Origin: Spinacia oleracea
Lineage: Eukaryota; Streptophyta; Magnoliopsida; Caryophyllales; Amaranthaceae
Assembly: GCF_020520425.1 (NCBI RefSeq)
Contig: NC_079492.1
Location: 145,483,861 to 145,547,860 of the forward strand
Length of the DNA stretch: 64,000 nucleotides
Direction: 5' to 3'
The first letter of the stretch is position 1, and the number at the start of each line of letters is the position of its first letter. The notes under the pieces are model-generated. The model saw nothing but the letters and a program-made list of their open reading frames with translations. It had not been told where the DNA came from and did not search any database. Of this stretch, positions 1-64,000 are shown piece after piece. A program made the translations under genes and the position numbers.

Positions 1-20
1 CTATCTACACCCTTTTCCTC

Positions 21-270
21 GAATCGAAATAAGTATTCTATCGGAAACTAATTTTAGCTCAGCTGAAATTGATTTTGGCACACCTCTTATTCATCAAAGT
101 AAATAAGATTGTGCTTTTATAGTGGATGTATCACGAATCGAATTACTTATCCTTTAGGAAACTTATTTTAGCTCAACGGAAATTAATTTTGGCGCATCTC
201 TTAGTCAGTAACGCAAATAAAATTGTGATTTTACAGTGGATGTATCAAGATTCAATTAAGTTACCCTATT
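21..270. repeat. Tandem repeat, period about 114 bp
   Basis: Two imperfect copies (21-134 and 135-247) and the start of a third, each opening with GAATCGAA or a variant and ending in AGTGGATGTATCA. The array probably continues to the left of the window. No coding potential was seen. Confidence 0.6.
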
Positions 271-1401
271 TCCACGTCTAGAAGTTGGAGATGAAAGCAC
301 GAGGCCGTTACACAACTTATTAGTCAAAAACTTCATTGTGAAGTTTAATCATATACGAGTAAATGAGTAAAATACGACTATAAATTATTGAACAATAATG
401 GTTAGCTTTTTATTTTCTTTCATTTCATATTAGATGCAATACTTTCCTTTTCAGAAAATTTCAAATTAGTTGCAACGTTAACTTTATTCGATAATGAGTC
501 CTTGACTAGCTCGTTTTTCATTACATGGGTCTCTCTTAAAACGTGTGTTTACCTATGTTCCAACTTCTAATACGAGTAATAAGTATACATACGTCGCTAG
601 ACTTTCAACTTTACTCTCATTCTATATTCTGGTTGCGCCATAATCTTTACTCAAAGCCATAAACACCAGGCATATTAAAATAATCTTTTGTGAAATGTAG
701 CTTTAAGATCAATTTCACTAGAACAATTGTATCATATAATAGATAATTAGGACAGTCTTTTCTCAAGAGTAAAGCGAAATCGGACATTGACCTAAAAGAG
801 TGACCCAAGGGGGAGAGTCCGAGAGTGTATTTAGTTTAGTTGGGAAGGGGTGAGAAATGCATAAGAATCCCATGTGATATGTGAAAATATTAATGGGAAT
901 CACGTGGAAACGTACAGACAGATGAATGACGAGAGAAGAAGGGGAGGGAGAAGTTAGTGTTGGTTGGCTTATCTGCTATTGGGATGTACAACCGTATAAA
1001 CAACCAAACAGATGAAATCTGCTACTCACTACAACCCCAAATACTCCTTATAATTGTCATATTACTCCAATTTATCATACCCGTATATTATACTTTCTCC
1101 ACCCCTAAAATATTATTATCTCCGTTTCTTTTTATTTGTTACTTATTTTAATTTTATTTGGTCAAATCTTAAATATGTAGATCATGAAATCTTACTGTAA
1201 ATGTGTGATCTTGTTAGATTCGTGTAAATAAATAATATTAGTTTACAATAAAATTATCTTGAAAGTATATGTTGAGATGAATTTGGTTATATTTTACCTT
1301 GTGAAATACTTCATATAGTATACTTCATCTGTTTCTGAATATTTACAACAGTTTGACTAACACACTTGTCAAGACACTAGATTGACTGTAATTATATATT
1401 T
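271..1401. other. Intergenic, nothing recognised
   Basis: AT-rich sequence with no convincing frame, repeat end or RNA gene. A purine-rich patch lies near 800-950. Confidence 0.5.
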
Positions 1402-1737
1402 CTCTCCGTCCTTTTTTATTCTTTACGTTTGGTATCATGCACGGGATTTAACAATATATGTTTCTTATTTAAACAATACAAATTACATTTTTTGATAATA
1501 TTTGAACTTTTATCCAAAATATGACATTGGAAAAGTGTGAGAGATTTAATGTCTCAATGGGAAAGTGAGAAATGTTTAGTGTTCAAATGATTTTAATTAA
1601 TTAAAATAATCACTTGCACACTTTTTGCAGAATATTATGGGTATTTATGATACAATATAAAAGAAAAGTTTCTATGTAAAGATTAAAGCGGGACACTAAA
1701 AACGGAAAGCGTAAAGAATAAAAAGGGATGGAGGGAG
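1402..1737. mobile_element. Stowaway-like MITE, about 336 bp
   Basis: Inverted ends of the CTCCCTCCGT type: the left arm contains TTTATTCTTTACGTTTGG and the right arm is its approximate reverse complement, ending GGATGGAGGGAG followed by TA. No coding capacity. The same family recurs at 61493-61878 and 62866-63226. Confidence 0.65.
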
Positions 1738-1739
1738 TA

Positions 1740-2622
1740 TTACATAGTAAAAACTTAAAAAATGATGTTTGAAATATGTGCATTAAGACTAATTGAACAA
1801 CCTATTATAGAATAACACTTGATTTTTATATATTAGTAAAAAAAGTTTGGTTAAAAATCAAATTGTTACAAGTACTACGTATTTAAAAACGGACAACCAA
1901 GGGGAGTAAAAGATAATAAAATTAGAGTAAATGATTAGTGTAAAAACTAAAAATGGCGCAACTATTTTAGAAGGAAGTACATTTAGTAATAACTTCAAGT
2001 AAAAATTAAGTAATCCACATTTTGAATTAAATTATAGGGTGGTGAGAGTATAGAGACCTCGAACAGTGGTATTTCTTGGTTGTTGATGGGGAACTTGTTT
2101 ATGGATAGTAGAGAACTCTCTGCCAATATTTGCCGTTAGACTAGTCAAACTGTCATGCAGTGGAGTACTCCACATTTTATTTATTAATTTTGGTATCTGC
2201 CTAATCATAATGTTTTAATTTAAACAACTCTCATTAAATTAATGACACTTTTGTAGTTTAATCCAATCGATGATAAGATGAGGTTCATAATTAATTTGTA
2301 GTGTGTGATTATATGATTAGAGTGCGGGATCTGAACGCATAAAATTAACTTTAATGTTTCTAAATTCATCATAATAACTTCCAATATATAGCGTAACCTT
2401 GTGGTTGGGACCTTTGTCTCTTGTCTCAGACAAGGCTTCACTTCCCCTCATATTTAAGCATACCCTTAAGCATATTATTTGTTTGATTATCCTTATTACA
2501 ACTTTTATAATTATGAATCCCAAATTGTTACTAAGTGGTAAATGCAACTAATTTAGTGGGCTAATATTTATTTAAGTGTAATTTTACTAACAAAGTATCA
2601 TCCTAATTAATTAATGTCCATG
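1740..2622. other. Intergenic, nothing recognised
   Basis: AT-rich. The short open frames at 2220-2547 resemble no known protein and look like chance. Confidence 0.5.
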
Positions 2623-2627
2623 TTAAT

Positions 2628-2770
2628 TGTTAGATAATGCCTGTAATCCTCAAGACAATAAAATTTTCTCCCCCTCTGCTTGTGGACGTAGCTAACACAT
2701 TGTTAGTGAACCACGTTAAATTCTCTCCGTTTAATACGTTATTTATTCTTTCTTTGCATGCGTTATAACA
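2628..2770 (-). mobile_element. Short TG...CA LTR-like element, 143 bp
   Basis: Read on the minus strand it begins TGTTATAACGCATG and ends CATTATCTAACA. It is flanked by a perfect 5-bp duplication TTAAT (2623-2627 and 2771-2775). Both ends and a central stretch (CACTAACAATGTG, GCTACGTCCAC) match the 306-bp solo LTR split by the copia element at 10713-16394; this copy lacks about 150 bp of the middle. It is a fossil solo LTR or TRIM-like unit of unassigned family. Confidence 0.7.
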
Positions 2771-2850
2771 TTAATCACCGCTGCTAATAGGTAATGAAAA
2801 TCTACAAAGGTTGAATTAGCAATAGCATGAGCATTATACGAGTATTACTT

Positions 2851-2896
2851 TTCTTAGAGCAATTTTTTTTTTTTTTTGGAAGTATTCTTAGAGCAA
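2851..2896 (-). repeat. Micro-insertion: poly-T stub between 12-bp direct repeats
   Basis: TTCTTAGAGCAA occurs at 2851-2862 and 2885-2896. Between the copies lies a run of T plus a few bases (GGAAGTA). This is the footprint expected from an almost completely 5'-truncated retroposon on the minus strand. Similar cases lie at 17168-17205 and 61748-61803. Confidence 0.45.
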
Positions 2897-3199
2897 ATTT
2901 GGTGTTAAGTTAATTGTCAAATTGATTTGTCATGCCACTTAAGATTTTAACCTAATTTAATTTCTAGCTAGTTTATATTCAAATGACAAGCTAATTTCCA
3001 AACCAACTTGCTATATAAATGTATTACAATTATCTGAAAGCTTCGCGTAAGCTCAAAAGCATTTTAACTCACATAGTCATATCACGTACAATAGTTTGTT
3101 ATTTCCGAAGCAAATTAGCTTGCCAAAACAAATTAATCAAAATCACTCCAAACGTGCAAATTAGCTTTACCAAATTGCAAGCAACTCCCAATCTATAAC

Positions 3200-5147
3200 T
3201 GTAACACCCCCAACTTACTAACTATAAATAAATAAGAATATAAAAGACTTTATAATAACATTGCAGAAGCTTACACCTAAATTGGAGGTATCACCGCCAC
3301 ACTTGACCACAACGTCAAATGCTAAGGCTTACAAAACTCAAACTATTACAACTCAATTACTAGGTGATCTATTTACAAATACTAAACGGTAACACTTGAG
3401 CTCCTTTAACTTCTAACTGCAATCCTTCACGATCATTCTGCTCCAGTCATCTTGACTGCTCACCATAGAGGACAAATTCCAAAAGGATCGTCGCAGGGCC
3501 ACCATAAGAAAAAGACATGGCCGCAAACACACATAGTAAATAAACACACACGTCAGCAAAAAGCTGAGTAATCACATGTTACAAACATAAACATACTAAT
3601 ATAGAATAATAAAGTCACATGTAAACAATGTAGTATGAAACTACATTTCAAGTACGATCCTAAAGATAAAACGTACTAACTCTATACACTATGGAAACTA
3701 TAAATCTTCTCTTCATATGAACCTCAAATATATTGATATGATCCTTCCTCTAGTAAAGTTACTTAAACCGATAGGTGCCATGGTTGCTCTTTGCTTTATA
3801 CTTAGCCTTGGACATGGGTAATTTGAATAAATAAGCCAACAAGTATAAAAACTTGAAACTCTCAATAGCTACTAGAAAGACTCTCTGAGTCAAGGCCACT
3901 TTTGGACCAAATCCCACTTTTGGGGATATTAAGAAAAATAAAGATTGTATCTTGCTCCTCTACTAATGGTTATCATCTCCTTACCAACATGCCAAGGACT
4001 AAGTTCTATAACATTGAGCCTCAAACCAAAAATATAATAATCATTCTCAATCTTGATCTCACAATACGGTCAATATAATCGGTACCCATTATGAGTCAAT
4101 AATCTATACTTTCCAATACTGGCACGAGATCCCAAAATACTATATTACGATATAACTTAGCTCTGTCTAAAATAACCAAACTCATTCGTACAACTAATAC
4201 CAATCATAAACTTATAATTCTAAATCTCAAGAATATAACATAATCTACTCCGATAATAATTGCACTACTAATCCTTGATATGAATACTACTACTCCTAAC
4301 ATAATTCCTCCAAATCTCATTACTTTGACTTTTAGAAACAACCAAAACAATTTAAGTACCTTAATTAAACAACGATATACGCACAATTAATTAATCAAAC
4401 AAACAGTTATTATACACTATTCAAGTAATACAATATAGCACTATATATAAAACCGAAAGTGCAAACATGTAATCACAAAATAATAGGCAATGCATCATAT
4501 TACTCCGAGAGATTAAGCGCGTGTGATTAAAACTAATAATTAATATATACGAATAATTTAAGGAGATTAAGTATGCGTAATTACTACTAATAATATACAC
4601 GAACAATTAGAAGGGACTAAGTGTGATTACCTTCCCAAACAAAATACTCGGACATCGGGATTAGAGTAAAAGCGTTGACAGCCGTAGACTTGCGCATAAA
4701 TTCACTCGGATGACCAACACTTTGATCAAAATAACGATAGCAATGAAAATAATAATGCAACAATAGATAAGGACGTATTGATGAGAATGATGATTAGTAT
4801 CAAAATAATAAGAGGACTAAATTAAAAATTGATTTAACAAACAGTGATCTTTCATAGTTAACGAAAGAAAAAGAAAATAAAACTCAGGCTGCACGATAGT
4901 TTTTCTAGGAAAATAATATTAGGGTTTATGGTATTTATAGATACTCATATAATAGAGTCCCAAAACCAGTAAAATAAGGTTTTAAACTTTACGAAAATAT
5001 AATGTGTACTAATTAAAACGAAATAATTATATTTTGAATATAAAACATATTTTATAACATTATAAAATATTGGGGTATTACAATCTATCCCCCTTAAAAA
5101 AAAGTTTCGTTCCGAAACTTAAAGTTAGGAAATCTTAGGGTATTACA
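3200..5147 (-). mobile_element. Broken LTR retroelement, one 1.9-kb LTR plus a sliver of internal DNA
   Basis: A fossil, probably Ty3/gypsy. It is bounded by a perfect 5-bp duplication ATAAC (3195-3199 and 5148-5152). A long LTR runs 3200-5082; on the minus strand it opens TGTAATACCCC and closes GGGGGTGTTACA. Just outside its start lies a polypurine-tract-like stretch (AAGGGGGATAG, minus strand) next to sequence resembling the end of gypsy pol regions. Almost all of the internal region is gone, so it is clearly broken. Family assignment is inferred from terminus style only. Confidence 0.6.
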
Positions 5148-5152
5148 ATAAC

Positions 5153-5982
5153 TGTTGGAGTTATTCTTACAAATTAATTCTCTTATCATTGCTTAATATT
5201 TTCGGCTATTTATAACCCAATAATCCGAAAAGGTCATAACTACCATACATATTTAGTTCTTAAAGAGGTTTTAGTTTAGTGATTAATACTAGTAAATTGG
5301 GTATAATATATCTCTTATTCAACTTCCTATATTTATATTGCCCTTATTGTTAACTGGAAAAAAAAAAACCTTTACATAAAATTGTTTCTCATAAAGAAAC
5401 GTAAATTGTGACTATATTCACCAATCAGGCAATCACCAGTTCACCACTAGGAATCTAGGATGAACTCACACAAGCACACATTCACACACACGTTAGGAAG
5501 CGGTAGCCCAACTAAGTGCGAGTAGTAGTACTATTCAATACATAGCTTTTAAGTTTTTAGTGGGGAGGTGTTGGATTGTTGGGCCTTTTACATCTAGCCC
5601 ATCATAAAACAAACAAGACTAAGACCCTTACAAGGTTGAAACTTCAATTTCTTTGTAGAAAAAAGTATAGGTCATCTCTTATAGTAATTTTTTTCGAAAA
5701 TGATAAAGGTCGCAACATGCGACCTTTAAGCCTTATCACAATTATGATATGGTATGGCATGCTTATGTGTCATGATTTAAATTGGAAATTATAATATTTA
5801 ACTTATATAACATATTATACATGTTTCAGAAAAGGTTTTGGATCCTTTAGAGTTCTAAAATAACTCTATAAGGTAGAGTTTGAGCATATCAACCATTAAA
5901 TGAAAAATCAATGGTTCATATATTATCTTTCCAAAATTCCCCCTATTTTTTCTCATCGATATGAGCCATTGATTTTAAAATG
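5153..5982. other. Intergenic with one sharp palindrome
   Basis: No gene recognised. At 5704-5728 there is a near-perfect palindrome around AGGTCGCAACATGCGACCT. A related palindrome (GTCGCAACTTGCGACC) lies at about 6497-6520, on the other side of the MITE at 5985-6311. A 72-codon frame at 5576-5794 crosses the first palindrome and has no recognisable domain. Confidence 0.4.
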
Positions 5983-5984
5983 TA

Positions 5985-6311
5985 CTCCCTCCGTCCCGGA
6001 ATACTCGACCCGGTTTGACCGGCACAGAGTTTAAGGGACTTGAATTGACTTATTTAATTTAGTAGGTAGTAGTAGATAGTGGGGCATTATTTTAATGTAG
6101 TTAGTGGGAAATGTGTAAAGGGGTAAGGTTGGGGGAGAGTATGGGTTGAATTTTTAATTATTTTTTGTATGGAGTAGGGGGTAGGTGGGTTAATAGGGGT
6201 GGAGTGAGAAATAATATAATATTGTTAGATATTTTCATTTTTAGAAACAGGTCAAGTATTAAGGGACGGCCCGATAAGGAAAACATGTCAAGTATTCCGG
6301 GACGGAGGGAG
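5985..6311. mobile_element. Stowaway MITE, 327 bp
   Basis: Terminal inverted repeats CTCCCTCCGTCCCGGAATAC at the left and the reverse complement at the right, flanked by TA on both sides (5983-5984 and 6312-6313). This is the TSD and terminus type of Tc1/mariner-derived Stowaway elements. No coding capacity. Confidence 0.85.
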
Positions 6312-6313
6312 TA

Positions 6314-7550
6314 TGGTTTAGATACAACTTTATCTTAATATTCTAATTTGTTTCCTTCTTTATATCGATTACCCCTTATTTACATATTTTCATAGTAAAA
6401 ATATTGCATTGATAGTAAAAAATATTCTGATGACGCATATGTGACGCCTATATGTACCAATTAAACTGCGACACGTAAGATTGCAACAACTAAATGTTGT
6501 CGCAACTTGCGACCTTTATTATCACCCATTTTTTTTTAATAATTAATCCTCCTTTTGGACAACTTTAAACATCTCTTATTTCTCATGATTGTCCAAGCCG
6601 ATCAAAGAGATGTTTCAACTCTTATGGTAGTAAAAAAAATGCGGTCATTACGTGTAAGTTTAGTTATCCCTGGTTAAGTCATTACGGAATATAAGTGTGT
6701 GACATTTAATTTAGATAGAGAAAAGGCAATACACGAGATAGAGAAAACAAGAGAAAATGAATAATTTGTTGAATTTTACAGGTAAGTCTAAGATTTTGTT
6801 TTTTCACTTTATTCGTGGATTAAATCAGAAATATCATATCAGATTAGATCAGAGTATACCAAATTAGATCAAATAATGCAAAAAAACAATCATACTTCAT
6901 CACACAAGACCATACCATACCAAAATCTAAAAAAATAGATCAGATAATGAAGAGATTAAGGTCTAGTCTTTGTTACACATAAACAAAAGAGAGATAATTA
7001 TAAAATGAACAAGATAGAGTTAGAATTTGGAACAGGCTAAAAAGTTGTTGCATGTGGTAAAAACTTAAGGATATGTGATCTTTAATAGTTTTTTTTTTTT
7101 TGTTGTTAACTTTTAGTGTTTTGGATTTCAATTGAGATGTCATGTAGTTTGGAAATTTCATTCTGATGTCCTAAGTTGAAAACGCTTTTTTAACTTAAGA
7201 TAGAATTGAAATAACATTATACATCACTTTTGCTTTTATCACCCATATCCCCGTCTGCTATTTAAATGAAAACACTTTAAGCATAAACCGAGATAGAAAT
7301 AGAACTCCAACTTAACTCAATTCAATGTAACTTAATTTCATTAAGCTTGTCATAATTTGCATATAGACTACTATATACATATATTCTAAATTTAACTTCA
7401 AGAAAATCATATAGTAAGAGTAACATGTAGATTGTAGTAATATCGGTTAGTTCGGATAAGATTAGGAGTTTTCGAAATACGAGAGTGCTTAATGCATAGA
7501 TTGTAGATCGTAGTAACGTTGATTTGGTTTGATTCTAAATGTCATGTATC
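6314..7550. other. Intergenic, nothing recognised
   Basis: AT-rich. The part near 6830-6970 contains CAGATTAGATCAGA-like simple motifs of a kind seen again at 16740-16820 and 51960-52060. No gene supported. Confidence 0.45.
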
Positions 7551-7565
7551 AACCTCAAACAATTA

Positions 7566-7779
7566 TAACCAAGTGTGTCTTGGCCTAGTGGAAATGATTC
7601 CACTTTCTAACCAAAAGGTTGGGGGTTCAATCCCACTACGGGCACTTTGAGGGAGGGTTCCCTTTATCACTCTCCCCCATTCTCAAAGTATCTAGCCTGC
7701 TAACTCAGGCGGGTTGACTCGTGCAGAGTTCCGGTCCGTAGGGCTATTCATCTTACCTTGCAAAAAAAAAAAAAAAAAA
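7566..7779 (+). mobile_element. tRNA-derived SINE
   Basis: A pol III A-box-like TGGCCTAGTGG is followed by a B box in GGGTTCAATCCC. A unique body and a run of A close the element. It is flanked by a 15-bp duplication AACCTCAAACAATTA (7551-7565 and 7778-7792, the first two A of the right copy shared with the tail). The A-tail and TSD show this is a retroposed SINE, not a tRNA gene. Confidence 0.85.
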
Positions 7780-7792
7780 CCTCAAACAATTA

Positions 7793-8227
7793 CCGAGTAT
7801 GACTAATCCGACCAGAAAGAGTAAAATCAAAACCGACTAAAAATTAGAAAAATCAAACCAAATCGAACCAAAGTTAGGCGAAAAGACCAAAACCTAACTT
7901 TTTTACGAGTATTCTTTTCACTTTTTAGTAGGCAGTTTTTAAAAATGAACTCATAAATGATCCATTGTGCGACTAGCCTAGTTACTGTACATTTTTCAAA
8001 ATCAAATAAGCGCGACTCAATTCCTCATCACATATCGTGTGAAGTGAACAATCCCAGTAACTCCCATTTCACTCTCCCCCAAAATCACAAATTTGAAACT
8101 CAAATTTCAAAACCTGCCCTTTTTTTTAAAATCAATTTCTTTTCATCTTCCTCACCAAAAAAAAACCAATCCAAAATCAACAACAAAAAACCAATCCAAA
8201 ATCAACAACAACAACAAAAAACAAGAA
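7793..8227 (+). promoter_or_regulatory. Upstream region and 5' leader of the glutaredoxin-like gene
   Basis: The last ~140 bp before the ATG are C- and A-rich with CAACAACAACAA stretches and no internal G-rich structure, typical of a plant 5' leader. No single TATA element stands out. An in-frame upstream ATG at 8093 lies in this leader-like stretch and is not preferred as start. Confidence 0.4.
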
Positions 8228-9295
8228 ATGGGGTGTGTTTCTTCAACTCTGCTAAACCAAGACGAAGATTTCCCCCAAATCGGAAGCGCCGCCTTTAGCC
8301 ACCACATTGTATCGCTCACCTCCACCACTTACGGCCTTCTTTCACTCGATGCACCGCCTTCTTCTTCCCCTATGACACCGCCAAAGCCACTCCCTCGCTT
8401 CACTCTCACCCCCAAATCTCTCTCCGTTGACCCACCTCCATCTGCTACAGAAGTCATCAACTCTTGGGAACTCATGGCTGGTCTTGACTCTACCACCCCT
8501 GATAGTACCAATCACAACAATAACGACGGAAGTTTCCGATTTTCTCTACCTTCATCAAACTCAAAACCTTTTACTTTTACCGGCACCCCTAATTTCTTCT
8601 CTGATAAACTTAAAGAAAATTCGAACCCGAATACCCGGGTTCGGAGGCCCAGGCAACTGTTTCCTGACCCGGATGCAGGGGTAACGAAAACAACGAAATG
8701 CGACAATGTTGCTAATTCTAAACTTGACCAGTTTGAATTGCTTTGTCCACCGAATGGGGAAAACAAAGTAGTGCTCTACACTACGACTCTGAGAGGGGTT
8801 AGGAAAACATTCGAAGGATGTAATGCGGTTCGATCTGTGATTCAAGGTCTGGGTTTCGCCTTTTGCGAAAGAGATATTTCAATGGATCGCGGTTTAAGGG
8901 ATGAATTAAAGCAATTGTTAGCACCACTGAAGAAGAATGAGGCGGCAGCGGCGGCGCAACTACCCTGTTTATTCATAAAGGGGCGGTATATTGGGGGAAA
9001 AGATGAAGTGTTGAAAATTCATGAAGAAGGCGGCCTTGTTGATCTGCTTCAAGGCCTTCCCAGAGTCGAGGCCGGTGTCGTCTGCGAGGGGTGCGGCGAT
9101 GTAAGGTTCTTGCCTTGCTTTCAGTGTAATGGGAGCTGTAAATTGGTGGTGGTTGTTAAAGAGGTTGATGATGAAGATGAGGAAAGTATTAATAAGAATG
9201 GTTATTGTAATAGTAATAGTATTAGGAGGACTGTTGTGATAAAATGTCCAGATTGTAATGAGAATGGTTTGGTTCTCTGCCCTATTTGCAGTTGA
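8228..9295 (+). CDS. Glutaredoxin-domain protein with C-terminal CxxC zinc-finger repeats
   Basis: A single-exon gene of 355 residues. The start at 8228 gives MGCVSS, an N-myristoylation/palmitoylation signature found at the start of this plant family, so membrane attachment is likely. Residues 1-175 are low-complexity, rich in Ser, Pro and Thr. A glutaredoxin-like fold spans about residues 178-280, opening VVLYTTTLRG. It lacks the usual CPYC dithiol motif; the nearest cysteine is in KTFEGC (about residue 198). A PCLFIKGRYIGG segment corresponds to the cis-Pro/glutathione-binding part. The C-terminus carries four CxxC pairs (CEGC, CFQC, CPDC, CPIC; residues 286 to 354), which probably bind zinc. 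The relatives are Arabidopsis proteins such as At5g39865. Catalytic activity is doubtful; a regulatory or metal-binding role is more likely (inference). The upstream repeats do not touch the gene. Confidence 0.9.
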   Translation: MGCVSSTLLNQDEDFPQIGSAAFSHHIVSLTSTTYGLLSLDAPPSSSPMTPPKPLPRFTLTPKSLSVDPPPSATEVINSWELMAGLDSTTPDSTNHNNNDGSFRFSLPSSNSKPFTFTGTPNFFSDKLKENSNPNTRVRRPRQLFPDPDAGVTKTTKCDNVANSKLDQFELLCPPNGENKVVLYTTTLRGVRKTFEGCNAVRSVIQGLGFAFCERDISMDRGLRDELKQLLAPLKKNEAAAAAQLPCLFIKGRYIGGKDEVLKIHEEGGLVDLLQGLPRVEAGVVCEGCGDVRFLPCFQCNGSCKLVVVVKEVDDEDEESINKNGYCNSNSIRRTVVIKCPDCNENGLVLCPICS

Positions 9296-9447
9296 TCAAT
9301 AAATTATTAATTTGTAAGTTCATATACAAATCTATGAGAACGGAGGAAGCATATCAAATCATTCTCATTTGAAATTTCAAATCGTAGTGATAAATTTATC
9401 ATACTCCGTACTATATTGGTATGTAAATTCATGTGGCAACATTAAAA

Positions 9448-9752
9448 GAGGGTTGTGGGTCGCGTTGGCCAGAGGCCCGACCAGGCCTGACACGAAAAAA
9501 GCCCGGCCTAACACGAGCACGAAATTGTGGGCCGTATCTTTATGGAAAAAGCACGGAACAACCCTTTCCAACACGACAAAACACGTTAAACTTAGTAAAA
9601 GTATGCTTGAGCATGATAGCGCGGCCCGAGTCTGGGCCATGTTTTGAAAATTCCAACAAGGCCGATTATATAGTGGGTTTGGCGTGGACGAGCCCAATCA
9701 GACCAATGGCCCATGGGCTTGACCCAAAGCCCGAGCCATAGTCATCTTTAGC
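9448..9752 (-). repeat. GC-rich dispersed repeat
   Basis: A stretch much richer in GC than its surroundings, full of GGCCCG/GGGCC words. It shares ordered blocks with 49638-49800 when read on the minus strand (GGGCTAAAGAT, ATTTTCAAAA, TTTTACTAA, TTGTCGTG). It is probably a non-autonomous DNA transposon family, perhaps hAT-like, but ends and target duplication were not resolved. Frames of about 100 codons inside it are by-products of the GC content. Confidence 0.5.
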
Positions 9753-9765
9753 CCATATTTATTTG

Positions 9766-9941
9766 GTTTTTTTTTTGGTTTTACTACGAGGAGACTAATC
9801 TCCCGCGGGAGTTTGCATGAGTAATTCGATGGGCAACATCCCTTCCAGTTGAGATTTTTTCAATACACAAGGCTCGAACCCAAAACCTTGGTTAAGGAGC
9901 AAAAGGCTCTAACCACTCATACCAACCTCAATTATTTCAGT
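9766..9941 (-). mobile_element. tRNA-derived SINE, minus strand
   Basis: Read on the minus strand: A-box-like TGGTATGAGTGGTTAGAG, B box GGGTTCGAGCC, then a body and a poly-A tail (the T run at about 9766-9776). A perfect 11-bp duplication ATATTTATTTG flanks it (9755-9765 and 9942-9952). A second, shorter member of the family lies at 58010-58165. Confidence 0.85.
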
Positions 9942-9952
9942 ATATTTATTTG

Positions 9953-10378
9953 TTGTTGTTGGTTTATAGATAGAGTAACATAAGTCATAATTAAATTGTA
10001 CGTAAACTAATTTTAAACCTGTGAGTTATCATGAGTATTGTATTATACTCCGTACGAGTTTTGAATCTCTAGATATCGTCTATATCGATCATACCTTCAA
10101 CTGGGAAATGAGAATGACACGACCTTTGTGCCAAATAAAATTAAGCATTTGGATAAGTTGTTTATGCAAAATTTTGGACTTCAGCATACATGATAATGAT
10201 GATATCATAGGATTCATAGTGCGTCCTCTATGATTTCATTTTCTATTAGTCTTTTCTGTCATGATATATACCAAAAGATGATATTACGACTTCATGATAA
10301 GTATGTTTTTGTTTCGTGCTTGAATTTTCAAGTTTTGGTCTTCTTCTATGAATTGGGATGGCATATTTTGATAGTTTT
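9953..10378. other. Intergenic, nothing recognised
   Basis: AT-rich. The 62- to 70-codon frames here have no recognisable domain. Confidence 0.4.
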
Positions 10379-10712
10379 GATCAAAGTTAAACATTGGGTG
10401 CTTCTATGCATTTCTTAGAGTTGGATGCAGTGATCTGGCGATATCGCGTAAAATTATGGTGGTACTTTGTATAGTTGTGACGGTATCTCAAAATCTTAAA
10501 TCACTGTGAAGATTAAAAGTTACCTCGTATAAAATTGAGAACTTTAAAAAGTTACTTATTATTAAGTTACTTATTATTGCTATCTTCTTGTCCACCCTTG
10601 TGGGTGATCATAGTTACACATTGGATGCCTCAATGCATTTCTTAGTGTTAGGATGTAGTGATGTGGAGTATTGTGTATAAGTGTATAACGGTATAATTAT
10701 GGTGGTACTTTG
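10379..10712 (+). repeat. Tandem duplication of about 225 bp, second arm split by transposons
   Basis: Copy 1 runs 10379-10595 and contains TGCATTTCTTAGAGTTGGATG, GTGGTACTTTG and AAAATCTTAAATCAC. Copy 2 starts at about 10607, is interrupted after 10712 and resumes at 16400-16491. It carries the same blocks in the same order. The transposon nest therefore landed in an already duplicated sequence. Confidence 0.65.
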
Positions 10713-10866
10713 TGTTATAACGGATGCAAAAAAATATCAAATTAACGTAATTAAAAAACGCAGAGATTTAACGTGGTTCACTAACAATGTGTTAGCTACG
10801 TCCACAGGTAGAGGGGAGGAAAGTTTTATTGATCTTGAGGAATACAGATTACAGAATACGGCTAGG

Positions 10867-11176
10867 TGTTGATTATAGCATTATCATTCTATGCATTCTA
10901 ACAGTTTAGTGATGCTGCTTTCCTAATGCTGTAGTGTTGCTGCTGATGCTATGCTGTTGTTTTGCTGCTGATGCTGCTTTGTCAGCACACAGTCAGCAAG
11001 TTAGTTATGAGTTTGTTATAACAAACTTTAGAACAATCTAGATCCCTAAGCTGTACTATATATACTTCATTGCTGTAATATTTATTTCATTATCTAATAC
11101 AGAAAAACAGAAATAAGATTCTGCTTTCTTCTTCTTCTCTCAATCAATATTTTCCATTCTGTTTCGTTTTTCTTCA
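10867..11176 (+). repeat. 5' LTR of the copia element
   Basis: 310 bp, TGTTGATT...TTCTTCA. A TATATATACTTC box near 11058 and the pyrimidine-rich end suggest U3/R. The repeated TGCTGCTGATGCT words in U3 may be enhancer-like, which is inference. Confidence 0.92.
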
Positions 11177-11192
11177 TGGTATCAGAGCCAGG
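11177..11192 (+). other. Primer-binding site of the copia element
   Basis: TGGTATCAGAGC directly after the LTR, complementary to the 3' end of initiator tRNA-Met, the usual primer of plant copia elements. Confidence 0.85.
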
Positions 11193-14100
11193 ATCAACGA
11201 TCCTTGGCTCATTTTTTCTAAAAAAATTCCGCAAAACTGTTAGCATTTCTGTCTTTGTTTGTTGTCTAATTGATCAATCGATTCTAGTGTTTGTTCACTG
11301 GAATTTGTGGTATTCTTTCTGATTCTGGATTTGTGTTTCCATTGGTTTCTGATTTTGTCTTGATCATCTTGATCAAAACTGCTGATATTTTGAACAAAAC
11401 TGCTGAAAATGGCTGCTGGTGATGAGAATGTTAACACCAATTCACACAAAGATCTTCCACCAAATCAAGATCCAACTAGCATATATTACATACATCCATC
11501 TGATGCTAATTCAGTACAACTGGTTTCATTCAAGTTCAATGGTGAAGAAGGATTCACTAGCTGGAAAAGATCGATGCTATTAGCTTTATCAGCAAAGAAC
11601 AAAATTGGATTTGTTGATGGAAGCTACATGAAGCCAGATGCTGGAACAGTAGAATGCAAAGCTTGGGAAAGGTGCAATGATTTGGTATGCTCTCTGATCC
11701 TAGGCAATCTGAATGAGGTAATTGCTAAGAGTGTTATGTTTCTCAAATCTGCAAGAGACATTTGGCTTGATTTAGAGGATAGATTTGGATTTGCTTCTTT
11801 GGCTCAAATTTATTCACTCGAACAAAAATTAGCTGAGATAGCACAGGGAAACAAGTCTGTGTCTGAATTTTTTTACTGAAATCAAGTCTATATGGGATGC
11901 AATTGAAGAGGCTCATCCCTTGCCTTATTGCACCTGCAACAATTGTACTTGCAATGTGACCAAGAAATTTTTCCAAAGACAACAGGAAAAAATGGTCATG
12001 CAGTTCATGATGAAGCTCAATGATCAGTTTGCTACAATTAGAGGCAATGTACTCATGGTGCCTACTTTGCCAAAAGTTTCTGAAGCCTACAGGTTGTTTG
12101 CTCAAGAAGAAAGACACAAAGAGGTGTCTCAGGCTAGTAATCAAGTGGAAACATTGGCATTTGCAGCTGAAAAGAGAAGATTCAATGGAGATCACTGGAA
12201 CAATAACAACAAGAGCTACAAGACTCAGCAAACAGGATTTCAATTTGGTTTTCAGAAAACTGGAACTAATACAAGATATGGTAAACCAGGATCCAACTAT
12301 TATTGCACTCATTGTCAAATCCAGGGTCACAGTGTGGAGAGATGCTTCAAGATCCATGGTTATCCACCTGGTTTTAAGACTAGGGACAACAAAACAGCTG
12401 CTGTTTCTTTTGGAGGTGATTCTAATGAAGGAGAAACAACAGTGCCACAATCTGAAACTAATCCAGTGATTACTATGGACCAATATCAACAGCTCATGGA
12501 TATGTTGGCTAAGCAAAGCAGAGTGCAGGGACTGGAACAAACTCAGCTATGATGGCAGGTAATATTTGTTTACTGTCTCATACAAATTCTAAGTGGCTTT
12601 TAGACAGTGGTGCTTCAGACCATTATTGCTATGACCTGACACAATTTACTAGTTATGAAGCTGTTAAGAAACAAAACACCTACATAACTATACCTGATGG
12701 GAGTAAAATAGCTGTCACTCACATTGGTTCAGTAACTCTTAATGATGACATAACCCTAAATAATGTGCTGTATGTACCAGATTTTAAGTACAACTTAATA
12801 TCTGTGCACAAACTGTGTCAAGATTTGGATTGTGAGATTCACTTTACTCATGACAAGTGTTTTGTTTGCTGTCAGCAAGGGAAGTTGATTCCTCTTGGTG
12901 ATGTGAAGTCAGACTTATACAATTTGGCAGAAAAGAAGTTGGGAGAAGCTAATTCTGTGCAGACACACACATGTAGTGTAGCTTGTCTTTCTACTGTAGA
13001 CAATGCCAAGTTGTGGCACTTAAGACTTGGTCATTTACCTTTCAGTAGGTTGAAACTAATAAACCCTAGCTGTGTGATCACACCTTGTTTACAGGATACT
13101 ATCTGTCAAGTATGTCCTGCTGCCAAACAGACTAGACTTAGCTTTCCTTCTAGTAGCATTAAGTCAACTAGTCCTTTTGATCTTATACACATAGATATTT
13201 GGGGCCCTCATTCTGTAAAAACTCCTACTGGATGTAATCAATTTCTGACAATTGTGGATGATTATACCAGATTTACTTGGTTACATTTTCTGAAACAGAA
13301 AAGTGATTGTGTTACTGTCATGAGCAATTTCTTAAACATGGTGAAAACACAGTTTGGAATGACAGTGAAATGCATCAGATCAGACAATGCTAAAGAGTTT
13401 TGTGAAGGTGACATGAAAAAATTATATCAGACTCTTGGTATTTTGACTCAAACTAGCTGTAGTCATACTCCACAACAGAATGGTGTTGTAGAAAGGAAAC
13501 ACAAGCATTTACTAGAAACAGCAAGAGCATTGTACATTCAATCCAAGGTGCCAGAGAGGTATTGGGGAGAGTGTGTCCTTTGTGCTGCTTATCTGATCAA
13601 CAGGATGCCTCTACAATCCTTAGATCTTGAAACACCTTACTACAGATTGTTTAAACAAACTCCAAACCTCTCACATTTAAGAACCTTTGGTTGTCTTTGT
13701 TATGTATCCACATCTAAGGTTGGGAGAAACAAGATGAATCCTAGAGCAACACCTTGTGTGTTCATGGGATACTCTGCTACTCAGAAGGGATACAAAGTAC
13801 TGGAGATAGACACAAATAGATTCTTTGTAACCAGAGATATCCATTTTCATGAGAAACATTTTCCTTTTCATCTCTATCTAAAACACAGCCTTTCACCTTC
13901 TCCCTATACTAATGCCATCTACTTACCTAGCTTCATGTCACCTACAATTTTTGATCCACCTGATTTCACTTCTTCTGCAAACATCTTTCCACCTCACTCT
14001 TTGCCTATACATTCACCATCACCCACAGAATCAGCCACATCTACAGATTCTGTGCATACACAGTTCAATTCTTCTCCATCTCCAACACCACCTCCCTCAA

Positions 14101-15920
14101 ACACCACTCAAACTCCTAATAACTCTAACTCTTCTTCTGAATCCCACCCAAACACCACTCATTCCACAGATTCCACTTCCAGTTCCTCCAATTCACCTCT
14201 CCCTTATCCTATTATCAGACAATCTGCAAGAATACATAAACCACCAGGTTACTTAGATGCTTATGAGTGTTTTGCAGTATCATCCACCAACACAGACACC
14301 CCTGTTGTCACCAAGCATTGGTGTAATCTAGTTTCATATGTCACATTTCCAGATGAATTTCAAGCTTTTTTGTCTCAAGTTTGTACTATCACAGAACCAG
14401 TGTCCTATACTCAAGCTGCTAAACATCCATTATGGCTTGAAGCAATGAAGAAAGAACTGGAAGCCTTGGATAGAAACTACACTTGGGAATTAGTGGAATT
14501 ACCAAAAGGAAAAAAGGCTATAGGGTGCAAGTGGGTGTTCAAAGTGAAATTGAGATCCACAGGTGCACTGGAAAGGTGCAAAGCCAGATTAGTGGCTAAA
14601 GGGTACAACCAGAAGTATGGTATTGATTATGAGGAAACTTTTAGCCCTGTTGTGAAGATGAGTACTATTAGATGCTTGCTAGCAGTTGCAGCTAGTAGAA
14701 AATGGCCCCTTTTTCAGCTAGATGTCAATAATGCTTTCCTACATGGGGATCTCAAAGAAGAAGTGTATATGCAGATGCCTGAAGGGGTAGACAATCCAAC
14801 CAACAAAGTTTGCAGATTGGTTAAATCCATTTATGGCTTAAAACAAGCATCAAGACAATGACATGAGAAGTTGTTGACTGCTTTAGAGACACAAGGTTTC
14901 ATACAATCCAAGTATGACTACAGTTTGTTCATCAACAAACAAAATGGTCACATCAACATTGCAGCAGTTTATGTAGATGACATCATTTTGACAGGAACAG
15001 ATGTTGATACACTGAAAGCATTAAAAGCATATCTTCATCAAACATTCAGTATTAAGGATCTAGGGAGGTTAAACTATTTCCTTGGTATGGAGGTGGGCTA
15101 TACTACAGATGGGATTATTCTGAGCCAGAAGAAGTTCACTAGAGAACTTATTGAATCTTGTGGTTTTGATACCACTAAGAGAGCAATCACTCCTTTGCCC
15201 ATGACTGTTAAATTATCAAACACAGAAGGAGAGTTCTATTCTGATACTGAGAAATATAGGTCTTTAGTAGGAAAACTCAATTTCCTAACCCACACAAGAC
15301 CTGACCTTTCTTATGCTGTCCAAACTCTCAGTCAATTTTTGAAGAATCCTAGAGAACACCATGTGGCAGCTCTGCACCACACTCTAAGATATCTAGCACA
15401 CACTGAAGGTCAAGGGATATTGCTGAAAGCATCAAATGCTGTTAGTTTACAAGCATTTTCTGACTCAGATTGGGCATCTTGTCCTGATACTAGAAGATCA
15501 GTCACAGGGTACATTTTATTGCTTGGTGGATCACCAGTCTCATGGAAGTCTAAGAAGCAAGGGACAGTTTCCAAATCCTCTGCAGAAGCTGAATATAGAG
15601 CAATGGCAGCAGCTGCCTCAGAAGTTACTTGGATTGTCAACCTGTTAGAGGACTTGGGAGTTCATCATTTGAAGCCAATCACATTACACTGTGATAATCA
15701 GTCAGCCCTCCACATTGCTAAAAATCCAGTGTTTCATGAACGCACTAAACACATAGAGATTGACTGTCACTTCACCAGAGATAAGGTTTTGGAAGGGCTA
15801 CTGCATCTAAATTACTTGCCTACTCAGCAACAATTAGCAGATATCTTCACTAAGCCATTGTGTTCTACACAATTTCAGACACTTCTTTCCAAGATTGGAG
15901 CTTGTGACGCTCCATCTTGA

Positions 15921-15927
15921 GCGGGGA
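15921..15927 (+). other. Polypurine tract of the copia element
   Basis: The purine run GCGGGGA, part of GAGCGGGGA, abuts the start of the 3' LTR and fits a plus-strand primer. Confidence 0.6.
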
Positions 15928-16237
15928 TGTTGATTATAGCATTATCATTCTATGCATTCTAACAGTTTAGTGATGCTGCTTTCCTAATGCTGTAGTGTTG
16001 CTGCTGATGCTATGCTGTTGTTTTGCTGCTGATGCTGCTTTGTCAGCACACAGTCAACAAGTTAGTTATGAGTTTGTTATAACAAACTTTAGAACAATCT
16101 AGATCCCTAAGCTGTACTATATATACTTCATTGCTGTAATATTTATTTCATTATCTAATACAGAAAAACAGAAATAAGATTCTGCTTTCTTCTTCTTCTC
16201 TCAATCAATATTTTCCATTCTGTTTCGTTTTTCTTCA
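15928..16237 (+). repeat. 3' LTR of the copia element
   Basis: 310 bp, same length as the 5' LTR and almost identical to it. The CTAGG target copy follows immediately. Confidence 0.92.
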
Positions 16238-16399
16238 CTAGGTTATAACCTAAAGAGTTTATATAGTACTCTCTAGACAGATGCGGAAAAGCCCAGAAAA
16301 TAGGCCTAAAATAGATAATCCGTGTCCAAAATAACAGATACCGTGCTGGGGCGTTGCAGTAAGGGGCTTGACCGATTCAAGACATTATCTAACACTTTG

Positions 16400-16491
16400 A
16401 ATAGTTGTGACGATATATGAAAATCTTAAATCACTCCGTACACAAATAAGAACCTTGAAAAGTTATCTATTATTGCTCTCTTCTTGCCATC
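16400..16491 (+). repeat. Second part of the split tandem copy
   Basis: Continues the duplicated sequence that stops at 10712 (AATAGTTGTGACG, AAAATCTTAAATCAC, GCTCTCTTCTTG). It confirms the clean 5-bp-duplication insertion of the LTR unit. Confidence 0.6.
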
Positions 16492-16820
16492 CCCCAAAAG
16501 GAAAGGGAGTAGTTACCAATCTTCCAACAGACAAAATAATCTTTTCTTAAGTGTAATTAGCGAAATGGTTAGCTAAAAATTTACTAAAACAGTACTGTGT
16601 TTTCAGGTTACCAATTAACTTAAATGGCCCTAAGACTTGACCAATTTGTCTACTCGCAACTCGCAAGGAGGAACCTATCGTAAGAAATTGCATAAGTGAC
16701 GACAATTGGAGGCCGGATTTTTTTGTGGTGCAAAATAAACCAAATCATTAAAAATTCTATTAGATTAGATTAGGGTCAGATAGATCAGATCAAGTCATAT
16801 TAATTCAGATCAGACCAGAT
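16492..16820. other. Intergenic, nothing recognised
   Basis: Includes degenerate CAGATCAGATC-type simple sequence near 16760-16820. Confidence 0.4.
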
Positions 16821-16823
16821 TAA

Positions 16824-17102
16824 CACTACAAGAAATTGTACCATTGACGACGGAAAATTCCGTCGCTAAAGACCAATAATTGTTGATTAACGACGGGATT
16901 TCCTGCCGCAAACCCGTCATAAAAAGGGGGTCGTCATAAATGGAAAATCCCGTCGTTAATCCGTCGTAAAAGATATTTTCGACGGTTGTTCCCGTCTTTG
17001 TTTGGTTGTTAGCCCCGTCGCAAAACCGTCACAAAAGGCTTTTGCGATAGAATTTGACTCGGCGTTATTAAGTTGTCATTAAAGATACAGATTCTTGTAG
17101 TA
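16824..17102. mobile_element. Non-autonomous CACTA (En/Spm-type) element, 279 bp
   Basis: The left end is CACTACAAGAAATTG and the right end is the inverse with one changed outer base (ATTCTTGTAGTA). A 3-bp duplication TAA flanks it (16821-16823 and 17103-17105). The inside is rich in CGTCG/CGACGG words, the subterminal repeats typical of CACTA elements. No transposase. Confidence 0.85.
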
Positions 17103-17167
17103 TAAATAGGGAGAAATGAGGTGAACTAAATAAGTCCTTACTCACTTTTCTTATTGCATGCATATAT

Positions 17168-17205
17168 GTCATATGGTTTTTTTTTTGACGGAGTCATATG
17201 GTTTT
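17168..17205 (-). repeat. Micro-insertion between 13-bp direct repeats
   Basis: GTCATATGGTTTT occurs at 17168-17180 and 17193-17205 with only TTTTTTGACGGA between. It reads as a nearly fully truncated retroposon on the minus strand (TCCGTC plus A tail). Confidence 0.5.
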
Positions 17206-17324
17206 AAGATAGAAGGGGGTGTTTGACAATCGACCATTGGTTAATTGGTAGTTGTTTTATTTTGCTTGTTTGATCGTCTATTTGTGTTGCTTTTATGCTG
17301 GTTGTTGACTACATAGAATCAATA

Positions 17325-18146
<822 letters not shown>

Positions 18147-18570
18147 TATCTAAATATATGTATCATAAAGATGACTTGTAAGAGGGTACATTAGTAATGA
18201 GGGACAAAAGGTACTTTCTAATTAGTAAAATGGAAAACCAACGGCCAACATCAAAAAGTTAGTCTTATTATCTTCTCGTGAAAAAATAAGCTTTTTATCC
18301 AAAGAAAAGCGCACTTACCAAACACGTTTCTTAATTTTCGGTTCCCACTAAAAATCCAAAAGACAAAAAGCTAATAAAAAAAATCCAATAAAAACCTAAT
18401 TACCAAACATCCAAAAAACTTTTCTTTTATCCTGTGTGGATTAAAATAGAGTAATTTTTTGTGTGTAAGTCGATATTACGATATCTGTACAATGACCTAT
18501 GGTACTCTAAACAAGTATTTTTATAGAGCGTGTGAAAACATTTACAACAACAAAAAAAACTGTAGGGATT
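18147..18570. other. Intergenic, nothing recognised
   Basis: AT-rich sequence between the Helitron and a small tandem repeat. Confidence 0.4.
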
Positions 18571-18576
18571 ACTGCT

Positions 18577-18860
18577 ATACCTTCTACAAACGCCGTAAGT
18601 ATTCAGAGCTGGATACTACTAACAACATAACGATTATAGCTAGTTGGTGCCTGTTAACATACGCCCTATATGGTTATATAATATACCTTCTACAAACGCC
18701 GTAAGTGGTCAAAGTCGGACACACTATAGATTAACAAATGTAGCGATTTTGTGGCTATACAGATCATTAACCAAGTATATACCTTGTACAAACGTTGTAA
18801 GTACTCAAAGGTGAAACCACTGGCTACAACCGTAAGTTAACGGTTGTAGCTAGTTGGTGC
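18577..18860 (+). repeat. Degenerate tandem repeat, about 100-bp units
   Basis: ATACCTTCTACAAACGCCGT appears near 18578 and 18685, with a diverged form (ATACCTTGTACAAACGTTGT) near 18780; each is followed by AAGT and a CAAAG/CAGAG-like word. Units also share TAGCTAGTTGGTGC. Nature unknown; possibly part of an old LTR or DNA transposon. Confidence 0.5.
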
Positions 18861-19407
18861 TTACTACAGTGGTCTACTATACCTAAAAAGATTTTGTGCG
18901 GTCTAGTGAAGCACAACATTTTACCAACCAGAATGAAAGTCTCTGGTAATTGCCTGATTGGTGTTGGTTGTTTGCCCCCACATACCAAAACCAGGCCACC
19001 AATCCTCTTATAAGATGTTATCCTGTCTTGTTCAACTTTCGATCAGTTTGGTTGCTACTTTGCTAGTGGGGGAGAATGAAGAATGAAAGAGGACAATTAA
19101 TTAAGGATCAATTACGGGGAAATTATTTTTTTATCCCTAATTATATTGATTTGACCATTCTTGACAAAGTGAATGCATTTTGTTTTGATTAGTTGTTATA
19201 TATTTGTTTCATTACCTTTTAATTAGTGAAGCTGAATGATTAATGATTAGTAGTTGTTGATATTGTACTATATTGTCATTTTTTCCATGAAACCTCACTT
19301 CAATTCTTTTGTTTTTATTTTTGTACATAGCAATCTTGATCACTCGATTAATTAAGATGATAATTTGTTGCTATTCATTTAATGTAATTCTCTATACCAA
19401 TGATTTT
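18861..19407. other. Intergenic, nothing recognised
   Basis: AT-rich, no gene or clear element end. Confidence 0.4.
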
Positions 19408-19550
19408 TTGGCTTAGTAGTTAAGACTGTAGATCTGTATACGATAGATTATAGGTTCGAATCTCTCTCCCCTATTTGTAATTTATATTGCCCTGGTCACA
19501 TGTTCATATTTGAATTGATCCATTTTCCCTTCTCGTGAAAGATAAGGATA
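19408..19550 (+). mobile_element. Probable tRNA-derived SINE
   Basis: An A-box-like TGGCTTAGTAGTTAAGA and a very good B box, GGTTCGAATC, are separated by about 30 bp, followed by a short body. The tRNA arms do not fold into a full tRNA, and no clear tail or target duplication was found, so the copy is old. Confidence 0.5.
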
Positions 19551-19575
19551 AAAGTTAATTGATTTGTGGTTTAAT

Positions 19576-19830
19576 CGTCTGAAATAGAGTCTTGATATTG
19601 TAAGACTTTTGCTCATACTTTTCTTCATTCTCACGGTACTCGCCGAGGTCTTATCTTAATATTTAATGAATTTTTTGCTCAGATTGACACTAATCTTGCT
19701 CTTGAGTAAGATTAGCGCTAGTCTGAGCAATAATCTTATTGAGTATTGACCTAAGACCTCCTGTTTAGGTGGGTGAGTATGCCAAAAGTCTGAGCAAAAG
19801 TCTTGAAATATCAAAACTCTACTTAAGACG
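19576..19830. mobile_element. MITE with long inverted repeats, 255 bp
   Basis: Terminal inverted repeats of about 47 bp: the left starts CGTCTGAAATAGAG and includes GACTTTTGCTCA, and the right is its reverse complement with a few changes. A further internal inverted repeat (ACTAATCTTGCTC against TAAGATTAG) follows. The target duplication is unclear, so the superfamily is not assigned. Confidence 0.7.
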
Positions 19831-20006
19831 TTTAAAGAGTAAATTCTATCTCAGTTATTAATTTTTATTTATTTATTTATTATTTTGAGATATATTGAAT
19901 GAGTATGAGGGGTGAAGTGAAAAAATTAGGTAACTCTAGCTAAAAGGGTCTCGACAAGAATATGAGAAATTGAAAACTAATATGAAGTAAAAATTAATAA
20001 AAAAAG

Positions 20007-21349
20007 TGAAGGAAATAATGCCCTTGGTCCAAGTATGCATTCTATGTTAAGTCTAATAAATGCGGTTCAGTATTAATTAACAAGTTAATAATTCAGTGAG
20101 ATCAAGTGAGCTGAATGCCTAGCTAGAGGCCGCTTCAGTTCAAGTGGAATTAATGATATTAATCCACAGCTTACTCTTGACTGAACCCGTAGGGTCACAC
20201 AAATAGTACGTAAACGGATCAAGTATTTAATGGCATTAAATACTCCATCTATGAATATTCGGAACCGACGGATCTTGGTTTCAGTGGGAGCTAAGATCGT
20301 CACAGGCAAGAAATGAATACTCCGGAAACGATGATATTGCCGGAAACGGAAATATGGATCGTATCGGAAATATAAATATTATCCAAGTCGTAGATGTTGC
20401 CAGAAACGGAAACATGGTACGTATCGGAAAATATTATCGGAAACGGAAATATTGTCAGAATCGGAAATATTACCGGAATCGGAAAATAATTCCGGAAACG
20501 GAAATATTAAATATTTGTTCGAAACGGAAATTAATTCCGGAATCGGAAATATTAAATATTGTTCGTATCGGAAATGAATTCCGGAATCGGAAAATTTAAT
20601 CGGAAGCGCATCGTACGAATAAGCATCGGACGAGGCCTGCCGGACGAGGCCCAGCACGAAGCCAGGCCATCGCCCAGCAAGCCAAGCGCGCCGCACAAAC
20701 AGCCACGCCAGGCCCAGCGCAAGGCCAGGCCCAGCAGGCTGCGCAGCGCGCGCGGGCGCTGCGTGGGCTGCTGCTCGCGCGCACGCATGGGGCCCATCGT
20801 GGCAGCCGTGCGTGTGTGTGCAAGTGTTTGTGTTCGTGCACGTTTCCTAAAACATGCAGAGTTCGGTTAATGATTAAATTCCTAATTCTATTTGATAAAT
20901 TAATTAAATTAGAGTTCTTGTAGGATTCTAGGTTTAATTAATTTGTATCTGAATAGGATTTCGATTCCCTTTCCATACCCCTATAAATATGAGGCTAGGG
21001 CTCACAATTTATAACAAGTTTCAAAGTATTCAAAAAGTGAGTTTTTTGAGAGAAAATTAAAACACACATCTTGCTCATAAAAGTGCCGAAATTTTCTAGT
21101 ACCTTAAGGGCGATTCTAGTTGGTCAATCTTAAGGCGGATCCGGACGTGCTGTGGACTATCTACGGAGGGACGACACTTGGAGTCCTAAAGACTTGTTCT
21201 TGTTCGGTTCGGGCGCAGCTAGGGAGGGCACGCAACAAAGAGTATGCATCTAAATTATGCTATATGATTATGTGTAAATAATATGTTGTCCTGGGTTAAT
21301 GGTTGTTTCCGCATGATCTATGTAATGTCATATGTATCATAACCTAACA
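20007..21349 (+). mobile_element. 1.34-kb solo LTR with GC-rich core
   Basis: Begins TGAAGGAAATAATGCCC and ends ATAACCTAACA, flanked by a perfect 5-bp duplication AAAAG (20002-20006 and 21350-21354). No internal region, so this is a fossil left by LTR-LTR recombination. It holds repeated CGGAAAT words (about 20310-20600), a very GC-rich block (20620-20830) that creates false frames on both strands, and a promoter-like CCCCTATAAATATGAGG near 20980-21000. Its large size suggests Ty3/gypsy, which is inference. Confidence 0.8.
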
Positions 21350-21376
21350 AAAAGTTGATGTGAAAGCTTAGCTCAG

Positions 21377-21595
21377 TATAGAATTTGAGAGACAGAAATG
21401 GATTCAAGAGAGAGGAGAACTCATTCTCATTAATCAAAAATAGAATCGATCAAATGAAAAATAAGAGGAGCTAGTGTTTATATACACAGTGAGTCAGCAA
21501 CTATTCTAACAACTTGACTAACAAACTAACTACCTTCTAACAAACTTCTTGGAGAAGAAATAATAAATATAAGTTAATGATGTCATAATCCTATA
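21377..21595 (-). repeat. 3' LTR of the minus-strand copia element
   Basis: 219 bp; on the minus strand TATAGGATTATG...AATTCTATA. A purine run (AAGGGGGGAG, minus strand) sits immediately upstream as polypurine tract. Confidence 0.93.
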
Positions 21596-24500
21596 CTCCC
21601 CCCTTCAAGCTGGACCTTAGAAGTAAGTCCAAGCTTGGCAGAAAGAACCTTATGCTGAGAAGAAGGCAAGGGTTTAGTAAGGACATCAGCAAGTTGATTT
21701 AGGCTAGAGACATGTTCTGTTTGTATGAAACCAGTGTCCACTAGCTCACGAACATAGTGCATATCTCGCTTGAGATGTTTAGTTTTGTCATGGAACATTG
21801 GGTTCTTAGCAAGATGTTCAGCAGATGTATTGTCACAATACAATGGAACAGGTAAATGAATAGCTACCTGCAGATCCTCTAGAACACCTTGTATCCAAAC
21901 AAGCTCACTGGCAGTAGCAGACATACTCCTGTATTCTGCTTCAGCTGATGACTTGCTAACACTGCGTTGCTTTTTGGTTTTCCAAGAAATTAAATTGCTG
22001 CCTAGGAAAACAGCATAAGCACTGAGTGATCTGCTACTGAATTGGCAAGAGCTCCAATCAGCATCACTATAAGCAGATAACTGTGCTTTAGATTGAACAG
22101 AATACCAGATACCTTCATCAATAGTTCCCTTCAAATATTTAAGCACATGTAGAGCTGCTCTTAAATGAGGAACTCTAGGAGAGTGAACAAATTGGCTTAA
22201 ATGTTGCACACTGTAGGACAAATCAGGCCTTGTAATACCTAGATACAACAAACGACCAACAAGTCTCCTGTAAGTGTCAGGTTCATCAAGCAACTCACCA
22301 GTATCAGTGGATAACTTCAAACCACAAGACAAAGGAGCAGGAGCAGCTACACAATCTTCCATGCCAGCATCAGTTAAGATATCTTTGATGTATTTTCTTT
22401 GAGAAAGGAAAATACCATCAGTGTTTCTATGAACTTCTATACCCAGGAAATAGGAAAGCTGACCAAGATCTTTAATGGTGAAAGCAGTATCCAATAAACC
22501 CTTGAGTTCTTCAATCTGGCTTACAGAAGTTCCAGTGACCAGTATGTCATCAACATAAACTAAAACAACTGTAAATTCAGAATTCTGAGTTCTTGTGAAC
22601 AAAGAATAATCTTGCTTTGATTGCTGAAAATTCACGCTAATCAGGAACTTACTTAACTCTTTGTTCCATTGTCTAGAAGCCTGCCTTAATCCATATATGG
22701 ATCTTTTGAGCTTGCAAACTTCATCTGGTTTTGCCTTTTCATAACCAAGAGGAGGTTTCATGTAAACCTCTTCATCAATGTAACCATGCAGAAATGCATT
22801 GTTTACATCTAGTTGAAACAGTTGCCAACCTCTCATGGCAGCCAAAGCAATTACTATTCTGACAGTAGCCAGCTTTGCAACAGGTGAAAAAGTTTGAGTA
22901 AAATCTTTGCCTTCAACTTGTTGATACCCAATTGCAACCAGCCTTGCTTTATGTCTTTCTATTGAATGATCAGGATTCAATTTGGTTCTGTACACCCATT
23001 TTGAACCAATAGCCTTCTTATCTTTAGGTAAAACTGTGAGCTCCCATGTATCATTACTCTCAAGAGCAAGAAGTTCTTTGTTCATAGCATCAATCCAGTT
23101 GCTGTCATGCTTAGCTTGGTGATAATGCTTTGGATCATTAGATGTAGGAAACACTGAAAAGGCTAAAGATTCCCATGTATCATAATTGGTAAGAGCCATG
23201 GCTATCAGCCAACTGTCATCAAATTCCATGTCATTGACTAAAGAATCAACAGAAAAGGAAGCCGACTCAGTGGTAGAAGGTGATTCAACAGCCCTGTGAG
23301 GGACATAACTTCCAACAAAGTCCTTCAGAACAGAAGGTGGTTTAATTGTCCTAGTGGATTTTCTGATGACAGGTTCAGTGGGAGCAGTTGTCAAATCAAA
23401 CACAGGTATAGATTGAGAAGTGTGTATAGAAGGAGAATTTGAAGTAGATAAAGGAGAAGATGGATTATTTATGGGATTAGTGTTTATGGAATTTGAGCAT
23501 TGAAGAGTAGGGGAAAGAGAATTGTGAGAAATATGATAATGTGAATCAGAAGGAGAAGAAGAAATAGAATCAGTAGTGTTTTGTTCAGAAATTTCAGTAC
23601 CAAAACTTATTGGTGGAGATACAGATGGTAAGCTTTTGACAGAAGAAGAAAATTTGTATGGGAAAACAGTTTCAAAGAAAACAACGTCCCTTGAAACAAA
23701 AACACTATGAGTATCAAGGTCATACAATTTGAATGCCTTATATCCAGCAGGATACCCAATGAAGACACACCTCCTAGTTTTGGAATCAAACTTATCTTTA
23801 TGAACATTTGTGTTATAGGCAAAGCAAAGAGATCCAAATACTCTTAGTCTTTCAAATAGAGGTTGAGAATGAAACATTATTTCAAATGGAGTTTTCCAGT
23901 TCAACACCTTTGAAGGAAGCTTATTGATCAAACTTGTAGCAGTCAACACACATTCCCCCCAGAATTTCTTAGGAAGACCAGAATGAAATCTTAAGGCTCT
24001 AGCCATTTCAAGCAAACTCCTATGCTTTCTTTCAACCCTACCATTCTGCTGAGGGACATATGGAGCACTCTTTTCATGCAATATTCCTTTCTGTGCAAAT
24101 AATGATTTGCAACTGTCTTTTACAATCTCTGTACCATTGTCAGATCTAATCCTCTTAACTCTCTTGTCAAACTGAGTTTCAACCATGACAAAGAATTCAG
24201 AAAGCACCTTTGTGACTTGCATTTTATTATGAAGAAGATAAGTCCAAGTTACTCTACTGTGATCATCCAACACAGTTAAAAAATAAGAAGCACCATCTAA
24301 GCTTTTAACTTTGTAAGCTCCCCATAGATCCACATGAATCAATTCAAAACATTCAGATGCTCTACAATCATTGTATGCAAAAGGAAACTTATGTTGTTTG
24401 GCATTGAAACATACATCACACTTGTACTCTGTAAGACCTTTACAAAATTCAGCATTCACATGCTTCATCTTTGACAAGGAAGGATGACCTAACCTAGCAT

Positions 24501-26433
24501 GTAAAAGATCTAACTGGTTGGTATGATCCAACTGGGATTGTTTTATACTAGTAGCAATTTTATTTGGTAATCTGATTGTATTTACATCAGCAACAACATC
24601 AGATACATCAGCTACTGCATTACAGTTTAATTCAGTGCTAACAGATCTTGTACTATGCCCATCTTGAGATATCCTGCAGTCTGTGTCTTTGACAAAATAG
24701 TAGAGACCTTTGTTTCTCTTTCCAGCACCAATCAATTTGGAACTACAGGGGTCCTGGAAAGAATATCCATCACCAGTAAAAACAACATGAACACCAGTTT
24801 GCTCGATCAACCTACCAACAGATAGCAGATTATGCCTAAAGCCATGTACTAGCAACACATTGGTCAGGATCAGTTTATCACTAAGAATCACATCCCCTAT
24901 AATACTGACATTCATCTGAGTTCCATCAGGCAATCCTACTTTGATTGATTTGTTCAATTTTCTTTTATTGATTAACAAATCAGCATCATAAGTCATGTGA
25001 TCACAAGCTCCAGAATCTACAATCCACAAGCATTCATCATCCAATTTGTTCACATTACAGTTAAAAGAATGAGTTATTATACCTGCATAGTTGGCAAATG
25101 AGCAGGCAATACCACTGGCTTCACTATTCTGTGACTGTTTGCCTTTCATCACCTTCATGACTTCCTGACATATAGTGTTCAGCATCTCATTAATGATATT
25201 TCCAGCATCAACCATTGTATCATCAAGAGGATTATCTCCCATATCTGCAGAATGAACATTAGCAGCCAGCCTGTTTCCACCATTTTGTGAATTCTTTGAA
25301 GCCTTGATAGAGTTATACCAATCAGGATAACCTATGAGTTTAAAACACTGATCAACAGTATGCCCTTTGACCTTGCAATGAGAGCATGTTTTGTACATTT
25401 TCTCCTTTTTCAGATCTTTCCAATCTTTCTTCACTTGACCAGTATTGAATCTCTGAAATTGACCTCCCTTATGAGTCTGAGCAACCATTGCACTGCTGTT
25501 CATGGCACTGCTTTCAGTAGCAGCAATGTTAACTTCCTTTTGTTTTTCAATTTGTTGAGTTATAGAAAATACTCTGTTAATACTAGGCAATGGATCCATG
25601 GACAAAACATTTGTAACAGTCCCTTCAAAGCCTCCATTCAATCCAAGAAGAAACTTCATCATTTTGTCTTCTTCTTCGAACTCAGCTACCTTTTTCATGA
25701 ACAAGCAACTGCAACTATTCATAGCACCACACACACAGGTAGGAAAAGCCCTTAAACTTTGCATTTCATCCCAGAGTTTCTTTAATTTTCCATAGTATGT
25801 GACTATGGTCATATTTTCTTGATTCAAATTATCAATCTCCTTTTTAAGCTGATATATCAGAGGACCATTAGACTGACCAAATCTCTCATTCAATTCTTTC
25901 CACAACTCTCCAGCATTGTCAATATATCCAAAATCATCAGCTAAATCAGTGTTCATAGAGCTCAGAATCCAGCTAACCACCATGAAATCAGCACGTTTCC
26001 ATTTAAGATAATCCTTATGATTCACATCAGGTTTCTGAATTTCTCCACTAATAAAACCTTCTTTATTCTTAGCTATTAGTGCTCTTTTAACATTTCTACT
26101 CCAACGCATGAAATTCACACCATTGAATACCACAGATACTAATGAAGAAGTCGGATTATCAGAATTTGCTATAAAATAGGGATCAAAAGTACCTCCATTA
26201 TCTCCATTAGTCTGCTGAAAGCTCTGTTGATGATTACTGTCTGAATCTCCAGAAGTCATTGCAATCAACTTCTTTGACGATCAATTCAATCACAGCTAAC
26301 AAATGAATCAAGAATTCTGCGCAAGAAACTTCGCAATCGCAAGAAATTTCGCAGCAAAACCGTCACAGATGCATACACTTTCAATGTATGAAATCAGAAT
26401 TTTAAGATAACCTAAGCCTAAATCTCGAGCTTG

Positions 26434-26452
26434 AGATTTGGCTCTGATACCA
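26434..26452 (-). other. Primer-binding site of the minus-strand copia element
   Basis: On the minus strand TGGTATCAGAGCC follows the LTR with no spacer, complementary to initiator tRNA-Met. Confidence 0.85.
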
Positions 26453-26671
26453 TATAGAATTTGAGAGACAGAAATGGATTCAAGAGAGAGGAGAACTCAT
26501 TCTCATTAATCAAAAACAGAATCGATCAAGTGAAAAATAAGAGGAGCTAGTGTTTATATACACAGTGAGTCAGCAACTATTCTAACAACTTGACTAACAA
26601 ACTAACTACCTTCTAACAAACTTCTTGGAGAAGAAATGATAAATATAAGTTAATGATGTCATAATCCTATA
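26453..26671 (-). repeat. 5' LTR of the minus-strand copia element
   Basis: 219 bp, same ends as the other LTR. A GTGTATATAAACAC-like stretch (minus strand, near 26555) is a candidate TATA element. Confidence 0.93.
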
Positions 26672-26676
26672 CTCAG

Positions 26677-27565
26677 ACTAGCCAATCTTACTTTAGGTCA
26701 AAATTTGATATATCGTCTCCTCCTTTATTGATCAACCCAACCTAGGCTCATTTGACAAAAAAATCATTAAACAATACATCATTAATTCTTGTATGAAATT
26801 AAACATGAATGCAAAATCTAAGAATAGACACATACGTCCGTAGACCGTAGTGCAAAATTAAATTACAATTAAGATGGTACGATGAAATAATTATGTTGAA
26901 GACATTTATTTTATTAAAGAAAGAAAATCAATGGTGTTGAAGGAATAGACATTTTTCTAATGTTTGTTGGTAGAGTCTGTTGTCATGCTTTATCATGTTT
27001 CTGATTAATGATGCCATTATATACTTATTAGGGGTAACCATCATATTATTCATTTATTCTTCCCTTCGTCGTTCCTTTATCAATTAGAACATGTGCATAT
27101 GTTCTCGATTTGTCACTCACAATTTTTATTAAGGTTATTAATTGATTTCAAATTTGGAGGCACTATATAGGGAGGTTGGAGTCCTATGGAAGATATATCC
27201 GGTCATTTAGGCTATGTTCTATTCAACTAGTTCAGATAAGTCTAAATAAAATAAGTTTGGCGAAAATAAGAAGTTCGGAGTACTATTATTAAATTGGTTG
27301 ACTAACTTTTGTGATCTATATGCTTATGTAAGAATTTATTCATACTTTGTACTCCGTATTAGATCTTGTTAACTTTATCTCATTGTATAGTTTCAATATA
27401 TCAAGTTTTTTTTTAATTTAAAATGAACCGGGCAATTGTTTTACAAAAATTAAAAAGGTATAAATATAAAAAACTTTAAACTCAGATACTCTCATGATCC
27501 AATATGAAAAGGTTTGACCAATTTTAAACTTTTTGGGTAGGTTTCCCTTGCATTTCCCCGACTCC
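26677..27565. other. Intergenic, nothing recognised
   Basis: AT-rich. A GTTCAGATAAG-type stretch near 27220-27270 resembles the repeat at 36690-36925. Confidence 0.4.
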
Positions 27566-27568
27566 TTA

Positions 27569-27869
27569 GAGCAACTCCAATAGTTCAAAGTAGGACATGC
27601 TCACAAAACAAAATGAGCATGTGAGCATGTATCCACCATTGTTACAACAATGACATAAGCCGCTGTTAAAACCTTGTAGCTATTTTGGGCTACGTAGCTC
27701 AAAAAACATATAGCTCAAATAAATAAATTATTTAAATTAGATATTATAGGGGGCTACAAAGTATTGTACCCCGCCAATGTAAAAATTTGTAGTTTTAATC
27801 AATTTTAGTTAGAAATTTGATGTGACAAACTTAGCTACAACATCTTGTAGCTCACCATTGGAGTTGCTC
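27569..27869. mobile_element. Tourist-like MITE, 301 bp
   Basis: Ends GAGCAACTCCAAT and ATTGGAGTTGCTC are inverted repeats, flanked by TTA on both sides (27566-27568 and 27870-27872), the target type of PIF/Harbinger elements. No coding capacity. It lies about 600 bp past the 3' end of the NAC gene. Confidence 0.8.
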
Positions 27870-27872
27870 TTA

Positions 27873-28482
27873 GTACCTGACCCGCAAATAGTGGACCAAA
27901 AACATTATTTAAGACCTTGGTACATGATATATACTCCACTACGTATGAACTTTAAACAATCATGCATGCATTATCTTCTTAATTACAAGTATATCTACGT
28001 GCGAAGTATAATTATGCATGGAGTACATACATAATTTTGGTTATTGTTTCATTTTATTCAAATATAGGAGAAATTCATTATTTTTATTCAATCATGAACT
28101 ATGATAAATTATATACAAATGTTATTCTACACAAAACACAATATAGGTAGCTAGTATACAACTTCCTCCATTTTCCATCATGGACGACTAAGAGATGCTC
28201 GATGTGAGCCGAAATTACAAATATTATTCTACACACAATGTACAGTGAACCTCCATTTTCATTCATGGAGTATGAAAAATTACAAATATTATGCTACAAA
28301 AATATACAATTTCCTCCATTTTTCACCATCATCCTCATAAAAAGGATTAATTAATGTCACCATCCTCATCATCAGAAAGTGGAAAGCAAGATATATATAT
28401 ATATATATATATATAACTAATTAAATTGGTGTCAAAAGACAGCTAAGTATAGAGTATATATGTTTGTATGCAACTCAGTTGA
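27873..28482. other. Downstream flank of the NAC gene
   Basis: Contains an (AT)n run at about 28392-28414 and a loosely repeated CCTCCATTTT word (28160-28330). It probably includes the NAC 3' untranslated region; no poly-A site is certain. Confidence 0.4.
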
Positions 28483-29999
28483 TCAGCCATGAAACATAAC
28501 TGAATTTGAACAGATCAAATCCTGATCATCTTGGCAACCATTAAGCTGAGAAGCAATAAGCCGATCAAGCGACATCCAATCACTCAACCTTGGTGGACTG
28601 ACGTCACTGCATTTAAACAAAGCATGATTATTATGATCATCAAATGGTGGGCTGCTACTGCTGCTGCAAGTAAGCATAGGAAGATGATTGTTGTACTGAT
28701 CATCAAAAACTCCTGTTTGACTGTTTGAGATGTTGAATGAAGGGATGATGTTAGTAATGGTGGCCGTACTAGTTTCATCGGTTGTTGGACAGTCAAATTT
28801 CCCCATGCAAGAAAATATGTGATCAAACACTTTTTTACTACTGTAATTCAACACCTGTGATTGTTGATTTTCATCAGTTGATCTTGGACTTTCAATTGCC
28901 TTTTGGTAGTTTTTCTTCTTGAAAACGCGGCAGATTACCCATCCATCTTCTGTTAAACAACTTTCTTGGATTGTCACCTGTAAAAAAAAAAAAAAAAAAA
29001 CACATCAGTAAATTAATTCAGCAAACTGGGTTGTTCTTCCTGGTTTGACTTTTTCTGTCTCGCAAAAAGATTCCAAATAAGAAGAACAAAAAGAGACAGA
29101 AGAATATATAATAATAATATAATGGGATCCGGTTTAAGGTTGATGAATGAAGCTTACAGTAGTAGTGCAGTCTTCAAGCCTGTACTCGTGCATAATCCAA
29201 TCTGATTTCTCACCATGTGGAGCTCGACCTTTGTAGAAAACAAGTGTCTTTCTCATACCGATGCGTTTGTTGTTGCTATGAATCGTCTTATCCCGGCCCG
29301 TGGCCTTCCAAAACCCGGCCACGGTGGCCCGGTTTGTTCGAGTCCCTGTTGGGTATTTCTTATCTTTATGACTGAAGAAATACCAGTCATTTTGTGGCCC
29401 TGATCCTATTTTGCACTTCTCTGCATTCACAATACAATTTGTACACAAAATCTATCAATATTTTTTCTACATTGCTCCCCTATTTGGTTTGACAGAAAAC
29501 GATTTCAGTGAAAAATAATTTTTCATGTAAAACACAATTCCAAATTAGTTTTCTTTTGTTTGGTAAAAGAAAAATAAGAGCAGATCGATGAGTGGAGATT
29601 GACGGCAGAAGAGGGAGGTCAGGAGGAAAAAAAAAAAGGAAAAATAGTTTCCCTTTTCCACACTTGACAGATTTTTCAACCCTTATCATACCAAACAATT
29701 GTGGATCGAAAAGGTGAAAATCATTTTCCATGAAAACGTTTTACACCAAACCAAACACTACCTGCGTGCTTTACTTTGGTGTAGAAGAAAATGTGGCACA
29801 TAAATGAATTTACTCCTCCGTACATACCTTGGATATCCCATGGTTCAAGCTTGTTAAGATCAATATCTCGAATGACATCGAGGTCTATCTTCTCGAAAGC
29901 GACTTTCTTCTTCAAGTAATACTGAAGAAGCTCTTCTTCTGTAGGATGAAACCGAAAACCAGGAGGCACTTTTGATTGACCATTAACAGACAAGTTCAT
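28483..29999 (-). CDS. NAC transcription factor, NST/SND secondary-wall type
   Basis: Three exons on the minus strand: 29828-29999, 29158-29420 and 28483-28977, with GT/AG introns of 407 and 180 bp, giving 309 residues. The first ATG in frame (29999) was chosen; no ATG lies upstream in that frame. Residues 5-165 are the NAC DNA-binding domain with all five subdomains: [33 protein letters not shown]-like [34 protein letters not shown] and [18 protein letters not shown]. The leading [14 protein letters not shown] and the C-terminal [11 protein letters not shown] motif match the NST1/SND1 group, master switches of fibre and vessel-type secondary wall thickening. The C-terminal half is Ser/Asn/Asp-rich and should be the activation region. 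Which of NST1, NST2 or NST3/SND1 it is cannot be told. A MITE fills most of intron 1. Confidence 0.92.
29481..29760. mobile_element. MITE in NAC intron 1, about 280 bp
   Basis: Imperfect terminal inverted repeats: TATTTGGTTTGACAGAAAACG at the left, and at the right the reverse complement of a related TAGTGTTTGGTTTGGTGTAA. Further inverted blocks (AAAATAATTTTTCATG against CATTTTCC) follow. Termini recall hAT-type MITEs, but no clean 8-bp duplication was found. It takes up about 280 of the 407 bp of the intron. Confidence 0.6.
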
Positions 30000-30727
30000 T
30001 TCCACCGATTTTCTAACGCGATTAAACACCAGTACAATTTGAGCTAGCTAGTTACTGAACTGAACTGAATTTCCATAAAATTCAACCAAAAAGAACAGGA
30101 TCTTACTGTCTTTGATCGATCGAGTTGACAGTAAAAACTAGGTTGAGTTTGATGATTGAGGGGATTTTTGTACTATAACTCTGTAAGTATGGAGAACAAA
30201 GGTGGTAATTAACTAGAATTGGAGGAGACAGATTAAAAGGATGAGTTATAAAAAGGATGGGTAATGAACACAATACTTACATATATATAAAGGCAGGAAG
30301 AATTAAGGAGAAAATTGTCCATAAATTGCATGGAAAGGTTTGGTATCATGGTCATTCTAGGGTACTTTGTGGGGTCCTTAAATATGGGGACTTCCAGAAG
30401 GGGCTAACTACCTTAAATATCATTAACAATTGTACATTAATAGATGTAAGATTGTAAATTTGTAAGTGTGAACATTGTACATTAAAAAGGTGCAAGTGTG
30501 AATTAATATTAACTAGTTAGTAACTCTGAGAGTATCTTACGGAGTACATTAAAGGTATACGTCTCGTTATACGTTGATGGTTGGTTTTTATACGTAGTGT
30601 GTCATTTTCGATAAAATGGTTTTACAATTGGTTTAAATTGTACGGAGTAGTATATTTATCTTTTCTCATAAATAAAAAGTTGATTGGAGTAAAGTCGTAA
30701 ACTTATTTTGCATATACAAATTCTTAT
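30000..30727 (-). promoter_or_regulatory. Upstream region of the NAC gene
   Basis: On the minus strand a TTTATATATATG stretch lies about 290 bp before the ATG (near 30280-30295) and could be the TATA element. No other element is clear. Confidence 0.3.
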
Positions 30728-31012
30728 TTACATGGGATGTACGATAAATATTGTACACCAAAGTTAAAGTTAACATAAAATGCTTAAAAATTACTCTTAT
30801 ATATTTAAAAGTTATCTATTTTTAGTGATAAAATTTTTCAATTTAATAAAAAATATTTCTTCAAAATTACTAATAATGTATAAAATTAATGATTTAACTC
30901 TTTGAAATGTTTATCTATCAACTTTTTTAAAATAATATAAAAGTTAGAAAAACTGGGTAAAAGTTATATTGGTGTACAATAAATTTATTGTACACCTTGT
31001 GCATGCAAGACC
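30728..31012. repeat. Inverted-repeat element, probable MITE
   Basis: GATGTACGATAAATATTGTACACC near the left and GGTGTACAATAAATTTATTGTAC near the right are mutual reverse complements with few changes. The middle is AT-rich and noncoding. A related GATGTACAATAAATTTAG lies near 59640. Ends are not exact. Confidence 0.45.
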
Positions 31013-31037
31013 TTTTGTTTCTCATAAGTTTTTTATA

Positions 31038-31424
31038 CTCCTTCTGTTCCTTTAAGTTTTTCCTATTTGAGGTTTGAGGTGAAAATTAAGAAAATGAAAC
31101 CTTGTAATGATTGTGTGTAAGAAAAAAGTAATAAAAAAATGAGGCAAAGTAATAAATAAATGAAGGAGAAATAAGATATTTTTAATAAAGTAATAAAAAT
31201 CATAAAAGTAGGGTTGGATGGTGAATGAGAAAATGTGAATGAATTAAATAAGGGATGATGGGGAAATTGATGGTAGAGTATGAAAAGATTTTTAGGTATT
31301 GCGTGTAATTAAGTTGAAATATAAGGGTATTTTGGACAAAAAAACATGTCCAAAAATAGAAACAGAAAGAACTTTTAGGAACGCCAAAAAATAAATCAGG
31401 AAGAACTTTCAGGAACGGAGGGAG
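31038..31424. mobile_element. Stowaway MITE, 387 bp
   Basis: CTCCTTCTGTTCCTTTAAG at the left; the right end is its near reverse complement, GGAACGGAGGGAG. TA on both sides (31036-31037 and 31425-31426). A second inverted copy of the arm (AAGAACTTTTAGGAACG) lies just inside the right end. Confidence 0.8.
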
Positions 31425-31567
31425 TACTATTCTTTATTTCTTAGTTCGGCCAAAAGTTAAAGTACGCACCTCTCATACAGACACAGTTATACCAAACAAT
31501 AAGTAATTGAAATAGTTAGAAAGTTTTCAATTTCCACCACTTTAACTATATCATACATGCTCCAAGT

Positions 31568-31790
31568 AAACCAACATAAGTTGGTGGAGTTGGTGGAGTT
31601 GGTGAGCAACTCACTTTGTGACTTGGAGAGTTGGAGGTCACAGGGTAGAGCCCCACCAACTGCAAAAATGTTTGGAAGTGACTCAAGCGAATACCTACAA
31701 TAGCTGGACTGATTAACTGAATTTCATTTAGCTCGCCACATATAAGTATATCAGTAAACAACCGGACAAACTAGTGAAGATGAAACCACA
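31568..31790 (+). mobile_element. Probable tRNA-derived SINE
   Basis: A-box-like GTTGGTGAGCAACTCAC and a diverged B box in GGTCACAGGGTAGAGCCCC (GGTTCGAGCC would be standard). GGTGGAGTT is locally duplicated before the A box. No clean tail or target duplication; an old copy. Confidence 0.5.
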
Positions 31791-31799
31791 AGGCATACA

Positions 31800-32741
31800 T
31801 TCATACTCCACATACTCCTAAATTTTAGTAAGCAACACAAGATGTCAAGAAGGTTTGCACCCAAAAATAAATATAAAAAAAAAATGTCAAGAAGATTTGC
31901 ACCAAAAAAAGAAAGTTTTAGATGGAATCTTTTTGCTACTTCGTTATTTGATCCTCCTCATTTTATTTTATTTTTTTTATTTATTGAAGGAATCTAAAGA
32001 GGGGGGATTACATTGATAAATCATTAGCTCCTACATTGATAGTTCCTCTTCCCACAATCGTTGCCTAGTCTCATTTTTTACCCATTTCTAATAAGACGTA
32101 TAAGAATCGATGATTCAATTTAGACATCAACACCTCAAGTCCGCACCTATCACCTGTCCATAAAAGTCACTCATGGACTCATGGAGCTTGATCATCAAGC
32201 TCTATTGGTGGGTTTGCAATCAACACATTTTATTAGGGAATTAAATGTGCGTTCTATTCAACTTATAGAACATGAGCTTATATTAAATTATTTGAACTGC
32301 ATTTATAGTACCTTGTTTGGAGGTTTCTTGGCGAACTGGGGAAAGAATATTTTTACAAACTTGAGCTGACGTGGACATTTATATTTGAAATTTTATGAAA
32401 AAAGGCGTATTTAATAAGTTTTGACGTCTTTTAGCGGAAGTTTGGGCCCATAATAACTGGAAAAATTGGAGATAACCGTTGGTAATTTCAAAACGTTTGT
32501 AAAATTTAAGCTGGTAAAAACAAATTTTCTTTATATTTAAGTTTCAAAATATGATGTATAAAAGATGGTTAATACCCAAAAATTCATTTTTATTTATTGA
32601 CTTTTGGCTTTTTCATTTGGTCAAATAGCCAAAAATAATGTTTGGAGTAGATTTTTTTTACTTTGAATTTTTTGGCAATTGCCGCCTTATAAAGTTCTAA
32701 CTTTTAAAATTACTTATATGTATTTTTAAAAAAAAAATTAA
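31800..32741. other. Intergenic, nothing recognised
   Basis: AT-rich with no supported gene. ATGTCAAGAAG(A/G)TTTGCACC is present twice within 31839-31905. Confidence 0.4.
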
Positions 32742-32842
32742 TACCTTAATTTTACAAATGTTTTTAAATTCACCACCTGTTAAACTTAACATTTCTGTTA
32801 ACATGTGGTGATTCTAATACCATTTGTAAAATTAAGGTCGTA
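32742..32842. repeat. Foldback inverted repeat
   Basis: ACCTTAATTTTACAAATG at the left and its exact inverse at the right enclose CACCAC/GTGGTG and TTAACA/TGTTAA partners, so the ~100 bp can fold into one long hairpin. It may be a tiny MITE. Confidence 0.55.
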
Positions 32843-34599
32843 ATTTCAAAAAAACAGCACTTCGTATAAAAGATGGAAATTGCAAAAAAAAAAAATCCTA
32901 CAATTTGATAGATACAATAGATATTAATTATTTTATTTTTTTTTCTTATAGAAGTTCAAATGGCTTGCATTTTTTATTTTTAGTCGTGGAAATACTCCGT
33001 ACTCATTATTTTTTTATTAGGTCATATACAAAGCATAAAGCATGCATGCGCATGTTTGTTAATTAAAATTTGTCTAAATAAATGTGCTACAAGACAATAA
33101 TGTATAAGAAACGGGGAGACTATCTAAATTAAGTAGGAAATAGATTAAATAATACTTTGTGCATCGACTCCTTTTTATCAACTTTTGTAAAATCATCCAT
33201 AAATTTGATTAGTTCAAATGTACCAAAATTTTCTTTTTGATATAAAATACGTCTAATTTGTCTCACATCAATATGCAAAACCTTTAAAATGTACGAGTTT
33301 TGAATACTATGCTTAGACACTCAGTAATAGTGAAGTGAAGGATAAACGGCTGAAATTTATTGTTATAAGAAAATTTTAAAAGACCTTTTCCTAAAAATTA
33401 TTTGGTAATTGAGACATTTTCTCAAATAACCATCAAAACCAAAGAGAATAATTGGAGAAAAAGAAAAATAAGAAAAATTGAGAAATAGAATTGGTTATTA
33501 CTAGATTGTTTTTTTATGTAATTAGTTTTTAGATTGTTGGATTAAGCACAATTAATTATAAGATTTTTTTTTGAAATTATATTTTCCATTAGGTTGTTTT
33601 GATTTTTAAAACCTTTGTAAACTTGGTAGTAATTAATTTTCAAAAAATAATAATATATATAAGGTATTAATTTTCAAAGTTGAACTATTTAAGGTGATAA
33701 TTGCCAAAAGACCCTTTGGCTTTTGAGTACACAAGTTGTACATTAAAAACTTCTCATTTTACCAAACATCTTTTCAAACAAATAAGAAGTAAAAAACCAA
33801 CATAAAAGTAAATATAAACAACCGGTTAAACCAACCAATTGAACCAAAAAAGATGGAAATAATGTGAACAAAACAGAACCAGATTGCAACTTATATGAAT
33901 TTATTAAACACATTGTTATAAAATGTTATGTGGATGCCCATTATACCCTTAGTATCTTTCCGGAATACTCTAAATCTTAAAATTTATTGTTCTCAAACAA
34001 ACTCTACTCTATTGTATGCATATATATCCCATTATTCACGGAATAAGATACACAATTGTTCTTTCCCAATATCTCTCTTCTCTGATTTATTTCGCAACAA
34101 TTTTTTTTTTTTAAGTTGAAGGGGTGCACCCTTAATTGGCAAAGTTATACATGGTACATTATTATGAGCTGGTCCATAAAAATAAAGGTTGTTGTAACTG
34201 TGTATGGTTAGATAGGAGCCCTCCATCTTACATCATATTATGACCTTTCACCTTAAGATCATATGCGAAAGAAACATTTGAAGTAGAAGTTTGAAGACTT
34301 GGAACACACATGGACAATGAAATTACAGAGCAACCTATTATATGACTATGTGACTGCCCTTTGAGCTTCAATGACAACGAAATTATCCTCTCAATTTTAT
34401 AAAATTGGCTTATATCACGTGTCCTCTATTTTATAATTTAAATAAGTTTCCGATTTTTTTGTTTTTATATACTTGTATTTTTTTTAGTAGTGGCTTCAAT
34501 GTTGTATTTTTTTTAATAGTCAATATCAATCTGGTTAATTTGTTGACTTTATAGTACATTTGATATGAAACAAAATTCAGGTTGATAATACGGAAAAGG
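32843..34599. other. Intergenic, nothing recognised
   Basis: Very AT-rich, many homopolymer runs. No gene or RNA found. Confidence 0.4.
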
Positions 34600-34764
34600 C
34601 TACATGTACACCTAGTGTACAAGGTTCTCTTGTACAACACCGTTAATTTGTTGACACATCATCAAACCCACTAAAAAATGAGAATGAAAGACAATAAATA
34701 TGCCATTTCAACCAATAGAAAAACATGGTGTACAAGATACCTTGTACACTAGGTGTACATGTAG
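34600..34764. mobile_element. Small MITE, 165 bp
   Basis: Long terminal inverted repeats: CTACATGTACACCTAGTGTA followed by CAAGGT at the left, with the exact reverse complement at the right. The inner parts of the arms (TTGTACA, TGTACAAGA) also match. Target duplication not resolved; superfamily unassigned. Confidence 0.75.
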
Positions 34765-35430
34765 TAAGATCCTTGATAATACCATGCATTTTGATGATAC
34801 AGTCTCCAGGAGTAGCATTTAAGGTAGAGTTTTGACCTAGTTTGTAAAATTTGCAAGTGTTTAACAAGACAATGATTCGGATAGTGGTTAATAGTAGAGG
34901 TAACAATTAAATAGATTTTCTCAAGTATTAAATAAGTATATGAAGTATTAGGGTTTAGTAGCCAATAACGTTTGGATTATGTTATACGGAGTAGTAAAGT
35001 TTTATACAATACGGATCATACGTAGTCTTTATTATTGATTTTACAGCTAATTGATACCCGTTGTTCAACCGATAAAAGCTATCCACTACTGTTAATTTTG
35101 TCAAATACAACCTAAGTCAAATTATTGGTTAAGACGTGAGAGTATGGAATAGTGCTTCTTCTTACGTTTATCCATCTGTATAAATGCATGATGAGCCACT
35201 CATTTAAAGATGGAACCAAGACTTTGGTCATGTTTGATTACAAGTTCTTAAATGTGAGCTGGTTGTATTCCCTGATTTGACTTTATGAATTGTATTTAGT
35301 TGTTTGTGTAAATTTTAAAATAGTCAACAAGAAGCTAATTTGCATCTAGAAACTGTTTTTGCTCTAAAAAGCTCCTAAACAAACAACGTCAATGACTTTT
35401 TATGCTGAAGTATGGACGTGGTTCATAAAC
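34765..35430. other. Intergenic, nothing recognised
   Basis: AT-rich, no supported feature. Confidence 0.4.
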
Positions 35431-35580
35431 TTTGAAGGCTAAACACTTAAGGGGGAAGAAAGTTAAGAAGAAACTTCGATAAACATAATCTTTAAAGGCT
35501 AAACATTTAAAGGGGAAGAAAGATAAGAAGAAACTTCTATAAACATAATCTTTGAAGGCTAAACACTTAGAGAGGGGACC
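35431..35580 (+). repeat. Tandem repeat, 60-bp unit, 2.5 copies
   Basis: TTTGAAGGCTAAACACTTA begins a unit at 35431; near-identical starts follow at exactly 35491 and 35551. Units contain GGGGAAGAAAG and AAGAAGAAACTTC. No coding signal. Confidence 0.85.
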
Positions 35581-35640
35581 GTCTTATTGGTTTTCACCCA
35601 AGCTTCTCCAGCCGGAAAATTGAAAACATAGGAAATATAT

Positions 35641-35757
35641 GCAGGGCTTGCATAGCAAGGCTTAAAGCGATGTTGCCTGCTAAATCGGTCCAACATTCAG
35701 GGCTTGCGTCGCAAGGCAAGCGATGTTGCCTGCTAAATTGGTCCAACATTCAAGGCT
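35641..35757 (+). repeat. Tandem repeat, about 58-bp unit, two copies
   Basis: CAGGGCTTGC...GCGATGTTGCCTGCTAAAT...GGTCCAACATTC occurs twice in a row. It is more GC-rich than its surroundings. Confidence 0.8.
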
Positions 35758-35847
35758 TTGCAAAAAGATTGATTACTTATAGGATGTTTTTGATGTGTTG
35801 TATGTTAGGACATGTTATGTTTGGTTTGTTAATTTAGGTTTTGTAAG

Positions 35848-35952
35848 GGTCTTTTATGACGGGTTTGCGACAAGAAATCTCGTCGTTAATCAACGATTAT
35901 TGGCATTTAGCGACGGGATTTTCCGTCGTTAATGGTACAATTTCTTGTAGTG
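35848..35952 (-). mobile_element. Detached end of a CACTA element
   Basis: Minus strand reads CACTACAAGAAATTGTACCA followed by CGACGG/CGTCG words, the same family as 16824-17102. The opposite end is missing, so only one terminus and its subterminal region remain. Confidence 0.65.
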
Positions 35953-36689
35953 GTTGAAACCATCTGTACCAATTCGTCTATACCAAGTCACGGTTATTTT
36001 CTTTGGGCGTTAAGTGTGACTTAACGGGTTTACCCGTATATGCAGATGTGCATTTATAGACCTAACGAGTCATGTAGGGGAACCAGAAAAACCAGAAGAA
36101 AATTCAGATAGGCAACTAAGAACAGCGAAAGATGCTCTTAAACAAACAAAAAAAGAAAAGAAAAGAGTGATGTGTAGATCAAATGTGTGGATTGTGGAGT
36201 AATTGCAGGTGAGTAACAAAAGGAATGAATTAGTTGGTCTGTCAATTAATTAGTTTGGCACAAATCATAATTATGACTTAGAATTTTAAGTCCATAATTA
36301 AGACCAAGACTCTTTTGAAAGGTAGTATTAGTAACTGTCTTAACAGAACAAGACTTTGGTGCAGTGCGCCACTCATTTTAATTATCTCATCATTTGTAAA
36401 CTTGACGCATTAGTGAAGTCGGATTCATATACTACTACTACATACGTAGTTAAAACATTAACCACTTACGTAATTAAAACATTAATAACAACTCGACGTA
36501 TGATATTGTCACGCATTCTTCAGTTAATACAATTAGGACCTTAAGAACTGCCTGTTTTATTTTTTACTTTCACCATTTGGGTTGAACACAAAAATTAAGA
36601 AAAATCGTAAATATTAAAATTGCACATATAATGTTGTAACAAACGAAAGAGAGAAAAATAATTAGGTAACAATGGTAGATGTGAGTAAG
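35953..36689. other. Intergenic, nothing recognised
   Basis: AT-rich; no gene supported. Confidence 0.4.
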
Positions 36690-36925
36690 AGTAAGACTCT
36701 GTTCTGTTCGCTTATTTTGATTCATTTCAGACAAAACAAATTCAGATAAGTTCAAATAAATTAAGTTAGGTTTAGATAATATAAGTTCCGAAAAAATAAG
36801 TTTTTTCCAGTTATTTTCACACACATATATGTTTATTTCAGACAAAATAAGTTTTTTTCAAATAAAATAAGTTCAGATAACTTCAGATAACTTCAGATAA
36901 ATGTAAGTCCAATAGAACAAAGCCT
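36690..36925. repeat. GTTCAGATAA-rich dispersed repeat
   Basis: Many near-copies of TTCAGATAA(A/G)TTC and AAAATAAGTT, ending in AATAGAACAAAGCCT, which pairs loosely with CTGTTCTGTTCG at the start. Probably a MITE family; similar words occur near 27208-27270 and 32251. Boundaries approximate. Confidence 0.4.
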
Positions 36926-37072
36926 AAAGTGGTTATTCAGTGTGTGAACACACGCAAAATCATATAAAAACACATCATAAAAGGAAATGATACAACTAAT
37001 ATGCAACTTTAAGGAAAATGGTGCAAGTAAATAATGATAGAGGAAGTACACCGTATACCACAACGGTTACTA

Positions 37073-37238
37073 TTTTTTTGGTGTTAGCACCCGATTCACC
37101 CTTATGGCTAATCCGGATTCGGGGCGAGTTCTGGGTGGTTAGGTTTCAGTCCCATCCCAATTGTTGTTGCGGGGGATCGAACACGGATTCTCCCTACCAA
37201 GTTCAACCCCAATCACCACTAAACCAACAATCAATTGG
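37073..37238 (-). mobile_element. tRNA-derived SINE, minus strand
   Basis: Minus strand: TTGGTTTAGTGGTGATTGG as A box region, GTTCGATCCCCC as B box, GC-rich body, short A tail (T run at 37073-37079). The flanks ATACCACAAC and ATAACCATAAT may be a decayed target duplication. Confidence 0.75.
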
Positions 37239-38900
37239 TATAACCATAATACTGGTAACCCCCTTGTTTGGTGTTCAAAATTCGCCAACTTCAGCTATTT
37301 ACGAAGTACGGAGTATATATCAAAGTTATGAATTCAAATATCAGCACAATTTTGAAGAGTCATCACGAACATAGGAAATGTCCATTGGGAGGGTTCGAAG
37401 ATTGAAGAAGTAGACGACCATGCGAACGGTGGAACATATTGAGGCTCCATTGGCGTTAGCCATGTCAATGAGTTTCAGTTTTTTTCCTGTTAGATGACCA
37501 CTTCTAAAACCTCCTTATAATACTACAAATACTACAAAACTAAAAATTTCTACCAAAAATCTTACACTCGAAAGACATTCACACTTGTTAAAAGGAAGTG
37601 ATCTTTCTCTTCAAAGTCCTGAGAGTCAGCAACTACAGAGAAATTATCTACCAGGGTTACACTGATTAAGATATTAGCTTCTCACAAAGTATATAGCGGA
37701 GGCAACAATTTCACAAGTTGTAAAAGAAATGTGTTTACCATAAATATATGGGAGGAGACTGACATAAGAAAATCTCTACAAAAATAAGTCCAGAACAATC
37801 AGCAGCCGTAAATACTTCAGGTATTATGAGTGCATGCCATCAACTATTATGAGTGCATGCCTAGAGCAGAGCCAGTTAGCAGAAAAACTTCACCCTTGCA
37901 TGTTTGCAGTAACATCATAGGTGCAATAATGCAATATAGTGCATCATCTTGGCCTAATACAAACAATATAAGTAGATTATATTCACTATCACCGACTAGA
38001 CTTGCTAACATGCAACTAACAATTAATTCCCCTAAACTCATAATTGTGTAATCCCTAATCAACCAAGTAGATTCATTTAAGCATCTCTTGTGGAGTTCTG
38101 GGGAAAATAATCTGCTTTTAACCAATGAGCACGACAAAGTATAAGAACTGAAACATGCAAACCCATATACTTGTACAAGGATGATGAATGGATTCTTCTT
38201 TACTCATGAACAAAACCTTTATTGTACTTGTTTCTTTTCAGGCAACTCATAATTGCACAAGAACTAGTCCATAGCACTAAAATATTGCATGCGGCATATA
38301 TGAAGTTTAGAAAGTCTAATAATCATAGGCAAAGGTATCTTGTGGATGTCCAAAACCACAGATGCACGAGACAGGACAAGGATACAAAATATGTCATACA
38401 CACATTTAGCAACGTTAACTAGAGAAGCAAAAGAAGAGTTTGCTTCAATTAAGTTCATCATACTAATTTGAGAATGGAATACGGAGGCCAATCTCTCATA
38501 CTGTCAGTAGAAATTCCAAGCTCTGACATTTATTCGTAATTTCTTATCAGCGTTGCCATTTGGGTGCAAGCCTTTTAAAAGGGTCTACGACTTTTACCAA
38601 TGCTTTTAGACACCACCGCTCAATAAAATCTAATTATAACTGATATAAACAGAAAAAACATTCATCTTTTAATCTGTTGAAGATAATGTAAAGTCTACTT
38701 TCTGAAAATTAGTAAAATCTGATATTAAAAACAGTCATAATATTAAATTGACGAAAAAGCCAAAAAGGCAAGATTTGATAAGCTAGTACAACAGAAATGA
38801 AGTGATGGTTTAACCTTTGATGATAAAAAGTCGTACCATACTCCTGCTTCCCAGAAAGATATGAATCAATCCAACAGTACATAGCCAGCAAGCAAGGTGC
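37239..38900 (-). other. Downstream flank of MED31
   Basis: No coding frame recognised. The part nearest 38900 should hold the MED31 3' untranslated region; its end is not evident. The rest appears to be intergenic. Confidence 0.35.
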
Positions 38901-41569
38901 TCACCCTTCTTTCCTGTAAGAAAAATCCCTGACATTAGTGTTTGTGTACCTTAAATATGCAAAATGTATATTCTCAAGATCAGACAAGTAAAAAAAAACT
39001 TACTTTCTCTTTCTTCGATCAATGCCACTGTTCCTTGTATCATTCTTTGCAACACCAGATGCAGGGGGTATTGAATACTGCATAGCAGAAAGAGCAGGAG
39101 AAGGAGCAGAAGTTGGAGGAACAGCAGGCGGTAGGAGTGGTGGGGCAGCAGTTGAAGCTGGAGGTTCAGGACCAGGTTCAGGAAGAGATCTGGGTAAAAT
39201 ATGTTTCAGCCTATTGTTTCTATAGTTCTTCCAGAAATAAAACTGTTGTCTGTGTGCCAATTCCTGAAAATCAAAAAATAACCGATCATGTAACCTGGAA
39301 AATATTACTTTCTCAGGAATTTATTGACAAACATATTTGGATTCAGAAGCTGAAAAACACATTTTTTTTCTCCTGTATCATAAAAGAATCATGTCCAGGT
39401 GTTGGAGCTAAGTCCAATTCATATTGCAAAATTTGGGTGAAAAAGAAGATACAAAAATTAACTGAAGCAGATCTATCCAGGCAGCCATTTGGTAGGTGGT
39501 AATAAGCAATGGCAACGGTAATGAGCTTTGGATACTTTTGCAAGGAAAATCTCATACTACAGAAGTAAACTCATGATATTTTGCACACATGAACTGGTGA
39601 AGTTGAGAACTTGAGATAGACCTAGAGTAAAGCTTGGATTCCTTGGCATTTTAATCACAAGACTGCGATAGACCTTTTTTAGATGAAAAAAAATCATGTC
39701 TAAGCACCATTTAGTCGAGAGTGTGATACACTCTGTCACCCTGAACGTCTTCCTCGGAACTCCAACTTCCCATGTTTATGTCAATGAAGAAACTCAACAT
39801 TATTTTACTTCCCATATTTTTCTATGTCAGCCAAACAAGCACCGAGGATCCATTTTTTTTCACCTGAATTCTGCTATGAATTAGCATAGATCACAGGGAG
39901 AGAATGGACAGAAAGAGAGATTAAAAGAAGAAGGATGATTAAGAAGAACAAGTAACGATATGATTGTATTGATGGTTATCATGGAGGAAATCACCGATTA
40001 CAACCTAGCCAATCTCTCAAGAGGAATGTCACTCTCAAAAACTATGTTACTTGGACTCTTCATTTTATCTCAAGTACTCGTGTCGGATCCTCAACATTTG
40101 GACATGGGTATCAATCGTGGAAATTTTTAATAATTTAGCCGAGTCAAACGCGTGGACAAGAATCTGTGTCTGACACTAGTATCTGTGTCCAAGTAACATT
40201 GCTCCGAATTACAACGAACAGACTACTTTCCACAGTTCTCAACATATCTTCTCTCTCCCTAATCTCCTTTACTTATAGAGCTAACTAGCTAGCTTATTCT
40301 GAAAGCCACTCATAACAGAAAAGTAATGCTACTCCCTCAAATACCCTTCCCCTAATATTGGCTCATAGCAAATTCCCCTATTGAGCTTATCAAATCTTAT
40401 TTGATCTAATCTGAGATTACCTGAAATTATCTTTGATTGTAAAGATAAACTTGGTAGCACCTACTTAACTTATTGATCGATAACTTGTGTTTCATGGAAC
40501 TAATTTCTAATGGTGAAAAGAACAAAGCCTGAACAACTGTTAAAAGAACTTGTTAACTTCTCTGTTGTGACTAGGGAGTAAGAAAAATACTTAGAACCCA
40601 CATATCATCATTACTAGCTAATGGGGACACGACGGCGTGTAGGTAAACCAACATGAACTATGCTATTTTCCAAAATCAATATATGTCACATTATACTCCT
40701 CTAACCTTAAATCAAAGAGGTGATACTTTATAGAACAGGCAACATGTGGCAGAACAAAAGACCTTTCTCTAAGTGGTCGAGATACACTAACCAGTGATGT
40801 GTCAAGAACCATTCTTTTCTTCCTTGTCATTTTTAAAAGTTTGATGGGTTATAGTCTAGACAAAGGAGAAGTAAGATAACAAGATGACCTTGTTCCCAGG
40901 ATGAGCCATTGCATTGCGGAAGTTTGCATTTTGTAAAAGCTCGAGGAAGTATAAGCAGTGCGGATACCTGAATATGACAGGGTCATGTTACGCAAGCAAG
41001 CGAAGACTAGCCAAAACAATATTTCATAAAATTATCAACAAAATAGCAAACTGCAGTGTTTCAGGTAGTCAACTATGTAACTGGACATAACAATATACTT
41101 ACATTATAAATTTTAGGTACTCCGGACGCTGCCAATACTGAAGGTATTTCAAATAACCAATGAAAGCTTCATCTTCGAAGTAGCGATTCTGTGCCAAATC
41201 TGCACATTAATACCTTTCTGTTTATTTTGAAGTTCACATTGTACAACTCCATGTTTTATATCATTAGATATAGTGATGTGACATACAATGAATGTAAGTT
41301 GGATTTGCAAGACACTGGATAAACTCCAATTCAAGTAAAAAGCGTTGGCGTCCATCATCTGGATCCTTGTAGACATTTTTTGTTCTGTGAATTAGCAACC
41401 ATAAAGAAAACAGTTATTAGAAGAAAAAAGAACACCAGACATGAGGCAGAGGGGATTTTTATGAGATAAGTGCAAGTTGGGTGTTGGGTGTTGGGGGAGC
41501 AGAAAAAGATAAGGAACCTTACGAGGACGGGGAGTCAATCGTGTCATCAGCTGCATTTGAAGAATCCAT
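38901..41569 (-). CDS. MED31: Mediator complex subunit 31 (SOH1)
   Basis: Six coding exons on the minus strand: 41523-41569, 41287-41384, 41103-41199, 40889-40967, 39004-39263 and 38901-38913, all with GT/AG borders and consistent phase, giving 197 residues (Arabidopsis MED31 has about the same length). The conserved core covers residues about 20-125 and includes RQRFLLELEFIQCLANP, YIHYLAQNRYFEDEAFIGY, YLQYWQRPEY and YPHCLYFLELLQN. The tail is Pro/Ala-rich and ends IDRRKRKKEG, a basic end shared by plant orthologues. MED31 sits in the middle module of Mediator and helps link transcription factors to RNA polymerase II. The last exon codes for only four residues; stopping at the TAA right after exon 5 would instead lose the conserved end. 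Intron 4 (1.6 kb) carries a MITE. Confidence 0.95.
40044..40199. mobile_element. MITE in MED31 intron 4, 156 bp
   Basis: ATGTTACTTGGAC at the left and GTCCAAGTAACAT at the right form a perfect 13-bp inverted repeat, with GTGTC/GACAC words inside. Target duplication not clear. Confidence 0.65.
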
Positions 41570-42640
41570 ACGAGCTCAGACGATAAGTCTACTTTCGCTT
41601 GTCTACAACCAATAGAGAAGGGCTTAAGTCACATAAACACCACATTATGCATGAAGATTTGAAAACATAGGTTCTTCATACAAAAGAACTAACTGGATTC
41701 GACCACATTCCTCTCTTTGAATTCAAATAAAATAACAAAACAAGCAACTAACTATAGTCAGCATTCATAATATCAACCATTTCATCATATTTTACTCCAC
41801 TTAAAGTGTCATGCATATTCATCAACAGAACAGTACAGATATTACATTGAAAAACATGAATCAATCTGAACATAGAAAAGGAGAGAATGACACTGAAGAC
41901 TGTATAAAAAGAAAAAGTAGCTCATATAGATAGACAAGGTTCCTCCTGCTGAACCAAGGATCAAAACTGAACTCTTCTTAGGAAAAACATGCAACCAGTG
42001 GATGGCATTTTACCTATGAATCCAAATTGAAGATCTCTATACTAGCAAAAATATGCATTATCTTTTCTAATAAGTTAAATTGAAAAAATTAAGAACAGGT
42101 TACATTCTTACACTATTGATCCTGCAAATTAGATTACGCCACAACATGCCCCATCAAGTACAATTTTCAATTGAAATTCCAGTGTCTGCTCAAATTGCCA
42201 CTGCAACTGTTTGTGAAAAAATCGAAATCAAATTTAAGCTTTCCATGAACAACATCCAGAAAATACCAACCAATAATCTATATCCAAATTGCAGCATAAA
42301 AGTTAATTAATTTTCGATAAAAACAACTTCAAAAAGCCGGAATTAACAATGAATTAAAGAACAAAACCTAATACTGTAATACATACATTGAGCGAGGGGC
42401 TGCGATTATGCACAGAGAAGAGAATTTGGAGTTTGCGGAAATGGCAGCCTTCAATCGATGGGCGTTGTTTACTGAGTGACTCGGTGAGTTGAAACGAGAC
42501 AGGGCCGGAGCCGGCACTGTGGCCGGTGGGAGCGAGATTTCTGAGACTGGGATTGAAATTTGATACTGAGAAATTGGGAATAATGTTGAAATTTGATACT
42601 CTCTTCTAATCTTCTTCCTTCTCATATCATTAAGGATACT
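41570..42640 (-). promoter_or_regulatory. 5' region of MED31 with a likely leader intron
   Basis: On the minus strand a donor GTATGT at 42386 and an acceptor TTGTAG ending at 41603 would remove a 784-bp intron and join a leader exon (about 42387-42620) to the ATG exon. An 85-codon frame in that leader exon has no recognisable domain. The leader exon is inferred from splice signals only. Confidence 0.4.
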
Positions 42641-42809
42641 TTTGTCTTTTCCATACCTTTGTGTGCCTAAATTTGTGTAGGAGAAAGTAATAGAAATGTA
42701 CTCCGTCCGTATCTATTACTATATACTAAAAGAGACACCAGGAATGACACATGTCACTTCCTGGTGCAATTTTTTCCAGCCAAAAGCCTATTTCCTAAAA
42801 TATATCTAA

Positions 42810-44006
42810 CTAGATTTTACCCCGTGCGATGCACGGATTCTATCAAATTGTTATGTTTAAATAAAAATCCTATATATATACCACTTTTATATATTAGATT
42901 AGATTAGTTTTTGATTTTACATTGAATTTCATTTTAGATTTTTTTTTTATTATTATGAAAGTGTTTATTTTTGGATGAAAATTGTATATGCGTAATATTA
43001 ATAAATAATTATTAAAAAATATCTACGTGAAAGTTAATCATTTCTTTACGTGGCACTCGACTTTTTAATTCAAAATTAATTTTGAAATCTTATTTTTCAT
43101 TGGCCGAAACCATTAGATTTTTCCATGTGGCGCTCTAATATTCGATTAATGTTTGATTTTAAATTGAATTTTATTTATTATTTTAGATTATTGTTTGATT
43201 TTGGATGAATTTTATTTTATATTTATTTTTTAATTATTAGAGTGTTTGATTTTAGACGGAGTTGTATATATTAGTAATTAATTAATTAAAATATCTACGT
43301 GGCACCTAATTAATTATCTACGTGGAAATCGATTATTTTTTAATTATTAGAGTGTTTGATTTTCGATGGAGTTGTATATATTAGTGATTAATTAATTGGA
43401 ATATCTACGTGGCACCTAATTAATTATCTCGTGTCACTTGATTTTTTAAATTTAAAAAGAAATTAGAAATATTATTTTTCATTGGCCGAAACCATTAGTA
43501 ATCCTAGATGGCGCTCTAATATTTCAGCAAATATTCCTCCATTGGCCGAAGCCATTAGATTTTTCTACGTGACGCTCTAATATTGGATTAATGTTTGATT
43601 TTAAATTGAATTTTATTTATTTTATTTTAGATTATTGTTTATTTTGGATGAATTTTATTTTAGATTTATTTTTTAATTATTAGATTGTTTGATTTTAGAT
43701 GGAGTTGTATATATTAGTACTTAATTAATTAATTAAAATATCTATGTGGCACCTAATTAATTATCTACGTGGCAATCGATTATTTTTTAATTATTAGATT
43801 GTTTGATTTTCGATGGGGTTGTATATATTAATGATTAATTAATTAAAATATCTACGTGGCACCTAATTAATTATATACGTGGCACTTGATTTTTTTAATT
43901 CAAAAAGAAATTAGAAATCTTATTTTTCATTGTCGAAACCATTAGTAATCCTAAGTGGCGCTCTAATATTTCAGCAAATATGCCTCCTTTATATATGTAT
44001 ATTAGA
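42810..44006 (-). mobile_element. Helitron nested in the 42712-44367 element
   Basis: Minus strand: begins TCTAATATACATATATAAAG after A, ends with hairpin CCGTGCATCGCACGG, GGTAAAAT and CTAG followed by T. It splits the outer Helitron at an AT dinucleotide without duplication, as Helitrons do. Inside are nested tandem repeats; no gene. Confidence 0.75.
43098..43981 (-). repeat. 442-bp tandem duplication inside the nested Helitron
   Basis: Two copies start at CATTGGCCGAAACCATTAG (43098) and CATTGGCCGAAGCCATTAG (43540). Each holds a smaller internal repeat with TCTACGTGGCACCTAATTAA and GGAGTTGTATATATTAG words. Confidence 0.8.
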
Positions 44007-44372
44007 TTTATTTATTTATTTAGTTTTTAACAGTTTTTATAAATGATTTATGTATGGAAACAAAATATTGGCTTACTAAATAAGACAATAATAAATTCCA
44101 CATAATAACTTGCTTAACATTATATTGATATATTTCTGTCAAATCGGTATATCAATAATAGAAAATACATTTAGTCAATATTTTGATCAAATTAGCATAT
44201 TATGCATATAAAATATGTAATACGTAAAGTTTCACATCAGATGATTAAATATGAATATGTTCAAGATTTATTAATTATGCATTATGTTTAAGAGAAGAAA
44301 TATTTTATAAAATATATGGTCAAACAATAATTTTAAAATATCCGTGTATGCACGGGACATAATCTAGTTCAA

Positions 44373-47300
44373 CTAGTCTTATATGCACGCGATGCGTGCG
44401 AATTTTTTAAAAAACCTAAAATTGGGTTGTTACAACTAATCACGTCAAATATTAAGCGCTTCAAAATAATTCACATAGTTCATATTTAAAAACAATGAGG
44501 TCATACAAATATGTCAATCTAAATAATGAATCGGTTAATCTAAATATTAGTACTAATGTAAAGTAATTCAACATACTACATATAAAATAGTGTGTTTCAC
44601 ATTTTTTTTCTTTTCGCAATGTACTTGCTTAATCACATGCACTCCTTTGCACTTATTTCCGAACGTTGGGAATACTGTTTCCATGTCTCGATTGCGTCCA
44701 TTAAACTGCATGAACATTAAAAAAATATCTTTTAGTGTTAAAACACAATAGAAGCTAATTAATTCAGAAAATTACTTAGTCAGGGTAGCTTGAACTTGTT
44801 GAAGTAATAATTTTATTTTATTTTAGTAGCTAATCACCTTTACCAAATTTTTCTTTTTTAAAATTTTATTTTCTAAATAAGTAAAGAACTCATAAGTTGA
44901 AAAAATAAATGATTATTATCGGAGTATAAAACATACGAAGCAGTCACTCATACTCTAGAAAATATATGAGCTAATTAATACGGAGTACGGAGTAAATGAT
45001 TATTATCGAAGTATTTAGGTAGGAATTCAGAGTTTTTTTGGGGCTTCTAGAAACACATCATACGGAGTATCCGAGGAACAATTGCTCCTTCTCTAACCTA
45101 TTTGTTTCTCTCTCCTCAAATTTGAGCAAAAATGACGATTACTATATCTCCTCCTCTCTCTCACCTATTTTCTTAACTCACCTCTTTAAGTCTCTCTCCT
45201 TAATGATGAGATGCCTGGCGGATTCACCGCCGATAAGGTATGGTTCACCGTCTCCTCTCTGGATCTACTCCTGGTTCACCGTTCACCATCTTTAGATCTC
45301 TTCTCTGGTTCGTTCAACTCTCTCCTCCTATTTTATCTTCTATTTTTTCCTTATTTCTTTGTCATCTCTCTCGTTTCTCTTGAGTCCTGGTCGCGTTTTG
45401 TTTAAGTGATTTTATTATCATTTTTTGCTTTTTATTTCTTGTGAATTCTATTGATTTTTTTTGCTTTTTTTTCTTTCTAAATTTCAAGATCTTGTTGTTT
45501 TGGCTTTGATTTATCGTCTTTATGTTGTTTTTGTTTAAGCACTAATTATTTATGGTGTTTTTTGGTTTGCATGTCGTGAAATTCTATGGATTAGAGGCGA
45601 TGGGCGAAGCGCTGAGCGAGGAGATGGGCAAGGCGATGGGCGAGGCACCGGACCCAGGTATGAATTAAATTTACCTTTATTTTAATTTTGTGGGTTAAGC
45701 ATGTCCGATGAGCTTATTCAGCATTTGATTTTGTTTTTTATAATCAAGGGTTTGGGCTATTTCCATGAGATTAGATTTGTTTGGTTTTGTTAATGCTATT
45801 CTGTACTTTGCAATGGAGTTTGTGATTTTCTAGTGATAATTTGTCGATTTATTTGGGAATTTGGATGTAGTTGTTGTGAATTTGGGTGTTTAAAGAATTG
45901 TCGGAAATTAGGGTTTTTGTCCCAGTGTAATGTTCTCGCTTTTTCCAAAATGTGGTTGTTTATTGGAGCTTATTCTGCATTTGATATGAAGGATTGACTT
46001 GATACGTTAATTAAATCTGATAAAATTAGGGTTTTAAATTTGGTGAGTTTAAGCATGTTCGGTGTTTTTTTCCAGAACTTTTTGTTCCATCCAGATTTAC
46101 TTGTTATTTAAAATTTGGGAGTTTAAGCATTTTTTATTTTCTAATTATTTCTGGTGTTTTTTAAAAAAAAATTGGTGAGTTTAAGCATGTTCGATTTTTT
46201 TCCAGACCTTTATTTTAACCATATCTGACAAAATTGCTGGTATATGCTAGATTGCTAGCTATATAACTTGGCTTTAGATTAGTTCAATTGTTCTGATTAG
46301 TTAAGTTAATCTGAAAAGTTTAATTGTTTTCTGTTGTTTTGATTAGTTTAATTGTTATGATTATTTCAGTTAATCTGATTAGTTTAGTTTATTCTTTTGT
46401 TTTCATTAGTTCATTTGTTCTGATAGTTCAGTTTAAGCATTGTTCTCTAGGTAGTTTGGTTCAATTCGTAATAGTGTGTTTGTTTTAGTATGATAGGTTG
46501 TATATAACATTTGCCTTTTAGGTTTCTTTACAATAATGGTGACAACAGTGTATTATATATGCAGGTACAACAAAACGAAACTATTGGTTTCTCTTCCTCT
46601 CTATTGACTGCAAAAAGGTCCGTATTTTGCGTGTTATTTTTTCTGGATTGTGTTTTTTAGTGTATTGCATTCCTAGAACCTAATAAAATATGAAATTAGA
46701 GATTAAAATCAAATAAGTGATTATTTAATTAAAACATGAACTAAAAATCTGTATTAATTAATTAAAATAAATAGAAGCATACATATTACTATTTATTTTT
46801 TTAAGATATTGATGGGGCACATACCTTATGTCATGGGTTATTGTATGACTTGACGAACTTAACAACCAACTTAAAATCGAACTTAGAACAGAAATAAAAA
46901 CCTGCAAAAATAATTATTTATTTCAAATTTTCATGATTTTAGATTATTTGTTTCGTAGATTATTTCAGATTTATTTTAATTAAAAATATGAATTAAAATC
47001 TGAAATAATTAACTAAAATCAATAAAAGTATACATATTACTTAAAATTGTTTCTGTTTAAGAGATTGATGGGGAACATACCTTAACTCAGCTCTTTGGTT
47101 ATTGTATCTTGTTATGAACTTAAAACGCAAATTAAAAGCTTCATAAAAACCGATGCAATTCATAATTCCAATAACACAAATTTATCTTATGTCATATATT
47201 TCGAAATCTGCAATTAGATATTAAAATCAAGTAAAATTTTAAAATATGAAATAATTAATTAAAATCAATAAAAGCATACCTAATATTTTGAAATCAGCAT

Positions 47301-48175
47301 AAAAAATAAACATGAATTAGAATATGAAATAAGCATGAATTAAAATATGAAATAATTAATTAAAATCAATAAAAGCATGCATATTATATTACATACCTTA
47401 TATTTTGAAATCTGCAAAAACGCAAGTATTTTAGTTAGACAGATTCAATCTACATAGCAACAATCATAAAAAAGAACATTTGTTTATACATAGATATTTA
47501 CAAATGTGCATAAGAATCATAAAAAAGAACATTTGTTTATGCAAAGAAATTATGCATAAAAACTTGTTTAGTTTCTGTTTTTATTTTCTTGCAAGGATTC
47601 GGGAGAAGATGTTACTTACGTGTATCGGGACGACTTGAAGAAGAACGGTGATGGAGTTCTTCTGGAGTTTTTTATTGGAGTTTTTCTGATTTGATTTGTA
47701 ACAATTTGTAATAAGATTTATGCTTGATTTCTTGGTTGGTTTATGCACATATTCTTTTTCTAGTTTATGCGTGATTTTCCTTAGGTTATGCGTGATTTTC
47801 CTTGCTGGGGGTTTATATGCATATTTCTTGGCTGGATTTACGGATGATATTTCCTTATTTGCTTTGTATTTTGACTTTTTTTTGACAGATTTTTCTGTTT
47901 TGTGAAAGATTTCAAAATAACAGGATTCTTTCCATTTCAAAATAATTGTAATATTTTCTTTTCCTTTTCCTTATTTTCATTTATTTCCTGATTTAATCAA
48001 TCAATCAACACCAACTTTGGTAATTGAGTTAACAGGATTGATTTTGGGCGTTACTTTAAGGTTTGTCGTGCAATTAAACTGTAGAACTGTGTAGGGGTAT
48101 TTTAGTCTTTTAACTGGGGGACACGAAAAGCATAATTACTAAAATGACCTCAGCTGTTCCTTTATAGAATAGAGA
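44373..48175 (-). mobile_element. Helitron, 3.8 kb, with gene-like cargo
   Basis: Minus strand: 5' end TCTCTATTCTATAAAGG after A, with CTTTTCGTGTCCCC 50 bp in; 3' end hairpin GCACGCATCGCGTGC, ATATAAGA, CTAG, then T. The same ends define the Helitron at 59223-61256. No Rep/helicase frame was recognised. The plus strand holds what looks like captured genic DNA: a pyrimidine-rich leader (45070-45210), a GC-rich piece with repeated GATGGGC ending CCCAG then GTATG (about 45595-45659), a T-rich intron-like stretch, a small exon-like piece after TATGCAG (46565-46618), and another near 47597-47690. Source gene not identified. Confidence 0.7.
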
Positions 48176-48820
48176 TTAATTTTTTTTTGAAAAAAATATT
48201 GTTGTGAAGAGTTCTAGTGTTTATGCACACATTATGTGTTCATACACATATATCATGTACGAAGTAATTTAGAGAAACAGAATGAATTATATTTTTATTT
48301 GAAATAATTTTTTTTCTAGAAATAGATAAATTGTTTTTTTTTCCATTTAAAACGTTAAAGGACAATAAAAAGTCAAAGATTGTCGGCGTTTCCTTGTAAA
48401 ATAGAGATATTAGTCGAAATAAATAAATTGTTTTGTTTCCTTTTAAACAATATTTAAAACGTTAGAGGAGGATACCAACAAATTAAAGACTTCATATGTT
48501 CCCTGAAGAAATATATTAGCCCAGACCCTCCAAGAAATACATTGTCTAATCTTAAACGTTTTTATTCCAAAAACACATGGGCGGAAAAACTACAAAGGAG
48601 ATAGTCCTTTAGATATCTAAGATAGCCCAAATTTGTTTTACTCAATCTCAAATATTGATTTATCATTAATCTACTAGTCCTTCACCAAGAAATCCATGCA
48701 TTCATATGATTTCATCTCATTCTCACCATGTAAAGGTCTCTAGTGTACAATAGATATTAGAAAACTACATTTCAAATAATGACCTTCAAACACAGACAAT
48801 CAAGAGAGTGATGGAATTGA
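48176..48820. other. Intergenic, nothing recognised
   Basis: AT-rich, no gene supported. Confidence 0.4.
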
Positions 48821-49036
48821 AAAGTCACTCTTGTCTTAGGTAAAAGGGAGGTTTGAATGAAATTGATTAGGACATAGTTTGTAAAACGATATTTTGTCTT
48901 AAATATTTAGACTTATAACCTTTTAACCAAAGTCACTCTTGTCTTCGTTAGAGGGCGATTTGGTTGAAATTAATAACAACATAGTTTGAAACACAATTTT
49001 TAGTCATAATTTTTTTGGACCTTTAACCTTTTATGT
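48821..49036 (+). repeat. Diverged tandem duplication, about 108 bp
   Basis: AAAGTCACTCTTGTCTT starts a unit at 48821 and at 48929; both units also share ACATAGTTTG and AACCTTTTA in order. Confidence 0.6.
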
Positions 49037-49637
49037 GGACAAATAATCAAAAGTCACAATCAGTAGAAATATTTAACGATCAATAAATCGTTTGGTAGGT
49101 GGGTGAAGTCCGATTATATTTTTCCCATAAACAAAAATAAAAAATAAAGTTAAAAAATTGTTGTTTTCGGGTTGAAAACACCAACCTTGATACAAATGAT
49201 TTAATCTCAAATTGAACCCCTCAACGTTAGAGTTGGTTTCATGTCAGATTGTCGTGTCTGATTCAGATACAATTGTTTGAATGGTTTAAAACTTTTTTCT
49301 GATGGAATTGTGAATCATTTAAATAGCTAGTCTATGAATAAGACCTAACACAAACTGTAAAGTAGAAAATAAAAGAAAAAAGAGAAGGCAATGAGAATGA
49401 AGAAGACATCATCAAGGCAAAGCAAGCCAAAAGAGGAACAAAGAACAGAGTAACCAATGATATTCTCATGCAATTGCCATGCCTATCCAACATAAATAAA
49501 GATCAATAAAGTAAGGGCCCAAATTTCAGGAAGAAAGCTAAATTCCAACCAAAGAACCCTTAGCTTGCCAAACACCCCTCCCCCCAGCCCTACTAACACA
49601 GGAAATGTGCATACACTGTATTACTTTCTACTGTGGT
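49037..49637. other. Intergenic, nothing recognised
   Basis: No supported gene or repeat end. Confidence 0.4.
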
Positions 49638-49800
49638 GGGCTAAAGATAGCTGTGGACCGGGCTGGGTCGGATGAAAATTTCAAAATGGGACCCAGGCCC
49701 ACGTGCCAGGCCGGGCTGTCGTATCTAATTTTACTAAATTAATCATGCTTTGTCGTGCCGGGTCGATTCATGTTATGTCTTGTCGTACTTTTTCTAAAAA
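49638..49800 (+). repeat. GC-rich dispersed repeat, second copy
   Basis: Starts GGGCTAAAGATAGC and shares ordered blocks with 9448-9752 (see there). Shorter and diverged. Confidence 0.45.
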
Positions 49801-50289
49801 ATGAGGAAATTCAGACCAGTCTCGAAACCTACCCGAGACTCAATTCTAGTTGTTCTGTAGGAAATCTATGTAACTTTGATGCCATCAGGTAAGTAACTGA
49901 CAACATTTTCCTAAACCACAATTTGCACCAAATATTACAGATCAAAACAAAGAAAATGACCAGAAAAAAAAAAAAAACCAGTATGAAGTATGTAAACTGA
50001 TGCACTACAAAATTACAGGCAGAAGTGCAGAACATTCAGTACCAAGCAAAAACACAAATTACAGGAACATAAACTCGTAAGAATATGAGATATAGTCATA
50101 TAAAAATATAGTTAAGGAAATTCAATTCGTTTGCATATATAAGAACACTTGGTCATTCAGAATATCTACTTAAGGCAGAACTCTGCATCTCAAAAGGACT
50201 TGTCTAGAAAATATATTGACAGTAACCTTGTTAGCAACACAACCAAAAAAAAAAAGTTGAACAAGATGAACTAAGTTTCTACTATAACT
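49801..50289 (-). other. Downstream flank of the PADRE gene
   Basis: Probably includes the 3' untranslated region; no further gene recognised. Confidence 0.35.
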
Positions 50290-50913
50290 TCAATCTTTCT
50301 TCGAAGAAGCCTTGCTACTAGCTACACTCCATTGATCTGAAAACCCCGTAGAACCGGGCCCACTACAGCCACATTTCGCCACAGTTCTAACACTCTCAAT
50401 CAACTCTTCAGTTCGAGCTTCTTGTGACAGTATCTCCACCAACTGTTCTGGACTTATAACCAACTTCACCTTCCAAACTCCTTCTCTTCTTCCTCCTCCT
50501 CCTTTATTATTATTATACCTCGAAAACACGTCAGTATTCGATCTCTTCAAAACATTGCTTTGAGTTGTACTCCTACTATCGAACGACATCCTATAACCAG
50601 TATTTCCAGGTATACTCTTGGATCTAACATGCCCTACTTTAACATCAAATGCATCTTTGTATTCTTTACTTGTATGAAGAGGAAGAAGCAAGTATGAAAC
50701 TCCAGGATGAAGTTCTTCATTGTTTGACAGTGGTTTCCAGAAAAGATCATCACTTTTGAATATAGCATGACAAGGGTATTCTTCGAGGATGAAGCCTACT
50801 GTTATTGAGCCATGGAATTCCATGATTCCGCCGTTTGCTGTTACGACTTGGATGGTTTCAGCTTCTTCTCCACCACCACCACCTCCCAAGCCGCCAAAAA
50901 GACAATTCCCCAT
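50290..50913 (-). CDS. PADRE (DUF4228) domain protein
   Basis: A single-exon gene of 207 residues. It starts MGNCLFGG, an N-myristoylation/palmitoylation signal typical of this plant-only family, followed by a Gly run. The PADRE domain covers nearly the whole protein: the N-terminal motif TIQVVTANGGIMEFHGSITV, then ILEEYPCHAIF, PLSNNEELHPGVSYLLLPL, a disordered Ser/Arg/Gly-rich middle (residues 95-145), and the C-terminal VKLVISPEQLVEILSQEA block. The end is Ser/Lys-rich. Family members respond to pathogens and abiotic stress; the biochemical role is unknown. A short Helitron-like sequence lies about 210 bp upstream. Confidence 0.92.
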   Translation of the reverse strand: MGNCLFGGLGGGGGGEEAETIQVVTANGGIMEFHGSITVGFILEEYPCHAIFKSDDLFWKPLSNNEELHPGVSYLLLPLHTSKEYKDAFDVKVGHVRSKSIPGNTGYRMSFDSRSTTQSNVLKRSNTDVFSRYNNNKGGGGRREGVWKVKLVISPEQLVEILSQEARTEELIESVRTVAKCGCSGPGSTGFSDQWSVASSKASSKKD

Positions 50914-51124
50914 ACTAGCTAGTAGTACTGTTACTGAGTAGTGACTAACTACTGGTATGTTCTAACTATTTGAAGCTTTTTTGACAGAGAAAGCATATTT
51001 CCTGTCATCCCCCCTTAATTTCAGCAGTGCAATATGCTGATGTAATTGGATTCTGGTATAAATGCAAGGTGGGCTTGTTTTGGTCGGCTAACTGTTCCTT
51101 TTTATACAGAGTATCTGATATAAA
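50914..51124 (-). promoter_or_regulatory. Proximal promoter and leader of the PADRE gene
   Basis: A likely TATA element on the minus strand is the TCTGTATAAAAAGG stretch near 51100-51113, about 190 bp before the ATG. Confidence 0.4.
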
Positions 51125-51303
51125 CTAGTTTTAAACCCGTGCAATGCACAGACTGTATCTGGTCCCCTCAACTCGATCTTTCTTTCACTTTTGACTAAAA
51201 ATGACAAGACGATAACAAATGTAAAGCAATTCGCCTTAAAAAAAAAGAAAAAAAAACACGAAAAATCAAGATCTTAGAGGAATCCTTATGATACAAACAG
51301 AGA
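51125..51303 (-). mobile_element. Possible miniature Helitron, 179 bp
   Basis: Minus strand ends with hairpin GTGCATTGCAC, GGGTTTAAAA, CTAG and T, a clear Helitron 3' terminus. A TCTCTGTTTGTATCATAAGG start at 51303, preceded by A, fits a 5' end but is less certain. It sits in the PADRE gene promoter. Confidence 0.4.
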
Positions 51304-52921
51304 TATATCATATATATATATATAAGGAAGAGAAGCAGAGGTCTGAATGAATGTGATGGTGTCTCTAAACAGAGGCTAAGGGCAAAGAAAGATGGTCAAA
51401 AAATACACCCAAGATACTGTAGTGGACCACTAATGCTCATCATATCCTTCACTTTTTCCTTTAGCAAAGGCTATTATGTCTATATTCTATACCAAAGAAA
51501 TAAGAAGAAACTTTAATTTACTGCTGCTTCTCCACCCAAAACAAACAAATATTCCTAATCCCAACGCATTATTATCCTTTAAAAGTAAGCTTATTGTTAA
51601 TACAACAACTAACTGCAGTTTGCAGCTAAAATGTGTAATACTAATGGTTGTTAACTCAACTACTATATGCCCTTCTTATTAGAGAAACCACTAATCTAAA
51701 ATTAGAAGAAAGATGCCCTTAAAACTCTCTAACTTTAAGCCGTAATTCACCCAACATCCACATTCCTTACGCAAATGGCCATTTTTGTATGAAACTAAAT
51801 TTCCTAATCAGGAACAACCATTAAAAAAAACTCTTATCGGTGCAAAAGAATGGAATGATCTAATTAAGACTCTGTTTTCTTCATTTTATGTACAAAAGAA
51901 TGGAATGATCTTATTGAGACTCAGCTTATTTCATCTTATTCTTATTGCTTTTAGACCAGACTAGAAAAAGTAAAAACATTCACACAAGACCAGACCACGA
52001 AGAATCAGACCAGACTAGATCATAAACTAGAAAAATCAGACAAACCAGACCAAATGAAGAGAACAAACGTGTACAAGAGCAGAGTGGTTTAGCCCAACAC
52101 ATTGCAAGGATTGTCCACACACACTTCTTCTCCCCCTACATAGACTTCGAAAGGTATACGTACGCTCGTCCATTGACTCAACAGAGTTGCCCCAGACTTG
52201 GAATCCACTCTACCCAACAGTGCCCTTCAATTTTTTGTTACAGAAAACGGGAAATTTAAAAAAAAAAAAAAAAAAAAGTTTCACCATTTAACATGTTTGA
52301 TTGTCAATGCACCTATGAATCAGGGGTGTAATGGAACCTCCTAAAAGCCCCAAATAGTCAAATGAAACAAACATGCATGAAAACAATGCATGTTGCATCC
52401 TCTTGTATACAAGAGTAGAATAAATGGCAGATTACAAGTCGAGTCAGTCACAGCAAAGAAACAATGACAGGTGAACTCTATAAGAACAGACGAGTTCTTT
52501 GCAAACAAGGATGAAGATAGATAACGTAAACATGAACTCGAAACCCATCATAGTTACTAGGGGAAATAAAATCATCCTCAATAATAACTGCTACCACGAC
52601 AACGGGGTAATCATCGTTAAGTTATAATAATAAAGTAGTAATTGTCAGTCAAAAACAGCTGCACCTTCATTCTGCTGTGCGTCATATACAACCTTGCAAG
52701 ATCCTCAAAGTTCCATCCAATCCAACTCTATATGCCCATATTAAGTAGTAGTAAGTAGATAGACCCAGAATGAAATACGATACTTCCTGATAAGAATTAA
52801 TTCAGGCAGGAACAAAAGAAGTAGGGAGTATGCCATGTTTACTGACTTTACATAGTCATCTCTATGTCCAGAATATACAAAAAGTACTCCTGTGTTCCTC
52901 AAAAGAGCCAAAGATGATGAA
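51304..52921. other. Intergenic between two minus-strand genes
   Basis: Holds an (AT)n run near 51310, GACCAGAC-type simple sequence near 51955-52055, and an A run at 52257-52277. Short frames (51476, 52741) look like chance. The right edge should include the 3' untranslated region of the next gene. Confidence 0.4.
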
Positions 52922-55900
52922 TCACTGCATAGATTTTCTGGGAGCACGAGGGCGGACTGGTGTCTTCGATGGGCTCACCCTGTTACAAACAAAATCCACC
53001 AAAAAACACTTTAACAGAACTGTGGCGAAACAAACATAAGTATATATATGCACCGAACTCTGTTATAGGGAATCTGACCTTATTGCCGAAGATCCCAATA
53101 CCACACCACTGCAATTAAGAGCAGCTATTGCACTTTCAGCCTGGAGAGGTCAAAAAGTGTAGTGAACATTTAGAGACAGGCTGTGAAAAAAAACTTCAAC
53201 ATGATCTTTGATTTCCCTGTCTATAGTTCAATTTTCTATCCCTCCCCTAATATTAAAAGTAAAGCAGCAATCAAAGACTAAGGACCATTCGGTATCATTT
53301 TTTGTTTCCAGTTTTCTGTTTTTTACAAAACCAAAATATGAAAACCACAAAAAGTAGTTTCCATTTTTGTGTTGTCAGCTTTCAAAATTAACATGATTAT
53401 TTTTTGTTCGTCATTCAATCTAAATCATGACTTACAAGACCAAGAAACCAAAAACTGAAAACTAGCAATGATACGAAAAAGCTAATTAATTTTCTACTCA
53501 TATGGAACTAAAAAAACAGCTATATACCACATCACCCATTTTCCCATATTCATCAGTGGGGTCAATACTAAGGTGACAGGGTTCATGAAATATGGTAAAT
53601 AAAACAGATTGTTGACAAATTGAGCATGCTTCCATAGACAATTACCTTGTGGCTTCTGCTGCATGACAAATTACAACCTACCCCCTCCACCTAAATAAGC
53701 TTAGCTTTCAGAAATTTCAATTACGATGACAGTACACAAGATGGACAAAGATGGAGAGTGTCAGAATTTCTCAGTCATTGGAAATAAAAGCACCGCGTGA
53801 TATAGTCACCAAAATCATCTGACTAGAAACGTTTGTTTTGACATTAATAAGAACGAATAACTGTTGCTGACAGATAACTAAACAGACACGAAAGAAACCT
53901 ACTCTGTACTCCCTAGAAGAAAAGCGTTGAGCATCCAAAAGTCACACTCCAGGAACACTAAATTAACCAACGAGGAGTAGACATAAATGAAAAAAAATAG
54001 TCCAACATTTTAGGAAGTATGTTGACATAAAGGGTTACCAGAAAGGACTGAGTTCAGAGGCCGTGTAACTTTTTCCGTGTTTCATTAGAAGTACAGAGGG
54101 GAAGAAAGAGAATAACCTTGGTACCATTTCAGGAAATTGTAGCCATACTACTGCAGGAAAGCAGGACCAAGGGCTCCCCAAATGAGATCCCAACACGGAT
54201 CTTCAGCAATTTATGGCTTCTTGATGTCTACTATGTTTCAAATTACTACTTTCAATTGTCAGTGGCTGTGTGCTTCAGTAAGCAGTATGCAGTACGAATA
54301 CCCAATTCGCTACCTAACTACTCCGTATGTTAGATTAGTCCAAAGTGCTCCACAATACCAATAAGTAAATATGGGTGTACTTGGTATGTAGTGCGAGGGG
54401 TAAATGACCGTATTAGGTAACACTGGTCAGTGGTGATAGTGTTAAACTTTCCACTAAAAAACTGAGTACAACCAACCCATTCATAACATGTCAAAATCCT
54501 GAAATAGATTTGACTATTTGAGAGCAGGAGTACTTAAAAGGATACCACAGGACAAAGCTCCCGCGGAAAGGTGAAAAATATGTGTTAACCTACATTACAT
54601 TCATTTCACTTCCATGCTATTTTAATGCGGAATAAGCTTGGATTGCAAACAGGAACACGACATATTAACTGAGCGGAAGTTAGACCTAAAAGAGTAAAAG
54701 TAGATATAATCTGGAACTACGATCATTCTCAGTAAATGCTACAGTTATTTTCCTCCAAGTCAGCCATGAAATCTTCAATTTTTATAATGTTTGCTTCTAT
54801 AACCGGAATTATGGGAGAGCTAAGCTATCAACTAGGTGAACACTATAATTAATGACCATCACGAACTTCATGAAACAATATCCATTTGTACTCAAGTTGT
54901 AACAATGTGCAATATCAAGGAACAATATTTGTCAAATGAGGAACTAAAAAATGAAAGTAATTACCATCACAAACTCAACAAAACAAATACGAGTAGAATG
55001 GTGATTGTCTCCAAGCATCCTCAAGCGATAAACCTGAAACAAACAATATATGCAATTCAATGAAGACCCTAAACAAAAGAAAGTAATACAGTACATTTCC
55101 AAACAAGACTAAGCCACAAACCTCTCCGCAAATTGTCTCGAAAAAAACTTTGATTTCAGTATGAGAAACCTACACAAGGCAGAGTAATATACATTTAACC
55201 AACTATATATTTGCCAATGAGCAATATGAACCAAATGTAAGAAAGAAAATGCACCTTCTTGTCGATGTTAGTGCAGTAAACAGTCCTTGCACACATTTCA
55301 CGCTCATCGTCGTTCTGAAGTGAGAATTACCCCCAAGTCAGTATAAAATGTTAAACTTGAAAAGGAAAAAAAACAATAAACATAGAAGCAAAAGGAAAAA
55401 CTATTGATCTGGGTAGCAGTGGCACTCACCTGAGGCAAAAATGTGGGGTTTACAGGAGCAATTGCAGTCTTAGAAGGCAAAACTTTGATAGGATAATATC
55501 CAAGCATAGTTCCTGACAGACTCAATGCAGCCTGTGCACCTTCTGCACCACCACAAAACAAGTTGATTTGTTAACTTCAATTCAGAACTTTGATTATTAG
55601 TCTATGAACAAAGTTGTATAACACTTTACCCTCGTCTGTAAACTCGACAAAAGCGAAACGAAGCACAGAATTTGGGTCACCACAAACACGGCAATCAACC
55701 ACCTAGAAGAGGAATATGATACAACACTACTCAGAAAAGGAACTGACAAAGCAAAACCAAGAACAGTCTACCACAAGTCCACAACTCATAAAAATCAATA
55801 AAAAACCCCCAAAGAAAAACTACTAATAATACAATTCAAGTTCATAAATTACAAGAAAAACATCAATATACCTGTCCATAGTTGATGAAAAGCCCTGCCA

Positions 55901-56508
55901 GCTGCTCCTCAGTCACCTGCAACCAATATATCATACATTTTTGTTTTCATGAAAGAAAGTTTCAGTCTATATTACATATTTCTAACATGGAATTCAATGT
56001 TTTACCTGTTGATCAATATCAGAAACATAAACAGTTCTCCTAATAACCTCTTCCCTTTGAGCCATACCAGTTCGATTATTCGGCCTACGCTTCCCTTGAC
56101 CATTACCAAAATTACTCTTCTTCTACATTCAAACAAACATAATCAGTGAAAAATCAGTATTCAATAAATCAAAAAAAAAAAAAAAAAATCAAAGAAAAAA
56201 GATGCTCTAATCAAATCGAATCAAACCTTTCTGAGAATGTTATTATTAATCTGATGATTAGGGAAAACTCTGAAGGGGTCATCCATAGGATTAGGGACAA
56301 AATTAGGCACAAAAGAGGGATGAAATTGAGGTTGGTGATGAGGATGATGATTGTGATTAGTGAGAAGAGATGGAGGAACAAATTCCTGGGCACATGGATT
56401 GAGCTTCGATAACATCTCTTCCAGTTCTCTCATTTCGGTGGTCCGATTGACTGATGACCCGTTATCCACACCCAAATCACTCTTGACACCATTTTCAACC
56501 ACTGCCAT
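52922..56508 (-). CDS. PAM2-motif, two-RRM protein (CID8-CID13 type)
   Basis: Ten coding exons on the minus strand: 56227-56508, 56006-56122, 55872-55916, 55630-55702, 55430-55542, 55255-55314, 55122-55169, 54965-55033, 53079-53140 and 52922-52979. Phases agree and give 308 residues. The start MAVVENG is the first ATG and matches the family. A PAM2 motif (SKLNPCAQEFVPPSL, about residues 34-48) binds the MLLE domain of poly(A)-binding protein. A basic GKRRPNNR stretch (about 102-109) is a likely nuclear signal. RRM1 runs about 117-198 (RTVYVSDID, FAFVEF) and RRM2 about 212-290 (RTVYCTNID, ICFVEF), with the VLPSKTAIAPVNPTFLP linker typical of the group. It closely resembles Arabidopsis CID12/CID11-like proteins, thought to act in mRNA translation or stability. 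Intron 8 is 1.8 kb. Confidence 0.94.
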
Positions 56509-56760
56509 TTTCAACAACTCTTCTTTTTTTTTCTCTCTCCTTTGAAAAATCCGCCTCTACCTAATAAAATCAAATACAAGGATGAAGATGGAGTAAAAAC
56601 TAAAGGGTATAGAAATATTAATTAAAATAATAAAGTAAAATTATTACCTGGGTTTAAGGGAGGAGTATGAATAAAAGAATGATCGAGTGAAGAATGGAAG
56701 CAGAAAGCTGAAGATTCTTTAAATCCGTTTTTATGAAAGGTTAATAAATGGGGAAAATTA
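56509..56760 (-). promoter_or_regulatory. 5' leader of the PAM2/RRM gene with a small intron
   Basis: On the minus strand a donor AG/GTAATA at 56647 and an acceptor TTATTAG ending at 56561 suggest an 87-bp leader intron. Exact transcription start unknown. Confidence 0.4.
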
Positions 56761-57194
56761 GGAGAGAGAAAGAGAGAGTGTGGGTTTGTGTATTGGGTTG
56801 GGGTTGGGTTTGTCGTGTTGGATCATATAAGGGTGAAAGGAGGAGCAGAAGATCAAGTTTGAGTCTGCAACAAATCCTTCCAAAAATGGCGAAAATCGCT
56901 TCCTTTTTCAGAACCTACTACACTTTCTTGTTAATTTGTTATTATGATTTGTGTTCTTTTGACGTATTGGAGAAAAATGAAAATGAAAATTAAAAAAAAA
57001 AAAAAAGAGTGACAAGTCTAAAAGGTGACAGGTGGTGGGTGTTGATTAGTGGATATGATGGAGTGGGTTTTTGGAGATTAAGAGGGAATAATAAACTTGA
57101 TCATGGATGGGTATGGGATGGAATGGGATCATGTTTGCCATTGCCAATTTGACATGACTATAAGGAAAGTTAACCCGTTCTGTATAATTGCAAC
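56761..57194. other. Upstream flank of the PAM2/RRM gene
   Basis: Purine-rich near 56761-56860; no gene supported. Confidence 0.35.
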
Positions 57195-57320
57195 AATTTA
57201 ACTTCGTTGATCAGATTTTGGTCTAGCGATTGCGAACGGGGGTTGTATACAATAGATAATTTAACTTCGTTGATCAGGTTTTGGTCTAGCGATCGCGAAC
57301 GGGGGTTGTATACAATAGAT
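57195..57320 (+). repeat. Tandem repeat, 63-bp unit, two copies
   Basis: TTTAACTTCGTTGATCAG starts at 57197 and 57260; both units include GGTCTAGCGAT, GCGAACGGGGGTTG and TATACAATAGAT. Confidence 0.9.
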
Positions 57321-57679
57321 ATTGTATTGTTAAGTTTGATTAATTTTATTACTTTATCAAGTGTTATTGATTTAGTTTACAGATGTCGTTTTACCTTGTG
57401 ATTTTAAACTCATGGATTTGGTCTCTACTAACCCGTGGATTATGAGGGATGGATGGGGATCCGCTAGTTATTCTCCAATCTTCGATCATTCCCAAAAGCC
57501 TCACGACGTGGAACATTTTTAATTTTTCTTATATTCTTCATTTCACTCAATAATCAAATTGGATTCCCAACAACCGACAAAAATGCTAACATTTTATTCA
57601 CACTTCATTTAAGACCAAATCAACTTTTAAAAAAAAACGTTTTTTTAAAAAAAAAAAAAAAAGCTCCACAAATTACCTT
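57321..57679. other. Intergenic, nothing recognised
   Basis: AT-rich with a long A run near 57645-57662. Confidence 0.35.
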
Positions 57680-57751
57680 GTGGTTGATTTGAGTTGTATA
57701 CAAGGCGGCGATCCGTGGTTGATTTGAGTTGTATACAAGGTGGTGATCTCT
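57680..57751 (+). repeat. Tandem repeat, 36-bp unit, two copies
   Basis: GTGGTTGATTTGAGTTGTAT followed by ACAAGG(C/T)GG occurs twice in a row. Confidence 0.85.
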
Positions 57752-58009
57752 TCACATAATTCTTATTGGTTATTAGACCGTTTAAGAAAATCATATCAGA
57801 ACCAACCAAAAAAATAAGAAACATTCATACATCACCATATCAAAAAAGACCATACTATGTACAAAATGAGACCAAAGCAAACCAATAACTAGAAAAATTC
57901 AGACCAAACCATGTGGAAAAAAAATATCTCCATTAGGAAACTATGTCGTGATGGATCCATGAATCGTGCATTGATTCATGCCATGGACAATATGCCATGA
58001 AATGACCGT

Positions 58010-58165
58010 TTTCGACGAGTGTGCTAATCTTACGCTGGAGTTTGCATGAGTACTTCAATTAACAACATCACTCCCAACTGAGATTTTCTTCATACCTAAA
58101 ACTCGAACCCAAAACTTTAGTTAAGGAAAATAAACCTATTAACCACTCACGTTAACCTAAGTTAA
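58010..58165 (-). mobile_element. SINE, minus strand, shorter copy
   Basis: Shares with 9766-9941 the blocks GGAGTTTGCATGAGTA, CTGAGATTTT, CTCGAACCCAAAAC and TAACCACTCA in order. B box is GGGTTCGAG on the minus strand. Tail and target duplication not visible. Confidence 0.65.
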
Positions 58166-58609
58166 TCCATAAGTAACATGTGACATGTGTAAATGGATGT
58201 GTAATGCAAACAAAAAAGGGGCGTGGCGTGGAGGTATTGGGATGAAATGGAAGTGGATGAGGTTGGTTTACCCACAACAACACAACACACTCGTGATAAA
58301 TTAGTACTGTTGTGTACTTTTATTACTAGGTGGCTTGGCGGTCCGCTGGGCTAGTGGCCTACTGCAACAGTGCACCTTCACGGCTCAACCTCACCCTTTA
58401 CACACATTATGATTTATGACATGACACAGTGCACCTCTTTTGGTGCTTCCTATTTTCGTACAAAGATAAGGCAGCTTTTTCTGACCCTTGTTAAAAACTC
58501 CCTCCTACTCCATTTTTACTTATCTCGTCCAACCTTTTGTCGTTAAATTTTATAGTCGAGTCGAGTCGACTATTATCCTGTTTAAATTTATAATTTTTTG
58601 ATTTTGACG
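58166..58609. other. Intergenic, nothing recognised
   Basis: No supported gene. Confidence 0.4.
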
Positions 58610-58618
58610 AGGAAATGT

Positions 58619-58957
58619 GAGGTTTTCTAAATCTATACTGGGTATATCATTAAAATGGTATACTAAGGGTAAAATAGTAACTTCAGTTGGTATATTAAGG
58701 GCTAAATGGTAAGTTCATGTAATAAGTTGAGTTTGGCCCACGAAAAATAAAATTTATATTTGACTTGTGAGTACCAAACTATGTTGTTTGGAACCAAATA
58801 AAAATGAAACTACATTACCAAACTATGTTGTTTGGTATCACATGAGAAAATATAACTACTTTTCTTGTACTAAATTAAGTGGTTTGGTACTAAATAAAAA
58901 TGCAGAATGTTAGTATACTATTTCAATGGTATACCTAGTATAGATTAAGACTTCCTC
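58619..58957. mobile_element. Mutator-type MITE, 339 bp
   Basis: Inverted ends of about 48 bp (GAGGTTTTCTAAATCTATAC at the left, matched at the right by AGTATAGATTAAGACTTCCTC) are flanked by the 9-bp duplication AGGAAATGT (58610-58618 and 58958-58966). A 9-bp duplication with long inverted ends is the mark of Mutator elements. No coding capacity. Confidence 0.8.
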
Positions 58958-59876
58958 AGGAAATGTATACTGTAGTTAAAAATATAGAAACTACTTTATC
59001 CTTCTCTTAATACTCGTCCCGTTTTTCTTATAAAGTCGTCCCTTAATACTCGTTTTATTTCTATAAATGGCATACATTTACTAATATTACATCATTTCTC
59101 ACTTTATCATTGACCTACATATATTTCTTACTTCCTAAAAAGAACATTAAAAAATCCAATCCCCACCCACCTTACCTCATCCCAACCCCTTTATTGGACA
59201 TTTTCCCCTCTAACTATATATACTAGTCTTATATGCACGCGATGCGTGCGTGAGTATAAAACCAAAAGTTTTATTATTAGGCAAAAAAAAAATGTTTACA
59301 AAGTCTATCTAAACAAATAATACTTCGTATTATGCATCATCTATTCATCTATATTAAAAATATCTAAAGCGCAACTATGTAGCCGACTCATGCCCTTACA
59401 TGATAAAAAAAAATTAATTAATTGTAAAGCAAAAGTAAAGATATTGAACATATATAGTAGTGTTTCAATCACTTGTTTATTTTGATTGCAATATTGCGTA
59501 ACCATGTGCATTCCTCCATCATATCGCTTTGTAACAACTAACATTATAAGAAAATCCCCGTTTAAAAAATTTAATTGTTGGAGTAACACCCACGAAAAAA
59601 AATTGTGAATTACTCTATCAAAAGGTGTTACACGCATAAGATGTACAATAAATTTAGTCTACAATAACTTTTACCTACTTTTTTTTGTAACTTTTATGTA
59701 GTTTTTTGTACTTTTAATCTGTTTTGAATAGCTTCTATATTAGAAATAAAAAATGACAGATAAACATTTTAAAAGGTTAATTTTATTAGTGGATTTGAAG
59801 AAATAATTTTTATTAAAATGAAAAGTCATTAAAAAAAGAGATAAGTAATATTTCGTATATATACATCTATCTATTA

Positions 59877-60325
59877 TCTATTACTTTATACTAAAACAGA
59901 CACCAGGAATGACACATGTCACTTCCTGGTGTAAAATTTTTCCGCCTAAAACATTTTCCTAAAATATATGTTCGAAGTATCTTTTTTATTTTATTTTTAT
60001 TCTCTACCTTTTTATAAATTATCTTTGTATGGAAAAAAAATATTAGTTTATAAATTTTGGCAATAATAGATATCACGTAATAATAATTTTGCTAAATATG
60101 TTTTGATAATATTTTAGCCAAATCGATTCATTAGTAATGTAAAATATATTCGCTCGATATGTCGGTCAAATTAGCATATTACACATATAAAATATGCATA
60201 TAGATGAATAAATTTAAATGAGTATATTCAAAAAATTTATAATTATGCAGTAGTTTCGAGATATTTAGTTAAATATTTTGTAAAATAAATGATCATAATC
60301 CGTGCGTGCACGGGATCTAATCTAG
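59877..60325 (+). mobile_element. Non-autonomous Helitron, 449 bp
   Basis: 5' TCTATTACTTTATACT after A; subterminal palindrome CACCAGGAATGACACATG...TCCTGGTG; 3' hairpin CCGTGCGTGCACGG, GATCTAAT, CTAG, then T. Full-length relative of the 42712-44367 outer element. Confidence 0.85.
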
Positions 60326-60650
60326 TAATACATATGTAAGAGTTAACCTTTATCCGGCGTACCTGTAATAATAAGGATTTGCGTTTCCTTAATATTTTTG
60401 ACACGCAAATAAAACATCGTTAATTAATTACACGGAAATTTCCAAATTTCTGGCAAAAGCTATTCAAAATAAGGATTTGCATTTACTTAATATTTTTGAC
60501 AACAACGACCCACTTCAAACCCACGTCAGAAAGCGGCCACAAACTAAATCAAACCATTCTCTCTTTCCCCAACTCAAAACTCAGAAAGGAGAAGATGGAA
60601 ACCCCCTTCTTCTTCCTCCAGCTTTCTATTAAAAAAAAAAATTAACAAAG

Positions 60651-60849
60651 ATGGCAGAACCCCAGAATAACAACAACAACAACAATTCAAACCAAACCAC
60701 AACCAAAGTAGCAATCCCACCATACATGAAAGCAATTTCAGGTTCAGCCGGAGGATAGTAGAAGCCTCTTGTTTACAATCGATTGACGTCATCAAAACCC
60801 GGTTACAGCTTGGTCGGGCTGGAAATTACAAAGGGATTTTTCATTGTGG
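60651..60849 (+). pseudogene. Captured first exon of mitochondrial succinate/fumarate carrier
   Basis: From an ATG at 60651 the sequence encodes MAEPQ, an Asn run, then KVAIPPYMKAISGSAGG; in another frame it continues VEASCLQSIDVIKTRLQL and GNYKGIFHCG. This is the start of a plant SFC1-type mitochondrial carrier (compare IPPYMKAVSGSLGG, CLQPIDVIKTRLQL in Arabidopsis At5g01340). A base is lost after the GG codons (frameshift), the Pro of the PxDxxK carrier signature is Ser, and the Asp codon after RLQL is missing. The exon ends at TGTGG followed by GTAATTT, an intact-looking donor site, and intron-like sequence follows. A short leader with GGAGAAG and CTTCTTCTTCC precedes it. It lies on the plus strand of a minus-strand Helitron, so it is a transposon-carried genomic fragment and not functional. 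Confidence 0.85.
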
Positions 60850-61492
60850 GTAATTTCATGATTTTATAGATCCAAAAAGTGTTTGTACACATTTTGTTGC
60901 TGATACGATGTTAGAACTCATGTTAATATATACGGAGTATATTTTTTTTGGACATAACTTCTAGCGTGATTGGAGGGTCAGTTTGCTGTGATTCAGTTGT
61001 TGTGATACAATTATGGCGTAATTTTTGGTCTAAACAGTAATTATATTGTGATTACTGATTTGATTGTATTTTTCCTTTTTTATTTTTTGGCCTGCGGTTT
61101 AACTTTTGGTTGTCTATCTACGGAGTACTTATTTCACTTTTTATAATATTATAAATTAGTGTTAATATAATAAGTAGGGGTATTTTAGTAATTTAGAGGG
61201 GACACGAAAAGTTATTTTACCCAAATACCCTCAGCTCTTGGCTTATGTAATAGAGATATATAAAAAATAAAAAAACAAAAAAAAAACCACTACAACTACT
61301 ATCACCTAATAAATTAATAAATCAATTAAAATGCTTAAAACTATGTGTCGGTCAAAGTGAGGCGAGTATTAAGGAACGGAGGGGGTAAATTGATAAGGTG
61401 ATTTAAAGTGAAAAGATACTTGGTTGAATGAATTGTTTAAGGAGATAAAATGTGTTAATTTACCTTTTTTTGAATACTAGACACAAAAGGTA

Positions 61493-61878
61493 CTTCCTCC
61501 TATCTCTTTTTATTCTTTATGTTTGGTATTATGCACGTGATTTAATAATTAATTAATGTTGATAAAGATTCATCATTTTTTTTATTTAAACAATGCAAAT
61601 TACGTCTGTTGGTAATAATTTCGCTTTTACCGAAAATATGACTTTGAAAAAATGTGAAAGATTTAATGTCTTAATGGAAAAGATTTGGTGTCCCAATTAT
61701 TTTTAATTAATTGAAATAATTACGTATATGATTTTTGATAAAATGTTAAAGACATTTATGATATTTTTGTTATTTTTTTTGACGGGAAAGACATTTATGA
61801 TATAATATAAAAGAAAAGATTCTAAATGCAAATATTAAAATGGGACACTAAAAACGAAAAACGTACAGAATACAAAAG
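61493..61878. mobile_element. Stowaway-like MITE, decayed, 386 bp
   Basis: Left CTTCCTCCTATCTCTTTTTA with TTCTTTATGTTTGG, right AACGTACAGAATACAAAAG; same family as 1402-1737. The right terminus has lost its outermost bases. TA at 61491-61492 and 61879-61880. Confidence 0.6.
61748..61803 (-). repeat. Micro-insertion between 17-bp direct repeats
   Basis: AAAGACATTTATGATAT at 61748-61764 and 61787-61803, with TTTTGTTATTTTTTTTGACG plus GG between. It lies inside the MITE above and is absent from the corresponding place of the relative at 1402-1737. Confidence 0.55.
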
Positions 61879-61880
61879 TA

Positions 61881-62759
61881 TGAAATATTAAATGAAACAT
61901 TTGAAATAGCATCTTAATTTAAGGTGGTTGGCACTTGCTTTGGTTAAACCAATTTCTTGTTACAAATACTCCGTATACCTTTTTCTAGATTACACATGAT
62001 TATGTGGAGAGTGAAGAAAAATTGTAGGTAATTTTGTTGACAGTGATTAGGATATGTGTTCATCAATTACATCGATGTCACCACTTTAGACCTAAAAAAC
62101 AAAACATCTTGGTAGTCTTTAAGCCTTCACCTCATACGGTCATACCACATGAGAGGAAGAGTTTACTTGGGTTGTAACAATCAAAGCCCAAAGTTAGGTT
62201 TCATACTTTCATCCTATAATTAATTGACATTTCACAATAAAGGTACTATGTAGTACTCTACTTAGGTTATAAACCGAAAACTCTTTTATTCATCTTTTAA
62301 TTTGGACACATAATATTCATATTTGCGCAATTGCGCTTAATTCTTTAAAAGTCATGTACTCATCAAAGGCATTTTATTGCGCTTTAAAAATGATTGTGAA
62401 GAGCGTTGGTCACTTGGTTGTATCAAGTCAAAGGTAGAGCCTCCAATTCTTGAGTAATTGCAGGCAAGTCCAAAAACAACACCTTGTCTTAAATCTTTGG
62501 AATAATCCGACCTAATCTTAATCACCACAAGGAAATATGGGATTGTGACAAGTTGGGATTAAAATTCTCATTCCCGCTCTCGTATTTTTATATGTTTATC
62601 TTATATTATAGAATTTTTTATTCTCAACCACATTTTTAGATTTTCGTTATTTAAGCTTTCGACACGAAAACTGTTACTCCGTAAGCTGGTATACACAATT
62701 GTTTAAGGGAGGTACTAAATGCACGTAGTATTTAACCCAAATGTAGATTACTTAAATAT
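61881..62759. other. Intergenic, nothing recognised
   Basis: AT-rich, no supported gene. Confidence 0.4.
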
Positions 62760-62761
62760 TA

Positions 62762-62863
62762 CTCCCTCCGTCTCTTTGCGTTCTTTACGTATTCCATTTT
62801 GGGTGTCCCATTTTGTTATTTACGTTTCCTTTTATATTATCACATAAATGTCTTCATATCTAT
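62762..62863. mobile_element. Truncated Stowaway-like MITE end
   Basis: CTCCCTCCGTCTCTTTG, GTTCTTTACG and CCTTTTATATTATCACATAAATG are shared in order with the left part of the next element, but no right end is present. Confidence 0.6.
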
Positions 62864-62865
62864 TA

Positions 62866-63226
62866 CTCCCTCCACCTCTTTTTGTTCTTTACGCGCGTTT
62901 TCCTTATTGGGTGTTTCAAAATGTTCTTTACATTTCCTTTTATAATATCACATAAATGCTATAATATTCTATCAAAGTCCGTGTCCAATAATTATTTAAA
63001 CCAATTAAATTAATTGAGTCATTTAATCTCTCACACTCTTTTCACTGGGACATTAAATCTTTCTCATATTCCCAATATCAGATTTTTGATAAAAGTGAAA
63101 ACATTATAAATAAACGTAATTTTTCTTGTTTGAATAAAAAAAATAGAGGATTCTCAACACGCATTAATTAATCGTTAAAACGCGTGAAAAATATCAAACG
63201 TAAAAAACAAAAAGAGACGGAGGGAG
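62866..63226. mobile_element. Stowaway MITE, 361 bp
   Basis: Inverted ends CTCCCTCCACCTCTTTTTG and CAAAAAGAGACGGAGGGAG, TA on both sides (62864-62865 and 63227-63228). Same family as 1402-1737 and 61493-61878. Confidence 0.8.
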
Positions 63227-63228
63227 TA

Positions 63229-63310
63229 TTTATTACTCCGCTATATATTAAAAGAGACATAAGGAATGACACGTGTCAAATTCTGGTGCAATTTTCCCGC
63301 CAAAAAGTTT
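63229..63310 (+). mobile_element. 5' end of a Helitron
   Basis: TATTACTCCGCTATATATTA, AAAGAGAC, then the subterminal palindrome (GGAATGACACGTGTC...CTGGTG) and TTTTCCCGCCAAAA align with the starts of the 42712 and 59877 elements. The first two bases read TT instead of TC. No 3' end seen before the window closes, so it is truncated or continues outside. Confidence 0.5.
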
Positions 63311-63560
63311 TATTTTTTTTCCTTTTTTTTTCTCTTAAGTTACTAAAATTACTAAAACTGGGTACTACAAAATATTAAAGAAAGATTGTAGTGTTTTCAT
63401 AATTAAAAAGTTGACGATTCTTAATGCATTCGAATTGGTCATAATTTTTTCCCTTTTTTTCCTCTCGAAATCCTTAAAATGGGTATAGTTATTAATATTT
63501 GTCTTGAACAAAGATTTAAGCGATCTTATATAAATCTACGGTTGAAAAATCTTATTGCAC
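63311..63560. other. Remainder of Helitron or intergenic
   Basis: T-rich, no supported gene. Confidence 0.3.
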
Positions 63561-63562
63561 TT

Positions 63563-63630
63563 ACCAGGGCCGGCCCTGGGGCAGGGCATAAGGGGCCGTC
63601 GCCCTAGGCCCCAGGGAAAAGGCCCAATAT
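63563..63630. mobile_element. Possible hAT-type terminus
   Basis: CAGGGCCGGCCCTGGGGCAG, AGGGGCCGTCGCC and CTAGGCCCCAGGG form a GC-rich island resembling the ends of plant hAT-like repeats. The partner end is not in the window. Confidence 0.35.
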
Positions 63631-63671
63631 CACTTAAACTAATCAAAGTATGGTTCTATAAAATTTCATGC

Positions 63672-63775
63672 AAATTTGTTTATATTAGGCATTGTAGCCT
63701 AGTCGTTTGTATGTGTATGATTTTGATAAACTCACCTGAGTTCGACTCCTACTAGCCTTAATTTTGCTTGGTTTT
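63672..63775 (+). mobile_element. Probable tRNA-derived SINE
   Basis: A-box-like TAGCCTAGTCGTTTG and B box GAGTTCGACTCC about 40 bp apart. Followed by T-rich sequence; no clear tail or duplication. Confidence 0.4.
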
Positions 63776-64000
63776 TTTCTCTTCTTTTTTCTCTTTTTTT
63801 TTTTTCATTTTTGTTATTTCTCATTTGCTAACAATGAAATCATATTCTATTATCCAATTTGAGTCCAAATGAACACCATAAAGTAGAGCCATATACAATG
63901 TTTATAATCATAATATTTTTTTTTTCTTTTGTTAATCTAATCACACTCCTTGTTTTATTTTAGAGTTTAGAAAAAATAATTGATATTTAGCTTATTGTAC
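63776..64000. other. Window end, nothing recognised
   Basis: T-rich, no supported feature. Confidence 0.4.

Follow-up and report, generated by a model that had tools for sequence, protein, structure and literature searches.

This locus raises the question of whether a stretch of spinach DNA resembling the start of a mitochondrial carrier gene is host sequence carried by a Helitron and, if so, how much of the gene was taken and by what route. The window is a stretch of 64,000 nucleotides from Spinacia oleracea (C6:145483861-145547860), and whole-genome DNA searches covered the 894-Mb assembly of 242 contigs to which it belongs. A preliminary description of the window had proposed that a minus-strand Helitron picked up the unspliced first exon of such a gene, complete with its splice donor. 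The cargo is very probably the start of a carrier gene captured by a non-autonomous Helitron and spread by transposition. That a carrier gene piece moved as cargo is well supported: three copies end at identical termini, an older relative shares their high-side junction, and an open donor-type gene exists elsewhere. The proposed exon end, unspliced origin and lost codon are not borne out.

The coding fragment

The coding portion of the cargo (60651-60849, plus strand) starts with an ATG at 60651. It runs MAEPQNNNNNNNSNQTTTKVAIPPYMKAISGSAGG and continues from 60755, shifted by one frame, as IVEASCLQSIDVIKTRLQLGRAGNYKGIFHCG; the leader ends in IPPYMKAISGSAGG, followed by the frame change into IVEASCLQSIDVIKTRLQLGRAGNYKGIFHCG. 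The start codon, the leader and the carrier motif are recognisable, as had been described. The second piece, of 32 residues, matches the Pfam family Mito_carr with 18.7 bits (E 0.0014), which falls under the 22.3-bit cut-off because the piece is short. The first piece, of 35 residues, has no Pfam match, and a PDB search with the 32-residue piece returns weak matches only (best E 0.11).

Compared with an open resident gene elsewhere in the genome, the fragment covers codons 1-65 of a 140-codon exon 1. Across the 195 coding bases there are 11 substitutions (9 nonsynonymous and 2 synonymous), one 1-nt deletion and one 6-nt insertion. The deletion, just before 60755, is the frameshift, and codon 42 is changed from CCG to TCG (P42S), so that the frameshift and the altered signature proline of the preliminary description are both real. 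The codon it reported as lost is not: none is missing relative to the resident gene, and two Asn codons are extra (one relative to loci L009 and L010). The frameshift is found in the window and in L009, and in the C2 copy it is indicated by the absence of a difference at the site together with a split match. Two further copies on C4 (L011 and L012) carry a stop codon instead of the window frameshift, and L011 also has a 1-nt deletion just after the ATG. The carrier cargo looks like a decaying fragment of a gene start, and 60651-60849 is best described as a degenerate copy of a mitochondrial carrier gene start, lying within a minus-strand Helitron.

The donor-type gene

A full gene of the SFC1 type was sought in the same genome, and one open gene was found at C6 137.3 Mb (L013, minus strand), ~8.2 Mb from the window locus on the same contig. 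Its exon 1 is open over 140 codons (L013 4848 to 4429) and scores 71.7 bits against the mitochondrial carrier repeat (PF00153, cut-off 22.3). The second coding exon lies ~4.3 kb further on, with an open frame of 178 residues. A whole-genome protein search with exon 1 gives 12 matches. Eight of them are pieces of the five cargo copies, each interrupted by stops; the other four are the resident exon itself (100%), the second exon of that gene (39%) and two different carriers (36% and 38%). This search reveals no second gene of this carrier type, and a single one is apparently all that is seen in the genome. The gene presumably encodes a succinate/fumarate carrier, a name that goes back to the Arabidopsis SFC1 (At5g01340) sequence and to the preliminary description; an NCBIfam search yields no family, and among solved structures the closest chains are those of UCP2 and UCP1.

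The 5' flank of the resident gene contains an inverted-repeat (MITE-like) insert at about L013 5255-5805, with arms of ~156 bp at 80% identity. This insert is not seen in the captured copies, and it interrupts the gene's match to a repeat block in the window (59602-59823) that is described below.

The Helitron and its copies

The fragment lies within Helitron A, a non-autonomous element of 2,034 bp on the minus strand (59223-61256). The element is delimited by its termini and by two other copies, which substantiates the minus-strand Helitron of the preliminary description. The 5' end, next to a flanking A, is TCTCTATTACATAAG at 61256. The 3' end consists of a hairpin (GCACGC-ATC-GCGTGC), 8 nt, and CTAG followed by T at 59223. 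Helitron A thus has the 5' TC and 3' CTRR typical of these elements (TCTCTATT ... CTAG), and the short hairpin expected about 10 nt before the 3' end is present as a 6-bp stem 8 nt ahead of CTAG. A sibling on the same strand, Helitron B (44373-48175, 3.8 kb), was used to fix the termini; its 3'-terminal 28 bp are the same as those of Helitron A and its 5' end is related. No RepHel of its own was found in Helitron A, which contains no frame of 120 aa or more. RepHel genes are present elsewhere in the genome: 353 candidates, of which 150 were scored, give at least 154 matches to PF14214, and many of these have long open frames. The window also contains two retrotransposon-like units, of copia type by eye, at 10867-16237 and 21377-26674. 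Their terminal repeats are 99.7% and 98.6% identical, respectively, and both have long gag-pol-like frames.

The DNA search gives nine matches: the window itself, one on C3 (99%), one on C2 (98%), two on C4 (86%), the resident gene at C6 137.3 Mb (88%) and three that span 42 bases. With E values of 3e-148 to 4e-87 at the five further places, the cargo match is more than chance. The preliminary description had suggested looking for other Helitrons with the same cargo, and the C3, C2 and C4 copies are such elements. The C3 copy matches window positions 59220-61257 and the C2 copy 59212-61259, after which both diverge, so that similarity among the C6, C3 and C2 copies ends at the termini, as expected of a mobile element. 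The C3 copy differs from the window at 4 of 2031 bases and the C2 copy at 7 of 2024, while C3 and C2 differ from each other at 9 of 2026. All three full-length copies examined sit between an A and a T and show no target-site duplication. The flanks on C3 and C2 show no alignment at the element ends; they share a 579-bp match at 80%, at least 1.4 kb from the element and at opposite ends, which we read as a dispersed repeat.

The two C4 copies are a tandem duplication (99.9% over 9.6 kb), and at most four independent insertions are therefore seen. They appear to be an older lineage of the same cargo. The 5' end of L011 is disrupted, with a hairpin-CTAG-like end near 5661 (by eye) and the 5' end of an opposite-orientation Helitron at 6148. 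A second, nested Helitron of 449 bp, N1 (59877-60325, plus strand), with an A followed by TCTATTAC at one end and CTAG followed by T at the other, is present in the three young copies (window, C3 and C2) and absent at that site from L011 and L012. This distribution suggests that N1 landed in the cargo after capture.

The remainder of Helitron A consists of two chassis parts. The 3' part (59223-59601, minus strand) is common to two loci that lack the carrier cargo, L007 on C4 and L008 on C1, at 82% and 87% identity, with homology ending at 59606 and 59600, respectively. The start of the 5' part (60859-61256, minus strand) is shared by the same loci from 60859, over 73 of 398 bases in L007 and 209 of 398 in L008, and other DNA lies between the two parts. 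Both loci were examined as 3-kb stretches, in which no complete 5' end was found. L007 and L008 would represent the ancestral state before the cargo arrived; if so, the cargo replaced ~0.85 kb (as judged from L008) or ~1.1 kb (from L007, which has an extra insert).

Junctions and route of capture

The cargo tracks the resident gene through codon 65 (GGG) and then departs from it, the gene continuing with GGGACAACTG and the window with GGGTAATTTCATGATTTTATAG. Aligned by eye, this high-side junction reads GGGACAACTG in the resident gene and GGGTAATTTCA(T/C)GATTTTATAG in the window and L011. The junction is shared by these young and old copies, which points to one capture. The junction segment itself (60850-60858, plus strand, read by eye) comprises ~8-9 nt of filler-like sequence and creates a donor-like GG/GTAATT; these bases could alternatively be diverged chassis. 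On the low side, ATTGT is common to the window, L007 and the resident gene, while L008 has GATGT (by eye).

Upstream of the ATG, the 5' flank and leader of the carrier gene (60370-60650, plus strand) show blockwise similarity to the resident gene and contain a short additional repeat (60467-60500). For L011, similarity to this gene reaches ~276 bp upstream of the ATG, over the same stretch that the window matches in blocks. Further out, the segment at 59602-59823 (plus strand) belongs to a dispersed repeat that is also found upstream of the resident gene in the same order and orientation; 59602-59780 aligns to L013 5999-5817, and 59800-59823 also aligns. This block was probably captured along with the carrier gene. 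However, a search with 59602-59823 returns 1,591 first-look candidates (40 scored), and since the segment is a dispersed repeat its presence in both places could be coincidence and is only suggestive. The use of 59602-59780 as clean proof of a captured promoter is weakened by this result. Between the repeat block and the leader, a shuffle test against the resident gene lends mixed support: it speaks for homology in L011, whose score is reached by 11 of 2000 shuffles. The corresponding score for the window is reached by 449 of 2000 and lends no support for homology over that stretch. The collinear upstream DNA suggests capture at the DNA level.

Repair-type capture seems the probable mechanism, although with a good deal less assurance than the capture itself. 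An interior break or replication slip would have occurred in an ancestral element already bearing a dispersed sequence termed module X (see below). Repair would then have copied in the first 65 codons together with the ~276 bp that precede the ATG, probably also the upstream repeat, with this piece replacing ~0.85 kb of older interior. The chimera could have spread by rolling-circle transposition driven in trans by the RepHel of autonomous Helitrons, giving rise to an older lineage now on C4 and, after the second Helitron landed, to the young lineage on C2, C3 and C6.

The internal position of the cargo, with shared sequence on one side and filler-like bases on the other, appears to fit repair better than read-through beyond the 3' end. 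Cargo placed internally, with filler or brief homology at its borders, is what the filler-DNA model predicts in the available portion of PMC6544945. A route by 3' read-through or end bypass has a precedent in Helraiser, for which read-through beyond the 3' end was shown and measured in cell culture (PMC4778049, in the part at hand). However, read-through would be expected to leave the cargo beside the 3' end; here it is flanked on both sides by chassis that relatives share, and the element finishes in the 3' terminus of its own family, which favours repair and makes read-through unlikely. The low-side ATTGT occurs in only one of the two relatives, and for this reason read-through is given somewhat more weight than it would otherwise receive and capture as a whole is called very probable and not certain.

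Module X

Module X lies in the interior of L007 and L008 (L008:1280-1560) and is also found at L042-L055. It is a leader-plus-intron-like sequence in ~40 scored places, and 60859-60912 of the window, at the start of the 5' chassis part, is its tail, a segment over which the window is matched by 8 of 14 X loci. A search with L008 gives at least 43 matches (40 of 70 candidates scored) at 67-89% identity, the query itself aside, and a search with the L049 copy gives at least 40 (40 of 112 scored). These lists take in the query copies, L007 and L008, and the L008 search also takes in the window, C3 and C2 elements. A consensus of 15 X sequences agrees best over ~360 bases. The possibility that the L007/L008 interior is one captured gene was rejected, the sequence being dispersed.

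Downstream of module X, 31 same-strand frames are listed at L042-L055, ten of which, from nine loci, were scanned against Pfam. Four exceed the cut-off (PUB2_N, TPR_At1g68980, Tim17 and Myb), and five have no Pfam match. Below the cut-off are a kinase on a fifth frame and a CHD1 helix-turn-helix on the Myb frame. Of 29 control frames, upstream or antisense, ten of the longer ones were scanned, with none over the cut-off and two below it. Because the frames were hand-picked, under different length limits (60 and 80 residues), this comparison is a lead and not a test. As a lead, it hints that in several loci module X may lie upstream of unrelated host genes on the coding strand. A literature search for a known dispersed leader module found nothing relevant, as judged from the listed titles.

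A more ambitious reading is that the Helitron lineage is a promoter-swapping vehicle, which carried module X and then exchanged its front for the carrier upstream region, ATG and 65 codons, so that the join falls a few bases short of a conserved X motif. This idea is speculative and we regard it as doubtful.

Promoter, exon and resident-gene interpretations

The cargo might also be active as a promoter and exon trap in its new locations, as in the bat Helitrons bearing NUBPL. The ~276 bp of 5' flank, the ATG and the junction GT are all kept, and the bat elements offer a precedent (PMC4778049, in the part at hand). However, the frame is broken in the copies examined, the second Helitron sits in the upstream part, and the window has an altered version of a TATA-like string found in the resident gene (by eye), all of which makes a working function improbable.

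The coding match ends at the donor-like GG/GTAATT, and this was the basis for describing the cargo as a complete first exon that includes its donor and runs into intron 1. However, resident exon 1 codes on through that point for a further 75 codons, to L013:4429, while the window diverges; the GT at 60850 is therefore a product of the capture junction. The whole-genome search with exon 1 shows no other gene of this type that might have a shorter exon, and the sequence from 60859, where an intron would be expected, is common to cargo-free related elements and module X. The anticipated match into intron 1 is accordingly absent, the captured part stopping inside exon 1 after codon 65 of 140. Capture of a complete exon 1 with intron sequence was rejected as very improbable on account of the longer resident exon and the lack of a paralogue. 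The captured stretch crosses no intron, so an unspliced origin can neither be read from it nor scored. The cargo is better described as a 5' piece of exon 1 with upstream DNA.

The alternative that the locus holds a resident gene in decay, or what is left of a tandem copy, and lies near Helitron ends by chance draws on the open gene on the same contig, but it is rejected as scarcely credible, because the whole 2-kb unit occurs with clean ends at C2 and C3 and the exon 1 protein search of this genome shows only the two fragment frames at the window locus, with no further gene piece or adjoining exon.

Relation to known Helitrons

The finding is of an ordinary kind, a host gene fragment carried by a plant Helitron; gene-piece capture is a well-known habit of these elements. 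According to a 2026 review, maize Helitrons that carry gene pieces number in the thousands and draw on hundreds of genes (PMC13317346, available part). The closest plant parallel is the maize series ZmhelA2/A3/A4, in which, as far as the available text goes, relatives share termini, differ in their interiors and carry host gene pieces acquired stepwise; stepwise internal capture is described there (PMC3288121, section 9). The present case involves another plant and donor gene, and in spinach older interior sequence seems to have been lost on capture. The bat element HelibatN3, with its NUBPL promoter piece (same portion of PMC4778049), is alike in carrying an upstream region, start codon and codons that end at a GT, and in having multiplied. 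However, the spinach cargo is seen in five copies, two of which are one tandem duplication, contains 65 codons in contrast to 6, has a GT made by the junction, and is known from sequence alone. The insect Hel1 elements, according to the accessible part of PMC6544945, likewise have internal cargo with short junction homologies that are read there as filler-DNA repair, whereas here homology is found on one side only (in one of the two relatives), with filler-like bases on the other.

The literature disagrees on Helitrons in spinach: in the parts available, PMC7840529 reports its Helitron cluster from beet alone, with none of it in Spinacia, whereas PMC6337768 lists 1,297 Helitron elements in spinach. 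A literature search found no account of this carrier cargo.

The picture of what Helitrons do stays unchanged by this locus. However, a single genome here offers a donor-type gene, both junctions, cargo-free relatives, two lineages of different age and a nested Helitron, and with all these parts together the capture route can be read at the base level. The dispersed leader-like module upstream of unrelated genes may be worth more attention. If the lineage did act as a promoter-swapping vehicle, Helitron lineages like that of Helitron A could seed host genes with new leaders and promoters.
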